Under the pieces are notes generated by a model. That model was not told where the DNA came from. It did no database searches and worked only from the letters and a program-made list of their open reading frames with translations. A stretch of DNA of 49,600 nt, from positions 1 through 49,600 of the forward strand of contig JAICZH010000007.1 in the NCBI GenBank assembly GCA_025933775.1, in the 5' to 3' direction. A program made the position numbers and the translations under genes. This DNA is from Chitinophagaceae bacterium (GTDB lineage Bacteria > Bacteroidota > Bacteroidia > Chitinophagales > Chitinophagaceae). This document shows, piece by piece, positions 1 to 49,600 of the stretch (the first letter of the stretch is position 1; every line of letters starts with the position of its first letter).

Positions 1-12
1 AAAAAAAACAGG

Positions 13-96
13 TGCCCGGGACTGGATTCGAACCAGCACATTCTTGCGAACGCTGCGACCTGAACACAGTGCGTCTACCAATTTCGCCACCCGGGC
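13..96 (-). tRNA. tRNA-Leu (anticodon CAG)
   Basis: Read on the minus strand, a 7-bp acceptor stem (GCCCGGG with CCCGGGC) closes a class II tRNA with a long variable arm. The T-arm carries GGTTCGAATCC. The anticodon stem CTGTG/CGCAG holds the loop TTCAGGT, so the anticodon is CAG, which reads CUG leucine codons. The discriminator base is A, the 3' CCA is not encoded, and a run of T follows on the minus strand. A second leucine tRNA with the same overall structure lies at 40897-40980. Confidence 0.95.
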
Positions 97-152
97 TATA
101 AAACAAATTTGAAAATAGGAAAATTAGCAAATTTAATCTTTCATATTTTCAA

Positions 153-180
153 ATTTTCACATTTTCACATTTTCACATTT
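153..180. repeat. Short tandem repeat, ATTTTCAC x3.5
   Basis: Three perfect copies of the 8-mer ATTTTCAC plus a half copy sit between the tRNA and the 3' end of dapD. This is a simple microsatellite-like repeat, and no function is visible. Confidence 0.8.
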
Positions 181-991
181 ACACACTCACATTAAAATCG
201 CGCAACGCATCATTGAGACTTGTTTTTTTATCGGTGCTTTCTTTTCTTTTCCCAATAATTAAAGCACAGCTTACATTATATTCACCTGCAGGAAATTTTT
301 TAAGATAGCTGCCTGGAATTACAACACTTCGCGTTGGAATTACACCTTTACTTTCTTTTGGCTCATTTCCACTTACATCAATAATTTTTGTGGATTGTGT
401 AAGCACTACATTGGCGCCGAGCACAGCTTCTTTTTCAACTCTTACTCCTTCTACTACAATGCTTCTGCTGCCGATAAAACAACCATCTTCAATTACAACA
501 GGGCTTGCCTGCAAAGGCTCCAGCACACCGCCAACACCCACGCCACCACTCAGGTGTACGTGTTTTCCTATTTGCGCACAACTGCCTACGGTTGCCCATG
601 TATCCACCATAGTTCCTTCATCTACATAAGCACCGATGTTTACGTAACTTGGCATCAGCACCACATTTTTTGCAAGATAAGCTCCGTAACGTGCAACAGC
701 ATGTGGAACTGCACGTACACCCAGACTTTTATAGTTTTTTTTCAATTTCATTTTATCATAAAATTCAAATGGAGGCAATGTATAAGTTTCCATTTGTTGT
801 ATTCCGAAATATAAAAGTATTGCCTGTTTTATCCATTCATTTACTTTCCATCCGTTACTAACGGGCACGGCTACACGAAGATCGCCGCTATCGAGCTTAT
901 CAATCACATTGCGCACCGCATCTGTATAAGTTTCATCTTTTAATAATTCGCGATTGGCCCACGCTTCATTTATCTTTTTTTCAAAATCCAT
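179..991 (-). CDS. dapD: 2,3,4,5-tetrahydropyridine-2,6-dicarboxylate N-succinyltransferase
   Basis: DapD transfers a succinyl group from succinyl-CoA to tetrahydrodipicolinate in the cytoplasmic diaminopimelate/lysine pathway. The 270-residue product has an N-terminal helical part (NEAWANRELL) and then a left-handed beta-helix of hexapeptide repeats at about residues 98-190 (VVLMPSYVNIGAYVDEGTMV, then the glycine-rich GGVGVGGVLEP), typical of the family. The frame is open back to 1162, but the start at 991 (MDFEKKI) fits the family N-terminus and lies just downstream of a TATGTTTG promoter element. A start at 1012 or further upstream would put the codon at or before the expected transcription start. 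The gene is divergent from the glycosyltransferase at 1064. Confidence 0.95.
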   Translation of the reverse strand: MDFEKKINEAWANRELLKDETYTDAVRNVIDKLDSGDLRVAVPVSNGWKVNEWIKQAILLYFGIQQMETYTLPPFEFYDKMKLKKNYKSLGVRAVPHAVARYGAYLAKNVVLMPSYVNIGAYVDEGTMVDTWATVGSCAQIGKHVHLSGGVGVGGVLEPLQASPVVIEDGCFIGSRSIVVEGVRVEKEAVLGANVVLTQSTKIIDVSGNEPKESKGVIPTRSVVIPGSYLKKFPAGEYNVSCALIIGKRKESTDKKTSLNDALRDFNVSV

Positions 992-1005
992 AATTGCTTT
1001 TTTTG

Positions 1006-1038
1006 CAAACATAATGTGTAAACGCAAATTATTGCAAA
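1006..1038 (-). promoter_or_regulatory. Predicted promoter of dapD
   Basis: On the minus strand the -7 element TATGTTTG (1013-1006) matches the Bacteroidota consensus TAnnTTTG. A TTTG lies 21 bp upstream (1038-1035). The dapD ATG is 14 nt beyond the element, which supports the chosen start. Confidence 0.5.
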
Positions 1039-1048
1039 TGATAATTGA

Positions 1049-1056
1049 TAACTTTG
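1049..1056 (+). promoter_or_regulatory. Predicted -7 element for the 1064 gene
   Basis: TAACTTTG matches TAnnTTTG and ends only 7 nt before the ATG at 1064, so the transcript should be nearly leaderless. No well-spaced -33 TTTG is seen. Confidence 0.45.
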
Positions 1057-1063
1057 CCGCCGC

Positions 1064-2065
1064 ATGAAAAAATTTTTGGTTATCCAAACAGCTTTCACCG
1101 GAGATGTAGTACTGGCAACTGCATTGGTTGAAAAGCTGCATCAGTTTTTTCCTGATGCCCAAATAGATTTTTTATTGAGAAAAGGAAATGAAGGTTTGTT
1201 GCAGCATCATCCTTTTTTGCATGACATATTAATCTGGAATAAAAAAGAAAAGAAAAATAAAAATCTTTTTTTGCTTTTGAAAAAAATAAGAAAAGAAAAA
1301 TATGATTCAGTCATCAATTTGCAACGGTTCGCTTCAACCGGCATTCTGACTGCATTTTCGGGTGCAAAAGAAAAAATTGGCTTTGATAAAAATCCATTCA
1401 GCTTTTTATTTACAAAAAAAATAAAACACAATTTAATGAATGGCCTACACGAAGTGGAAAGAAATAATGAACTGATACAATCCTTTACAGATAAGAGTTT
1501 CGCAAAGCCACGCCTTTATCCTTCTGAAAAAAATTATGAAGAAGCCGACAGCTATCGGCTAAAATATACATCAGTAAATTATGTGTGCATCATGCCGGCG
1601 AGTGTGTGGTTTACCAAGCAATATCCTTTGGAAAAGTGGATTGATTTGATTAATAATTTTCCGGAAGATTATAATATTTTTTTATTAGGAGCAAAAGATG
1701 ATATACCGCTTTGCAAAAAAATAAAAGAAAAAACTATTAATCCAAATATAGAAATACTTTCAGGAAAATTAAATTTTCTTTCATCTGCTGCTTTAATGAA
1801 GGGTGCGGTTATGAATTATACGAATGATTCTGCCCCCTTACATTTTGCTTCTGCTGTGGATGCGCCTGTAACAGCAATTTTTTGTTCTACCGTTCCATCA
1901 TTTGGATTTTTTCCTTTATCAACAAAATCATTTATTGTAGAAACAAAAGCAGCGCTTGCCTGCAAACCATGTTCGCTCCATGGGCTGAAAGCCTGTCCGC
2001 TCGGGCATTTCAAATGTGCTTATACCATTGAAACTTCGCAATTGTTATCAACACTTTCTTTATAA
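1064..2065 (+). CDS. Glycosyltransferase family 9 (heptosyltransferase-like)
   Basis: The 333-residue protein begins KFLVIQTAFTGDVVLATALV, the N-terminal Rossmann strand and loop typical of ADP-heptose:LPS heptosyltransferases. It continues with the family's C-terminal donor-binding half (VNYVCIMPASVWFTKQYP, NIEILSGKLNFLSSAALMKG, NDSAPLHFASAVDAPVTAIF). Family 9 enzymes add sugars to lipopolysaccharide core at the inner face of the cytoplasmic membrane; the sugar here cannot be told from sequence. The C-terminal part is cysteine-rich (CKPCSLHGLKACPLGHFKC), as in many family members. The stop is 5 nt before tsaC, so the two are probably co-transcribed. Confidence 0.85.
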   Translation: MKKFLVIQTAFTGDVVLATALVEKLHQFFPDAQIDFLLRKGNEGLLQHHPFLHDILIWNKKEKKNKNLFLLLKKIRKEKYDSVINLQRFASTGILTAFSGAKEKIGFDKNPFSFLFTKKIKHNLMNGLHEVERNNELIQSFTDKSFAKPRLYPSEKNYEEADSYRLKYTSVNYVCIMPASVWFTKQYPLEKWIDLINNFPEDYNIFLLGAKDDIPLCKKIKEKTINPNIEILSGKLNFLSSAALMKGAVMNYTNDSAPLHFASAVDAPVTAIFCSTVPSFGFFPLSTKSFIVETKAALACKPCSLHGLKACPLGHFKCAYTIETSQLLSTLSL

Positions 2066-2070
2066 ATAAA

Positions 2071-2640
2071 ATGAAAAATTATAATAACGATACTGTTCAT
2101 TGCATAAATGTTATCAAAGAAGGAGGCATCATCCTCTACCCTACCGATACTATTTGGGGAATTGGATGTGATGCAACGAATGCTATTGCCATCAAAAAAA
2201 TTTATGATTTAAAACAACGCGAAGAATCCAAATCATTAATCATATTGCTTTCATCAAAAGATGAAATTGAAAAATATGTTTTGCATCCTTCAAAAAAAAT
2301 TATTGATTTTATTGATGAACAAAAAAATCCTACTACTGCAATTTTTACAGAAGCAATTCATTTGCCCAAAGAAATTATCAGCAGCGATGGAAGCATTGCG
2401 ATAAGAATTGTACAAGATGATTTTTGTAAAACACTTATTCAGCGTTTGCAGCTTCCGTTAGTTTCCACATCTGCAAATATTTCGGGCGATTCATCGCCCA
2501 AAAATTTTTCGGAAATAAATGATGCAATAAAAAACGGTGTTGATTATATTGTTCAACACCGTCAAAAAGAAATGCAAGCTTTTCAACCTTCTTCAATCAT
2601 AAAACTAAACAGCTTAAATGAAATTGAAAAAATAAGATGA
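2071..2640 (+). CDS. tsaC: L-threonylcarbamoyladenylate synthase (Sua5/YrdC/TsaC family)
   Basis: The enzyme makes threonylcarbamoyl-AMP from threonine, bicarbonate and ATP, the first step of the universal t6A modification at position 37 of ANN-decoding tRNAs. The 189-residue product is a single YrdC domain. Visible motifs are GGIILYPTDTIWGIGCDATN, IYDLKQREESKSLIIL and the C-terminal LPLVSTSANISGDSSP. It lacks the extra Sua5 C-terminal domain, so TsaC is the better name. It follows the glycosyltransferase by 5 nt. The partner enzyme TsaD is encoded at 43217-44230, far away on the other strand. The stop directly abuts the stop of the converging 2641 gene. Confidence 0.9.
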   Translation: MKNYNNDTVHCINVIKEGGIILYPTDTIWGIGCDATNAIAIKKIYDLKQREESKSLIILLSSKDEIEKYVLHPSKKIIDFIDEQKNPTTAIFTEAIHLPKEIISSDGSIAIRIVQDDFCKTLIQRLQLPLVSTSANISGDSSPKNFSEINDAIKNGVDYIVQHRQKEMQAFQPSSIIKLNSLNEIEKIR

Positions 2641-3237
2641 TTAAAAAATAGATAACCCCACGCCGAGTTGTATTGCTGTTGGTTTCCAGGTATAACTGTT
2701 ATTGATGTGATTAATATCCGTAACGCCGCCAACATACCTTCCGTAAATTCTGAATTTTAAAAGATTTAATTGCAAACCGCCAACCAAAGAGAAGTCTCCC
2801 GGTTTAAATGCGTTCTCACCATTTTGAAGAAGATTATCATTTTTATTGAGTAATACGCCAAACTGCGGACCCACTTGTATGGATAAAAATTTACTCAAAT
2901 TATAATTAAGCAAAATGGGAATACTTAAATATTTCAACTGAATATCTTTTGCATTTTGAACCCTGAACACATCGCTGAAATGAGTGGTGGTATCATTATT
3001 AATCTGATTAAATAATACTTCGGGCTGAATGGCAAATTTTTTTCCCAAGCCTATTGTAGCAAAGCCGCCCACATGATAGCCGAGTGCAAATTCATCTTTA
3101 AATGCGTGGCCTTCAATTTTTCCAAGATTAGCGCCGGCCTTTATTCCCAAACTAAAAGATTGCGAATATGCAGATGAACTAATAAATAAAAATGATCCAA
3201 AAAATAATAATGCAAATGCAAGGAGTTTCGTTTTCAT
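2641..3237 (-). CDS. Outer-membrane beta-barrel protein (porin family, OMP_b-brl type)
   Basis: The 198-residue product starts with a clear signal peptide (MKTKLLAFALLFFGSFLFI followed by SSSAYSQ). The mature part opens FSLGIKAGANLGKIEG and shows alternating amphipathic strands ending in IQLGVGLSIF with a terminal Phe, typical of small 8-10-strand barrels of the PorT/OMP_b-brl_2 type. The exact role is unknown. The frame stays open to 3264 (MKTKFKKRI...), but the internal ATG at 3237 puts the positively charged n-region directly before the hydrophobic core. A second barrel gene follows upstream on the same strand. Confidence 0.8.
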   Translation of the reverse strand: MKTKLLAFALLFFGSFLFISSSAYSQSFSLGIKAGANLGKIEGHAFKDEFALGYHVGGFATIGLGKKFAIQPEVLFNQINNDTTTHFSDVFRVQNAKDIQLKYLSIPILLNYNLSKFLSIQVGPQFGVLLNKNDNLLQNGENAFKPGDFSLVGGLQLNLLKFRIYGRYVGGVTDINHINNSYTWKPTAIQLGVGLSIF

Positions 3238-3283
3238 AATACGTTTTTTAAATTTAGTTTTCAATTAATATGCCAAGAAAATC

Positions 3284-4273
3284 TTAAAAAGTTATTCCTG
3301 TATTAAAATTAAAAATTTGGGTAAAGCGGTTATCTTTTGTTTTTGGTAAATAATAGTTAAGATAAATATCCGGCTCAAAATAAAATTTACCAATCGAATA
3401 ATTTATATCAAGATCAAATCCTGCAGATTGCAATTCAAAATCCTTATTATTTGCCTGCGATTGAAAATGCCTGATACGGCTCAATCGTATTTTTGTAAAC
3501 TGTGTAAAATTGCTCAGGCTGCTGGTGTGGCTTATATTATAAGTGTTCATTCCGCCAATTAACAAAAGCTGTGGTGTAATGCTTAGCCCATCTTTTATTG
3601 AAAACAAATTGAAAAATAAAAAAGAATGTTCGAGGCTCGCTGCAACAGAAAAAGTGGAAAGTTTTGTGGTAACTGTATCAATATAGTTTATATGAAACTG
3701 TTGAGTTAAAACGGTAATCGTTGTATCTACTTTTATTATTTCATTGTATTTGCCAAAAGAATAACCTGTTGAAAGGCCTGGCTTAAGCCAGGGTTTTTTA
3801 AAAAGAATATTTCCATAAAATTCATTTTGCACGGGAGAAGTATTTCGGCTATATTTATTTTTTTCAAAATAGTGTGTATAAGAAATTAAAACATTCGCAA
3901 CATTTCCGCTGGTATAAGCATAAGATGGCGTGATGGTGTATTGATTGAAAAGAGTTTTATTTTTTTCTTTCAATAAAAATCCGGTAAAAGAAATTCCTAA
4001 TCCGCTTTTATGATAATAACCTAAAGATGGCGTAACAATAAGGTGCGAAAAATTTTGCAAAGACTCTATCGCTTTATCGCTACCGCTATACAATTTATTT
4101 CCAAGCCCGATATCAATTCTGAAATAGCTGGAAGGTTTATCAAAATCATTAATCATTTTAAGCATCGGGTCATTTTGTATCAATGAATCAAGTAAGTGTT
4201 TATCGGATGGTGTTTGCCCAAACGATTTTAAAAAAATAAAAAGGGCAGCCAGAAAAAATAAAATTTTTCGCAT
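3284..4273 (-). CDS. Predicted outer-membrane protein, function unknown
   Basis: I do not recognise a named family. The 329-residue protein has a signal peptide (MRKILFFLAALFIFLKSFGQ, cleavage after SFG) and then a short linker (SDKHLLDSLIQNDPMLKMIN). A long series of amphipathic beta strands rich in Tyr, Phe and Ser follows, ending FNTGITF with a C-terminal Phe. That layout suggests a transmembrane barrel of about 12-14 strands exposed on the outer membrane. It lies 46 nt upstream of the smaller barrel gene on the same strand and may be co-transcribed with it. The gene faces away from the DEAD-box helicase. Confidence 0.7.
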   Translation of the reverse strand: MRKILFFLAALFIFLKSFGQTPSDKHLLDSLIQNDPMLKMINDFDKPSSYFRIDIGLGNKLYSGSDKAIESLQNFSHLIVTPSLGYYHKSGLGISFTGFLLKEKNKTLFNQYTITPSYAYTSGNVANVLISYTHYFEKNKYSRNTSPVQNEFYGNILFKKPWLKPGLSTGYSFGKYNEIIKVDTTITVLTQQFHINYIDTVTTKLSTFSVAASLEHSFLFFNLFSIKDGLSITPQLLLIGGMNTYNISHTSSLSNFTQFTKIRLSRIRHFQSQANNKDFELQSAGFDLDINYSIGKFYFEPDIYLNYYLPKTKDNRFTQIFNFNTGITF

Positions 4274-4443
4274 AACAATAATTTATATAAACGACCTTGC
4301 AAACAGGAACCATTTTATTTTTTCAAATTAACTCCTGTAACTGACATTAAAATTAGAAATAAGTTTAATTATTAACGATGCACTGAAAACAGTATTGTAA
4401 CTCATCATTAAGTTAAGATTTCAAAACATCACGCCCAATAGCG

Positions 4444-4451
4444 TACCTTTG
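4444..4451 (+). promoter_or_regulatory. Predicted -7 element of the helicase gene
   Basis: TACCTTTG matches TAnnTTTG exactly, 18 nt upstream of the helicase ATG. No -33 TTTG at normal spacing is visible. Confidence 0.5.
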
Positions 4452-4469
4452 CGCCCAAATAAAAAATAA

Positions 4470-6167
4470 ATGAATGCATTTGAAGGCCTTGGATTAAATG
4501 AAAATCTTGTAAAGGCCGTTACTGATCTTGGTTTCGATACGCCCACTCCCATTCAACTTAAAGCAATTCCAATATTATTATCGGGCACTACTGACTTTGT
4601 TGGACTGGCACAAACAGGCACCGGAAAAACGGCGGCATTTGGTTTGCCTTTATTACAATTGGTAGAAGCAGAAAAAAAATATCCGCAGGCATTGATTGTA
4701 TGCCCCACGCGTGAACTTTGTTTGCAAATATGCAACGACCTGCAGGAATATAAAAAATATGCGCGCAATATAATTGCAGAACCCGTGTACGGCGGAGCTT
4801 CCATCGTAATGCAAATGCGTGCACTTAAAAAAGGCGTGCACATTGTGGTGGCTACGCCGGGAAGGCTGATTGATATGATCGAAAGAAAAGCTATTGACTT
4901 GCAAAAAGTAAAATATGTAGTGCTTGATGAAGCTGATGAAATGCTGAATATGGGTTTCAGAGATGATATTGATTTTGTTTTAAAAAATACAGTGAACCGT
5001 GAAAGCATTTGGTTGTTCAGCGCTACGATGCCGGCTGAAGTAAGAGCCATTTCAAAAAATTTTATGCATCATCCGCAGGAAATAACAATAGGTAAAAAAA
5101 ATACCGCCAATGTAAATATAGATCATCAATACTTTATTACCCCTGCTCAATCACGTTTTGAAACTTTAAAAAGATTGGTTGATTTTAATCCCGGTATTTA
5201 CGGAATTATTTTTACCCGCACTAAAGCCGATGCACAGGAAATTACCGAAAGGCTTGTGAAGCAAGGTTACGACATTGAAGCATTACATGGTGATCTTACC
5301 CAACAACAACGCGATAAAGTAATGCAACGTTTTCGCGAAAAAAGTATTCAATTATTAATTGCAACCGATGTGGCAGCAAGAGGTATTGATGTGGAAGGCA
5401 TCACCCATGTTATCAATTTTGAATTGCCCGATGATATGGAAGTTTACACTCACAGAAGCGGGCGTACAGCCCGTGCAGGCAAAAGCGGTATTTGTATTTC
5501 TATTTGCCATAGCAGAGAAGTTTTTAAAATTCGCCAGCTTGAAAAAATGGTGAATGCACAATTTCACAGGCTGGATATACCGAGTGGGAAAGATGTATGC
5601 CGCAAACAATTTTTTTATTTTATGGAAAGGCTCATTAATGCCGATACATCTAACGGCGATTATGAAACATACCTGCCCGATCTTCAAAAAAAATTTGCCA
5701 ACATCAGTAAAGAAGAAGTGCTTAAAAGAGTGGCGGCGCTTGAGTTTCATCAATTTTTAAAATATTATGAAAATGCTGATGATCTTAATGCAAGAAGTGA
5801 TTTCAGGGAAAAACGTTTTGATAATACTAACGGCAGAAACGTACACGAAAAAAGAGAAAAAATATTTTTTCGTAACGACACCGGATATACCAGACTGTTT
5901 ATAAATGTTGGTATAAAAGATGGATTTTATAAAGCTAGTTTTTTACAATTTATTTTAGATGAAAGCGATCTCAAAAAAGAAGTGGTTGGTAAAATTGATC
6001 TACGCGAAATGAACTCATGGGTTGAAATAGATAAAACCGTTGCCGGAAAAATGATAAAAAGTATTGATGGGAAAAAATATAATGGCCGGCTGGTAAGAAT
6101 GAATGAAGCCGATGGAGGTTTTAAAAAAACAAGCGGAGAAAGAAGAAGAATTGTAAACAGGCAATAG
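4470..6167 (+). CDS. DEAD-box ATP-dependent RNA helicase with DbpA-type C-terminal RNA-binding domain
   Basis: The 565-residue protein has every DEAD-box motif in order: Q motif TPTPIQL (about residue 24), motif I AQTGTGKT (47-54), Ia PTRELCLQ (79), TPGRL (129), DEAD (153-156), SAT (184-186), then ATDVAARGID and HRSGRTARAGK in the second RecA lobe. The C-terminal 90 residues (TRLFINVGIKDGFYKASFLQ...) resemble the DbpA RNA-binding fold, which in relatives contacts structured rRNA. The likely role is remodelling of RNA during ribosome assembly or cold adaptation. It appears monocistronic, and the following 109 bp is repetitive intergenic sequence. Confidence 0.93.
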   Translation: MNAFEGLGLNENLVKAVTDLGFDTPTPIQLKAIPILLSGTTDFVGLAQTGTGKTAAFGLPLLQLVEAEKKYPQALIVCPTRELCLQICNDLQEYKKYARNIIAEPVYGGASIVMQMRALKKGVHIVVATPGRLIDMIERKAIDLQKVKYVVLDEADEMLNMGFRDDIDFVLKNTVNRESIWLFSATMPAEVRAISKNFMHHPQEITIGKKNTANVNIDHQYFITPAQSRFETLKRLVDFNPGIYGIIFTRTKADAQEITERLVKQGYDIEALHGDLTQQQRDKVMQRFREKSIQLLIATDVAARGIDVEGITHVINFELPDDMEVYTHRSGRTARAGKSGICISICHSREVFKIRQLEKMVNAQFHRLDIPSGKDVCRKQFFYFMERLINADTSNGDYETYLPDLQKKFANISKEEVLKRVAALEFHQFLKYYENADDLNARSDFREKRFDNTNGRNVHEKREKIFFRNDTGYTRLFINVGIKDGFYKASFLQFILDESDLKKEVVGKIDLREMNSWVEIDKTVAGKMIKSIDGKKYNGRLVRMNEADGGFKKTSGERRRIVNRQ

Positions 6168-6276
6168 GCAATAAAAACAAATTGACAATTGGCAATAGAA
6201 AATAAAAAATAAGCAACAGGTATAAAACAATTGGCAATTGGTAATTAACACTTGCAACCTGTAACCTGCAACCTGT
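6168..6276. repeat. Degenerate self-similar intergenic repeats
   Basis: The stretch between two convergent genes is built from variants of short words: GCAATAGGCAATA, ACAATTGGCAATTGG, GTAATTAACA, then AACCTGTAACCTGCAACCTG. A related run (AATAAGCAATAGGCAATTG) lies at about 45550-45570. No gene or terminator stem is apparent. Confidence 0.6.
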
Positions 6277-7380
6277 TTATATTCTTCCAAATTTTTTATA
6301 ATATGCCATAAGCGTTGCGATTACTTCATTATAACTGCGAAGGCCGTTGGGCTGTTGATTCACCTGCAGATATTTTCCATACAACCAACTGATGGCAGGC
6401 TCAAAAACACTAGTATATTTTTTATTAAAACGCCGCCATTCCAAAATATCACCCTTTACTTCAGGGCTTAATTGTGTGGCTGCTAACTTGGATGCTGTGG
6501 AATCAAAATAATACACTTCACGATTGGCATACACAAAAAGATCAAGATAAGCCGAGTATTGAAATAATGTATCATTTGAATTAACCGCAGCAAGATAACC
6601 TGAAAAATTAGCTTCGTCTTCCTTTGCATATCCAATCTGGTGGCCCATTTCGTGCAATGTAATATAGGGAAGTAAAAATTTTGGAACGGTGGCATTCACC
6701 TGAGCTTCGCCTGTAAAAGGATTATAATATCCTGTAAATCCCAAATAATTTCCGAGCCATCCATACAAAGAAGATTTTACAGATTGGATTTTATATTTCA
6801 TAAAAGGATAAAAAACCGCAGCCTCATCGTAACATGATTTCGCTCTTTTAAACAATTCTTTTTTACCAGGATAAAGAATTTTTTTTGCAACAAGTATTTT
6901 TTTTGTTTCATTTACTTTTTGCAACAATAATTGCTGCATTATTTTTAGATGCATTGTATCATACTCAATTTTTGGTAAATGCAATTGCCAGGCAATCCCT
7001 TTGCGATTATAATTTAGCCCCCAAAAAATATTAAAAACAATATAAATAATTATAAAAATGAAAACAAGCTTTCTTGTTTTTTGCAGCAATAATTTTTTTG
7101 TAAATCTTTTTTTAAAAAAAGGAGAAATATTTTTTACCAACTTCCAAAACAGCCAGCAGCCTGCAACAAAATATAAAACATCACCAATACTAAATGGAAT
7201 CCATCCGAATAAAAAGCGCAGCGTTATTGCAAAAAAATAATAAAAATTGTTTGTATAAAATTTTTCAACATGATAATGATTTTGCGCAAATAGCCTGATA
7301 ATTATTATTAGTAAAACAAGTATCAGCCAAATCCATTTTCTTTTTTTTAAACCGTTATAAAATTCATATCCTTTTGCCAT
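6277..7380 (-). CDS. DUF3810 family membrane protein with HExxH metallopeptidase-like motif
   Basis: The 367-residue protein has three predicted membrane spans near the N-terminus (about residues 16-31, 45-79 and 105-121) and a large following domain. That domain carries HEMGH at residues 243-247 and acidic residues at 254-256 (YAKEDEANF), an arrangement like gluzincin peptidases in which HExxH plus a downstream Glu bind zinc. This matches the Bacteroidota family DUF3810, whose function is not established; peptidase activity is inference. The NPFTGEAQVNATVP segment before the motif is also typical. It stands alone, convergent with the helicase and divergent from yceD. Confidence 0.85.
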   Translation of the reverse strand: MAKGYEFYNGLKKRKWIWLILVLLIIIIRLFAQNHYHVEKFYTNNFYYFFAITLRFLFGWIPFSIGDVLYFVAGCWLFWKLVKNISPFFKKRFTKKLLLQKTRKLVFIFIIIYIVFNIFWGLNYNRKGIAWQLHLPKIEYDTMHLKIMQQLLLQKVNETKKILVAKKILYPGKKELFKRAKSCYDEAAVFYPFMKYKIQSVKSSLYGWLGNYLGFTGYYNPFTGEAQVNATVPKFLLPYITLHEMGHQIGYAKEDEANFSGYLAAVNSNDTLFQYSAYLDLFVYANREVYYFDSTASKLAATQLSPEVKGDILEWRRFNKKYTSVFEPAISWLYGKYLQVNQQPNGLRSYNEVIATLMAYYKKFGRI

Positions 7381-7505
7381 AATAATTCAATCAACTATTT
7401 GCCGAAGATATGTGAAAGGGTGAAGCATCTTATTATATTCATCAATAGAAATTTTACTTTCATTTTTTTAGTTTGATTTTATAAAATAAATCAATTCATT
7501 TTTCA

Positions 7506-7513
7506 TACCTTTG
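7506..7513 (+). promoter_or_regulatory. Predicted -7 element of yceD-rpmF
   Basis: TACCTTTG, an exact TAnnTTTG match, lies 20 nt before the yceD ATG. The nearest upstream TTTG (7472-7475) is 30 bp away, longer than the usual spacer. Confidence 0.5.
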
Positions 7514-7533
7514 CAACCCTTTAATTTAATATC

Positions 7534-8076
7534 ATGGGAAACAGGCGCAGGTTTGATATTGCTTTTGTGGGGTTAAAGCCTGGAATTCACGAGTTTAATT
7601 ATGAGGTAGATGAAAAGTTCTTTGCAGATTATCAACAGCCTGATTTCGATAGTTGCATGGCAAACGTAACGCTAACGCTCGAAAAAAATACATCCTTTAT
7701 GATGTTGAAATTTGAAATTGGCGGCAGCGTAAATGTGGTTTGCGACAGATGCGGAAATACTTTGCCATTGAGCCTTTGGGACGAATTTAATATGGTAGTA
7801 AAGCAGGTGGATAATCCTGATGAAATGAATGAAAGCGAGGAAGACCCTGACATTTTTTATATTTCAAGAACCGAAAGTCATTTGCATCTGGCGGATTGGA
7901 TTTATGAATTTGTTTCGTTAAGTGTGCCCATGCAAAGAATGTGTACTGAAGAAGAAATGGGTGGACCGCAATGCAACAAAGAAATACTCGACATGCTCAA
8001 AAAAATGGAGTCGGGAGTAATTGAAAATAATCATCCTTTACAAAAAGGATTAGAGCAATTTAAAAAAAAACAATAA
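7534..8076 (+). CDS. YceD/DUF177 family protein
   Basis: The 180-residue protein belongs to the DUF177/YceD family, linked by earlier work in other bacteria and plants to 23S rRNA accumulation. It shows the conserved central pair of cysteines in NVVCDRCGNTLPLSLWDEF, a second pair around RMCTEEEMGGPQCN, and the motif EFVSLSVPMQRMC. Four cysteines suggest a metal site, which is inference. It sits 19 nt upstream of rpmF, the gene order seen in most bacteria, so the two should share the promoter at 7506 and the terminator at 8315. Confidence 0.88.
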   Translation: MGNRRRFDIAFVGLKPGIHEFNYEVDEKFFADYQQPDFDSCMANVTLTLEKNTSFMMLKFEIGGSVNVVCDRCGNTLPLSLWDEFNMVVKQVDNPDEMNESEEDPDIFYISRTESHLHLADWIYEFVSLSVPMQRMCTEEEMGGPQCNKEILDMLKKMESGVIENNHPLQKGLEQFKKKQ

Positions 8077-8095
8077 TTAATTTTAATTTATCATT

Positions 8096-8293
8096 ATGCC
8101 AAATCCAAAACGCAGACACAGTCAGCAAAGAAGCGCAAAAAGAAGAACGCATTATAAAGCAGATGCTCCTACATTAAGCGTGGACAGCGTTACAGGTGAA
8201 ACTCATTTGCGTCATCGCGCTCATGTAAACGAAGGAAAATTGTATTACAAAGGAAAAGTAGTTGCCGAAAAAGCTCCTTTAAAAACTCCGTAA
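8096..8293 (+). CDS. rpmF: 50S ribosomal protein bL32
   Basis: The 65-residue protein begins [20 protein letters not shown], the highly basic bL32 N-terminus, and continues with [20 protein letters not shown]. It has no cysteines, so it is the zinc-free form of bL32. It follows yceD by 19 nt and is followed at once by a strong intrinsic terminator. Confidence 0.97.
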
Positions 8294-8314
8294 GCAATTA
8301 GAATATTTTTATGG

Positions 8315-8368
8315 AATCCAAAAATAAGTTTGATTAATTTCAAACTTTGTTTTTGGATTTTTTTTTGT
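8315..8368 (+). terminator. Intrinsic terminator after rpmF
   Basis: A two-part hairpin: outer stem AATCCAAAAA (8315-8324) with TTTTTGGATT (8350-8359), inner stem AAGTTTG (8326-8332) with CAAACTT (8341-8347), loop ATTAATTT. A run of T follows directly. It should end the yceD-rpmF transcript, so plsX needs its own promoter or read-through. Confidence 0.85.
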
Positions 8369-8427
8369 GCTATAATAAATTCCTGTTCTTACTTTATTTA
8401 AAATTGATTCATTTAAATAAAACTTTT

Positions 8428-9372
8428 ATGAATATTGCATTGGATATGATGGGTGGCGATTTTGCTCCATTAGAAGCGATAAAAGGTGTTGAACTTTTTT
8501 TTTCGCAACCATATCAACAAGTCAATTTAATTTTAATTGGCGATGAGCAAAAAATAAATTTTCTTTTATCGGAATATAAAATACCAAACGAAAATATTAA
8601 AGTAGTTCATGCTTCGCAGGTAATTGAAATGCACGAGCATCCTACCAAAGCGTTGAAAGAAAAACAACAATCTTCTATTGCCATTGGCTTTCATTTATTG
8701 GCAACCGGTAAAGCAGATGCCTTTATCAGCGCAGGTAATACCGGTGCTATGATGGTGGGCGCATTGTTCAGCATCAAAACTATTGAAGGAATACAACGAC
8801 CAACCATTGGCGCATATATGCCAAAAGAAAATGGAGAACTTTCTTTGCTGGTAGATGTTGGGCTGAACAGTGATTGCAAGCCTGAAAACTTAAATCAGTT
8901 TTCGGTGCTCGGTTCTTTATTTGCAAAACATATTTTAAATATACCGGAACCAAAAGTGGCGCTTGTAAATTTGGGTGAAGAAGAAGGTAAAGGAAACTTG
9001 CTTACACAAGCGGCATATATTTTATTAAAAGAAAATAATCAAATTAATTTTATTGGAAATGCCGAAGGGCGCGATCTTTTACACAGCAAAGCGGATGTAT
9101 ATGTTTGCGATGGTTTTACAGGAAACGTTATTTTAAAATTTGCTGAATCAATTTATGATATTATTCAAAACAGGAAAATTGATGATGAACATTTCAATCG
9201 TTTTAATTTTGAAATCTATGGTGGAGTTCCCATACTTGGCGTAAACAAGCCCGTAATAATCGGGCATGGCATTTCGCACGCAAACGCTTTTGAGAGCATG
9301 CTTACTATTGCGAAAAAAATGATTGATGAAAAACTCATTGATAAGATGAAAAATAGTTTTAAGGCTTCCTGA
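8428..9372 (+). CDS. plsX: Phosphate acyltransferase PlsX
   Basis: PlsX converts acyl-ACP to acyl-phosphate, the donor used by PlsY to begin phospholipid synthesis at the cytoplasmic membrane. The 314-residue product begins NIALDMMGGDFAPLEAIKG, the family hallmark. It also has SAGNTGAMMVGALF, the LLVDVGLNSDCKPENL segment, GNAEGRDLL and VCDGFTGNVILKFAES. The frame extends upstream to 8347, but that extension lies in the rpmF terminator and is hydrophobic and unlike the family, so 8428 is chosen. The classical rpmF-plsX order is kept although a terminator separates them. fabH, often next, is absent here. Confidence 0.96.
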   Translation: MNIALDMMGGDFAPLEAIKGVELFFSQPYQQVNLILIGDEQKINFLLSEYKIPNENIKVVHASQVIEMHEHPTKALKEKQQSSIAIGFHLLATGKADAFISAGNTGAMMVGALFSIKTIEGIQRPTIGAYMPKENGELSLLVDVGLNSDCKPENLNQFSVLGSLFAKHILNIPEPKVALVNLGEEEGKGNLLTQAAYILLKENNQINFIGNAEGRDLLHSKADVYVCDGFTGNVILKFAESIYDIIQNRKIDDEHFNRFNFEIYGGVPILGVNKPVIIGHGISHANAFESMLTIAKKMIDEKLIDKMKNSFKAS

Positions 9373-9471
9373 AAAAATTTGCATTTTTTTCACTTAGTTC
9401 TACAGCGCTTTCTATCGCTTTTCTTTCTCTTTATTGATTATATTTACTTCTGCCATTTTACAAAAAAACGG

Positions 9472-11373
9472 ATGATCTGTAACAAGAAAACTTTACGATT
9501 ACTGTTGACCTGCATCTTTTATTCGTTGCAACTTTACTTACATGCGCAATCAGATAGCATTCCTAAAAAAAATACTGATACCACTTTACAAAAATCCGAA
9601 ACTGATACAACTCAAAGAAAAACTCTCGATGAATATTTAAAAACAAGAAAAGGTTTTATTGGTAAAATGTTTAAAGGCCTTACCAGAGATACTACTGAAG
9701 TGCAAAAAGCAAATGACCTGCAAAGAAATGATGCGCCTTTTAAGCAATTTGAAGGAGCTGCCATAAAAAATATAATTATTATAGACCTGCCTTTTGGAAT
9801 ACCGCTCACCGATACATCAGTAAAAGTAGTAACAGCCTTAACCCGGCTGGCTAATACAATACATCACACCACACGCCGGATGGTAATAAGAAATAATCTT
9901 TTCTTTAATGAAAATGAAAAAATAGTTCCTTATCTGCTGGCAGATAATGAAACATATTTACGTCATTTGCCTTACCTGCAGGATGCCACTATTGAAGTGC
10001 AGCCTGCAGATGGTGTGAACCCCGATTCTGTTAATGTGATTGTTGTTGTGAAAGATTTATTTTCATTGGGATTATCTGTGCAATCTATCGGATTAAAAAA
10101 TACTGATATTGCTGTAAGAGAAGATAACATTCACGGCTCGGGCAATGGTTTTGTTTTAAATGGATTGTACGACATGAGCCGTAAAGAAAATTTTGGCGCT
10201 GGTGTTGAATATATTCGAAGAAATATGGGAGGCAGTTTTGTTAATTTGGATATGGGATATCAAAGTTATTATCCAAGTATTGTAGGTCTAAAAGAAGAAA
10301 ATTATTATTACACCCGTTTTACAAAACCACTTATCAATCGCTATATGCACTGGACGTATGAGTTGGACGTTTCTTATCATTCTACCAAAAATATGTATTC
10401 ATCCGACTCAATTTATTTTAGCGATATCAGGTATAGGTTTTCTAATGTAGATATGTGGGCAGGATACAATATTAATGCCACCGGTTTTAGCGCGGAAGCA
10501 GAAGAAAAAAAGTTAAGAAAATTAATTGCCATAAGACTTATTGATCAGCATTTCCAAAAAATACCAAACAAAAATGATACCCTTTACAACTGGCGATATG
10601 CAAATCTTACCGGAGCAATTGCATCTATTTCTTTTTACAGGCAAAATTTTTATAAATCGCAATACATTTATGCATTTGGCATTAATGAAGATATTCCGGA
10701 AGGATTAAACCTTACCCTGACTGGAGGATATACTAAAAAACAAAATTTATCGCGGCCCTTTATAGGCTTCAATTATCAGCGTTCTACTTTCAATTCAAGA
10801 AATAATTATTTTAATTATACTTTTCGTGCAGAAGGTTATTTAGATAATAAAAAAATAGAAGACATCAATCTGTTTGCCACTATCAATTATTTTGATCATC
10901 TGAAAGCGCTTGGCCAAAAATGGAAGCAACGAACTTTTATTGATATTGGCGTTGCCAAGCAAATAAATACCATTCTCAATGAGCCATTGTATATTGATAG
11001 TAAATATGGATTGCCAGAGTTCAGAAATGGTCCTGTGGGCGGCTCTTTGCGTGCCTCCATCCGCGCCGAATCGGTTTTTTACAGCCCATGGTGGTTGGCT
11101 GCTTTCAGGTTTGCTCCATTTATTTATGGCAATACAGGTCTTTTTGCGCCGTATAATACACGAATTAATACGAGCAATATTTATTCAATTGTTGGCGGAG
11201 GAATACGAACCCGGAACGAAAGTCTAATTTTTGGTACACTGGAACTTAAAGGTTATTATTTTTTGAAAAAAAATATTTATAAATCACACTGGGGGTTTGA
11301 TGTAAGCACAGATATTACTTTCAAAAAAAATATTCCCTTAGTGGCAAAGCCCGATTTTATTGAAGTAAACTAA
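9472..11373 (+). CDS. Outer-membrane protein with POTRA-like region and beta-barrel (Omp85/BamA-like)
   Basis: The 633-residue product has a signal peptide ending LYLHAQ and a Thr/Lys-rich linker (SIPKKNTDTTLQKSETDTTQ). About 120 residues resembling POTRA folds follow (IKNIIIIDLPFGIPLTDTS..., NLFFNENEKIVPYLLADNE, DATIEVQPADGVNPDSVNVI), then a long barrel rich in Tyr/Phe strands. The strand pattern and the POTRA-like VNVIVVVKDLFSLGLSVQ suggest the Omp85 superfamily, but no canonical VRGY-type motif was found. It could be a lineage-specific assembly or translocation protein. The ATG at 9472 is chosen over the TTG at 9379 because it gives a proper signal peptide. Confidence 0.7.
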   Translation: MICNKKTLRLLLTCIFYSLQLYLHAQSDSIPKKNTDTTLQKSETDTTQRKTLDEYLKTRKGFIGKMFKGLTRDTTEVQKANDLQRNDAPFKQFEGAAIKNIIIIDLPFGIPLTDTSVKVVTALTRLANTIHHTTRRMVIRNNLFFNENEKIVPYLLADNETYLRHLPYLQDATIEVQPADGVNPDSVNVIVVVKDLFSLGLSVQSIGLKNTDIAVREDNIHGSGNGFVLNGLYDMSRKENFGAGVEYIRRNMGGSFVNLDMGYQSYYPSIVGLKEENYYYTRFTKPLINRYMHWTYELDVSYHSTKNMYSSDSIYFSDIRYRFSNVDMWAGYNINATGFSAEAEEKKLRKLIAIRLIDQHFQKIPNKNDTLYNWRYANLTGAIASISFYRQNFYKSQYIYAFGINEDIPEGLNLTLTGGYTKKQNLSRPFIGFNYQRSTFNSRNNYFNYTFRAEGYLDNKKIEDINLFATINYFDHLKALGQKWKQRTFIDIGVAKQINTILNEPLYIDSKYGLPEFRNGPVGGSLRASIRAESVFYSPWWLAAFRFAPFIYGNTGLFAPYNTRINTSNIYSIVGGGIRTRNESLIFGTLELKGYYFLKKNIYKSHWGFDVSTDITFKKNIPLVAKPDFIEVN

Positions 11374-11718
11374 AAGTAAGAATTATAGAGGATATTAAAA
11401 GAAAAAGCACCTGATTTTGTTCTTGTCACAATCCCAATTGCTTGAAACTATAATAAAAACTAACCCGATGCTTTTTTGCTGAAAACTTTCGTCTTTTTAA
11501 GGATTCCTGTTTCCAACTTTGTACTGCTAAGATAAATATAAAGAAAGCTATTTCGCAAATTTTTTCGCTTCTTGTTCTGCACCTGTTTTACACAAAGTTA
11601 TGCACAATAGCCAGACAAAGAAGAAAAATAAACATGTAACAAGCGGTCGCGAAATAACACACATTTTGCACGAATAAAAATTTAGTAGATAAGAAGTAGA
11701 TATTGAAAAGTTGAAGTA

Positions 11719-11744
11719 ACTAACGGTAACGCATAAACGCAATT
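11719..11744 (-). repeat. Dispersed 26-bp intergenic element, copy 1
   Basis: ACTAACGGTAACGCATAAAC followed by GCAATT. It matches, in inverse orientation, the element best seen at 36156-36183. Six copies were found in the window. Confidence 0.65.
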
Positions 11745-11786
11745 TTTTAATAAAAATTTTTTTTATTGCTTTATTAAAAATTATAC

Positions 11787-11818
11787 TTTGCTGCAACACA
11801 CATGATGAAGTACATTTG
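11787..11818 (+). promoter_or_regulatory. Predicted metZ promoter
   Basis: TTTG (11787-11790), a 20-bp spacer, and TACATTTG (11811-11818) match the Bacteroidota promoter. The metZ ATG follows 24 nt later. Confidence 0.6.
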
Positions 11819-11842
11819 CAAAAAAATATTGTGAAAAATTCT

Positions 11843-13012
11843 ATGAAACAAAATCCCATTACAGAAGCGATAAGAATACAAACAGAACGTACCAATGAAA
11901 TGGAGCATTCCACGCCATTATTTCTTACCAGCAGTTTTTGTTTTGATAACGCAGAGGAAATGCGTGCTGCATTTGCAGATGAAACCGATGATAATATTTA
12001 CAGCCGTTTTAGTAACCCGACTGTAAATGAATTTGTAGATAAAATGATTGCGCTGGAAGGCGCAGAAGCAGGCGTAGCCACCGGAAGCGGCATGAGCGCT
12101 GTGTTTGCAGGCTTTATGGCCTTATTAAAAAAAGGTGATCATATCATTTCGTGCGATGCCGTATTTGGCAGCACGCACAATATTTTAAAAAAATATTTAC
12201 CCAATTATGGAATTGAAAGCAGTTATGTAAGTGTTGAAAAAACTGAAGAATGGGAAACTGCAATTCAACCAAATACTAAAATGATTTACCTGGAAACACC
12301 AACGAATCCCGGATTGGAAATTATAGACCTCGATTTTGTATGCAACCTTGCCAAAAAACATAATCTTATTGTAATTGTTGATAATTGTTTTGCAACGCCC
12401 GTAAATCAAAAGCCAATAGATTTTGGTGTACATCTCGTTTTACATTCAGCTACTAAATGGATTGACGGGCAGGGAAGAGTTTTAGGCGGCGTAATTGTTG
12501 GTGATAAAAAATTAATTCAAACGATTTATTTATTTTGCCGAAACACAGGCCCATCCTTATCTCCATTCAATGCATGGGTATTAAGTAAAAGTTTAGAAAC
12601 ATTGGATGTACGTATGGAACGTCATGCAAAAAATGCTTTGCATATTGCAACAGCATTAGAAAAACATCCGAAAATTTCATGGTTAAAATATCCCTATTTG
12701 CCCAGCCATCCGCAACATAATATTGCATTGAAGCAAATGAAAAACGGCGGTGGAATCATTTGCTTTGAATTAAAAGGCGGATTGGAAAGCGGAAAAAATT
12801 TTTTAAACAGTTTGAAATTACTTTCGCTTACCGCTAATCTTGGCGATTCAAGAAGCATTGCTTCTCATCCTGCAAGCACCACGCATGGAAAACTTACGGA
12901 GGAAGAAAGATTGAAAGTGAATATAACGCCGGGGCTTATACGCATTTCAGTAGGGCTTGAATATGCGGATGATATTTTGAATGATATTTTGAAGGCATTG
13001 GAAAAATGTTAG
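11843..13012 (+). CDS. metZ: O-succinylhomoserine sulfhydrylase (Cys/Met metabolism PLP enzyme)
   Basis: This fold-type I PLP enzyme of the cystathionine gamma-synthase family makes homocysteine directly from an activated homoserine and sulfide. The 389-residue product shows ATGSGMSAVFAGFMALL, the cofactor-contacting IYLETPTNPGLEIID, and the PLP lysine K205 in HSATKWIDGQGRVLGG; the GQGR version of that motif is typical of MetZ rather than MetB/MetC. The C-terminal SLGDSRS-type loop reads NLGDSRSIASHPASTTHG. A TTG at 11816 in frame overlaps the promoter, so the ATG at 11843 is used. It converges on ilvA. Confidence 0.88.
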   Translation: MKQNPITEAIRIQTERTNEMEHSTPLFLTSSFCFDNAEEMRAAFADETDDNIYSRFSNPTVNEFVDKMIALEGAEAGVATGSGMSAVFAGFMALLKKGDHIISCDAVFGSTHNILKKYLPNYGIESSYVSVEKTEEWETAIQPNTKMIYLETPTNPGLEIIDLDFVCNLAKKHNLIVIVDNCFATPVNQKPIDFGVHLVLHSATKWIDGQGRVLGGVIVGDKKLIQTIYLFCRNTGPSLSPFNAWVLSKSLETLDVRMERHAKNALHIATALEKHPKISWLKYPYLPSHPQHNIALKQMKNGGGIICFELKGGLESGKNFLNSLKLLSLTANLGDSRSIASHPASTTHGKLTEEERLKVNITPGLIRISVGLEYADDILNDILKALEKC

Positions 13013-13020
13013 TTGAGAAA

Positions 13021-13046
13021 ACTAACGGTCACGGATAAACGCAGTA
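13021..13046 (-). repeat. Dispersed 26-bp intergenic element, copy 2
   Basis: ACTAACGGTCACGGATAAAC followed by GCAGTA, 8 nt after the metZ stop and just before the ilvA stop, in the same orientation as copy 1. Confidence 0.65.
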
Positions 13047-13047
13047 A

Positions 13048-14334
13048 TTATACCAAATATCCAAATGCATCATCATTATTTTTCAATTCCGTAAATTGTA
13101 TATGATAACGTTTAAGATTTTGAATCAGCCTTTCATAATCTTCTTTCGATTGCAGCTCAATGCCCACTAATGCCGGCCCGGATTCTTTGTTATGTTTGCG
13201 AATGTATTCAAACCGGGCAATATCATCAGTAGGTCCCAGCACCTGGTTTACAAATTCTTTTAATGCACCGGGGCGTTGTGCAAAGCTTATAAGAAAATAA
13301 TGTTTTAACCCTTCGTATTGTAATGAGCGTTCTTTTATTTCCTGCATCCTGTCAATATCATTATTACCGCCGCTCACAATACACACTACATTTTTTCCCT
13401 TTATTTGCTGCGCATAATCATCAAGTGCAGCAATGGCAAGCGCTCCGGCAGGTTCCGCAACAATGGCATCCTCATTATATAAATTTAAAATTGTGGTACA
13501 CACTTTTCCTTCGGGCACCAAATGCATATCATCCAACACTTCTTTGCAAATTGAAAAAGTGATATCGCCAACACGTTTTACGGATGCGCCATCTACAAAT
13601 TGTTCAATGTTATCAAGCAACACAGGATGTCCTGCCTGCAATGCACGAAGCATGGAAGGAGCGCCTTCAGGCTCTAATCCAATAATTTTTGTTGCCGGTG
13701 AAAATGATTTAAAAAAAGTTCCCACTCCTGCGCTTAATCCGCCGCCGCCTATCGGAATAAATATGTAATCAACTTTTGAAAGCTCTTCTAAAATTTCTAC
13801 GCCCACTGTTCCCTGCCCTTCTATTATTTTATAATCATCGAAAGGCGGAATAAAAATCATTTCATTTTCTTCAGTAAATTTTTTTGCCGCAACAGAACAT
13901 TCATCATACGTATCGCCCACTAATTTTATTTCAATAAAATCTTCCCCAAACCTTTTTGTCTGATTTACTTTTTGATTAGGAGTTATCACCGGCATAAACA
14001 CAATCCCTTTGCATGCAAGTTGTTTGCATGAATAAGCAAATCCCTGCGCATGATTACCGGCGCTGGCACATACAACACCACATTTCAATTGTGCGTCCGA
14101 TAAGCTGCTCATCATGTTATAAGCGCCACGCAATTTATACGAGCGCACGACCTGCAGATCTTCTCTTTTTAAAAAAATATTGCAATCATATTTTTTTGAC
14201 AAATGATGATTGTAAACTAACGGTGTACGATATACAATTTTTTTCAGTCGCTCTGCCGCTGCAGCAAAATCAAGATTCCATTTTTTATACAAAGGCTCCT
14301 GAACTTTTTCTTTATTTGAAATTGATTCAATCAT
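13048..14334 (-). CDS. ilvA: Threonine dehydratase (threonine ammonia-lyase), biosynthetic
   Basis: IlvA deaminates threonine to 2-oxobutanoate, the entry step to isoleucine. The 428-residue protein has the fold-type II PLP domain with Schiff-base lysine K67 in SYKLRGA, the substrate loop SAGNHAQG, and the phosphate-binding GGGGLSAG at 196-203. A C-terminal ACT-like regulatory domain (about 345-428, LKHYFLISFAQRPGALKEFV) is present as a single copy, shorter than the double regulatory domain of the 514-residue E. coli enzyme. It is the last gene of the branched-chain cluster, 13 nt after ilvC. Confidence 0.93.
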   Translation of the reverse strand: MIESISNKEKVQEPLYKKWNLDFAAAAERLKKIVYRTPLVYNHHLSKKYDCNIFLKREDLQVVRSYKLRGAYNMMSSLSDAQLKCGVVCASAGNHAQGFAYSCKQLACKGIVFMPVITPNQKVNQTKRFGEDFIEIKLVGDTYDECSVAAKKFTEENEMIFIPPFDDYKIIEGQGTVGVEILEELSKVDYIFIPIGGGGLSAGVGTFFKSFSPATKIIGLEPEGAPSMLRALQAGHPVLLDNIEQFVDGASVKRVGDITFSICKEVLDDMHLVPEGKVCTTILNLYNEDAIVAEPAGALAIAALDDYAQQIKGKNVVCIVSGGNNDIDRMQEIKERSLQYEGLKHYFLISFAQRPGALKEFVNQVLGPTDDIARFEYIRKHNKESGPALVGIELQSKEDYERLIQNLKRYHIQFTELKNNDDAFGYLV

Positions 14335-14347
14335 TTGAATAAATTAA

Positions 14348-15448
14348 TTATACGGTTTCCATTTTAGATACTTTCTTTTCTGTTTCTTTTTTATCCGGTG
14401 CAGCTTGATTTTCGGGGCGTAAACTTCTTACTGTTTTACCTGCCTGCCACATTTCGCTATCAGCTAATTCTTTTAATTCTGCTTCCAGTTTTTCTCTGTA
14501 ATCGGGTTTGCTATTGCTTGCGATTGATCGGCCTGCTTCTCTGCCTTCCGCTACTTCTTCATACAATTCAGTAAACACGGGTAATGTAGCGTCGCGAAAT
14601 TTTTTCCACCAGTCCAGGGCGCCGCGTTGCGCTGTGGTGCTGCAATTGGCGTACATCCAGTCCATTCCGTTTTCTGCAACCAACGGCATCAATGATTGTG
14701 TTAATTCTTCCACTGTTTCATTAAATGCTTCTGATGGCGAATGACCATTTTTTCTCAGCACTTCAAATTGCGCTGCAAAAATTCCCTGAATGGCGCCCAT
14801 TAAAGTTCCGCGCTCTCCGGTAAGATCGCTATATACTTCTTTCTTAAAATTGGTTTCAAATAAATATCCCGAACCAATTGCAATACCCAATGCAATAACC
14901 CTGTCGAATGCTTTGCCTGTTGCATCCTGAAAGATAGCATAACTGCTGTTTAAACCTCGTCCCTGTAAAAACATTCTTCTTAATGAAGTGCCCGAACCTT
15001 TAGGGGCTACTAAAAATACATCTACATCTTTCGGAGGAACAATCCCTGTTTGATCATTATAAGTAATACCAAACCCATGAGAAAAATATAACGCTTTGCC
15101 GGGCGTTAAATGTTTTTTTACAGTTGGCCACATAGCAATTTGCGCCGCATCGCTTAATAAATAACAAATGATAGTTCCTTTTTCCAAAGCTTCTTCAATA
15201 TCAAATAAAGTTTTGCCTTCTATAAAACCATCCCGAACCGCCTTATCCCAACTTTTAGAATTTTTACGCTGACCCACAATTACATTGATACCATTGTCTT
15301 TTTGATTGAGCGCTTGTCCCGGGCCTTGTACGCCGTAACCGATTACAGCCACTATTTCATTTTTCAATACATCCTGCGCTTTTGATAAAGGAAACTCTTC
15401 GCGTGTTACCACGTTTTCCTGAGTGCCGCCAAAATTTAATTTTGCCAT
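14348..15448 (-). CDS. ilvC: Ketol-acid reductoisomerase (NADP+)
   Basis: IlvC isomerises and reduces acetolactate and acetohydroxybutyrate, the second common step of valine and isoleucine synthesis. The 366-residue product has the Rossmann loop VIGYGVQGPGQALN followed by the cofactor-specificity region VGQRKNSKSWDKA. It also has LLSDAAQIAMWP, APKGSGTSLRRMF and the knotted C-terminal domain with SDLTGERGTLMGAIQGIF, whose acidic residues bind magnesium. The last 30 residues (ENQAAPDKKETEKKVSKMETV) form a charged tail beyond the family core. It is 13 nt upstream of ilvA and separated from ilvN by a stretch holding a decayed gene. Confidence 0.96.
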   Translation of the reverse strand: MAKLNFGGTQENVVTREEFPLSKAQDVLKNEIVAVIGYGVQGPGQALNQKDNGINVIVGQRKNSKSWDKAVRDGFIEGKTLFDIEEALEKGTIICYLLSDAAQIAMWPTVKKHLTPGKALYFSHGFGITYNDQTGIVPPKDVDVFLVAPKGSGTSLRRMFLQGRGLNSSYAIFQDATGKAFDRVIALGIAIGSGYLFETNFKKEVYSDLTGERGTLMGAIQGIFAAQFEVLRKNGHSPSEAFNETVEELTQSLMPLVAENGMDWMYANCSTTAQRGALDWWKKFRDATLPVFTELYEEVAEGREAGRSIASNSKPDYREKLEAELKELADSEMWQAGKTVRSLRPENQAAPDKKETEKKVSKMETV

Positions 15449-15500
15449 TTTTTGTTTGTTTTTATTTTTAAAAAATTTTACTTCTAATTATTATAAAAAA

Positions 15501-15529
15501 ACTTTCGTCTATGCGTAACCGTTAGTTAG
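15501..15529 (+). repeat. Dispersed 26-bp intergenic element, copy 3
   Basis: ACTTTCGTCTATGCGTAACC followed by GTTAGTTAG, between ilvC and the glyoxalase pseudogene. It matches the copy at 36156. Confidence 0.65.
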
Positions 15530-15538
15530 TATTTTTTG

Positions 15539-15714
15539 TTATACTATTTTCTTTTCATTAAATGATAACTTGTTACCAAATGGGTCTATCACTTCCACTT
15601 GCCACGAATCATAAAATGTTTCTTCAAAACCGGGCCGGTTGTTTTATATTTTTTATTTACCAGCATAGAGTGATATTCTTTTAATCCTTTGCACCATAGA
15701 AAAACTCTTGCGCC
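15539..15714 (-). pseudogene. Decayed VOC/glyoxalase superfamily gene, C-terminal half
   Basis: Between ilvN and ilvC the minus strand encodes the last part of a VOC (glyoxalase-like) protein in two frames. From 15714 one frame reads GARVFLWCKGLKEYHSMLV and goes on to KYKTTGP. Near 15630 the reading must shift by one base, after which FEETFYDSWQVEVIDPFGNK leads to LSFNEKKIV and a stop at 15541-15539. The IDPFGN-L-F signature is the classic end of this family (Glyoxalase_7 type). The N-terminal half is missing because ilvN ends at 15731. This is a gene remnant left inside an amino-acid operon. Confidence 0.75.
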
Positions 15715-15730
15715 GATTTAGAAGTTTTTT

Positions 15731-16318
15731 TTACATACTAAATACTTCTTCCTGCTTATTCAAATATTCATTTTCTATTACTTCTTCGCCGGGTTGTCTT
15801 TTTTCAAATTCTTTTACTTTCTCATGAAAGCCGCTACTGTCTTTGATTATAGCAATACGTGCGCTTCTTACAAATTCTATTAAACCATAAGGCTCTAAAA
15901 ATTTAATGAGCTTATCTGTTTCTTCGCTATGGCCGGTTACTTCAAAAACAATAAAATCTTTTCTTATCGCAATGGCTCTTGCGCCAAACTCGTGAAGCAA
16001 TCTTTCTACTTTTAATTTTTCTGTAATGGCATCGGAAGGCATTTTATACAAAGCCATTTCCTGCCACACGATTTCATCGTTGGTATTATAATATGCTTTT
16101 AAAACATCAACTTGCTTTTCTATTTGCCGAACAAGTTTTTTTACCACTTCTTCCGTTTCATCAATTACAATATTAAACCGGTGAATGCCGGGAACTTCAG
16201 AAGGTGAAGTATTGAGTGTATGAATATTAATTTTTCTTCTTGAAAAAATAATAGAGATGCGGTTCAGCAAACCAATCTGATTTTCTGAATAAACCGTTAA
16301 TGTGAATTCTTTTTTCAT
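15731..16318 (-). CDS. ilvN: Acetolactate synthase small (regulatory) subunit
   Basis: The 195-residue protein opens with an ACT domain (FTLTVYSENQIGLLNRISII), followed by SRRKINIHTLNTSPSEVPGI and RFNIVIDETEE, which in the family binds valine and passes feedback inhibition to IlvB. The second half (ITEKLKVERLLHEFGARAIA, VFEVTGHSEETDKLIKFLEP) is the small-subunit C-terminal domain. It lies 49 nt downstream of ilvB. Confidence 0.94.
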   Translation of the reverse strand: MKKEFTLTVYSENQIGLLNRISIIFSRRKINIHTLNTSPSEVPGIHRFNIVIDETEEVVKKLVRQIEKQVDVLKAYYNTNDEIVWQEMALYKMPSDAITEKLKVERLLHEFGARAIAIRKDFIVFEVTGHSEETDKLIKFLEPYGLIEFVRSARIAIIKDSSGFHEKVKEFEKRQPGEEVIENEYLNKQEEVFSM

Positions 16319-16367
16319 CTGAATAATTTTTTATTTTATTTATCTTTTTATAAGATAGTTATGAAAA

Positions 16368-18104
16368 TTATTTCAATCTTATCTCCGCAACACTGCATCC
16401 CTGCGGTACCATCGGAAATACATTATCTTCTTTACCAACTCTCACTTCCAACAGATAAGAATTTTTATTTTCAAGCATTTCTTTTAATGCATCTTTTAAT
16501 TTTTTTCTTTCTAAAACCTTTTGCCCGTCAATGTTGTAAGCTTTTGCAAGCGCAACAAAGTCGGGCCCTTTCATATCAGTAAACGAATAGCGTTTATCAT
16601 GAAAAAGTTCCTGCCATTGACGAACCATTCCTAAAAATTCATTATTAAGAATTACAATTTTTATATTAATATTTTCCTGCATGATGGTTCCTAATTCCTG
16701 CAACGTCATTTGAAAACCGCCATCGCCAATGATTGCAATTACAGTTCTGTGTGGCGCTCCATATTTTGCGCCGATGGCCGCTGGCAATGCAAAGCCCATT
16801 GTTCCCAAACCACCTGAGGTAACATTACTTTTTGATTGATTAAATTTTGCATAACGGCAAGTAACCATTTGGTGCTGGCCTACATCAGAAACCATTACTG
16901 CATCGCCGTTTGTTAATTCATTTAAAATATTTATTACTTCACCCATAGTTATTTGTCCGGTTACAGGATTCAATTCTTTTTCAATACATGCATTCATTTC
17001 TTTTTGTTTATAATCAGCAAATTTTTCTAACCATTCTGTATGATTTTTTTTATCAATTAATTTGGTAAGCAACGGTAAAGTTTCTTTACAATCGCCCCAC
17101 ACAGGCACGGTTGTTTTTACATTCTTATCAATTTCTGATGGATCAATATCGAGATGAATAATTTTTGCCTGCTTTGCATATTTATCGAGCCTTCCTGTAA
17201 CCCTGTCATCGAAACGCATACCCACTGCGATTAAAACATCGCATTCGTTCGTTAAAACATTTGGCCCATAATTTCCATGCATGCCCAGCATTCCTACATT
17301 CAAAGGATGATCAGTTGGCAATGCGCTAAGCCCAAGTATTGTCCACGCTGCAGGCAATCCACCTTTTTCAATAAAATTTTTAAATTCTTTTTCTGCTTTT
17401 CCAAGAATAACTCCCTGGCCAAAAATTACAAAAGGTTTTTTTGCTTCATTAATTAATTTAGCAGCTTCTTCAATATATTCTATTCTGACAATTGGCTTGG
17501 GGCGATAACTGCGTATATGCGTACACGTTAGATATCCTTCAAAATCGAATTTTTGTAATTGAGCATTCTTAGTTATATCAATCAACACAGGGCCTGGCCT
17601 TCCGCTCTTTGCTATATAAAATGCTTTAGCCAATACAGTTGGAATTTCAGTTGCATCAGTTATTTGATAATTCCATTTAGTTACAGGAGTTGTAATATTG
17701 ATAACATCTGTTTCCTGAAATGCATCTGTTCCTAAAAGATGTGCATACACCTGGCCGGTTATACAAACTATCGGAGTGCTGTCAATCATGGCATCAGCAA
17801 GCCCGGTTACCAAATTGGTAGCGCCGGGGCCGCTCGTTGCAAACACCACTCCCACTTTCCCTGATGTTCTTGCAAAGCCTTGTGCAGCGTGAATTGCGCC
17901 TTGTTCGTGCCGGGTTAAAATATGATTCAGCTTATTATGATAGTCGTACAATGCATCATACACGGGCATTATAGCGCCACCCGGATAACCAAAAATTACA
18001 GCAGTTCCTTCGGCGATAAGTATTTTTAAAAGCGCTTCGCTGCCGCTGATGTTTTCTGTTGTAACCTTATCTTTTTTTTCTTTTGTAAGTTCTAATGTTT
18101 CCAT
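16368..18104 (-). CDS. ilvB: Acetolactate synthase large (catalytic) subunit
   Basis: IlvB is the ThDP- and FAD-dependent enzyme that condenses pyruvate with pyruvate or 2-oxobutanoate, starting valine/leucine and isoleucine synthesis. The 578-residue product has GYPGGAIMPVYDAL with the catalytic glutamate E67 in LTRHEQGAIHAAQG, SGPGATNLVTGLADA, the FAD-binding middle domain, and the ThDP motif GDGGFQMTLQELGT with NNEFLGMVRQWQ. Length and motifs are complete, so it should be active. The ORF6N remnant lies just upstream in the same direction. Confidence 0.96.
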   Translation of the reverse strand: METLELTKEKKDKVTTENISGSEALLKILIAEGTAVIFGYPGGAIMPVYDALYDYHNKLNHILTRHEQGAIHAAQGFARTSGKVGVVFATSGPGATNLVTGLADAMIDSTPIVCITGQVYAHLLGTDAFQETDVINITTPVTKWNYQITDATEIPTVLAKAFYIAKSGRPGPVLIDITKNAQLQKFDFEGYLTCTHIRSYRPKPIVRIEYIEEAAKLINEAKKPFVIFGQGVILGKAEKEFKNFIEKGGLPAAWTILGLSALPTDHPLNVGMLGMHGNYGPNVLTNECDVLIAVGMRFDDRVTGRLDKYAKQAKIIHLDIDPSEIDKNVKTTVPVWGDCKETLPLLTKLIDKKNHTEWLEKFADYKQKEMNACIEKELNPVTGQITMGEVINILNELTNGDAVMVSDVGQHQMVTCRYAKFNQSKSNVTSGGLGTMGFALPAAIGAKYGAPHRTVIAIIGDGGFQMTLQELGTIMQENINIKIVILNNEFLGMVRQWQELFHDKRYSFTDMKGPDFVALAKAYNIDGQKVLERKKLKDALKEMLENKNSYLLEVRVGKEDNVFPMVPQGCSVAEIRLK

Positions 18105-18172
18105 AAAATGTTTTTATAGTTTACATTTATTATTTAAAAATATTTTTTATTAAATGATAATTTTTATTTCAT

Positions 18173-18526
18173 TTAATTTTTAAAACCAATTTTTTCACGG
18201 TTGTCCCATTTCTTTTGAGCGGCTTTTTCATCTAATAAAAATATTCCGCGGTGCTTTTTTGAACTGGTCACAATTTGTGACCAGTTACTTTCGTTCTTTT
18301 CAGTAAGTTGTGGATATGTGGTCACAAATTGTGACCGAACACTATTCCACTCAGCAATGGTGAGTCTAAACATGAAATCTTTAGGAAAACGTTTTATATT
18401 TCTCTTTACCGATTGATTTAAAACTTTTGTTTCCACTTCATACAAAGCAGCTAAATCGAAGTCCGGCATAACATGTTCTCCACGTATTTCATATATTCTG
18501 TTTTGGATACTTTGTATTATTTGCAT
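18173..18526 (-). CDS. Truncated ORF6N-domain protein inside the ilv cluster
   Basis: The 117-residue product starts with an ORF6N domain (IYEIRGEHVMPDFDLAALYE, then VETKVLNQSVKRNIKRFPKD and FMFRLTIAEWN), a domain found in phage and mobile-element proteins and thought to bind DNA. Family members normally go on to a conserved YxPYAFTEQGVAMLS segment. Here the sequence leaves the family after SQIVTSSKKHRG and ends with an unrelated short tail (IFLLDEKAAQKKWDN...). It is therefore probably a remnant. It sits between ilvD and ilvB in the same direction, so it interrupts the operon without breaking it, and contains two long perfect palindromes. Confidence 0.7.
   Translation of the reverse strand: MQIIQSIQNRIYEIRGEHVMPDFDLAALYEVETKVLNQSVKRNIKRFPKDFMFRLTIAEWNSVRSQFVTTYPQLTEKNESNWSQIVTSSKKHRGIFLLDEKAAQKKWDNREKIGFKN
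18262..18286. repeat. Perfect 25-bp palindrome inside the ORF6N gene
   Basis: Arms AACTGGTCACAA and TTGTGACCAGTT flank a single central T. The core GGTCACAA-n-TTGTGACC is repeated 54 bp further on at 18320-18336. Confidence 0.85.
18320..18336. repeat. Second copy of the GGTCACAA palindrome
   Basis: GGTCACAAATTGTGACC is a perfect 17-bp inverted repeat with a central A, sharing its core with the palindrome at 18262-18286. Both encode the SQ-VT segments of the ORF6N protein. Confidence 0.85.
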
Positions 18527-18616
18527 GATTTATTATTTAGCTAATTGTACTTGCAAATTCATTTGTTTATTTCTAAGGTTTCAATTTGAAACCTCAAAGA
18601 ATCATGTTCTAAAAAA

Positions 18617-20359
18617 CTATTCCTCATCCGTTACACAACCTTCACTTGCTGTTTTCACCACTCTTGCATATTTATATAAAATTCCTTTGGTTGCTTTTAA
18701 TGCAGGTTGTTTCCATGCTGCTTTTCTTTTAGCAATTTCTTCTCCAGAAATTTTTAAATTAATTGTATTTTTTACAGAATCAATTTCAATAATATCATCA
18801 TCATGCACCAATGCAATTAATCCGCCTTCATACGCTTCCGGAGTAATATGTCCAACAACAAAACCATGTGTGCCTCCGCTGAATCTTCCATCCGTTATTA
18901 ATGCAACACTTTTGCCCAAACCCGCGCCAATAATGGCTCCTGTGGGTTTCAACATTTCGGGCATGCCGGGCGCTCCTTTGGGCCCGATGTATCTTATCAC
19001 TACCACATCACCTGGTTTTACTCTTCCGTTTTCAAGTCCTTCAATTAAATGTTTTTCTCCTTCAAATACTCTTGCAGTACCTTCAAATCGCTCGCCTTCT
19101 TTACCGCTGATTTTTGCAACGCTTCCTCCTTCTGCAAGATTTCCATAAAGTATTTGCAAGTGCCCTGTTTTTTTTATAGGATTTTCTACAGGATGAATAA
19201 TATTTTGTTTTTCAAAATTTAAATCAGGAGCATCTTTTAAATTTTCAAAAATGCGTTTACCCGTAACCGTTATACAATCGCCATGCAATAAATTTTTACT
19301 CAATAAATATTTCATCACAGCCGGCACACCGCCATATTGATGCAAATCTTCCATTAAATATTTTCCGCTGGGCTTAAAATCGGCAAGCACCGGAATTTTA
19401 TTACTGATATTTTGAAAATCATCAATCGTCAAGGGCACACCAACACTTTTTGCCATTGCGATTAAATGCAACACAGCATTGGTGCTGCCTCCCAAAGCCA
19501 TTACAACAGTGATTGCATTTTCAAATGCTTCACGTGTCATTATATCTTTTGGCTTAATATCTTTTTCTAATAAATTTTTAATTGCATCCCCAATCGCTGC
19601 ACATTCTTTTTGCTTTTCTTTACTTAATGCAGGATTGCTTGATGAATTGGGCAAACTCATTCCCAATGCTTCAATAGCGCTTGCCATAGTATTAGCTGTG
19701 TACATGCCGCCACATGCGCCTGCGCCCGGGCAAGCGTTGCGAACAATTCCTTTAAAATCTTTTTCATTTAAATCACCGGCAATTTTTTGTCCCAATGCTT
19801 CAAATGCAGAAACAATATTTAAATCTTCGCCTTTATAATGGCCCGGCGCAATGGTACCACCATACAACATAATTGCAGGGCGATTTAATCTTCCAATTGC
19901 CATGATACAGCCCGGCATATTTTTATCGCACCCCGGGATGGCAACGATTGCATCGTAATATTGTGCTCCTGCATTTGTTTCAATACTATCGGCAATTACA
20001 TCGCGGCTTACTAAACTATATCGCATTCCGTCAGTGCCCATGCTTATGCCATCACTTACGCCAATGGTATAAAAACGCAAGCCCAGCAAGCCTTTCACGT
20101 CATTAATACTTTTTTGAACATCCGTTGCCAAATCATTTAAATGCATATTGCAGGGATTACCATCCCATCCCATACTTACAATGCCAACCTGCGCTTTATT
20201 AAAATCTTCTTCTTTAAAACCAATGGCATAATACATTGCCTGTGCGCCGGGTTGCGTTTCATCCTGGGTTAATGTTTTTGAATATTTATTAAGTCCCGTT
20301 CCATTATTTTTTGAAACGGTAGATGAATGCACATTGATATTTTTTTCTTTATTCATCAA
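18617..20359 (-). CDS. ilvD: Dihydroxy-acid dehydratase
   Basis: IlvD removes water from the dihydroxy acids made by IlvC to give the 2-oxo acids of valine and isoleucine. The 580-residue product is complete and carries the iron-sulfur cysteines C70 (WDGNPCNMH), C144 in [10 protein letters not shown] and C216 in [17 protein letters not shown]. The C-terminal [16 protein letters not shown] holds the catalytic serine region. The start at 20359 (MMN) could equally be 20356. It follows ilvE by 24 nt. Confidence 0.95.
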
Positions 20360-20383
20360 AAATTTATTTCAGCAATTTTTATT

Positions 20384-21283
20384 TTATGCTGTTTGTAATT
20401 TTTTTATATTTTCTTTTTCTGTAACGAGATTTTTATATGCTTTTTGAATTTGTATTCCTAAAGTATCATTCCAATGTTTTTTAAATGAAATATTATCAAG
20501 CGATTCAATTCCGATTATTTCAGCAGCAGTTCCGCAAAAGAATGCGCTGTCTGCATTATGAATTTCATCTTCTGAAATTTGTTTTTCAACAACGGGAATA
20601 TCAAGCCCATCGCAGATTTCAATTACGGTGGCTCTTGTAATTCCGGGTAAAATATTTCCGCATTCAGGCGTATATACTACACCGTTAGTTTCTATAAAAA
20701 CATTTGCCCCGGGCGCTTCTGCAATAAATCCATTCATATCTTTCAGCAATGCTTCATCAAATCCTTTTGCTTTTGCTTCCTGGCTGGCGAGAATAGAATT
20801 TACATAATGGCCGGTTGCCTTTGCTTCTATCTTAAATCCTTTGGGATTGGGCCTTTCAAAAGAAGACGTCATTACGCGCAATAATTTTTCGCCAAGAAAA
20901 GGTTGCATTTCCCAAGTTTCAATTACAATAAAAGATTGCAGATTGGGATTAAAACTCATGTTTGCCGGTGAATAAACCAACGGCCTGATGTATGCATCGC
21001 TCAGATTATTTTTTTTTAATACTTCATAAGTTGCTTTAATTAATTCCTCTGAAACCCAGTTGTATGGCATATTTAGCGCATGTGCTGAATTTTTTAATCT
21101 TTCAAAATGTTGATCTTCTTTAAAAATTTTTGTTTTGCCTGATGCAGTTTTATAAGAGCGGACTCCTTCAAACACACCAAATCCATAATGAAGTGTTTGA
21201 CTGTATAAATCAATTTTTGCCTCAGATGCTTTTACAATTTCTCCATTCCAATAAATAAAAGTATCGTCATTATAATAATTCAT
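20384..21283 (-). CDS. ilvE: Branched-chain amino-acid aminotransferase
   Basis: This class IV PLP aminotransferase converts the three branched-chain 2-oxo acids to leucine, isoleucine and valine using glutamate. The 299-residue product has LHYGFGVFEGVRSY, the probable PLP lysine K155 in IEAKATGHYVNS, the motif EAPGANVFIETNGVVYTP, GILPGITRATVIEI and the end motif FFCGTAAEIIGI. It is about the length of the E. coli type (300-310), not the longer eukaryotic type. It lies between leuB (20 nt upstream) and ilvD. Confidence 0.94.
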   Translation of the reverse strand: MNYYNDDTFIYWNGEIVKASEAKIDLYSQTLHYGFGVFEGVRSYKTASGKTKIFKEDQHFERLKNSAHALNMPYNWVSEELIKATYEVLKKNNLSDAYIRPLVYSPANMSFNPNLQSFIVIETWEMQPFLGEKLLRVMTSSFERPNPKGFKIEAKATGHYVNSILASQEAKAKGFDEALLKDMNGFIAEAPGANVFIETNGVVYTPECGNILPGITRATVIEICDGLDIPVVEKQISEDEIHNADSAFFCGTAAEIIGIESLDNISFKKHWNDTLGIQIQKAYKNLVTEKENIKKLQTA

Positions 21284-21303
21284 AATTTTTATTTCTTAAA
21301 ATT

Positions 21304-22419
21304 TTAAATGATAGTCGCTTTGCTCAATGCAATATTTTTTGCATTAATATTCGGGGGTAAATCATTGCTTATAAAATCGCTTGCAAATTCTCCAACCGTA
21401 GAAGTGTAATGCGGATTTTCAGGATTAATATCCTGGGTAACAAATCCATTTCCCAAAGTCCATGCAACTGCTTTTCTTACTTCTGCGGCTTCATCTTTTA
21501 ATCCAAAATAATCGAGCATCATGGCGCCTGATAAAATAGATCCAATCGGATTGGCAATATCTTTTCCTGCAGCCTGCGGATACGAACCATGAATAGGCTC
21601 GAACAATGCAGATGAAACTCCAATAGATGCAGATGGCAACAAGCCCAATGAGCCACTGATAACGCTTGCTTCATCGCTTAAAATATCGCCAAACATATTT
21701 TCTGTAAGCACTACATCAAACTGTTTTGGATTCACAATTATTTGCATGGCAGCATTGTCAACAAACATATAATCCACTTTTACATCAGGATAATTTGATG
21801 AAATTTCTTTCACTGTTTTTCTCCAAAGCCTTGATGTTTCCAATACATTTGCTTTATCAACCAATGTTAATTTTTTTCTTCGCAGTTGCGCTGAAACGAA
21901 GGCCAGTCGTGCAATGCGCTCAATTTCATTTTTATTATAAATACAAAGATCAGATGCTTCTATGCCATCTTCACTCGTTTCTTTTTTACCAAAATAAATA
22001 CCTCCGGTTAATTCGCGATACATAATAAAATCAACACCCTTCAATTGTTTTTCTTTTAAAGGAGATAAATGATGCAAAGAAGAATAAGCAGTAACCGGTC
22101 GAATGTTTGCAAACAATTGCAATTCTTTTCTCAGCTTCAATAAACCTTGTTCGGGACGCACTTTTGCATTGGGATCATTATCATATTTCGGATGGCCGAT
22201 GGCGCCGAATAAAATTGCATCGCTCGCATGACAAATATCAATAGTATGCTGTGGCAGAGGTTCGCCGGTTTTATCAATGGCAACAGCTCCCATCAATCCA
22301 TAGGTATAAGTAAAATTGTGGCGATACTTTGTTGCAATTGCATTCAATACTTTTATGCACTGATGCGTAACTTCCGGCCCAATTCCATCTCCCAATATAA
22401 CTGCGATCTTTTTTTCCAT
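21304..22419 (-). CDS. leuB: 3-isopropylmalate dehydrogenase
   Basis: LeuB oxidises and decarboxylates 3-isopropylmalate with NAD+, the third leucine-specific step. The 371-residue product begins KKIAVILGDGIGPEV and shows the substrate-arginine region RPEQGLLKLRKELQLFANIR, YRELTGGIYFG with the catalytic tyrosine, DKANVLETSRLWR, the metal-binding ENMFGDILSDEAS and the NAD-binding EPIHGSYPQAAGKDIANPIG. It is complete, with its start 32 nt after leuD. Confidence 0.96.
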   Translation of the reverse strand: MEKKIAVILGDGIGPEVTHQCIKVLNAIATKYRHNFTYTYGLMGAVAIDKTGEPLPQHTIDICHASDAILFGAIGHPKYDNDPNAKVRPEQGLLKLRKELQLFANIRPVTAYSSLHHLSPLKEKQLKGVDFIMYRELTGGIYFGKKETSEDGIEASDLCIYNKNEIERIARLAFVSAQLRRKKLTLVDKANVLETSRLWRKTVKEISSNYPDVKVDYMFVDNAAMQIIVNPKQFDVVLTENMFGDILSDEASVISGSLGLLPSASIGVSSALFEPIHGSYPQAAGKDIANPIGSILSGAMMLDYFGLKDEAAEVRKAVAWTLGNGFVTQDINPENPHYTSTVGEFASDFISNDLPPNINAKNIALSKATII

Positions 22420-22451
22420 TCTTTAATTTTTTAATTTTTTTTTTGATGCAA

Positions 22452-23036
22452 TTAAAACAATGTTGCTTCAAATGCTTCAATATCTTTTTTATTGTTTATT
22501 AAATAATCAATATCATCATAGCCGTTGAGCAGGCATGTTTTTTTATAAGAATTAATTTCAAATTCTTCCTGTTCACTGTTTGCATCAATTGTTATTGTTT
22601 GCGCATCCACATCAATGGTAAGCGTTGATGTATTATCAAGTTTAAAAATTTTTTGAAGAAAATTATCTGAAACCTGCACCGGAAGTAATCCATTGTTGAG
22701 CGCATTGTTTTTAAAAATATCTGCAAAAAAACTAGACACGACTACATTAAAACCATAATCAACAATAGACCACGCTGCATGTTCACGCGATGAGCCACAG
22801 CCAAAATTTTTTCCTGCAACTAAAATAGTTCCGCCATATTCTGATTTGTTTAATACAAAATCTTTTTTAGGCTGATCAACATCATCATTATTATAGCGCC
22901 AATCGCGAAAAAGATTTTTACCAAAACCTTCTTTAGTTGTTGCTTTTAAAAATCTTGCAGGAATGATTTGATCAGTATCAATATTTTCCAAAGAAATTGG
23001 AACAAAAGTATTATGTATGATTTGTAAAGGTTGCAT
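22452..23036 (-). CDS. leuD: 3-isopropylmalate dehydratase small subunit
   Basis: The small subunit of isopropylmalate isomerase supplies the swivelling domain that closes on the LeuC active site. The 194-residue product begins [20 protein letters not shown], followed by IIPARFLKA, and carries [20 protein letters not shown], whose GSSREH loop recognises substrate. Length is typical. It lies 3 nt downstream of leuC, consistent with translational coupling. Confidence 0.95.
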
Positions 23037-23039
23037 TTT

Positions 23040-24443
23040 TTAATTTACTAATTCGCGAACATCAGTAACAACGCCGGTAATGGCTGCTGCTGCTGCTGTG
23101 AGAGGGCTTGCCAGCAAGGTTCTTGCACCTGCGCCTTGTCTTCCTTCAAAATTTCTGTTGCTGGTAGAAATACAATATTCACCTGCGGGAATTTTATCTT
23201 CATTCATGCCAAGACATGCACTGCAGCCTGCCTGGCGAATTTGAAAACCGGCTTCTTTAAAAATAGTATCCAGTCCTTCTGCAACAATTTGCGCAGCTAC
23301 TTGCTGAGAGCCGGGCACAATCATCACTTTTACATTTTCATTTTTCTTTTTACCTTTTATAACGGTGGCGACTAAACGCAGATCTTCAATTCGTGAATTG
23401 GTGCAGCTTCCAATAAAAATATTTTGCACAGGCATGCCCTTAAGCTTTTGCCCAAAATGCAATCCCATATACTGAAGTGATTTATCAAGATTTTTTCTTT
23501 CACTTTCATCCGTTATATCTTCTGTTTTAGGAATATTTCCATTGATAGAAATGCCAAGGCCGGGATTGGTTCCATAAGTTATCATTGGCTCAATATCATT
23601 TGCATCAATAAAAATTTCTTTATCAAAAATCGCATCTTCATCGCTAAATAATTTTTTCCATTCATTTAATTTTGAAATCCATTTTTCTCCAACAGGTGCA
23701 AAACGCCTGTGTTTGATGTATTCAAAAGTTGTTTCATCAGGCGCTATCATTCCGCCACGTGCGCCCATTTCAATGCTCATATTGCAAATCGTCATTCTTG
23801 CTTCCATAGAAAGTGAGCGAATGGCAGCGCCCGCAAACTCAACAAAATAGCCTGTTGCGCCACTTGCTGATATTTTGGAAAGTATATAAAGAATAATATC
23901 TTTTGAAACAACACCTTTTTGCAAAGTGCCTTCAATATTTATGCGCATCACTTTTGGTCTGCTTTGCAAAATACATTGCGATGCAAAAACCATTTCTACT
24001 TCGCTGGTGCCAATACCAAATGCAACAGCGCCAAATGCGCCATGTGTAGATGTATGACTATCGCCGCAAACTATCGTCATTCCTGGTTGTGTAATGCCAA
24101 GCTCCGGGCCAATTACATGAACGATGCCCTGATACGGATGTCCAAGCCCATACAATTCTATTCCATGTTTTTTACAATTTTCAATCAATTGATCAACCTG
24201 CAATTTTGAAAGACGATCTTTTATTGGAAGATGCTGATTGATTGTAGGAACGTTGTGATCGGCAGTGGCAACAATTTTATCGGGCCTGAAAATTTTTAAA
24301 CCTCTTTTCTCAATTCCTGCAAATGCTTGTGGGCTGGTAACTTCATGAATAAAATGTTTATCAATATATAATACATCGGGGCCGTCTGGTATTGATTTTA
24401 CCAAATGCTTTTCCCAAATTTTTTCAAATAATGTTTTTCCCAT
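23040..24443 (-). CDS. leuC: 3-isopropylmalate dehydratase large subunit
   Basis: LeuC is the aconitase-family subunit that isomerises 2- to 3-isopropylmalate with a [4Fe-4S] cluster. The 467-residue product shows [30 protein letters not shown] and the three cluster cysteines C347 (IGSCTNSR), C407 and C410 ([10 protein letters not shown]). The final [19 protein letters not shown] is also diagnostic. It begins 20 nt downstream of a terminator-like hairpin, so its expression may depend on read-through from leuA or on a promoter not recognised here. Confidence 0.96.
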
Positions 24444-24456
24444 TTTTCTTTTTGTT

Positions 24457-24480
24457 AAAAAAGTGGGGGTTCCCCCCCAC
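24457..24480 (-). terminator. Terminator-like hairpin between leuA and leuC
   Basis: On the minus strand the sequence is GTGGGGG, loop GGAA, CCCCCAC, then TTTTTT: a 7-bp stem of almost pure G-C with a tetraloop and a six-T tract. It starts 23 nt after the leuA stop and ends 13 nt before leuC. The T-tract is only on the minus side, so it is oriented to act on leuA transcription. It could set a lower level for the distal genes or be conditional. Confidence 0.75.
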
Positions 24481-24503
24481 GATAAAACTAAAACCGCATG
24501 AAA

Positions 24504-25670
24504 CTAAGTTGTAACAAAATTTTTCTTTGTATAATTTTTTGCGAGTGTATTAAGATCGCTGTCTTCTATTTCTTTTTTACTATCTGCAACCTGCAAAAAC
24601 CAATTGTATAAAACATCTACATCATTTCTTGTAAAATCATATCCTAATTTTTTAAAACGATGTGCCAGCGCGCTGCGCCCGCTCCTTGCGGTGAGCACAA
24701 TCTTTGAATCATCTGCCCCTACTTCAACAGGATTAATGATCTCATAGGTTTCTGCATTTTTTAAAAAACCATCCTGGTGAATTCCGGAAGAATGTGAAAA
24801 TGCATTGCTGCCAACAATCGCTTTATTAGGCTGCACGGGCATTCGCATTACATCCGAAACTTTGCGGCTCATTGGGTTCAATTGTGTTGCATCAATATTT
24901 GTAGAGAAATTTAAATCTTTATGTTGTTTAATTATCATCACTACTTCTTCGAGTGATGTGTTGCCGGCTCTTTCGCCCAAACCATTTATGGTACATTCAA
25001 TTTGTCTTGCGCCATGAATAATTCCTGCAATAGAATTTGCAGTTGCAAGGCCAAGATCGTTATGGCAATGACATGAAATAACTGCTTTATCAATGTTGGG
25101 GACATGATTAATTAAATAAGCAATTTTTTCTCCGTATTGATGCGGAAGACAATAGCCGGTTGTATCAGGAATGTTTACCGTTGTTGCTCCGGCTTTAATA
25201 ACTGCTTCAATAACTTTTGCGAGATAATCGTTATCAGTTCTACCCGCATCTTCTGCATAAAACTCAATGTTATCAGTAAAATTTCCTGCCCACTTTACGC
25301 ATTGAATTGCTCTTTGTAAAATTTCTTCTCTGGTAGAATTGAATTTACTTTTTATATGCAAATCGGATGTGCCAATGCCGGTGTGAATGCGCGGGCGCCT
25401 TGCATATTTTAATGCTTCACCTGCAACCTGTATATCTTTTTCAACAGCACGGCTCAATGCGCAAACAGTGGCATTAGTAATGCTTTTTGAAATTTCATTC
25501 ACTGATGCAAAATCGCCCGGACTTGAAATAGGAAAGCCGGCTTCTATAACGTCAACGCCTAAACGCTCGAGGTCGAGAGCGAGCTCAATTTTTTCTTTAG
25601 TATTTAGTTTACAACCGGGCACTTGCTCGCCATCACGAAGTGTTGTATCAAATATTATTATTTTGTTCAT
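24504..25670 (-). CDS. leuA: 2-isopropylmalate synthase, short form
   Basis: LeuA condenses acetyl-CoA with 2-oxoisovalerate, committing carbon to leucine. The 388-residue product has the DRE-TIM barrel signature [33 protein letters not shown] with metal-binding histidines, [18 protein letters not shown], and the later [19 protein letters not shown]. It ends about 15 residues past the accessory subdomain, so the roughly 120-residue C-terminal allosteric leucine-binding domain of long LeuA proteins is absent; leucine inhibition by the classical route is therefore unlikely. It is the first gene of the cluster. Confidence 0.92.
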
Positions 25671-25863
25671 AATAAATTTACTTTAGTCATTGCAATCAGT
25701 GAGAGTAAATAAGATTAAAATAATAATCTGTGTTTATTATTTATGAAAGTAAAATTTATAACACAATAATTTCAAACAAAAAAACAGAAATTTACATTGC
25801 CGAAATAGATAGTAATTTTCTGAAACACTTGCTGTTACTACTATTTGCGCTAAAATTATTACG

Positions 25864-27411
25864 ATGCCCAACAGATCAACAGACGCCGTATATCAATTGA
25901 TTCATTCACTTCAAAAGAGTGAAAAGCGGAATTTTAAATTGTATGTTCAAAGAAATTCATCTTCGCCCGATCTTAAAATTGTTCAGTTGTTTGATGCGTT
26001 GGATAAAATGAAAGAGTATGATGAAAAAGAATTAATCAATAAAACAGTTTCTATAAAAAAGGAACAGCTTTCAAATATGAAAGCGCATTTATACCGGCAA
26101 ATACTGGCAAGCCTTCGCGTACTCGACAATGAAAATATAGACATCCAGTTGCATGAACAATTAGATTATGCAAGAATTTTGTACAACAAAGGATTGTATT
26201 TGCAAAGTTTAAAAATATTAGACAGAGTAAAAGAAAATGCCACCAAACATAACCAGGTAAGTTTTCTTATTGAAGTTTTATTTCTCGAAAAAAAAATTGA
26301 AACATTGCACATTACGCGCAGTATGCAAGACCGGGCGGATGCACTCACCCATGAATCGAACAGCACGAATGTACAGCTGGAGCGGGTTACAAAACTTTCT
26401 AATCTTGCACTACAATTATACAGTTGGTACATTAAGAATGGCCATGCAAGAAATAAAGATGATGAAAAAGAAATTGAAAATTATTTTAAAGAACATCTTA
26501 CCGATGATATAAAAACTCCAAAAACTTTTTATGAAAAATTATATTACAGCCAAAGTTTTTGTTGGTACGCTTTTATCCGTCAGGATTTTTTAATGTATTA
26601 TCGTTACGCTCAAAAGTGGGTTAACTTATTTATTGATGAACCCGGTATGATAGAAATAGAAACCGGCAATTATATAAAAGGATTGCACAATTTATTGAAC
26701 GCACATTTTACTTTAAGGAATTATAATGGGTTTAATAAAACCATTCAACTTATGGAAAATTTTCGCAATTCGGATGTTGTAAAACAAAACAACAACAATG
26801 AAGTGCAGGTTTTTATTTATTTATACATCGCAAAAATTAATCAGCATTTTTTGGAAGGAACTTTTAAAGAAGGAATTGAAATAGTTGCTGAACTTGAAAA
26901 GCAATTGAAGGAATTCAGCATTTATATGGATTTGCATCGTGTATTGGTTTTTTATTACAAGATTGCATCACTATATTTTGGCGCAGGCGATTACAGTACT
27001 GCCATTGATTATTTAAATAAAATCATCAACTGGAAAGTGGACTTGCGCAACGATTTGCAGTGCTATGCACGGTTGCTGCATCTTATTTCGCATTATGAAT
27101 TGGGCAATTTTCAATTACTCGAATATTTAATAAAATCGGTATATCGTTTTATGGCGAAGATGCAAAACCTGAGCCTTGTAGAAGAAGAGATGTTTAAATT
27201 TTTACGCAAATCATTTTATCTTTCTGCACGAAAGCTACAGCCCGAATTTGAAAATCTTCTTAATAAAATAAAACATTTGGAAAAGAGCCGTTTTGAAACG
27301 AGAGCCTTTGCCTATCTCGATATTATTTCATGGCTGGAAAGTAAAGTGTATAATAAACCGGTGTATGAAATTATAAGAGAAAAGTTTTTGGATGATAAAA
27401 GAGTTGCCTGA
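25864..27411 (+). CDS. Conserved helical protein of unknown function
   Basis: I do not recognise a named family. The 515-residue protein has no signal peptide or membrane span. It begins STDAVYQLIHSLQKSEKRNF and continues with a chain of paired amphipathic helices (LDYARILYNKGLYLQSLKIL, IASLYFGAGDYSTAIDYLNK) that resemble tetratricopeptide-like solenoid repeats. Such proteins usually act as protein-interaction scaffolds in the cytoplasm; that role is inference. It stands alone, divergent from leuA. A near-consensus TACTATTTG lies 17 nt before the ATG, with one extra base in the spacer of the -7 element. Confidence 0.75.
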   Translation: MPNRSTDAVYQLIHSLQKSEKRNFKLYVQRNSSSPDLKIVQLFDALDKMKEYDEKELINKTVSIKKEQLSNMKAHLYRQILASLRVLDNENIDIQLHEQLDYARILYNKGLYLQSLKILDRVKENATKHNQVSFLIEVLFLEKKIETLHITRSMQDRADALTHESNSTNVQLERVTKLSNLALQLYSWYIKNGHARNKDDEKEIENYFKEHLTDDIKTPKTFYEKLYYSQSFCWYAFIRQDFLMYYRYAQKWVNLFIDEPGMIEIETGNYIKGLHNLLNAHFTLRNYNGFNKTIQLMENFRNSDVVKQNNNNEVQVFIYLYIAKINQHFLEGTFKEGIEIVAELEKQLKEFSIYMDLHRVLVFYYKIASLYFGAGDYSTAIDYLNKIINWKVDLRNDLQCYARLLHLISHYELGNFQLLEYLIKSVYRFMAKMQNLSLVEEEMFKFLRKSFYLSARKLQPEFENLLNKIKHLEKSRFETRAFAYLDIISWLESKVYNKPVYEIIREKFLDDKRVA

Positions 27412-27439
27412 TTGATTAATGAATTATTGATTATTCATT

Positions 27440-30004
27440 CTACAGATTAAAATTAAAACGAAACTGCAATAAATGATCTTCGCCAGAAAAGCCATAAGTA
27501 ATATCAGCAAATATTTTATTAAACGGCGCTAACACAATGCCTCCGCCATATCCTACATGCAATGTATTTGATTCTTCGCCCGGCATCCAAACCCTTCCAT
27601 CATCTACAAATGCCAACAGGCCTGCTTTTCCATTAAAAATGTATGTTCTTACCTTGCTTATAAAACGAAGTTCATTACTGTTATAAAAAGCAGTTTTACC
27701 ATAAAATCTTTGCTTGATAAATCCACGCAAATCCTGTCCACCGCCGATTTCGGGATATTGGTAAAATTCTGGATTGCCATCAACGGTTTCAATTCCATTC
27801 CATATCGCTAACGAAAATTTTGAAAATAAAGGAACATACAATTGCAGTTTGCCCCCATATTTCCAAAACGATTGAGAAGTGAGTTGTACATTTTGAGTAT
27901 AAGAAACATTTGCTCCAAACGTAATACCAAAAGTTGGTATAATGGGATCATTCAATTTTGAAAAAGTATATTTTGCTGCACCTCCTGCAAAATTTTTTGT
28001 ACTAAAAATTTCGGAATCGAAAGGCGCAATGTTTTTAGAAACATATCGTTCATTATCGTTTACAATTTTTACTGATTGATAAAAACCATTTATTTCAAAA
28101 AAACTATTTCCAAATTTTTTATTAAGCCCGATAATGCCGATGGCTTCTCTTGTTCTCATCCGGTTGTAATTTTTATTTTTAGTTGTAAGTATAGAATTAT
28201 TTCCAAGCCCATAAAAATTAGTCCATCGGATGGCGTCATAATTGGCAAGCAATGAAAGATTCCATTTACCAATCGTATTGGGAAAAATTGCAGAGTAGGT
28301 ATAGCTGAATGCTTTTTGTGAAATGGAATAATGAACACTTACATCTTGTTTAAAAACAAAAGGGTTTTTTCTCCAATGAAAATGTTGCCAGTCATACCCC
28401 AATCCTACATAAAAACGATCGGCGTCGCTGTAAAAAAAAGTTTGTTTTATTCCATTTTTATCATTTACATAATCTTTGTATTCATATTTGTGAATCGCGC
28501 TGTCGCCTGAAATAAAGCGTCTTATTTTTTCGGTATGCGAAACATAATCATCCTGCCCGTCGTAAACGTAAGTGCGGGCAGTGTTGGTTATAATAGAATC
28601 TTTATCATAACCACCAATAATGCGAATTTTTATTTTGTTATTGGCATCTCCTTCTGTGGTGTACACATCGTTTCCTGATAAACCAAACAAGCGAATTTCT
28701 TTTGTTTCATTTGCAAGAAATGTTCGCGAATAATAAGGAACGTTTTCTTTTATTCCTTCTTTAGTAATGTTATAAACATTCACCGATGTTGCACTATCAT
28801 TTAGCCGGTTTACATCAAAATAATCGGTTCCTTTTGTTCCAACAATTTCAACTTCTTTTGTAAGAAACAAATAATACTTCATGCCGTAATCCAAAATTTT
28901 ATCACGTCTTGATTTTAAATCTTTAATTATTTTATTTCCTCTTATGGCAAAAATTTCAGGAGGAAACTGTTGCACCGCTTTTTCGATTACGCTGTCCGCT
29001 AATGATTGCTGCAGATTTTTTGCAATCGAGTCCCAATCGTTTTTATTTAATTCATTTAAAAAAAAACGATCAAGTCCTCTTTCTTCAAAATTCCATGCAA
29101 TTATATTTTTTATTTTACCGGTAAACTTTTGCATGTAATTTAATCCGGATGCGGATATGAGCAAATTAAGAAGCACACCGTGATGCGTAGAATACGCCTG
29201 ATCTCTGTCTTGCGGAACGGGCACAAAAATATGCTGGCTGTCTTTTTTTGTTTCGCCCCACTGCCATTGGTCTTCATGCCTGTCCCAATCACCGATGAAC
29301 ATATCAAAAAGCCTGTCTTTTAAAAAAGTTATTTGATCAGCACGATTTTTTGATTCATCTTCCATTTTTTGTATCACATCTTCCGTATTAAAAAAATTTT
29401 TAAAATTTCCAAGATTATCGGCGTTGCTCCAATCTCCTTTTAATCGTTGTTCAAACAAGTAAACGTTATCAGCAAGCGGCAGGTTGAATGTATCAAGCGC
29501 TTGTTGCCTTGGCAAATAAAAAAATTCAGGAGTGGTATGATAAATACCCGCACTTTGCGCCATCACAGGTACGGTAACTGCTCCATAAGGATTCGACATC
29601 GAAACTTCATCGTTTGCGATGTCTTCTAAAAAGGTTCCTTTTACAATTTCGGGCAACACTTTTCCCAATCGCTTGTCAACCGAACGCAGGGTATAATCTT
29701 TCCCATCTTTTGTTTTAAGATGCAGAGATTTAGTTTGGTGGCCGCCTCCTAATTCAGTGGCAGTAAGCCCTCCCATCACACTATCCAATAAAAAAACCGG
29801 CAGCTTCACCGGAGTGCTCCATTCTTTGCGATAATTTTTACCCCAAAAAAGATTATGCCAGCCAGAGCGTTTATATTGAGGCCCGGCGCTTACTACTTTA
29901 AATTTTTGAATGGTATCATTGGAAATATTTTCCTGTCCAAAAGATATTTTTATTGAAAAAAATATCACAAACAATAAAAGAGAAAGTTTATACAACAATT
30001 TCAT
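27440..30004 (-). CDS. Outer-membrane barrel protein with kinase-like periplasmic domain
   Basis: The 854-residue protein has a signal peptide (about residues 1-23, ending KISFGQ), a periplasmic part to about residue 500, and an Omp85/BamA-like barrel at the C-terminus (PEIGGGQDLRGFIKQRFYGK, LLAFVDDGRVW, DITYGFSGEDHLLQFRFNFN). The periplasmic part shows features like HipA/Fam20/PI4-kinase folds: a strand pair with LHLKTKDGKDYTLRSVDK (96-111), E133 in NDEVSM, and a catalytic-loop-like GDWDRHEDQWQWG (238-250) followed by VPVPQDRDQA (261-270). DRH and the later Asp occupy the places expected for catalysis and metal binding. Kinase activity is inference. It may instead be a surface-antigen protein with a dead domain. 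Confidence 0.75.
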   Translation of the reverse strand: MKLLYKLSLLLFVIFFSIKISFGQENISNDTIQKFKVVSAGPQYKRSGWHNLFWGKNYRKEWSTPVKLPVFLLDSVMGGLTATELGGGHQTKSLHLKTKDGKDYTLRSVDKRLGKVLPEIVKGTFLEDIANDEVSMSNPYGAVTVPVMAQSAGIYHTTPEFFYLPRQQALDTFNLPLADNVYLFEQRLKGDWSNADNLGNFKNFFNTEDVIQKMEDESKNRADQITFLKDRLFDMFIGDWDRHEDQWQWGETKKDSQHIFVPVPQDRDQAYSTHHGVLLNLLISASGLNYMQKFTGKIKNIIAWNFEERGLDRFFLNELNKNDWDSIAKNLQQSLADSVIEKAVQQFPPEIFAIRGNKIIKDLKSRRDKILDYGMKYYLFLTKEVEIVGTKGTDYFDVNRLNDSATSVNVYNITKEGIKENVPYYSRTFLANETKEIRLFGLSGNDVYTTEGDANNKIKIRIIGGYDKDSIITNTARTYVYDGQDDYVSHTEKIRRFISGDSAIHKYEYKDYVNDKNGIKQTFFYSDADRFYVGLGYDWQHFHWRKNPFVFKQDVSVHYSISQKAFSYTYSAIFPNTIGKWNLSLLANYDAIRWTNFYGLGNNSILTTKNKNYNRMRTREAIGIIGLNKKFGNSFFEINGFYQSVKIVNDNERYVSKNIAPFDSEIFSTKNFAGGAAKYTFSKLNDPIIPTFGITFGANVSYTQNVQLTSQSFWKYGGKLQLYVPLFSKFSLAIWNGIETVDGNPEFYQYPEIGGGQDLRGFIKQRFYGKTAFYNSNELRFISKVRTYIFNGKAGLLAFVDDGRVWMPGEESNTLHVGYGGGIVLAPFNKIFADITYGFSGEDHLLQFRFNFNL

Positions 30005-30175
30005 TTAAATATTTACACGTTACAAAAAATCTGCCAATGATGTTTAGCTAAAAAAATTCTCTTATTATTAAATTCAATGAATGCGTTATTTATTATTGAA
30101 AAACTTATTGAAGTACAGTATATAATTTTTTTCCCGATGCTGATAGCGCTATTTTAAATACCTTCAGTTAAAAAT

Positions 30176-30589
30176 ATGTGGTGGATATATGCTTTGCTTG
30201 CGGCGCTGTTTGCGGCGCTCACAGCCATCTTTGCCAAAGTGGGCATTAAAGGTGTGGACAGTGATTTGGCAACAGCCATACGAACAGTGGTTATTTTAAT
30301 TATTGCCTGGGGAATTGCTTTTTTGAGAGGCGGAACCGCTACCATTGCAACGCTTACCAAACAAAATATTTTATTTCTTTGCTTATCAGGAATAGCCACC
30401 GGGCTTTCATGGATTTTTTATTTTAAAGCTTTGCAACTCGGCGAAGTATCGCAGGTGGCGCCTATTGATAAACTGAGCGTGGCGCTGGCTATTATTTTTG
30501 CAGTTATTTTTTTGGGAGAAACCCTTACGCTTAAAATGGCTATCGGCGCTATGCTTATTATTGCCGGCGCAATTGTTCTTATTTTATAA
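30176..30589 (+). CDS. Single-domain EamA (drug/metabolite transporter superfamily) protein
   Basis: The 137-residue, very hydrophobic product has five predicted membrane helices and EamA-type sequence (WIYALLAALFAALTAIFAKV, ATGLSWIFYFKALQLGEVSQ, the loop APIDKLSVALAIIFAVIFLG). Most EamA transporters carry two such repeats in about 300 residues. This is a half-size form expected to work as a dimer in the inner membrane. Substrate is unknown. It lies 66 nt upstream of arsR, but the ars operator between them suggests separate transcription. Confidence 0.88.
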   Translation: MWWIYALLAALFAALTAIFAKVGIKGVDSDLATAIRTVVILIIAWGIAFLRGGTATIATLTKQNILFLCLSGIATGLSWIFYFKALQLGEVSQVAPIDKLSVALAIIFAVIFLGETLTLKMAIGAMLIIAGAIVLIL

Positions 30590-30633
30590 TTGTGTAAAAA
30601 AAAAAATCAAAAAAAATTTTTTATAAAATATTA

Positions 30634-30649
30634 ATCGTAATATTGCGAT
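30634..30649. promoter_or_regulatory. ArsR operator, upstream of arsR
   Basis: ATCGTAATATTGCGAT is a 16-bp palindrome with a single mismatch, ending 6 nt before the arsR ATG. A related palindrome precedes arsM at 31001-31018, so both are likely ArsR binding sites. Confidence 0.7.
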
Positions 30650-30655
30650 AGAATT

Positions 30656-30982
30656 ATGGGAACAACCAAATCACATATTTTTAAATCAAAAGAAAATAAG
30701 CTGGCTGCGTATGCAAAAGCGCTCGGGCACCCTGCACGCGTTGCTATTTTAAAATATCTTGCAAAAACGCAAAGTTGTATTTGCGGTAACATTGTGGACG
30801 AATTACCTCTTTCTCAAAGCACCATTTCGCAACACTTAAAAGAATTGAAGGAAGCCGGTTTAATAAAGGGAAATACAGAAGGAGCCACCGTTTGTTATTG
30901 CATTAACGAAAAAGGATGGAAAGAAGCGCAAGTGTGGCTCAACAATTTTTTTGATGCATTTAAAGGCAATGATTGCTGTTGA
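30656..30982 (+). CDS. arsR: ArsR-family metalloregulator
   Basis: The 108-residue protein is a winged-helix repressor of the ArsR/SmtB family. It carries [15 protein letters not shown], the probable arsenic-binding cysteines C41 and C43 in [15 protein letters not shown], and the recognition helix [17 protein letters not shown]. More cysteines lie at 80, 82, 107 and 108, which may add As(III) ligands. In relatives, arsenite binding releases the repressor from its operator. It controls arsM-arsC by inference from the matching palindromes before it and before arsM. Confidence 0.9.
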
Positions 30983-31000
30983 TTTTTTTTTCAATAAACC

Positions 31001-31018
31001 TATCGGTATATTACGATA
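31001..31018. promoter_or_regulatory. ArsR operator, upstream of arsM
   Basis: TATCGGTATATTACGATA has the same ATCG...CGAT arms and spacing as the site at 30634-30649, with two mismatched pairs inside. It lies 25 nt before the arsM ATG, which suggests a second regulated promoter between arsR and arsM. Confidence 0.65.
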
Positions 31019-31043
31019 AATAAAAAAATAAAATAAAATAAAA

Positions 31044-31880
31044 ATGAAAACTCAAAACAATTTAAAAGAATTGGTAAAACAAAAATATTCAGAAATAGCT
31101 TTGCAGGATAAAGAAACCAATGATGCCTCCTGCTGCGGTTCTGGCTGTTGTAGCGGTGAAATAACTAATATAATGTCAGAAAATTATAATGAATTGGATG
31201 GATACAATCCTGATGCAGACTTGGGTTTAGGCTGCGGCTTGCCCACTCAATTTGCCAAAATTAAAAGGGGTGATGTAGTAATTGATTTGGGAAGCGGTGC
31301 CGGCAACGACGCTTTTATTGCACGACATGAAACGGGTGAAACGGGAAAAGTAATCGGCATTGATTTTACACCCGCTATGATTGACAGAGCAAGAAAAAAT
31401 AATGAAGTAAGAGGATTTAACAACGTTGAGTTCAGGCAAGGCGATATTGAAAATATGCCGGTTGCCTCCAATATGGCTGATGTGGTTGTAAGCAATTGCG
31501 TTCTCAACTTAGTTCCAAATAAAGATGCAGTTATTAAAGAAATTTTTCGTGTGCTGAAGCCTGGCGCTCACTTTAGTATTTCTGATATTGTTTTGGAAGG
31601 AGAACTTCCACAAAATATAACGGAGGCTGCTGAAATGTACGCCGGCTGCGTTTCCGGGGCTATACAAAAAAATAATTATCTCGATTTAATAAAACAAAAT
31701 GGATTTATAAATATCATTATTCAAAAAGAAAAAAAGATTATTATCCCCGATGATATTCTCATCAATTATATGTCTGATGCAGAAATTGTTTCGTTCAATG
31801 AATCCGGTGCAGGTATATTCAGTATTACGGTATATGCTGAAAAGTCAATTGCATGTTGCGGCCCGGATTGTTGTAATTAA
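31044..31880 (+). CDS. arsM: Arsenite S-adenosylmethionine methyltransferase
   Basis: ArsM methylates As(III) using SAM and thiols, giving methylated and finally volatile arsenicals. The 278-residue product shows the SAM motif VVIDLGSGAGNDAFIARHET and the arsenite-binding cysteines C64 (LGLGCGLPT), C152 (VVSNCVLNLVP) and C202 (YAGCVSGA). An N-terminal cysteine cluster at 30-36 (CCGSGCC) and a C-terminal one (CCGPDCC) may gather arsenic. arsC follows 5 nt later, so the two form one unit. Confidence 0.93.
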   Translation: MKTQNNLKELVKQKYSEIALQDKETNDASCCGSGCCSGEITNIMSENYNELDGYNPDADLGLGCGLPTQFAKIKRGDVVIDLGSGAGNDAFIARHETGETGKVIGIDFTPAMIDRARKNNEVRGFNNVEFRQGDIENMPVASNMADVVVSNCVLNLVPNKDAVIKEIFRVLKPGAHFSISDIVLEGELPQNITEAAEMYAGCVSGAIQKNNYLDLIKQNGFINIIIQKEKKIIIPDDILINYMSDAEIVSFNESGAGIFSITVYAEKSIACCGPDCCN

Positions 31881-31885
31881 TTTTT

Positions 31886-32311
31886 ATGAAAAAAATTTTA
31901 GTACTATGCACCGGCAATAGTTGCCGTAGCCAGATTGCAGAAGGTTACCTGAGATATTATGCGAAAGAAAAAGCAGTTGTTTATTCAGCAGGGATAGAAA
32001 CACACGGCGTAAACCCGAAAGCCATTGCCATAATGAAAGAAGATGGAATTGATATTTCTCACCACACTTCTAATAACGTAAATGAATACCCGAAAATTAA
32101 TTTTGATTGGGTGATAACCGTGTGCGATAATGCAAAAGAACATTGCCCCGTTTTTCCTGATGCAGTAAAAAAAATTCATCATAATTTTCCTGACCCCGCC
32201 AAAGCAACCGGCAGTGAAAAAGCAGTTATGAATGAATTCAGAAAGGTGAGAGATATGATTAAGGAATATTGTAGAAATTTTGTAGAAAAAAATATCGGTA
32301 ATTATAAATAA
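31886..32311 (+). CDS. arsC: Arsenate reductase, thioredoxin-coupled (LMW-PTP fold)
   Basis: The enzyme reduces arsenate to arsenite. The 141-residue product has the low-molecular-weight phosphatase loop CTGNSCR with C8 and R14, followed by the second and third redox cysteines C80 and C87 (VITVCDNAKEHCPVF) and the DP pair (FPDPAKATG). This three-cysteine relay identifies the thioredoxin-linked type of S. aureus pI258. No arsenite efflux pump (ArsB or Acr3) accompanies it here, so detoxification in this cluster would run through ArsM. Confidence 0.92.
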   Translation: MKKILVLCTGNSCRSQIAEGYLRYYAKEKAVVYSAGIETHGVNPKAIAIMKEDGIDISHHTSNNVNEYPKINFDWVITVCDNAKEHCPVFPDAVKKIHHNFPDPAKATGSEKAVMNEFRKVRDMIKEYCRNFVEKNIGNYK

Positions 32312-32327
32312 AATCATTCAGCAACCT

Positions 32328-32702
32328 TTATGCTTTTTCCCTGCAAACATTCAGCACGGCTTCTATTTTTTCAACCAAACTATTTATTCCGAAAGGCTTT
32401 TCCAAATAATCATCTGCTCCATACGATGCATAATTTTCAAGCGCTTTGGGAGATGCGGAAAATATAATTATGCATAGATATTTACCGATGGCGGATTTTC
32501 TCAATTCCTTGCACATTTCTCTTCCATCCTTGCCGGCAAGAAAAATATCAAGTATTAAAAGATCAGGGTTAAAATTAGTAACCTCTTTTAAAATTACGCT
32601 GCAATCAGTTAAGGTTTTTACTGTATATCCCTTTTGGATAAGGATAATTTCCATTGCTTCTAACAAATCCTTAGAGTCATCTACTACGAGCAACTTTTTC
32701 AT
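32328..32702 (-). CDS. Single-domain response regulator (CheY-like receiver)
   Basis: The 124-residue protein is a stand-alone receiver domain. It shows acidic residues D8 and D9 (LLVVDDSKD), the phospho-acceptor D52 (LLILDIFLAGKDG), the switch serine around 82-84 (IIFSAS), and K102 (YLEKPFG). No output domain follows, so it must act on a partner protein or a histidine kinase relay encoded elsewhere. It stands alone, convergent with arsC and divergent from the FNR-like gene. A TATATTTA near-match to the -7 element lies about 35 nt upstream of the start. Confidence 0.92.
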   Translation of the reverse strand: MKKLLVVDDSKDLLEAMEIILIQKGYTVKTLTDCSVILKEVTNFNPDLLILDIFLAGKDGREMCKELRKSAIGKYLCIIIFSASPKALENYASYGADDYLEKPFGINSLVEKIEAVLNVCREKA

Positions 32703-32924
32703 AAAGGTTTTGGGGGTGTTTTTATTTAGTAAATATATATTTTTTTAGATTAGAATCAAATTCAAAAAAAATATTCTTACCAATTTTTACTTAAAAAATA
32801 CAAACGTTTTGCTTTGCTTTCAAAATAAATTTCGTAATTGAATTTCAGATTCTGCGGATTTTGATTTTCGTTTTAAAAAGGATGAAGATTAATTGCTAAT
32901 TTGCCTGTTGAAATAAAAGAAGGC

Positions 32925-33506
32925 ATGCACGAATTGTTGTATAAAAAAATTACGGAAATCATTTCAATATCTGAAGAAGAATTTAATTTTTGCAAAACTC
33001 TTTTTGTACCAAAGAAATTAAGAAAAAGACAATTCCTGCTGCAGGAAGGCGATGTATGCAAATACACAACGTTTGTAACAAAAGGTTTATTGAAATCGTA
33101 CACCATAGATAATAAAGGCACAGAACATATTTTGCAATTTGCTTTCGAAGGCTGGTGGATTGCAGACCTGTACAGCTTTCTTACTGAACAAGCTTCTTTA
33201 TTTAATATCGAAGCGATTGAAAATTGTGAGTTATTATTAATTACCAAATTTTCGCGGGAACAATTGCTTAATAAAGTACCATCTTTTGAAAGATATTTTC
33301 GGATACTTGTTGAAAATAATTTAATTGCCACACAAAAAAGATTGATGGGAAATTTGAGCGAAACCGCTGAAGAAAAATATACCAATCTTATCAATAATTT
33401 TCCCGGATGCATTCAACGGATTCCGCAACACATGATTGCTTCTTATCTTGGCATTACACGCGAAACCCTTAGCCGTATTCGCAGCCAGATAGCCACCCGC
33501 AAGTAA
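32925..33506 (+). CDS. Crp/Fnr-family transcription regulator, FNR-type recognition helix
   Basis: The 193-residue protein has an N-terminal cyclic-nucleotide-binding-like beta roll (RQFLLQEGDVCKYTTFVTKG, LLKSYTIDNKGTEHILQFAF) and a C-terminal Crp-type winged helix (IPQHMIASYLGITRETLSRI). The recognition helix has E180, S183 and R184, the ExxSR pattern that in FNR reads TTGAT half-sites. It lacks the N-terminal cysteine cluster of oxygen-sensing FNR, so the effector is unknown. The ATG at 32925 is chosen over the TTG at 32901 because AGAAGG precedes it. An FNR-like box lies just after the gene. Confidence 0.87.
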   Translation: MHELLYKKITEIISISEEEFNFCKTLFVPKKLRKRQFLLQEGDVCKYTTFVTKGLLKSYTIDNKGTEHILQFAFEGWWIADLYSFLTEQASLFNIEAIENCELLLITKFSREQLLNKVPSFERYFRILVENNLIATQKRLMGNLSETAEEKYTNLINNFPGCIQRIPQHMIASYLGITRETLSRIRSQIATRK

Positions 33507-33510
33507 TCGC

Positions 33511-33524
33511 GTGATTTAGATCAA
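33511..33524. promoter_or_regulatory. FNR-like box (GTGATTTAGATCAA)
   Basis: It matches TTGATnnnnATCAA at nine of ten fixed positions and lies 4 nt after the stop of the FNR-type regulator. Its centre is about 65 bp before the likely transcription start set by TAGCTTTG at 33571, near the class I activator position. Confidence 0.5.
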
Positions 33525-33570
33525 TACAATTTATTATCTCATCGCAATGGAAGCAAGCTTCATGTGGTAG

Positions 33571-33578
33571 TAGCTTTG
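33571..33578 (+). promoter_or_regulatory. Predicted -7 element for the Rossmann/YceI genes
   Basis: TAGCTTTG matches TAnnTTTG. No -33 TTTG is present, which fits an activated promoter using the FNR-like box upstream. The element also rules out the GTG at 33564 as start of the next gene. Confidence 0.45.
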
Positions 33579-33596
33579 TGTTATAAAAAAAGAGCT

Positions 33597-34088
33597 TTGA
33601 GCGCAAAAAAAACAATAGCAATTATTGCATCATCAGCAAAAAAAACAATAGCCGTTGCAAATAAAATTTTATTAAACAACTTCAGGTTATTGTTGCTATC
33701 AAAATATCCGCATCAATTTATGAAATTATCAAAAGCCATTCGTGAAGGACAGATTGATTCGGAAACAGAATTGATTCATTGTGTGAAAGACGGGTGCTGG
33801 GAAGCAGATATAATAATGATTGACATTCCACACGACGAAGAAAAAGAAATAGCTGAATTAATAAAAGAAGTGGCTACGCAAAAAATGGTAATAAGTTTTT
33901 CTGAAAATGAAAATGATTTTAAAAATGAAGAACTATTTAATTTATTGAAATACGCTAAAGTGATAAAAATTCTTAGCAATAGCGATGCAAATTATATTTC
34001 TGTTTTTGGAAAAAACAAAGGCGCCGTTTTAGAAGCTTTATCAATTATAAAAAATATAAAAACAGTTAATGAAATAATTTATAACTAA
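33597..34088 (+). CDS. Rossmann-fold protein resembling F420/NADP oxidoreductases, degenerate cofactor loop
   Basis: The product (163 residues from a TTG start) has the layout of NADP oxidoreductase coenzyme F420-dependent proteins: a first strand TIAIIASSAKKTIAVANKI, then LLLLSKYP, ADIIMIDIPHDEEKEIAELI and a final segment with NYISVFGKNKGAVLEALSII. The GxGxxG loop expected after the first strand is replaced by ASSAKK, so NADP binding is doubtful. Start choice is uncertain: GTG 33564 overlaps the promoter, and the first ATG (33720) would cut off the first strand. The coding sequence has a duplicated GCAAAAAAAACAATAGC word at the start. It is followed by yceI. Confidence 0.6.
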   Translation: MSAKKTIAIIASSAKKTIAVANKILLNNFRLLLLSKYPHQFMKLSKAIREGQIDSETELIHCVKDGCWEADIIMIDIPHDEEKEIAELIKEVATQKMVISFSENENDFKNEELFNLLKYAKVIKILSNSDANYISVFGKNKGAVLEALSIIKNIKTVNEIIYN

Positions 34089-34133
34089 TAAACAATTAAA
34101 ATAAAAAACAAAAACAATTAAATTAAAAAAATC

Positions 34134-34697
34134 ATGGCAAACATCAAATGGGCGCTGGACCCCGTTCACAGCGAAATAAATTTTAAAATAAAACACCTGA
34201 TGATTTCAACCGTTACAGGCAGCTTCAACAAATTTGATCTCGTAGCAGAAACACAAACGGATGATTTTAATAGCGCTAAAAAAATTGAATTCACAGCAGA
34301 CATTGATTCAATAGATACTAATAACGAGCAACGCAACGGGCATCTTAAATCTGCAGATTTTTTTCATGCTGAAAAATATCCGCACTTAAAATTTACAGGA
34401 AAAAAATATGAAGTAAAGGATGATGAAGGTTTCCTCAGCGGTGAATTAACCATGCATGGCATTACCAAACCTGTAACGCTGAATGTAGAATTTGGAGGAG
34501 TTGTAAAAGATCCGTACGGACAAACAAAGGCCGGCTTTACCGTTACCGGAAAAATAAACCGCAAAGATTTTGGATTAACATGGGGAACCGTTACCGAAAC
34601 AGGAAATGTGGTTTTGGGCGATGAAGTAAAAATAAATGCAGAAATACAATTGGTAAAACAGGTGGAAGAATTAGTGGAAGAAGAACAATTTTCGTAA
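34134..34697 (+). CDS. YceI family protein (cytoplasmic form)
   Basis: YceI proteins are lipocalin-like beta barrels that bind long isoprenoid chains such as octaprenyl compounds. The 187-residue product shows WALDPVHSEINFKIKHLMIS, VTGSFNKFD, SIDTNNEQRNGHLKSADFFH, GELTMHGITKPVTLNVEFGG and AGFTVTGKINRKDFGLTWG. There is no signal peptide, so it should be cytoplasmic, as in many Bacteroidota. It follows the Rossmann gene by 45 nt, and a strong hairpin terminator follows it. Confidence 0.93.
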   Translation: MANIKWALDPVHSEINFKIKHLMISTVTGSFNKFDLVAETQTDDFNSAKKIEFTADIDSIDTNNEQRNGHLKSADFFHAEKYPHLKFTGKKYEVKDDEGFLSGELTMHGITKPVTLNVEFGGVVKDPYGQTKAGFTVTGKINRKDFGLTWGTVTETGNVVLGDEVKINAEIQLVKQVEELVEEEQFS

Positions 34698-34723
34698 GAA
34701 AGAAATAAAAGCACACACACATT

Positions 34724-34787
34724 AACTTCGTGTAGCCTTCACCGTTAGTAATGAATTATAACAGTGAAGGCTACACGATTTTCTTTT
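34724..34787 (+). terminator. Intrinsic terminator after yceI, overlapping dispersed element copy 4
   Basis: A perfect 15-bp stem, TCGTGTAGCCTTCAC (34728-34742) with GTGAAGGCTACACGA (34764-34778), has a 21-nt loop and is followed by TTTTCTTTT. Its left arm is part of a copy of the dispersed 26-bp element (AACTTCGTGTAGCCTTCACC, 34724-34751). Confidence 0.8.
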
Positions 34788-34890
34788 GCCTGGAACGCAA
34801 AAAGAATTTAATCTTAATTTTTTATAAAAAACAAATTGTGTTTTTTTCAATTTATATTAGCGCAGCTTTATTACAAGCGAAATAAAATTG

Positions 34891-36144
34891 ATGAAATATT
34901 TAAAGGTTCTTTATGTACAGGTAATTATCGGCATCCTTGCCGGAATCCTTGTGGGCTGGCTGTTTCCATCATTCGCGCCAACGGCAAAGCTCATAGGCGA
35001 CACCTTTATTAATATGATACGAATGGTGATTGCTCCTGTAATTTTTTTTACAATTGTAACAGGCGTTGCCGGAGCAGGCGATATAAAAAAAGCAGGGAGA
35101 GTTGGCGGCAAAGCGATCATTTATTTTGAAGTGGTTACTTCGCTTGCCTTAGTGATTGGGCTGATAACAGCCAACATAGTAAAACCCGGCGCAGGCATTA
35201 ATTTTTCGCAAGGCGCCACTACAAAGGTTGCTGAAATTACTGCCGAAGCAAAAGCAATGAACTGGGGCGAATTTTTTTCTCACATTGTTCCTGCAAATGT
35301 TGTGGATGCATTTGCAAAAGGAGATATACTACAGGTTTTATTTTTCAGCATTTTATTTGCGATAGGTTTAAAATGGATGGGCAATAGCGGCCATAGCCTT
35401 TTTGTTAGTTTTGAAAAAATAAACAAAGTACTTTTTAATGTTTTAAAAATTATAATGAGAGTAAGCCCGCTGGGCGCTTTTGGCGGAATGGCATATACTA
35501 TCGGCAAATTTGGATTTGCTACACTTGCAGTACTCGCCAAACTAATGTTTACTTTTTATCTCACCAGCATATTGTTTGTATTTATTGTTTTAAATCTTTT
35601 ATGCAGGTATTATAAATTTAGTTTGTGGAAATTGTTGGGTTATATAAAAGAGGAAATTTTAATTGTTCTCGGCGCAAGCAGCAGCGAAGCAGTGTTGCCC
35701 TCTGTAATGCAAAAATTAACGGATGCCGGTTGTGAGAAAGAAGTGGTAGGTCTGGTAATTCCTGCAGGCTATAGTTTTAATCTCGATGGCACTACAATTT
35801 ATTTAAGCATGAGCGTTATTTTTTTGGCGCAGGTATTTCATATTGATCTTTCAATTGGGCAGCAACTAATGATAATAAGTATTTTGTTGCTTACCAGCAA
35901 AGGCGCTGCAGGCGTTACTGGTAGCGGGTTTATCGTGCTTGCATCTACGCTTGCGGCTTTAAAAGTAATTCCATTGGAAGGCCTTGCATTGCTGATAGGT
36001 GTTGATAGGTTTATGAGTGAAGGAAGAGCCATTATTAATTTTATCGGAAATACAATTGCCACCGTTATTATTGCAAAAAGCGAAAAAGCAATTGATATGA
36101 AAATTTATAAAAAAGTAGTGGAAGGTAAAGAAACGGATAAATAA
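34891..36144 (+). CDS. dctA: C4-dicarboxylate:cation symporter (DAACS family)
   Basis: The 417-residue inner-membrane protein belongs to the dicarboxylate/amino acid:cation symporter family. Visible signatures are MIRMVIAPVIFFTIVTGVAG, the serine-rich re-entrant loop GASSSEAVLPSVMQKL, GYSFNLDGTTIYLSM, the second loop SKGAAGVTGSGFIVLASTLA, and GVDRFMSEGRAIINFIGN. The last motif, with Arg/Asp for substrate and cation, is typical of DctA (succinate, fumarate, malate) rather than glutamate carriers. The ATG at 34891 is preferred to the TTG at 34888. It appears monocistronic. Confidence 0.9.
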   Translation: MKYLKVLYVQVIIGILAGILVGWLFPSFAPTAKLIGDTFINMIRMVIAPVIFFTIVTGVAGAGDIKKAGRVGGKAIIYFEVVTSLALVIGLITANIVKPGAGINFSQGATTKVAEITAEAKAMNWGEFFSHIVPANVVDAFAKGDILQVLFFSILFAIGLKWMGNSGHSLFVSFEKINKVLFNVLKIIMRVSPLGAFGGMAYTIGKFGFATLAVLAKLMFTFYLTSILFVFIVLNLLCRYYKFSLWKLLGYIKEEILIVLGASSSEAVLPSVMQKLTDAGCEKEVVGLVIPAGYSFNLDGTTIYLSMSVIFLAQVFHIDLSIGQQLMIISILLLTSKGAAGVTGSGFIVLASTLAALKVIPLEGLALLIGVDRFMSEGRAIINFIGNTIATVIIAKSEKAIDMKIYKKVVEGKETDK

Positions 36145-36155
36145 TAAATCTCGCA

Positions 36156-36183
36156 AACTTCGTTTAGCCGTAACCGTTAGTTT
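36156..36183 (+). repeat. Dispersed 26-bp intergenic element, copy 5 (reference copy)
   Basis: AACTTCGTTTAGCCGTAACC followed by GTTAGTTT, 11 nt after the dctA stop. This is the clearest copy of the six. Confidence 0.7.
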
Positions 36184-36251
36184 AGTTTTTTATTGGAATA
36201 ATATTACAAACAAGCTTTAATAATTTGTTACTGTCTAAACTATTTTAAATT

Positions 36252-38192
36252 TTATTTTAAAATAACCGCTCCAATATCTTTGGTTATCCTTGTTTCAAAA
36301 TCTTTTAGTCGCACATGAGTTTGCATCAGCAGTAATTGTCTTTCGGGAGAAGTAGTTGTTTCTAATTCTTTTTGGTTTAAATCAATGAGCTTTTTTATTT
36401 TTTTTAATTCAATATAATTAAGGGCGGAAATAATTTCTTCTTTATAATTTTCTTCTCTTGTAGGAACTGCTACTTCGTAAAAGTTTTGCCAATTCTGGCT
36501 TATTTCATAAGGAAATTCAATGAGCGATACCACTATGCTGCTCATCGCAAGATCATCGCTGTATAAAAAATTTTTGGGAGTGGGTTCCAGTTTTTCTTCA
36601 TACCATATTTTGTACGTATCTACAATTTTTGCAAGCGATTGATTGGTGATCATTTCATCATCAATACAATCATACAATAAATAATCGGCAACTGTTTTTG
36701 AGGGTTCCCATTCTTTATGTCCGAATTCTAAAAGACATCTTACTACAGCTCTTTCATTGAGTTCATCTTTATTCAATAGCTCCAGCGCATCGATGTCTGC
36801 TTCAGTAAAATCAGTTATTTCGCTTCCTTGCTGCTGAAATATTTTTTCATTTGCAACCAAACGCTTTTCATCTTTACTTAATTTTTCCCTGATGTATTTA
36901 TTTACCAAAGTATGCAATCCGCTTTCATCTATTTTTAAAATTTCGGATGTTTTATGAATGTAATCCTGTTGTTTGGTAAAATCCTCTGCTTTATTAATTT
37001 TTGCAATCGTTTCGGCAATTTGATTTACTGCATGTGAACGTTTGTTAGTGTCATTTCCCGCATCTTTTAATAAATATTCCAATTGAAAAAGAACAAAATC
37101 TTTTTTATTTCCTTTTATAAAATTTATAAAAGACGCAACCCCGTTTTTATTTATAAAACTATCAGGGTCTTCTTCATTGGGCAGCATTACCAGCTGCACA
37201 TTCAATCCTTCTTCCAATGCCAGATCGAGGCCACGCAACGCAGCTTTTATTCCTGCATTATCGCCGTCGTATAATATGGTAAGGTTTTGCGTATATTTTT
37301 TTATAAGCCTTAGCTGATCGGCCGTTAATGAAGTACCGCCGCTTGCTACGGCATTTTCAATGCCGGCCTGATGCAATGCAAGCACATCGGTATAGCCTTC
37401 TACCAAAAAACATTCATCGGCTTTATCAATTGCCTGACGTGCAAAATAGGAGCCGTATAAAATTCTACTTTTTACATAAATTTCATTTTCCGGGGTGTTA
37501 ATATATTTTGGCGCCTTATCATTTTTACGAATAAGCCTTGCGCCAAAACCTGCAATTTTTCCTGTTTGATTATGAATCGGAAAAATAATTCGTCCACGAT
37601 AATTATCCTGCAATCCGTTTTCTCTTAATACAACAATTCCTGTTTTTTGCAAAAGATTTTCGTTGAATTGCGCACCGATAGCGGCTTTGGCAAATATATC
37701 TTTTGCTTCAGGATTATAACCCAGCTCAAATTTTTTAATAATTTCTTCCCGGAAACCTCTTTGTTTTAAATAACTTAAACCAACATTTTTTCCTTCATCC
37801 GTATTAAATAATTTTTCTGTAAAAAATTGTTTTGCAAAATTATTGATGATATAAAGACTATCTGATATTTGTTGTTGCTCTTTAAATTCCGGTGATGTTT
37901 CTGTTTCTTCAATGGCAACGTTATATTTTGCAGCAAGCCATTTCAAGGCTTCTACATAACTGTATTTTTCATGCTCCATTAAAAAACTAATGGTATTGCC
38001 GCTGCGGCCGCATCCGAAACATTTATAAATTTCTTTGGATGGTGATACGGTAAATGATGGCGTTTTCTCATTATGAAAAGGACAAAGGCCAATATAATTT
38101 ACGCCTCTTTTTTTAAGCTTAACAAACGAACTGATGATCTCAATTATATCAATTCTGCTTACAATTTGTTGTATCGTTTCCTGAGAGATCAT
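36252..38192 (-). CDS. dnaG: DNA primase
   Basis: DnaG lays RNA primers at the replication fork. The 646-residue product starts with the zinc-binding domain, ligands C37, H40, C58 and C61 in GLCPFHNEKTPSF and YKCFGCGRSGN. The RNA polymerase domain follows (FEEGYNPEA-like region, YRGRIIFPIHNQTGKIAGFG, ARLIRKNDKAPKYINTPENE), with the TOPRIM core ECFLVEGYTDVLALHQAG and TILYDGDNAGIKAALRG plus EEDPDSFI. The C-terminal part (from about 430) is the helicase-interaction region and is poorly conserved. A consensus -7 element lies 23 nt upstream. Confidence 0.96.
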   Translation of the reverse strand: MISQETIQQIVSRIDIIEIISSFVKLKKRGVNYIGLCPFHNEKTPSFTVSPSKEIYKCFGCGRSGNTISFLMEHEKYSYVEALKWLAAKYNVAIEETETSPEFKEQQQISDSLYIINNFAKQFFTEKLFNTDEGKNVGLSYLKQRGFREEIIKKFELGYNPEAKDIFAKAAIGAQFNENLLQKTGIVVLRENGLQDNYRGRIIFPIHNQTGKIAGFGARLIRKNDKAPKYINTPENEIYVKSRILYGSYFARQAIDKADECFLVEGYTDVLALHQAGIENAVASGGTSLTADQLRLIKKYTQNLTILYDGDNAGIKAALRGLDLALEEGLNVQLVMLPNEEDPDSFINKNGVASFINFIKGNKKDFVLFQLEYLLKDAGNDTNKRSHAVNQIAETIAKINKAEDFTKQQDYIHKTSEILKIDESGLHTLVNKYIREKLSKDEKRLVANEKIFQQQGSEITDFTEADIDALELLNKDELNERAVVRCLLEFGHKEWEPSKTVADYLLYDCIDDEMITNQSLAKIVDTYKIWYEEKLEPTPKNFLYSDDLAMSSIVVSLIEFPYEISQNWQNFYEVAVPTREENYKEEIISALNYIELKKIKKLIDLNQKELETTTSPERQLLLMQTHVRLKDFETRITKDIGAVILK

Positions 38193-38215
38193 TTTTTAAA
38201 AAAAATAAAACTAAG

Positions 38216-38223
38216 CAAATTTA
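38216..38223 (-). promoter_or_regulatory. Predicted -7 element of dnaG
   Basis: On the minus strand TAAATTTG (38223-38216) matches TAnnTTTG, 23 nt before the dnaG ATG. No -33 TTTG is visible. Confidence 0.45.
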
Positions 38224-38343
38224 GTGAAGGAATTTTTGAAAGAAAATTCATTTATAAATGCAGCACAAACATTTCTCATGCACACTTACCAATAGAAATT
38301 AGTTATGAAAAAAATCAAAAAAAAATTTATGATAAATAATAAC

Positions 38344-38442
38344 TTACAATGTTGAGATCAATGATATTATTGCCAGAAGAATCATTAATGCAGTTGTTAT
38401 TACCGAAACAACGATGAACTTTTTTGATGAGAATTTAGCCAT
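38344..38442 (-). CDS. Predicted 32-residue single-span membrane peptide
   Basis: An ATG frame between dnaG and the DUF892 gene encodes 32 residues: a short basic N-terminus (MAKFSSKKF) and then one continuous hydrophobic helix (IVVSVITTALMILLAIISLI), ending STL. The charge distribution predicts an inner-membrane peptide with its N-terminus in the cytoplasm. No consensus promoter was found upstream, so this call rests on frame and composition only. I recognise no family. Confidence 0.4.
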   Translation of the reverse strand: MAKFSSKKFIVVSVITTALMILLAIISLISTL

Positions 38443-38571
38443 CAGTGAGGGATTTAATTTTAGGTAAAATAAAATAAATTCATTCATTTTAAAAAATAAT
38501 AAAATTCAATAAGATAAACTTAGCTTTACTTTCGGCACGGTTTTATATTATGAAACATCAAACTTATTAGT

Positions 38572-39219
38572 ATGAATAAAATAATTGATCTTAAAGATTT
38601 ATTGAAATATGAAATTCTCGATTTGTATTCGGCAGAAGAACAAATTATTGAAGGTTTGCCGGCGATGATTGAAAAAGTAAATAATCCTAAACTGAAAGAG
38701 ACGTTGAGCAATCACATTGAAACTTCAAAAACACACAAACAACGGCTGGATACAATAAAACAAACTTTAATGACTGATGATGATGTAAAAGATACTGAGG
38801 GTTTTTTTTCAGGATTGTTTGGCGGAAGCAATACGGTTACTTCACGCGGAATTGAAGGATTATTAAAAGAAGCTGAAAAAATGATGAATGAAGACATGAC
38901 CGAAGAAGCGATGGATGCTGCCATAATAGGCGCCGCTCAAAAAATAGAGCACTATGAAATTGCGGGCTATGGAACAGCCGGTGCTTATGCCAGGGAGTTG
39001 CATCTTGAAAGTATAAAAAATGATTTGGAAAAAACTTTGCAGGAAGAATATGATACCGATGATGCCCTTACTAAACTGGCCGTTGGCCGGGTAAACCCGA
39101 TTGCTGAAAATGCGGTGGATACTGATGATCAGGAGCGCAGCGATGAAGAAAGTTACGACCGGCTCACCAATTCCGTTTCTATAATGACTTCTTCCGATCC
39201 TTCACCAGATGAAGAATAA
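38572..39219 (+). CDS. DUF892/YciF-type ferritin-like protein
   Basis: The 215-residue protein opens with LKDLLKYEILDLYSAEEQII, the characteristic helix of the DUF892 family, whose known members (E. coli YciE/YciF) form ferritin-like four-helix bundles. Acidic and histidine ligands for a di-metal site appear in AEEQI, NHIETSKTHKQRL and KIEHYEIAGYGTAGAYAREL. The C-terminal 40 residues are acidic and probably disordered (ENAVDTDDQERSDEESYD, SSDPSPDEE). In relatives the family is induced by stress. A non-coding stretch of about 590 bp with a probable RNA gene follows. Confidence 0.85.
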   Translation: MNKIIDLKDLLKYEILDLYSAEEQIIEGLPAMIEKVNNPKLKETLSNHIETSKTHKQRLDTIKQTLMTDDDVKDTEGFFSGLFGGSNTVTSRGIEGLLKEAEKMMNEDMTEEAMDAAIIGAAQKIEHYEIAGYGTAGAYARELHLESIKNDLEKTLQEEYDTDDALTKLAVGRVNPIAENAVDTDDQERSDEESYDRLTNSVSIMTSSDPSPDEE

Positions 39220-39280
39220 TTATTTTTTTTATTTCAATATATTTAATGGCAAATAAACGGGGGTTTACTATTCTCACACC

Positions 39281-39296
39281 TTGGTAAGTTTACCAA
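39281..39296. promoter_or_regulatory. 16-bp perfect palindrome upstream of the predicted RNA gene
   Basis: TTGGTAAGTTTACCAA (arms TTGGTAA/TTACCAA around GT) lies about 80 bp before the predicted transcription start at 39375. It has operator-like symmetry. Confidence 0.4.
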
Positions 39297-39318
39297 TCCT
39301 TCCGTAATTTCATAATGC

Positions 39319-39354
39319 CTGAAATTGGGCAGTACTGCTCTTTGCAGGTTTCAG
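39319..39354. promoter_or_regulatory. Nested inverted repeats overlapping the -33 box
   Basis: CTGAAA (39319-39324) and TTTCAG (39349-39354) enclose the palindrome GGGCAGTACTGCTC (39327-39340), which ends exactly where the promoter TTTG begins (39341). It could be an operator, or a hairpin ending the upstream transcript, though no T-tract follows. Confidence 0.4.
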
Positions 39355-39370
39355 CGGCCCTTTATCTTTG
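39341..39370 (+). promoter_or_regulatory. Strong Bacteroidota promoter before the predicted RNA gene
   Basis: TTTG (39341-39344), an 18-bp spacer and TATCTTTG (39363-39370) match both consensus elements at normal spacing. The expected start is 4-7 nt further on, at about 39374-39377, where no open reading frame begins. Confidence 0.7.
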
Positions 39371-39374
39371 TACC

Positions 39375-39492
39375 AGAAGTTGATTGATGTTCAAACAAAC
39401 ATTAATCAAAATATCCAAATCCATTGAAAAAAAGCCATTCCTTAAATCCAGGAAAAACCAAAAATCCGATATCAGTCAACTTCTATTTTTTT
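39375..39492 (+). ncRNA. Predicted novel small RNA, about 118 nt
   Basis: The predicted transcript starts at a 14-nt arm, AGAAGTTGATTGAT (39375-39388), fully complementary (one G-U) to ATCAGTCAACTTCT (39471-39484), which is followed by ATTTTTTTA. The 5' and 3' ends would therefore form a closing stem with a terminator-like U-tract. The 82-nt interior is A-rich and holds one small hairpin (TTCCT/AGGAA at 39438-39454) and several ATCC words. No reading frame fits. It is not RNase P, tmRNA or SRP RNA by their core motifs; a divergent 6S RNA cannot be excluded. Transcription may also continue to the terminator at 39601. Confidence 0.55.
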
Positions 39493-39600
39493 ATCCAATA
39501 CCTGTAACAACCAAATATCCAAAAGAAAACTAACCGCAAGGTCGTTTATCCAAAGTATCCTTTTAAAAACAGTTCCCCTGGAATTAAGAAATTATTCCAT

Positions 39601-39632
39601 AAAAGCCTGCAAGTGTATTGCGGGCTTTTTTA
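39601..39632 (+). terminator. Intrinsic terminator of the RNA locus
   Basis: AAAAGCCTGCAA (39601-39612) pairs over 12 bp, with one G-U, with TTGCGGGCTTTT (39618-39629) around loop GTGTA, and the T-run continues to 39631. It could end a longer 258-nt form of the 39375 transcript. The 39493-39600 stretch holds no gene. Confidence 0.8.
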
Positions 39633-39810
39633 ATTTATTGGCTAAGTTTTTTTCAGGAATAATTATTTAATAAAAAAAAATGACGTAAGGCGTTTCCCAA
39701 ATATTTTTAACTTTCTTAAATAAAAAATTGTTGATAATTTAAATCCGAATGTTGATAATTTTTATAGCCATGCATGGTTTTTGATTGACACTTGCATGTA
39801 AATTTAGAGA

Positions 39811-40089
39811 ATGGAAGAGGAATACCTTACGCTTCAAACAATTTTTGATATTGTAAAAAATGATGCCCATCCACAAACCTACTTATGTAGCGCTCGGGAA
39901 ATAATTTTACACCAGTTAAACGGATGGGATGTAATTCAAAAACATTTGCAACTATTGGCTGAGAAAGAATTTATTGTTATAAAACAACTCGATAAAATTG
40001 CCATCTCAATAACTCAAAGCGGCATTGACCGGGTGAAATCCGCTTCCTCTTCGCATGGCTTATTAAATGCTAAGTTTAATGAAGTGTAG
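39811..40089 (+). CDS. Small protein with winged-helix-like pattern
   Basis: The 92-residue product matches no family I can name. Its pattern, helices (LQTIFDIVKNDAHPQTYLCS), then LQLLAEKEFIVIKQLDKIAI and SITQSGIDRVKSA, resembles the end of a winged-helix domain, where a helix is followed by a two-strand wing with hydrophobic I-x-I-T-x-x-G. It could be a small DNA-binding protein, but this is weak evidence. It follows the RNA locus on the same strand and has no recognisable promoter. Confidence 0.6.
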   Translation: MEEEYLTLQTIFDIVKNDAHPQTYLCSAREIILHQLNGWDVIQKHLQLLAEKEFIVIKQLDKIAISITQSGIDRVKSASSSHGLLNAKFNEV

Positions 40090-40131
40090 ATAAAAAAAAT
40101 TGAGGAATAATTGCTCAAAATCCTTATAAGC

Positions 40132-40239
40132 TCAATTTCTATTAATAAATAAAAAGAACAGAATAGCGAGACCTTGTAATAAAGTAACTATGAGAATTCC
40201 TTTTATGGCTTCTTTTTCTTCGTTGTTTTGATTTTCCAC
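40132..40239 (-). CDS. Predicted 35-residue single-span membrane protein (GTG start)
   Basis: From a GTG at 40239 the minus strand encodes 35 residues: a polar, acidic N-terminus (ENQNNEEKEAIKG) followed by one membrane helix (ILIVTLLQGLAILFFLFI) and NRN. A full promoter (TTTG, 20 bp, TAACTTTG) ends 19 nt before the start, which is strong support for such a short frame. I recognise no family. Small membrane proteins of this kind often modulate a larger membrane partner; that is inference. Confidence 0.6.
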   Translation of the reverse strand: MENQNNEEKEAIKGILIVTLLQGLAILFFLFINRN

Positions 40240-40258
40240 TTTTAAATATTTATTGCCG

Positions 40259-40290
40259 CAAAGTTAAAGGCAAGCATTTACAATCCCAAA
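40259..40290 (-). promoter_or_regulatory. Predicted promoter of the 35-residue membrane protein
   Basis: On the minus strand TTTG (40290-40287), a 20-bp spacer and TAACTTTG (40266-40259) match both Bacteroidota promoter elements. Confidence 0.6.
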
Positions 40291-40335
40291 AGTTAATGTA
40301 AGAACTTTGAGTTATTAACAAGGAACATTTATTTT

Positions 40336-40728
40336 TTAGCTTGTCGTTTTTCCAACAATTTTTGAAAGACGAGCGAGTGTAAGCGCTCCAATGCCCATGG
40401 TAATGTCTCTCACAGCTACATCAAGATAGTTGCCGGAAGCAACTAAAGTAAGCGCAATAAGAAAAAGCCACGCCATCACAATATAGCCGCCCACCGCAGG
40501 TTTGGCAAGCACTATGATTCCTGCAATAATTTCTATTACACCCACAATCATCATAAATACATGCGGCGAAAAAGGAAGCATGGATGCAATTTGCGGATTC
40601 AAATAATTTTCCCAATGCGTAAGCAGGTTGGTAAACTTATCCAGTCCAGCAACAATGGGAACAATTCCATAAGTAACCCGAAGCGTTCTGTGCACCTGCG
40701 ATAATATTACATTGTAATTAAGAGTCAT
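40336..40728 (-). CDS. DoxX-like four-span membrane protein
   Basis: The 130-residue protein has four predicted membrane helices (TYGIVPIVAGLDKFTNLL, FSPHVFMMIVGVIEIIAGII, YIVMAWLFLIALTLVASG, AVRDITMGIGALTLARL). The GLDKF...HW...NYL segment after the first helix, the P-x-x-F-M/I-x-x-V-G-x-I-E-I pattern and the length resemble DoxX-type proteins, which are linked to quinone-dependent or redox functions in the cytoplasmic membrane. The family assignment is tentative. It stands alone upstream of tRNA-Leu. Confidence 0.7.
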   Translation of the reverse strand: MTLNYNVILSQVHRTLRVTYGIVPIVAGLDKFTNLLTHWENYLNPQIASMLPFSPHVFMMIVGVIEIIAGIIVLAKPAVGGYIVMAWLFLIALTLVASGNYLDVAVRDITMGIGALTLARLSKIVGKTTS

Positions 40729-40896
40729 GTTAATTGGTTTTTATTTTGAAAAAAAAAATTAATCCTTACCGTTGTTATTCATTTTCTTAGAGTGAAGGAG
40801 AAACAAAAAGGTTACAGCAGATTAAATTTAAAAAAATATTTATAAATAAAGATCATTTATAAATAAAAAGGCCGGATGAATGCAATCTCTTATAAG

Positions 40897-40980
40897 TGCC
40901 CGGAACAGGAATCGAACCTGCACATCCTTGCGAACGGCAGATTTTGAGTCTGCTGCGTCTACCAATTCCGCCATCCGGGC
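40897..40980 (-). tRNA. tRNA-Leu (anticodon CAA)
   Basis: The acceptor stem GCCCGGA/TCCGGGC, D-arm with GGTAGACGC, anticodon stem GCAGA/TCTGC, loop CTCAAAA (anticodon CAA, reads UUG), long variable arm and T-arm GGTTCGATTCC are all visible on the minus strand. Discriminator A; CCA is not encoded. Confidence 0.96.
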
Positions 40981-41081
40981 ATTGTAATTGAAAATTAAAA
41001 ATGGATAACTGATAATTCAACGTTATTCAATTTTTCGGGCTGCAATAATACACATTCCGGCTAATCTATCCAAAATACACT

Positions 41082-41182
41082 GCAATATTTCCTGGTGCAT
41101 TTCAAATTGTCGTTTGGGCTAAAGCCCATATTAGCCCAATGAAATATTTCAATAGCGACAATTTAAAATGCAGCAATATTTC
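41082..41182. repeat. REP-like palindromic element flanked by 10-bp direct repeats
   Basis: GCAATATTTC occurs at both ends (41082-41091 and 41173-41182). Between them a 17-bp inverted repeat with one mismatch (TGCATTTCAAATTGTCG at 41096-41112, CGACAATTTAAAATGCA at 41156-41172) encloses a second perfect hairpin, TTGGGCTAA (41114-41122) with TTAGCCCAA (41131-41139). The nested stems and flanking direct repeats look like a small non-autonomous mobile element or REP-type hairpin. It lies before the 41227 gene. Confidence 0.65.
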
Positions 41183-41226
41183 TTTATTGATATAAAATGT
41201 AAATTGCCGCAATTGAAAAAAAATTT

Positions 41227-42423
41227 ATGATAAAAATTGGTTTAATAAGAGAAGGAAAAATTCCGCCCGATAATCGTGTAGCGCTTACACCGGCTCAATC
41301 CAAATGGGTTCAGGAAAATTTACCTGTTAGTATAAAAGTGCAACACAGCGAAACAAGATGTTTTACAAATGATGAATATGCCCAGGCAGGAATTGAAGTA
41401 AAAGAAGATGTAAGTGATTGCGAAATTTTATTGGGAATAAAAGAAGTGCCGGTGAATATGCTGATACCTGAAAAAATATATTTGTTTTTTTCTCACACAA
41501 AAAAAATGCAACCCTATAACCAAAATCTGTTGCAAAATATTATCACCAAAAAAATTACTTTGATAGATTACGAATGTTTTGAGCATGATGATGGCACACG
41601 CATTATCGGGTTTGGATTCTTTGCCGGCGTGGTGGGCGCACATAACGGAATGATGGCTTATGGAAACCGTACCGGCGCTTTTAAATTAGAAAGAGTTTAC
41701 CAGCAAAAAAATTTTCAGCATTTAATTCATACCTATTTCGGATTAAAACTTCCCTTGCTTAAAATCGCTGTAACCGGCAGTGGACGGGTTGCGCATGGAA
41801 TTTTGGAAATTATGAATCTCATGGAAATTCATGAAGCGGAGCCTGATGAATATCTGGAACAAAAATTTCATTACCCTGTGTATGTTCATTTAAAAGGAAA
41901 TGATTTATATGAACATAAACTAACGGGCAAGTACACACGAAATGATTTTCATAATCATCCTGAAAATTATAATTGTCTTTTTAAAAAATATATTAGTGAA
42001 ACAGATATTTTATTAAATGGTGTGTATTGGGAAGAAAAAATACCGCGCTTGTTTGAAATGGCCGATTTAAAAAATCACAATTTTAATATCACAACCATTG
42101 CCGATATTTCTGATGACAGAAACGGATCTGTGCCTTGTAACATCGGTGAGGGAAGAATGGAAGATCCTATTTACGGAGTTGATAAATTTACCGGAAAAAT
42201 TACACCGCCTTATCTTGCAAACGCTGTAGATGTAATGGCGGTGGGCAATTTGCCCAATGAATTGCCGAGAGATGCATCAAGATATTTTGGCGAGCAATTA
42301 ATAAAATTTATTTTAAAAGATTTAATTAACGAAGGTTCAAAAATAATTGCAGATGCAACTATTGTAAAAAAAGGAAAACTAACCAATGGCTTCAGCTACA
42401 TGAAAAAATATGCAGGTATTTAA
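41227..42423 (+). CDS. Alanine dehydrogenase/saccharopine dehydrogenase-like NAD(P) oxidoreductase
   Basis: The 398-residue protein starts KIGLIREGKIPPDNRVALTP, the N-terminal motif shared by alanine dehydrogenase, transhydrogenase alpha and LYS1-type saccharopine dehydrogenase. It continues with LFFSHTKKMQPYNQ and LIDYECFEHDDGTRIIGFGF, a cofactor loop AVTGSGRVAHGILEIM and ITTIADISDDRNGSVPCN near the C-terminus. The H-T-K-K and YE segments favour the saccharopine/lysine branch, but catalytic specificity cannot be fixed from sequence. It lies on its own after the REP-like element. Confidence 0.75.
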   Translation: MIKIGLIREGKIPPDNRVALTPAQSKWVQENLPVSIKVQHSETRCFTNDEYAQAGIEVKEDVSDCEILLGIKEVPVNMLIPEKIYLFFSHTKKMQPYNQNLLQNIITKKITLIDYECFEHDDGTRIIGFGFFAGVVGAHNGMMAYGNRTGAFKLERVYQQKNFQHLIHTYFGLKLPLLKIAVTGSGRVAHGILEIMNLMEIHEAEPDEYLEQKFHYPVYVHLKGNDLYEHKLTGKYTRNDFHNHPENYNCLFKKYISETDILLNGVYWEEKIPRLFEMADLKNHNFNITTIADISDDRNGSVPCNIGEGRMEDPIYGVDKFTGKITPPYLANAVDVMAVGNLPNELPRDASRYFGEQLIKFILKDLINEGSKIIADATIVKKGKLTNGFSYMKKYAGI

Positions 42424-42441
42424 TAAATATATTCATAAAAT

Positions 42442-43185
42442 TTACAGGTATAAATAATAATCTTTCAGCAAGCCTTTAAACTCTTGCGTATATTCATTTC
42501 TACCATTTTTTATTGTTATTTCTTTTGTTGATGGCTCTGTCTTTTGTTTTTGCAAAAGATACATTACTCTGAAATAATTAGGTGACGGTGTTTGCTTCAC
42601 TTTTATCTTTTCTTTTATAAATAATGAATACATTGTTGCAGTTTCTTCAAAAAATTTTGATCTGTGCCATGGAAGTATTGCCGCTAAAGCCCCACCATTA
42701 CTGAGTAAATTGTTTGTAACAACAATTAGCTCTTCTAAATTTAAAGCGGCGCTATGCTTTGCAATATTTTTTCTTTCATCTTCAGGCAACAAATTATTTT
42801 CATAAAAAGGCGGATTGCAAATAATAAGCTCATATTGCAAAGACGGTTTCCAATTTTTTATGTCTGCATGAAAAATTTCTATTCGTGTACCCATCACCGC
42901 CTGCCTGTCCGGTAGGCAGGTTAGTTTACAATTTTCAATTGCTTGTTCACAAGCATTTTTATCTATTTCAATTGCATGAATTGTTGCATTACATTTTTGT
43001 GCAAGCATCAGGCTGAGTAATCCCGTGCCTGTTCCAATGTCTAAAATATTTTGGGGATTAATTTTTTTCTTTTCAACAGCATTGGCAATCCATGCTCCGA
43101 AAATGCAAGAATCAGTGCACACTTTCATGCTGCATTTTTGCTGATGAATAACAAATTTTTTGAATTGAAAATAGGAATTAGGCAA
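42442..43185 (-). CDS. tRNA1(Val) (adenine37-N6)-methyltransferase (TrmN6 family)
   Basis: The product is a SAM-dependent N6-adenine methyltransferase that modifies A37 of tRNA-Val. It shows the substrate motif YFQFKKFVIHQQKCSMKV, TDSCIFGAW, the SAM loop LDIGTGTGLLSLMLAQ and the catalytic NPPF in LIICNPPFYENN. I choose a TTG start at 43185, which gives PNSYFQFKKF, the usual family N-terminus, and clears the tsaD stop at 43217. The only ATG (43260) would overlap tsaD by 44 nt and add an unrelated 25-residue leader. A palindromic repeat is inserted in frame, giving an extra segment TCLPDRQAVMG. Confidence 0.85.
   Translation of the reverse strand: MPNSYFQFKKFVIHQQKCSMKVCTDSCIFGAWIANAVEKKKINPQNILDIGTGTGLLSLMLAQKCNATIHAIEIDKNACEQAIENCKLTCLPDRQAVMGTRIEIFHADIKNWKPSLQYELIICNPPFYENNLLPEDERKNIAKHSAALNLEELIVVTNNLLSNGGALAAILPWHRSKFFEETATMYSLFIKEKIKVKQTPSPNYFRVMYLLQKQKTEPSTKEITIKNGRNEYTQEFKGLLKDYYLYL
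42900..42920. repeat. 21-bp palindrome inserted in trmN6 (LPDRQA element)
   Basis: CCTGCCT (42900-42906) and AGGCAGG (42914-42920) flank a CCGG-centred core that also pairs with G-U. It is read in frame as LPDRQA within an otherwise ordinary TrmN6 protein. Insertions coding for LPDRQAG-like peptides recur in proteins of some Bacteroidota, from memory. Confidence 0.7.
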
Positions 43186-43216
43186 AGGAAATTTTATAAA
43201 GAATTCTTTTTTGAAA

Positions 43217-44230
43217 TTAAAAAATTGCTCTTGCGGATGGCACAACAGATAAGTTATCAAACATTTTATTTAAATATTTATAATAACCGGTTATGGCAAT
43301 CATCGCTGCATTATCCGTACAATATTCAAATGCAGGAATAAAAGTTTTCCATCCTTCTTTTTTTCCTAATTTTTCAAATGCATTGCGCAAGCCGCTATTG
43401 GCGCTCACTCCACCAGCAATGCAAATATTTTTTATCCCCGTTTCATCTGCGGCTTTTTTTAATTTATTTAATAAAATAGAAATGATGCGTGATTGAATAG
43501 ATGCACAAATATCTTCCATATTCTCTGCTACAAAATTTTCATTTTTATTTTTTTCATCTCTTATAAAATAAAGTATAGCTGTTTTTAATCCACTAAAACT
43601 AAAATTTAATCCATCAATTTTTGGTTCGGGAAATGTATATTTTTCATTACCGTTTTTTGCATATTTATCAATCAACGGGCCGCCGGGATAAGGCAAGCCT
43701 AAAATTTTTGCTGACTTATCAAAAGCCTCTCCTGCTGCATCATCCAGCGTTTCACCGATTACTTTCATTTGTAAATAATCTTCGCATAAAACAATTTGCG
43801 TGTGGCCACCACTCACTGTTAAACATAGAAAAGGAAAAGATGGAATCTTATTTTTTTTACCGGGCGATTGAATCAAATTGGCCAATACATGGGCCTGCAT
43901 GTGATGTACTGCAATCAATGGTTTGTTGCAAGCAAGAACCAATGATTTTGCAAATTCAGTTCCAACTAATAAAGCGCCGATTAATCCCGGAGATTGGGTA
44001 AATGCAAATGCATCTATTTCATTCAAATTTACATCAGCTTTTTTTAATGCCGTATCTACCACCGGAACTATCGCCTGCAAATGCGCTCTGGAAGCCAGTT
44101 CGGGAACTACTCCACCATATTGCTCATGAATTTTTTGGCTGGCAATAATATTGCTTAAAATAATTCCATCATTGCATACTGATGCTGCAGTTTCATCGCA
44201 CGAAGATTCAATTGCTAGAATATAAGACAT
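43217..44230 (-). CDS. tsaD: tRNA N6-adenosine threonylcarbamoyltransferase
   Basis: TsaD transfers the threonylcarbamoyl group onto A37 of ANN-decoding tRNAs, completing t6A with TsaB and TsaE. The 337-residue product begins ILAIESSCDETAASV and has YGGVVPELASRAHLQAI, metal-binding H110 and H114 (AVHHMQAHVLANL), SGGHTQIVL, GLPYPGGPLIDKYAK and SGLKTAIL, plus the C-terminal IAGGVSANSGLRNAFE and YCTDNAAMIA. It is complete. The MacB-type permease gene lies 12 nt upstream on the same strand. Confidence 0.96.
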   Translation of the reverse strand: MSYILAIESSCDETAASVCNDGIILSNIIASQKIHEQYGGVVPELASRAHLQAIVPVVDTALKKADVNLNEIDAFAFTQSPGLIGALLVGTEFAKSLVLACNKPLIAVHHMQAHVLANLIQSPGKKNKIPSFPFLCLTVSGGHTQIVLCEDYLQMKVIGETLDDAAGEAFDKSAKILGLPYPGGPLIDKYAKNGNEKYTFPEPKIDGLNFSFSGLKTAILYFIRDEKNKNENFVAENMEDICASIQSRIISILLNKLKKAADETGIKNICIAGGVSANSGLRNAFEKLGKKEGWKTFIPAFEYCTDNAAMIAITGYYKYLNKMFDNLSVVPSARAIF

Positions 44231-44242
44231 AAAAAATAAAAA

Positions 44243-45487
44243 TTATTTAGAACGAATAGCAACTACAGGATCTAAACGTGAAGCAGAATATGCAGGAATA
44301 ATTCCTGCAAGAATTCCTATAATAATACATATTGATATGGCAAGCGTAAGTATGCCTGCAGAAATATAAACCGGAAAATTAAAAAGGCTTGAAAGTATAA
44401 GGGTAAGAATATATACCAATAGCAAGCCCATAATGCCTCCAAGCACACAAATGGTTGCTGCTTCCAATAAAAATTCTGAAAGTATGCTTCTCTTTTTTGC
44501 ACCGATGGCTTTTTTTAATCCGATCATTGCGGTTCTTTCTTTTACCGTAACGAACATAATATTAGCAATGCCAAATGCGCCAACGATGAGGCTTAAAATA
44601 CCTATTGCCCAGCCGCCAAGATTAATGCTGTCAAAAAGAGAGCTTACATTATTGCTGAAAGAAGTTACCTGATTCAATGTAAAATTATCTTCTTGTTTCG
44701 GGCTAAGTTTTCTTATGGAACGCATCACACCTTCCAGATCATCGTCGAGAGCTGCAGAACTTACATTGTCTTTTCCTTTCACAATAATTACAGGATGGGT
44801 ATTTTTTTCATTAAATATTTCTCTTGCAAAACGATAAGGAATCATTAAACATTGATCATAATCCGGACCTATCATAGGCGTTCCCATTTTTTTGATAACG
44901 CCAATAATAGTGGCATTGGTTCCCTTTATTTTTATTTGTTTGCCAATTGCCAATGCAGGATTAATAAATAAATTTTCCGCATTGGTATATCCAATAATCG
45001 CAACAGCATTGCCCGATGCAAATTCAGCTTGTGAAATAAAACGACCGTATCCCATCGTTACGGGTTGTATGTCGTTTTCTTCTTCACTTATGCCGAGTGT
45101 TGAAACGCCCTGCAATGCATAATCCTGGTACTCTACAGTAACTCTCGTATTAATTTCAAAAGCTACGTTACTTGCTAACCGGCTTCTTTGTTTTATTAAA
45201 CTAACTTCTTCAAATTTTGGCACTGGCCGGTTCACATATTTCCACCATGGATAATCAGCGCCACCTGCATATTGCCACTTATCAATATAAATTGTATTAG
45301 TGCCCAGACTTTTAATTTGATTTTGAATATTTGCTTCCAAACTATTAACGGTTGCCAACACACCGATGATGCAAAATATACCAAATGAAATTCCGATTAA
45401 TGAGAGCGCTGTGCGCAATTTATTTACCATAAGCTCCTGCATGGTGAGCCGAAAAGAACTGGCCAATATGTTGAGCGTTTTGCGCAT
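44243..45487 (-). CDS. ABC transporter permease, MacB/FtsX type
   Basis: The 414-residue inner-membrane protein has one N-terminal span (about 25-47, LRTALSLIGISFGIFCIIGV), a large periplasmic MacB_PCD domain, and three C-terminal spans with the FtsX pattern NIMFVTVKERTAMIGLKKAI and GAKKRSILSEFLLEA. Type VII ABC systems of this kind move signals or lipoproteins across the envelope by mechanotransmission. The ATPase subunit is not adjacent. The TAAATTTG promoter element ends 4 nt before the ATG, so translation is probably leaderless. Confidence 0.9.
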   Translation of the reverse strand: MRKTLNILASSFRLTMQELMVNKLRTALSLIGISFGIFCIIGVLATVNSLEANIQNQIKSLGTNTIYIDKWQYAGGADYPWWKYVNRPVPKFEEVSLIKQRSRLASNVAFEINTRVTVEYQDYALQGVSTLGISEEENDIQPVTMGYGRFISQAEFASGNAVAIIGYTNAENLFINPALAIGKQIKIKGTNATIIGVIKKMGTPMIGPDYDQCLMIPYRFAREIFNEKNTHPVIIVKGKDNVSSAALDDDLEGVMRSIRKLSPKQEDNFTLNQVTSFSNNVSSLFDSINLGGWAIGILSLIVGAFGIANIMFVTVKERTAMIGLKKAIGAKKRSILSEFLLEAATICVLGGIMGLLLVYILTLILSSLFNFPVYISAGILTLAISICIIIGILAGIIPAYSASRLDPVVAIRSK

Positions 45488-45491
45488 GAGG

Positions 45492-45499
45492 CAAATTTA
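45492..45499 (-). promoter_or_regulatory. -7 element directly before the permease gene
   Basis: On the minus strand TAAATTTG matches TAnnTTTG and ends only 4 nt before the ATG at 45487, implying a leaderless transcript. Confidence 0.45.
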
Positions 45500-45600
45500 A
45501 TGTTTTTTAAAATTAGGTTACTAAAATGCAAATGGCAAATAAGTAAAACGGAAATAAGCAATAGGCAATTGATAAATTTATAATTCAATAATAAATATTA

Positions 45601-46254
45601 TCAATTCTTTCCCTTCAGCATTGGTACAAAAGAAAAATTAGAAAAAGTTTCTTCGTTGTAACTGCCCTCTTCATTTTTAGTAATGCGTTTCATTTTTTGA
45701 ATTCCATCCTCATCAAGTGGAATCACCATTTTACCGCCGGGCTTTAATTGTTCAATCAACTTTGGTGGAATAAAAGGCGCAGCTGCTGTAATAAGAATTT
45801 TATCGAATGGGGCAAACGTTGGAAGGCCTTCAAATCCATCGCCATAAAAAAATTTTATATTGGGATATTTTTTTCTGAAAATAAATTCTTTGTTCAAATC
45901 AAACAATCCTTTCTTACGTTCAATGGTAAAAACAATGGCACCCATTTCTGCTAAAACCGTTGCCTGATAAGCGCTTCCTGTGCCAATCTCTAAAATTTTT
46001 TCGTAAGGTTTTATTTCCAAAAGCTGGGTTTGATAAGCCACCGTGTAAGGCTGAGAGATAGTCTGCCCTTCCCTGATAGGAAATGCCCGGTCTTCGTATG
46101 CAATATGGTCAAGCGCAGTATCCAAAAAAAAATGACGCGGAATATTCATCATGGCATCAAGCACACGCTCATCAGTAATTCCTTTTTCTTTTATACTGTT
46201 GATTAATTTTTTCCGCAAACCTTTATGGCGGTAAGTGTCTTCGTACTTTCGCAT
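45601..46254 (-). CDS. pcm: Protein-L-isoaspartate O-methyltransferase
   Basis: Pcm repairs damaged proteins by methylating isoaspartyl residues with SAM. The 217-residue product has MNIPRHFFLDTALDHIAYED, the pre-motif EGQTISQPYTVAYQTQLL, the SAM loop ILEIGTGSAYQATVLAEMG, FYGDGFEGLPTFAPFDKILI and LKPGGKMVIPL. Length and motifs are complete. It is followed by self-similar intergenic repeats near 45550 and preceded by a near-consensus promoter. Confidence 0.95.
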   Translation of the reverse strand: MRKYEDTYRHKGLRKKLINSIKEKGITDERVLDAMMNIPRHFFLDTALDHIAYEDRAFPIREGQTISQPYTVAYQTQLLEIKPYEKILEIGTGSAYQATVLAEMGAIVFTIERKKGLFDLNKEFIFRKKYPNIKFFYGDGFEGLPTFAPFDKILITAAAPFIPPKLIEQLKPGGKMVIPLDEDGIQKMKRITKNEEGSYNEETFSNFSFVPMLKGKN

Positions 46255-46286
46255 GAATGCAATTTATAAATGTTAGTGAAACATTT

Positions 46287-46294
46287 CAAAAGTA
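46287..46294 (-). promoter_or_regulatory. Predicted -7 element of pcm
   Basis: On the minus strand TACTTTTG matches TAnnTTTG, 32 nt before the pcm ATG. No -33 TTTG was found at proper spacing. Confidence 0.4.
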
Positions 46295-46339
46295 GTTTTA
46301 GTAAAAAGCTTAGGCATGTGTTTTGTAATCTGTTCAACT

Positions 46340-47953
46340 ATGAAAAAAATCTATATCCAGTTATTTATCTTTTCAATTTTTATAGCAGCGTGCCAGCAAA
46401 ATAATTCTTCTGAAACAGTTGTTTCAAAAAAAGAAAAAAAAATCAGCAAAAGAGATTACAGTATTCATAAGCCAAACGCTTATAATGATATTTTTTTAGA
46501 CAGTGCTAATGTTGAAAAATTTATTCTGAACAATAAAATACCCGATTCCATTGCAACGCGTATGCGTAGTTTTTATAATACACGCAATTATGAATTTGCT
46601 TGGTTTTCTTCGCAGGGTTTAGCTGAGCAGGCATATGGTTTTTGGAGTCTTCAAAATTATGTAGGAGATACTGCCACCAAAATTAAAGGCATTAAAAAAA
46701 CGATGGAAGAGCTTATGGCCAACGATAGCCTTGTTATTAACCAAAACGATAGCAATGCAATTCATACCGAACTTTTGCTAACAGAAAGTTTTATAAATTT
46801 TATTAATGATAATTATGAAAAAGGATATGTGAAAAGAAAAGAAATGGAGCGGTTTATTCCTTTCAAAAAACAAGACCCGATTTATCTTTCAGATTCATTA
46901 TTAAATAAAAAACATAAAGACGATAAATATTTTTCTGATGTAAATGAATCGTATAAATTACTTTCCGATCAATTAAAAAAATATACCGACATTGCTAAAA
47001 CCGGCGGCTGGCCTGTAATACCCCCTGCTGCAAAAAAACTGAAGAAAGGAAAAACATCTCCTGAAATAAAATTGCTAAAAAAATATTTTACCATTACCGG
47101 CGATCTTACCGTTGCTGATACTACAGATATTTTTAATGAAAACCTTACCAATGCCATAAAAAATTTTCAAACACGTTTTGGCAACACAGTTGATGGAAAA
47201 ATTTCTGAAACACTGCTCAAAGAAATGAATGTGCCGGCTATTGAAAGAGTAAAACAAATTCTTATCAACATGAACCGGGTGAGGTGGATGCCGCAGGAAC
47301 CCGGCGGCAAGCTAATTGTGGTAAATATTCCTGAATTCATTTTATATGTTTACGATGGAAAAAATAAAATTTTTGAAATGCCTGTGGTGGTTGGAAAGGA
47401 CGGGCATAACACTACTATATTTTCAGACAGGCTTACTACAATTGTATTCAGCCCATATTGGAACGTTCCTGAAAGTATTGTAAAAAAAGAAATTGTTCCG
47501 GCTATGCAAAAAGATACGGGTTATTTAAATAAAAATGATATGGAAATAACCGGAGAGCGTGATGGATTGCCGGTTGTAAGGCAAAAGCCCGGCGACAAAA
47601 ATTCATTAGGTAAGGTAAAATTTTTATTTCCCAATAGTTTTAATATTTACTTTCATGATACGCCGGTCAAAAGTCTTTTTAATAAAAACGTACGTGCATA
47701 CAGCCATGGATGCATTCGATTGAGCGAGCCCGAAAAATTAGCGGACTATCTTTTGAAGGATAATAAAAACTGGACGGATGAAAAAATTAATGAAGCCATG
47801 AACAGTGGACATGAACAAAGCGTTGATTTAAAAAATCCGGTTCCAGTTTTTATAACTTATTATACAGCGTGGGTAAATGAAAATGGGCAACTTAATTTTC
47901 GCAATGATATTTATGGGCATGATGCAGATATTGCAGCGAGAATGTTTAAGTAA
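46340..47953 (+). CDS. L,D-transpeptidase lipoprotein (YcbB/LdtD type)
   Basis: The 537-residue product starts with a lipoprotein signal peptide (KKIYIQLFIFSIFIAAC, lipobox FIAAC). Its domain order is that of YcbB enzymes: a scaffold domain, a peptidoglycan-binding-like segment (FQTRFGNTVDGKISETLLKE), and the YkuD catalytic domain (GGKLIVVNIPEFILYVYDG through FSPYWNVPESIVKKEI). The active site is in YSHGCIRLSEP with H456, C458 and R460. Such enzymes form 3-3 cross-links in peptidoglycan in the periplasm. The ATG at 46316 is rejected because it puts eight residues ahead of the signal peptide. Confidence 0.92.
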   Translation: MKKIYIQLFIFSIFIAACQQNNSSETVVSKKEKKISKRDYSIHKPNAYNDIFLDSANVEKFILNNKIPDSIATRMRSFYNTRNYEFAWFSSQGLAEQAYGFWSLQNYVGDTATKIKGIKKTMEELMANDSLVINQNDSNAIHTELLLTESFINFINDNYEKGYVKRKEMERFIPFKKQDPIYLSDSLLNKKHKDDKYFSDVNESYKLLSDQLKKYTDIAKTGGWPVIPPAAKKLKKGKTSPEIKLLKKYFTITGDLTVADTTDIFNENLTNAIKNFQTRFGNTVDGKISETLLKEMNVPAIERVKQILINMNRVRWMPQEPGGKLIVVNIPEFILYVYDGKNKIFEMPVVVGKDGHNTTIFSDRLTTIVFSPYWNVPESIVKKEIVPAMQKDTGYLNKNDMEITGERDGLPVVRQKPGDKNSLGKVKFLFPNSFNIYFHDTPVKSLFNKNVRAYSHGCIRLSEPEKLADYLLKDNKNWTDEKINEAMNSGHEQSVDLKNPVPVFITYYTAWVNENGQLNFRNDIYGHDADIAARMFK

Positions 47954-48299
47954 ATGTTACAACTGCGCATAAATCAATCGTACTTTCTTTCGGGATTGTA
48001 TTTTTTGAACTGTCACTTTTTTGTGCAGACGAAGACCCAAAATCAATCAAGAAAATTATAACTATGAAAATTATTTTCATGATGTTATCCGAAATTATGA
48101 TTTATTGATTGGGAAATGTCATGCTATCCTATCTTTTTTCTTTTGAAACATTATAAAATAATTTCATGCTTTTTCCGTTTTAAATACTAAAATCGTAAAT
48201 TAAAATTGTGGCAAACTTTTTGCCGTTTCGTAAAAATGGCCTAATCGTTTTCATTATTTTTGTTTTCTGAATTATTTTAACCCACACTAAAACCACATT
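47954..48299. other. 346-bp gene-free stretch
   Basis: No convincing gene. A 51-codon frame starts right after the L,D-transpeptidase stop (47954) but has no supporting signal. Two small palindromes are visible: ATGAAAATTATTTTCAT (48064-48080) and GGCAAACTTTTTGCC (48210-48224). The latter is 75 bp before the DUF4114 gene and could be an operator. Confidence 0.55.
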
Positions 48300-49037
48300 A
48301 TGAATTATAAAAATTTTGCCTCGCTTCTTTTCACTGTTTTTGTACTTGCTGCCTGCCACAAAGATAAACCCAAAACAAGGGAAGTAAAGTTTACTTCAAC
48401 TACTTATCAGACTTTGGGAAGCTATGATGCGATGGGAAAACCAAATTATTTATCTGCCCCAGATACCATTTCTCCCAACTTAATATCATTTCTGGATAGT
48501 ATTCTCGTGGAGGGAGTGGATTTAAGAACCACACATCCCGAGCTCCTTTCAAGTTCAGCGATTGCTGATATTAAGATTACACAAACGTCTGATGTATATA
48601 TAACTTTTGTATCAACAAGTGGAGGATATACCAATTCATTTGGTTTTTATACTTATCCTTCAACTCAGCCGCCTGCAACTGCCGCGGATATAAAAACCAT
48701 TACTGATATTTTCCCCAACTCGGGAAGATACACCACATTACATCGTGGAGATAAAGTAAAAATAGGCAGGTTCGATCCGGGAACATCCATAGGTTTTGTT
48801 TTAATGCAAAAAGGATGGGATACTACTATTCATAATCTCAATACCGATGTGGTTCATTTTTGCTCCAACGATGTTTTAAATCCTGAAGTGGATCCGAGTT
48901 TGAAAAAGCATGCCGTTTTAATTAACTATCCTGCTGAGAATAAGGTTTTGATCGGTTTTGAAGACCTCGACAGAACGAATCCTTATTGTGATAATGATTT
49001 TAATGATCTGGTAGTGTATGCTACTATTACTCCGTAA
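48300..49037 (+). CDS. DUF4114-domain lipoprotein
   Basis: The 245-residue protein has a lipoprotein signal (NYKNFASLLFTVFVLAAC). Its C-terminal part carries the DUF4114 signature: IGFVLMQKGWD and VLIGFEDLDRTNPYCDNDFN, ending DLVVYATI. The acidic D-x-D-N-D-F-N-D run resembles calcium-binding loops. The family occurs in surface and extracellular proteins with unknown function. The first part (about residues 30-130) is unrelated to anything I recognise. It is probably anchored in the outer membrane. Confidence 0.85.
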   Translation: MNYKNFASLLFTVFVLAACHKDKPKTREVKFTSTTYQTLGSYDAMGKPNYLSAPDTISPNLISFLDSILVEGVDLRTTHPELLSSSAIADIKITQTSDVYITFVSTSGGYTNSFGFYTYPSTQPPATAADIKTITDIFPNSGRYTTLHRGDKVKIGRFDPGTSIGFVLMQKGWDTTIHNLNTDVVHFCSNDVLNPEVDPSLKKHAVLINYPAENKVLIGFEDLDRTNPYCDNDFNDLVVYATITP

Positions 49038-49056
49038 AAAAAAATTATTCAAAAGT

Positions 49057-49083
49057 ATTTTCGTATAGCCGTTACCGTTATAA
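49057..49083 (+). repeat. Dispersed 26-bp intergenic element, copy 6
   Basis: ATTTTCGTATAGCCGTTACC followed by GTTATAA, 19 nt after the DUF4114 stop. It matches the copy at 36156 with small changes. Confidence 0.6.
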
Positions 49084-49098
49084 TAGTCAGTTTCGATC

Positions 49099-49600
49099 TT
49101 ACATCGTATCTAATTTTCTTACCACATCTTTATGCAATAAAATTCTTACCAACATAATGATGGCTGTGAATGCGAAGATGCCCCCGATTACCCAATTCAA
49201 AATACTTTGATTGGCATTCAATTCCTGTACAACATATTTACCGCCGAAAATAAAAACACAATTACCGGCTAATGTTCCCAGCCCGATGCCTACAATATAA
49301 AAATTATAAAAAGAATTTTTAGGTTGTAAAATATTTTTTTGAAATAAAACCGTGCTCCATCCAAACCAGAATGGAACCTGCATGGGGCTGATGGCGCTCA
49401 GTAATAAGCCAAGTACAAAGCGATTCATATTATTATTGAGCATTACATTTTTTGCATGATGCGCATGCATGGCTGCAATAAAACTTCCCGCGGCAAGCGC
49501 CACTACAATAGCGAGTGCAATCCATTCCATCCATTTAAAAAGAACTTTTTGTTTGCGTATCCAGTTAATCCCTACCAGCGAAATGCGCACATAAAACATT
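49099..49600 (-). CDS. LysE-family translocator, partial at the window edge
   Basis: The visible 166 residues have four membrane spans (WMEWIALAIVVALAAGSFIA, LLLSAISPMQVPFWFGWST, NFYIVGIGLGTLAGNCVFIF, WVIGGIFAFTAIIMLVRIL). The pattern SPMQVPFWFGWSTVL matches the second half of LysE/RhtB exporters, which pump amino acids or derivatives from the cytoplasm. The gene extends beyond the window, so its N-terminal spans and true start are not seen. The ATG at 49599 is internal or accidental. Confidence 0.8.
   Translation of the reverse strand, partial: MFYVRISLVGINWIRKQKVLFKWMEWIALAIVVALAAGSFIAAMHAHHAKNVMLNNNMNRFVLGLLLSAISPMQVPFWFGWSTVLFQKNILQPKNSFYNFYIVGIGLGTLAGNCVFIFGGKYVVQELNANQSILNWVIGGIFAFTAIIMLVRILLHKDVVRKLDTM

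Follow-up and report, generated by a model that had tools for sequence, protein, structure and literature searches.

We report here that a locus at positions 39281-39632 of the window, that is, the whole stretch of 49,600 nucleotides analysed from contig JAICZH010000007.1 of Chitinophagaceae bacterium, belongs to a multicopy family of RNAs in the Chitinophagaceae. The initial annotation had proposed an undescribed non-coding RNA gene with a promoter, a closing stem and a terminator, and this proposal is borne out by many copies, a conserved promoter, a paired stem with some compensatory changes and the lack of an Rfam family; these three elements are conserved in relatives and are thus not chance. 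What it had taken for a single locus is instead one family member, and six copies were found in the genome of origin. Our tentative reading is that these RNAs are multicopy, independently transcribed, trans-acting non-coding RNAs of the Chitinophagaceae, the repeated motifs of which would titrate an RNA-binding protein.

DNA similar to 39281-39632 was detected by blast in 18 of 20 genomes of the same genus, with up to 11 matches per genome. A profile search of the window and of 60 stretches fetched around blast matches, which did not include every weak match, gave 81 copies in 18 genus genomes, among them 78 distinct sequences. A seventh blast match in the genome of origin was the second piece of one of its six copies. 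Copies are often tandem; G019:C27, for instance, has three at a spacing of about 410 bp. A covariance model built from 47 genus sequences (R1) matched 67/195 Chitinophagaceae genomes in 36/101 genera, and a second model (R2), built from 70 other-genus copies taken from the better R1 matches, matched 147/394 Chitinophagaceae genomes in 39/101 genera; 129 of these 147 genomes had at least two R2 matches by count of the matches listed. In samples of the order, the class and the phylum, 9/149, 2/198 and 7/395 genomes matched, respectively, and all of them were Chitinophagaceae. Most genera of the family were without a match in the model searches, which used stricter filters at the cost of weak matches, so that copy numbers are lower bounds. 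Two copies on opposite strands of one chromosome (L148 and L149, both G023:C1) have an identical core sequence and are a recent duplication.

A recurrent genomic position, termed here the home locus, has the order PALP, RNA, Peripla_BP_2. Judged by a PALP enzyme gene on the upstream side, a Peripla_BP_2 gene on the downstream side, or both, 58/151 copies (16 genus, 42 other) are located there, 34 of the 58 adjoining both genes. These home-locus genes are all on the strand of the RNA, and a Peripla_BP_2 gene lies downstream on the same strand at 40/151 copies. The home locus occurs in many genera and at times holds a tandem of two or three copies. The copy in the window lies elsewhere, flanked by a DUF892 gene and a gene for a 92-aa protein without a Pfam match (39811-40089, downstream of the RNA gene). 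Neighbours of non-home genus copies are unlike one another: the commonest Pfam family accounted for 4 of 84 proteins scanned out of 91 listed. Single loci had suggested a stress-gene neighbourhood, which was not borne out by this Pfam tally.

All elements of the window copy described below are on the forward strand. Direct reading confirmed the annotated promoter at 39341-39370, which is of the Bacteroidota type and consists of TTTG (-33; 39341-39344), 18 bp and TATCTTTG (-7; 39363-39370). A loose -7 pattern, T[AG]nnTT[TC][GA], is present in 77/77 genus copies and 64/70 other-genus copies, a conservation that is not independent since the -7 box was part of both search models; the promoter count excludes four genus copies in which no arm was recognised. 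TTG at the -33 distance was found in 68/77 genus and 52/70 other copies against a background of 0.108, and the two boxes usually stand at one spacing (109/120). Independent of the search models are the -33 box in the other genera only and, in both sets, the region further upstream.

This upstream region (39281-39340) is conserved in a fixed register, namely TTTACgA, 8 nt, GTAAATaCcGaA, 5 nt, AAAAT and GaGCAATTnTGCTCTTG, across non-redundant sets of 47 genus and 53 other-genus copies, and we refer to it as the control region. Its elements in the window are TTTACCA (39289-39295), GTAATTTCATAA (39304-39315), GAAATT (39321-39326) and GGGCAGTACTGCTC (39327-39340). The two upstream palindromes noted earlier, TTGGTAA-GT-TTACCAA (39281-39296) and GCAGTACTGC (39329-39338), are present where they had been placed and form part of it. 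With up to three mismatches, the genus control-region pattern gave 43 matches in 12/20 genomes, and the reversed pattern gave none in the same 20 genomes. Forty-two of the matches are at known copies, which corresponds to 42 of the 81 copies; the control region of the window copy is divergent and lies outside the 43 matches. The remaining match, L227 (G013:C24, minus strand), has the same control region and promoter in front of a stem-less RNA, in which a 5' hairpin CGGTA..TACCG replaces the closing stem and is followed by ATCC/GAAAACC motifs and a terminator. More stem-less members probably exist. The other-genus form of the control region gave 53 matches in 41/388 family genomes and none when reversed, and at all 30 of the 30 loci opened among the 53 the GTTGA 5' arm of the RNA follows. 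Searched alone, the control region thus marks members of this RNA family. The simplest reading is that the whole family would depend on a single transcription factor or on a single dedicated type of promoter. The sequence TTATCCACA, which we take to be DnaA-box-like, occurred with at most one mismatch in 9/61 other-genus spacers between the -33 and -7 boxes (for example in L157, L166, L180, L203 and L206), compared with a mean of 0.41 and a maximum of 3 in 200 rounds of shuffling, and in 0/70 genus spacers.

The closing stem, initially given as 14 bp, is real and folds as 17 bp, pairing 39375-39391, near the predicted transcription start, with 39468-39484. Its folding energy of -22.3 kcal/mol compares with a mean of -9.57 for shuffled sequences (z -5.5; 0/200 as good), and the sequence extended to the second terminator likewise outperforms shuffles in folding (z -4.6; 0/200). 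In an alignment of 47 of 49 genus representatives (87% identity), from which L040:6037-6164 and L035:1761-1888 were omitted as the most divergent, 98.9% of 751 stem cells are paired (0/500 shuffles). Compensatory changes, which the initial annotation had proposed to look for in related genomes, occur: three pairs have both partners substituted, in 4 cells across these 47 copies. Arms mutated without compensation, which would have spoken against the RNA, are confined to a few copies; 8/751 cells are unpaired, and L049 at 6304, L033 and L040 at 6014 are degenerate on the 3' side. Most support for the stem within the genus is sequence conservation rather than covariation, because the arms are nearly invariant (5' arm identical in 62/78 and 3' arm in 50/78 genus copies). 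In the 70 other-genus copies, aligned by fitting to the model, 92.0% of 1093 stem cells pair and six pairs are changed on both sides in 16 cells (0/500); the innermost pair is mostly unpaired there.

The 5' arm has an alternative partner in the nearby AACATTAATCAA. In the window, 39380-39391 can pair with 39398-39409 to form a local hairpin (39380-39409; -11.1 kcal/mol in a fold of the first 60 nt). This pairing is kept in 93.5% of 556 cells (2/500 shuffles), and the number of additional pair types does not exceed that of shuffles (144/500). The competing stem reaches at least 7 bp in 72/75 genus copies and in 57/70 other-genus copies, where shuffles come close (mean shuffle probability 0.22), so that the hairpin is not significant copy by copy in other genera, and where the best competing stem is at most 5 bp in at least nine of the 70 copies. 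In copy L077, by eye, all three strands are changed and both pairings are kept. Since both structures use the 5' arm, the local hairpin excludes the closing stem, and it would be the earlier of the two to form as the RNA is transcribed.

Next to the 3' arm is a T-run (ATTTTTTTA, 39485-39493), which may be a linker or a minor first end. It is followed by a 3' half (39493-39600) with more AUCC and GAAAACT/ACC motifs, and by the intrinsic terminator hairpin at 39601-39632, which is present as annotated and is the likely main 3' end. Of two transcript ends proposed earlier, a main one giving about 118 nt and one giving about 258 nt, we retain the latter as probably the main form in the window, because the second terminator is present in most non-home genus copies and the motifs continue past the T-run; about 118 nt is possible as a minor form. 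A T-run of at least four is found beside the 3' arm in 68/72 scored genus copies, and a terminator-like site lies 115-165 nt further on in 53/72, against 12 for an equally wide control window. These sites are found in 49/57 scored non-home and 4/15 scored home-locus genus copies, and the intervening stretch carries the same motifs. In other genera the motif-rich stretch extends to about 300-550 nt. A CCTCCTGC/GCAGGAGG hairpin was detected in 17/70 other-genus copies with a search pattern that itself fixed most of the letters; by eye, its outer stem is of two sequence types, TCACCG:CGGTGA or ACCGnCTGC:GCAGCGGT. This 3' domain was seen at the home locus of L153, L159, L166, L167, L172, L179, L205 and others, and near the Peripla_BP_2 gene in many loci.

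The statement that the locus has no usable reading frame held in outcome but not in detail. A frame of 49 codons with a TTG start (48 from ATG) is open at 39384-39533, and among genus copies it is not kept: from the same ATG the frame is closed within 7 codons in 48 of 69 motif-bearing copies, and a further nine copies lack the motif. When the longest ATG frame of the transcript region is taken from each of 147 copies, the median is 11 aa, 14 copies reach at least 40 aa and the maximum is 74. A small protein product was rejected on these grounds. By these sequence comparisons the locus is non-coding, because the frame of the window closes early in relatives and not because no frame is open.

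At the sequence level, the constant parts of the family are the control region, the promoter and the predicted unpaired AUCC/GAAAACC motifs. In genus copies the first 100 nt have a TCC density of 4-5.6 per 100 nt versus about 1.1-2.4 downstream, and at most 2.5 past the first 150 nt; in other genera it is about 4-5 per 100 nt out to 300 nt. Among 6-mers, ATCCAA is present in 69 of the 70 far copies (expected 23.0) and TCCAAT in 68 (expected 16.6). The specific words ATCCAATATCC, ACCGTCC and GAAAACC are conserved. In the window, the A/C-rich interior (39410-39467) holds AUCC and GAAAA motifs, and 8 of the 11 NUCC sites of the RNA have a predicted unpaired probability above 0.7. GGA is scarce: over the first 250 nt its density per 100 nt is 0.11-1.44 in genus copies and 0.21-0.69 in those of other genera, which does not exceed that of the flanks except in two genus bins.

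The initial annotation had pointed to a covariance search against Rfam, in particular for 6S RNA, and this search left the window without a match to any 6S model or other sRNA family: at the gathering score, Rfam 15 identified two tRNAs only. It gave no family for ten loci of other genera, and none for the L172 home RNA at E up to 1. A permissive scan of 39220-39810 yielded 18 matches to E 10, the best being MicC on the minus strand (E 0.043). None came near its gathering score, and every one overlapped the terminator or the sequence beyond it. A 6S RNA was rejected, since no model matched at the gathering score in the window or to E 10 in 39220-39810 and the architecture differs; the 6S-Flavo model (RF01685) found nothing across the genome of origin, in a search that was also without a match in all 14 control genomes. 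What remains of the earlier likeness to 6S RNA (RF00013, RF01685) is the closing stem, which encloses a large interior by joining the 5' and 3' portions, whereas the family described here has a largely unstructured interior, is multicopy and has a home locus. As a kind, on sequence evidence, the RNAs belong with multicopy sRNAs, given several independent units per genome with predicted promoters and terminators. Among the matches listed from open-licence papers there was no description of the family, and a word search found Chitinophag- absent from the main text of two ncRNA discovery papers. To our knowledge, the combination of a repeated-motif build, an exchangeable 5' stem and a long shared control region is not known from elsewhere.

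Based on the repeated motifs, the exchangeable 5' module, the co-regulated copies and the lack of common neighbours, we favour a trans-acting RNA with many sites. The window transcript would run from about 39375 to about 39632, with a 5' domain closed by the 16-17 bp stem and AUCC/GUCC and GAAAACC motifs in A/C-rich, G-poor, mostly unpaired sequence. One transcription factor would act on all copies through the control region, and the 5' stem would stabilise the RNA; a 5' arm that forms the local hairpin first and then switches to the closing stem could time folding. The repeated unpaired motifs may be many binding sites for one RNA-binding protein, which would be titrated as the level of the RNA goes up or down; motif repetition is what suggests this step, and the drop in TCC density of genus copies past the first 150 nt counts against it. 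CsrB/CsrC and RsmX/Y/Z likewise carry many copies of a short motif per RNA and occur as several paralogs per genome, and CsrB-type RNAs titrate CsrA, a mode resembling the one proposed here with another motif and another partner. By contrast, in the present family GGA is scarce and UCC common, the motifs are mostly unpaired and not in hairpin loops, and CsrA (PF02599) had no match in the genome of origin in a search that was positive in 3/14 control genomes. Nothing thus supports a CsrB/Rsm titrating RNA as such, neither a match to the cognate protein nor repeated GGA motifs having been found. Hfq also had no match in this genome, and control genomes were positive. RRM-domain proteins are candidate partners, and the genome of origin has two RRM_1 genes. 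At L032 6433-7016 (G000:C156), an 80-aa RRM_1 gene starts about 60 nt after the terminator of the copy, and in related loci in G001 and G003 the RRM gene is farther from the RNA. An RRM gene is not a constant neighbour, being found at only three related loci in 1.245 Mb, and its proximity there is at most a weak hint at a partner. A wider proposal is a so far undescribed Csr-like global system, in which a transcription factor reading a long control region confined to these genes would switch on a battery of modular RNAs made of repeated AUCC/GAAAACC sites, and these would titrate a protein in bacteria without CsrA or Hfq. It is plausible but less likely than not; its exchangeable 5' stem module is suggested by the stem-less L227.

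Ranked closely behind titration on the sequence evidence is a multicopy base-pairing sRNA, for which unpaired UCC motifs would be natural seeds to pair with G-rich mRNA sites, the number of copies setting dosage; we consider it a serious, if somewhat less probable, explanation. LhrC of Listeria monocytogenes has UCC-type unpaired sites. It resembles the family in its several, partly tandem copies with such sites, and the family differs by the absence of a sequence or Rfam match, a different phylum, a larger RNA and a closing stem. LhrC is described as a multicopy sRNA that pairs with mRNAs (PMC4132741). The FopS/GibS RNAs of Bacteroides thetaiotaomicron are multicopy paralogous sRNAs with sigma-ABfr-type promoters in an organism group without Hfq, and FopS, which bind the RRM protein RbpB, are repressors of susC mRNAs (PMC11697453). 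Phylum, multicopy nature, promoter type and the absence of Hfq are shared, and known sRNAs of this kind, LhrC (PMC4132741) and FopS (PMC11697453), lend the base-pairing explanation weight. FopS/GibS belong to another bacterial family and are described with another 5' seed, whereas the present RNAs combine a closing stem with repeated AUCC/GAAAACC motifs and share a long control region. Against pairing, it is a short motif in variable repeat number that is conserved and not one seed. Two generic and weak tests point the same way: an exact complement of AUCCAA-N-AUCC was found at 0/727 predicted starts in the fetched loci, and GGAT/GGA showed no upstream peak, a peak in the first ten bases including the G of ATG.

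The location of 58/151 copies at one conserved locus speaks against a purely trans-acting role, since a cis role is possible there. Home-locus copies have the same kind of gene downstream, with Peripla_BP_2 on the same strand at the 40 copies mentioned, and a later terminator-like site in only 4/15 scored genus copies. Of the two pairing partners of the 5' arm only the distal one gives a terminator-like stem, so that stem, T-run and competing hairpin could form a leader or attenuator that switches the downstream gene. We consider this unlikely for the family: the second terminator precedes the next gene in the window copy and in most non-home genus copies, where no consistent downstream gene was found, copies are tandem, and the competing stem weakens in other genera as described above. 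Rho prefers C-rich, G-poor unpaired RNA, and the interior, with C over G about two to one and abundant YC dinucleotides, could offer a rut-like site or a Rho decoy; conservation of ATCCAATATCC, ACCGTCC and GAAAACC beyond the needs of composition and the presence of intrinsic terminators make this improbable. Least probable is a selfish MITE- or REP-like repeat without an RNA function. Multiple, sometimes tandem copies and the identical cores of L148 and L149 would fit such an element, but copies that have diverged from one another elsewhere still retain promoter, control region and stem, the home locus is conserved in many genera, and a pattern scan and blastn gave no match in the phage, plasmid and viral collections searched.

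In conclusion, titration of an RNA-binding protein by a co-regulated set of RNAs is the reading we place first. The Chitinophagaceae are large, soil- and plant-associated degraders. Few RNA regulators are known from Bacteroidota, and the genome of origin is without an Hfq or CsrA match. A widespread multicopy RNA family with its own conserved control region would open an entry to post-transcriptional regulation in the Chitinophagaceae, and this region may be expected to point to the transcription factor.
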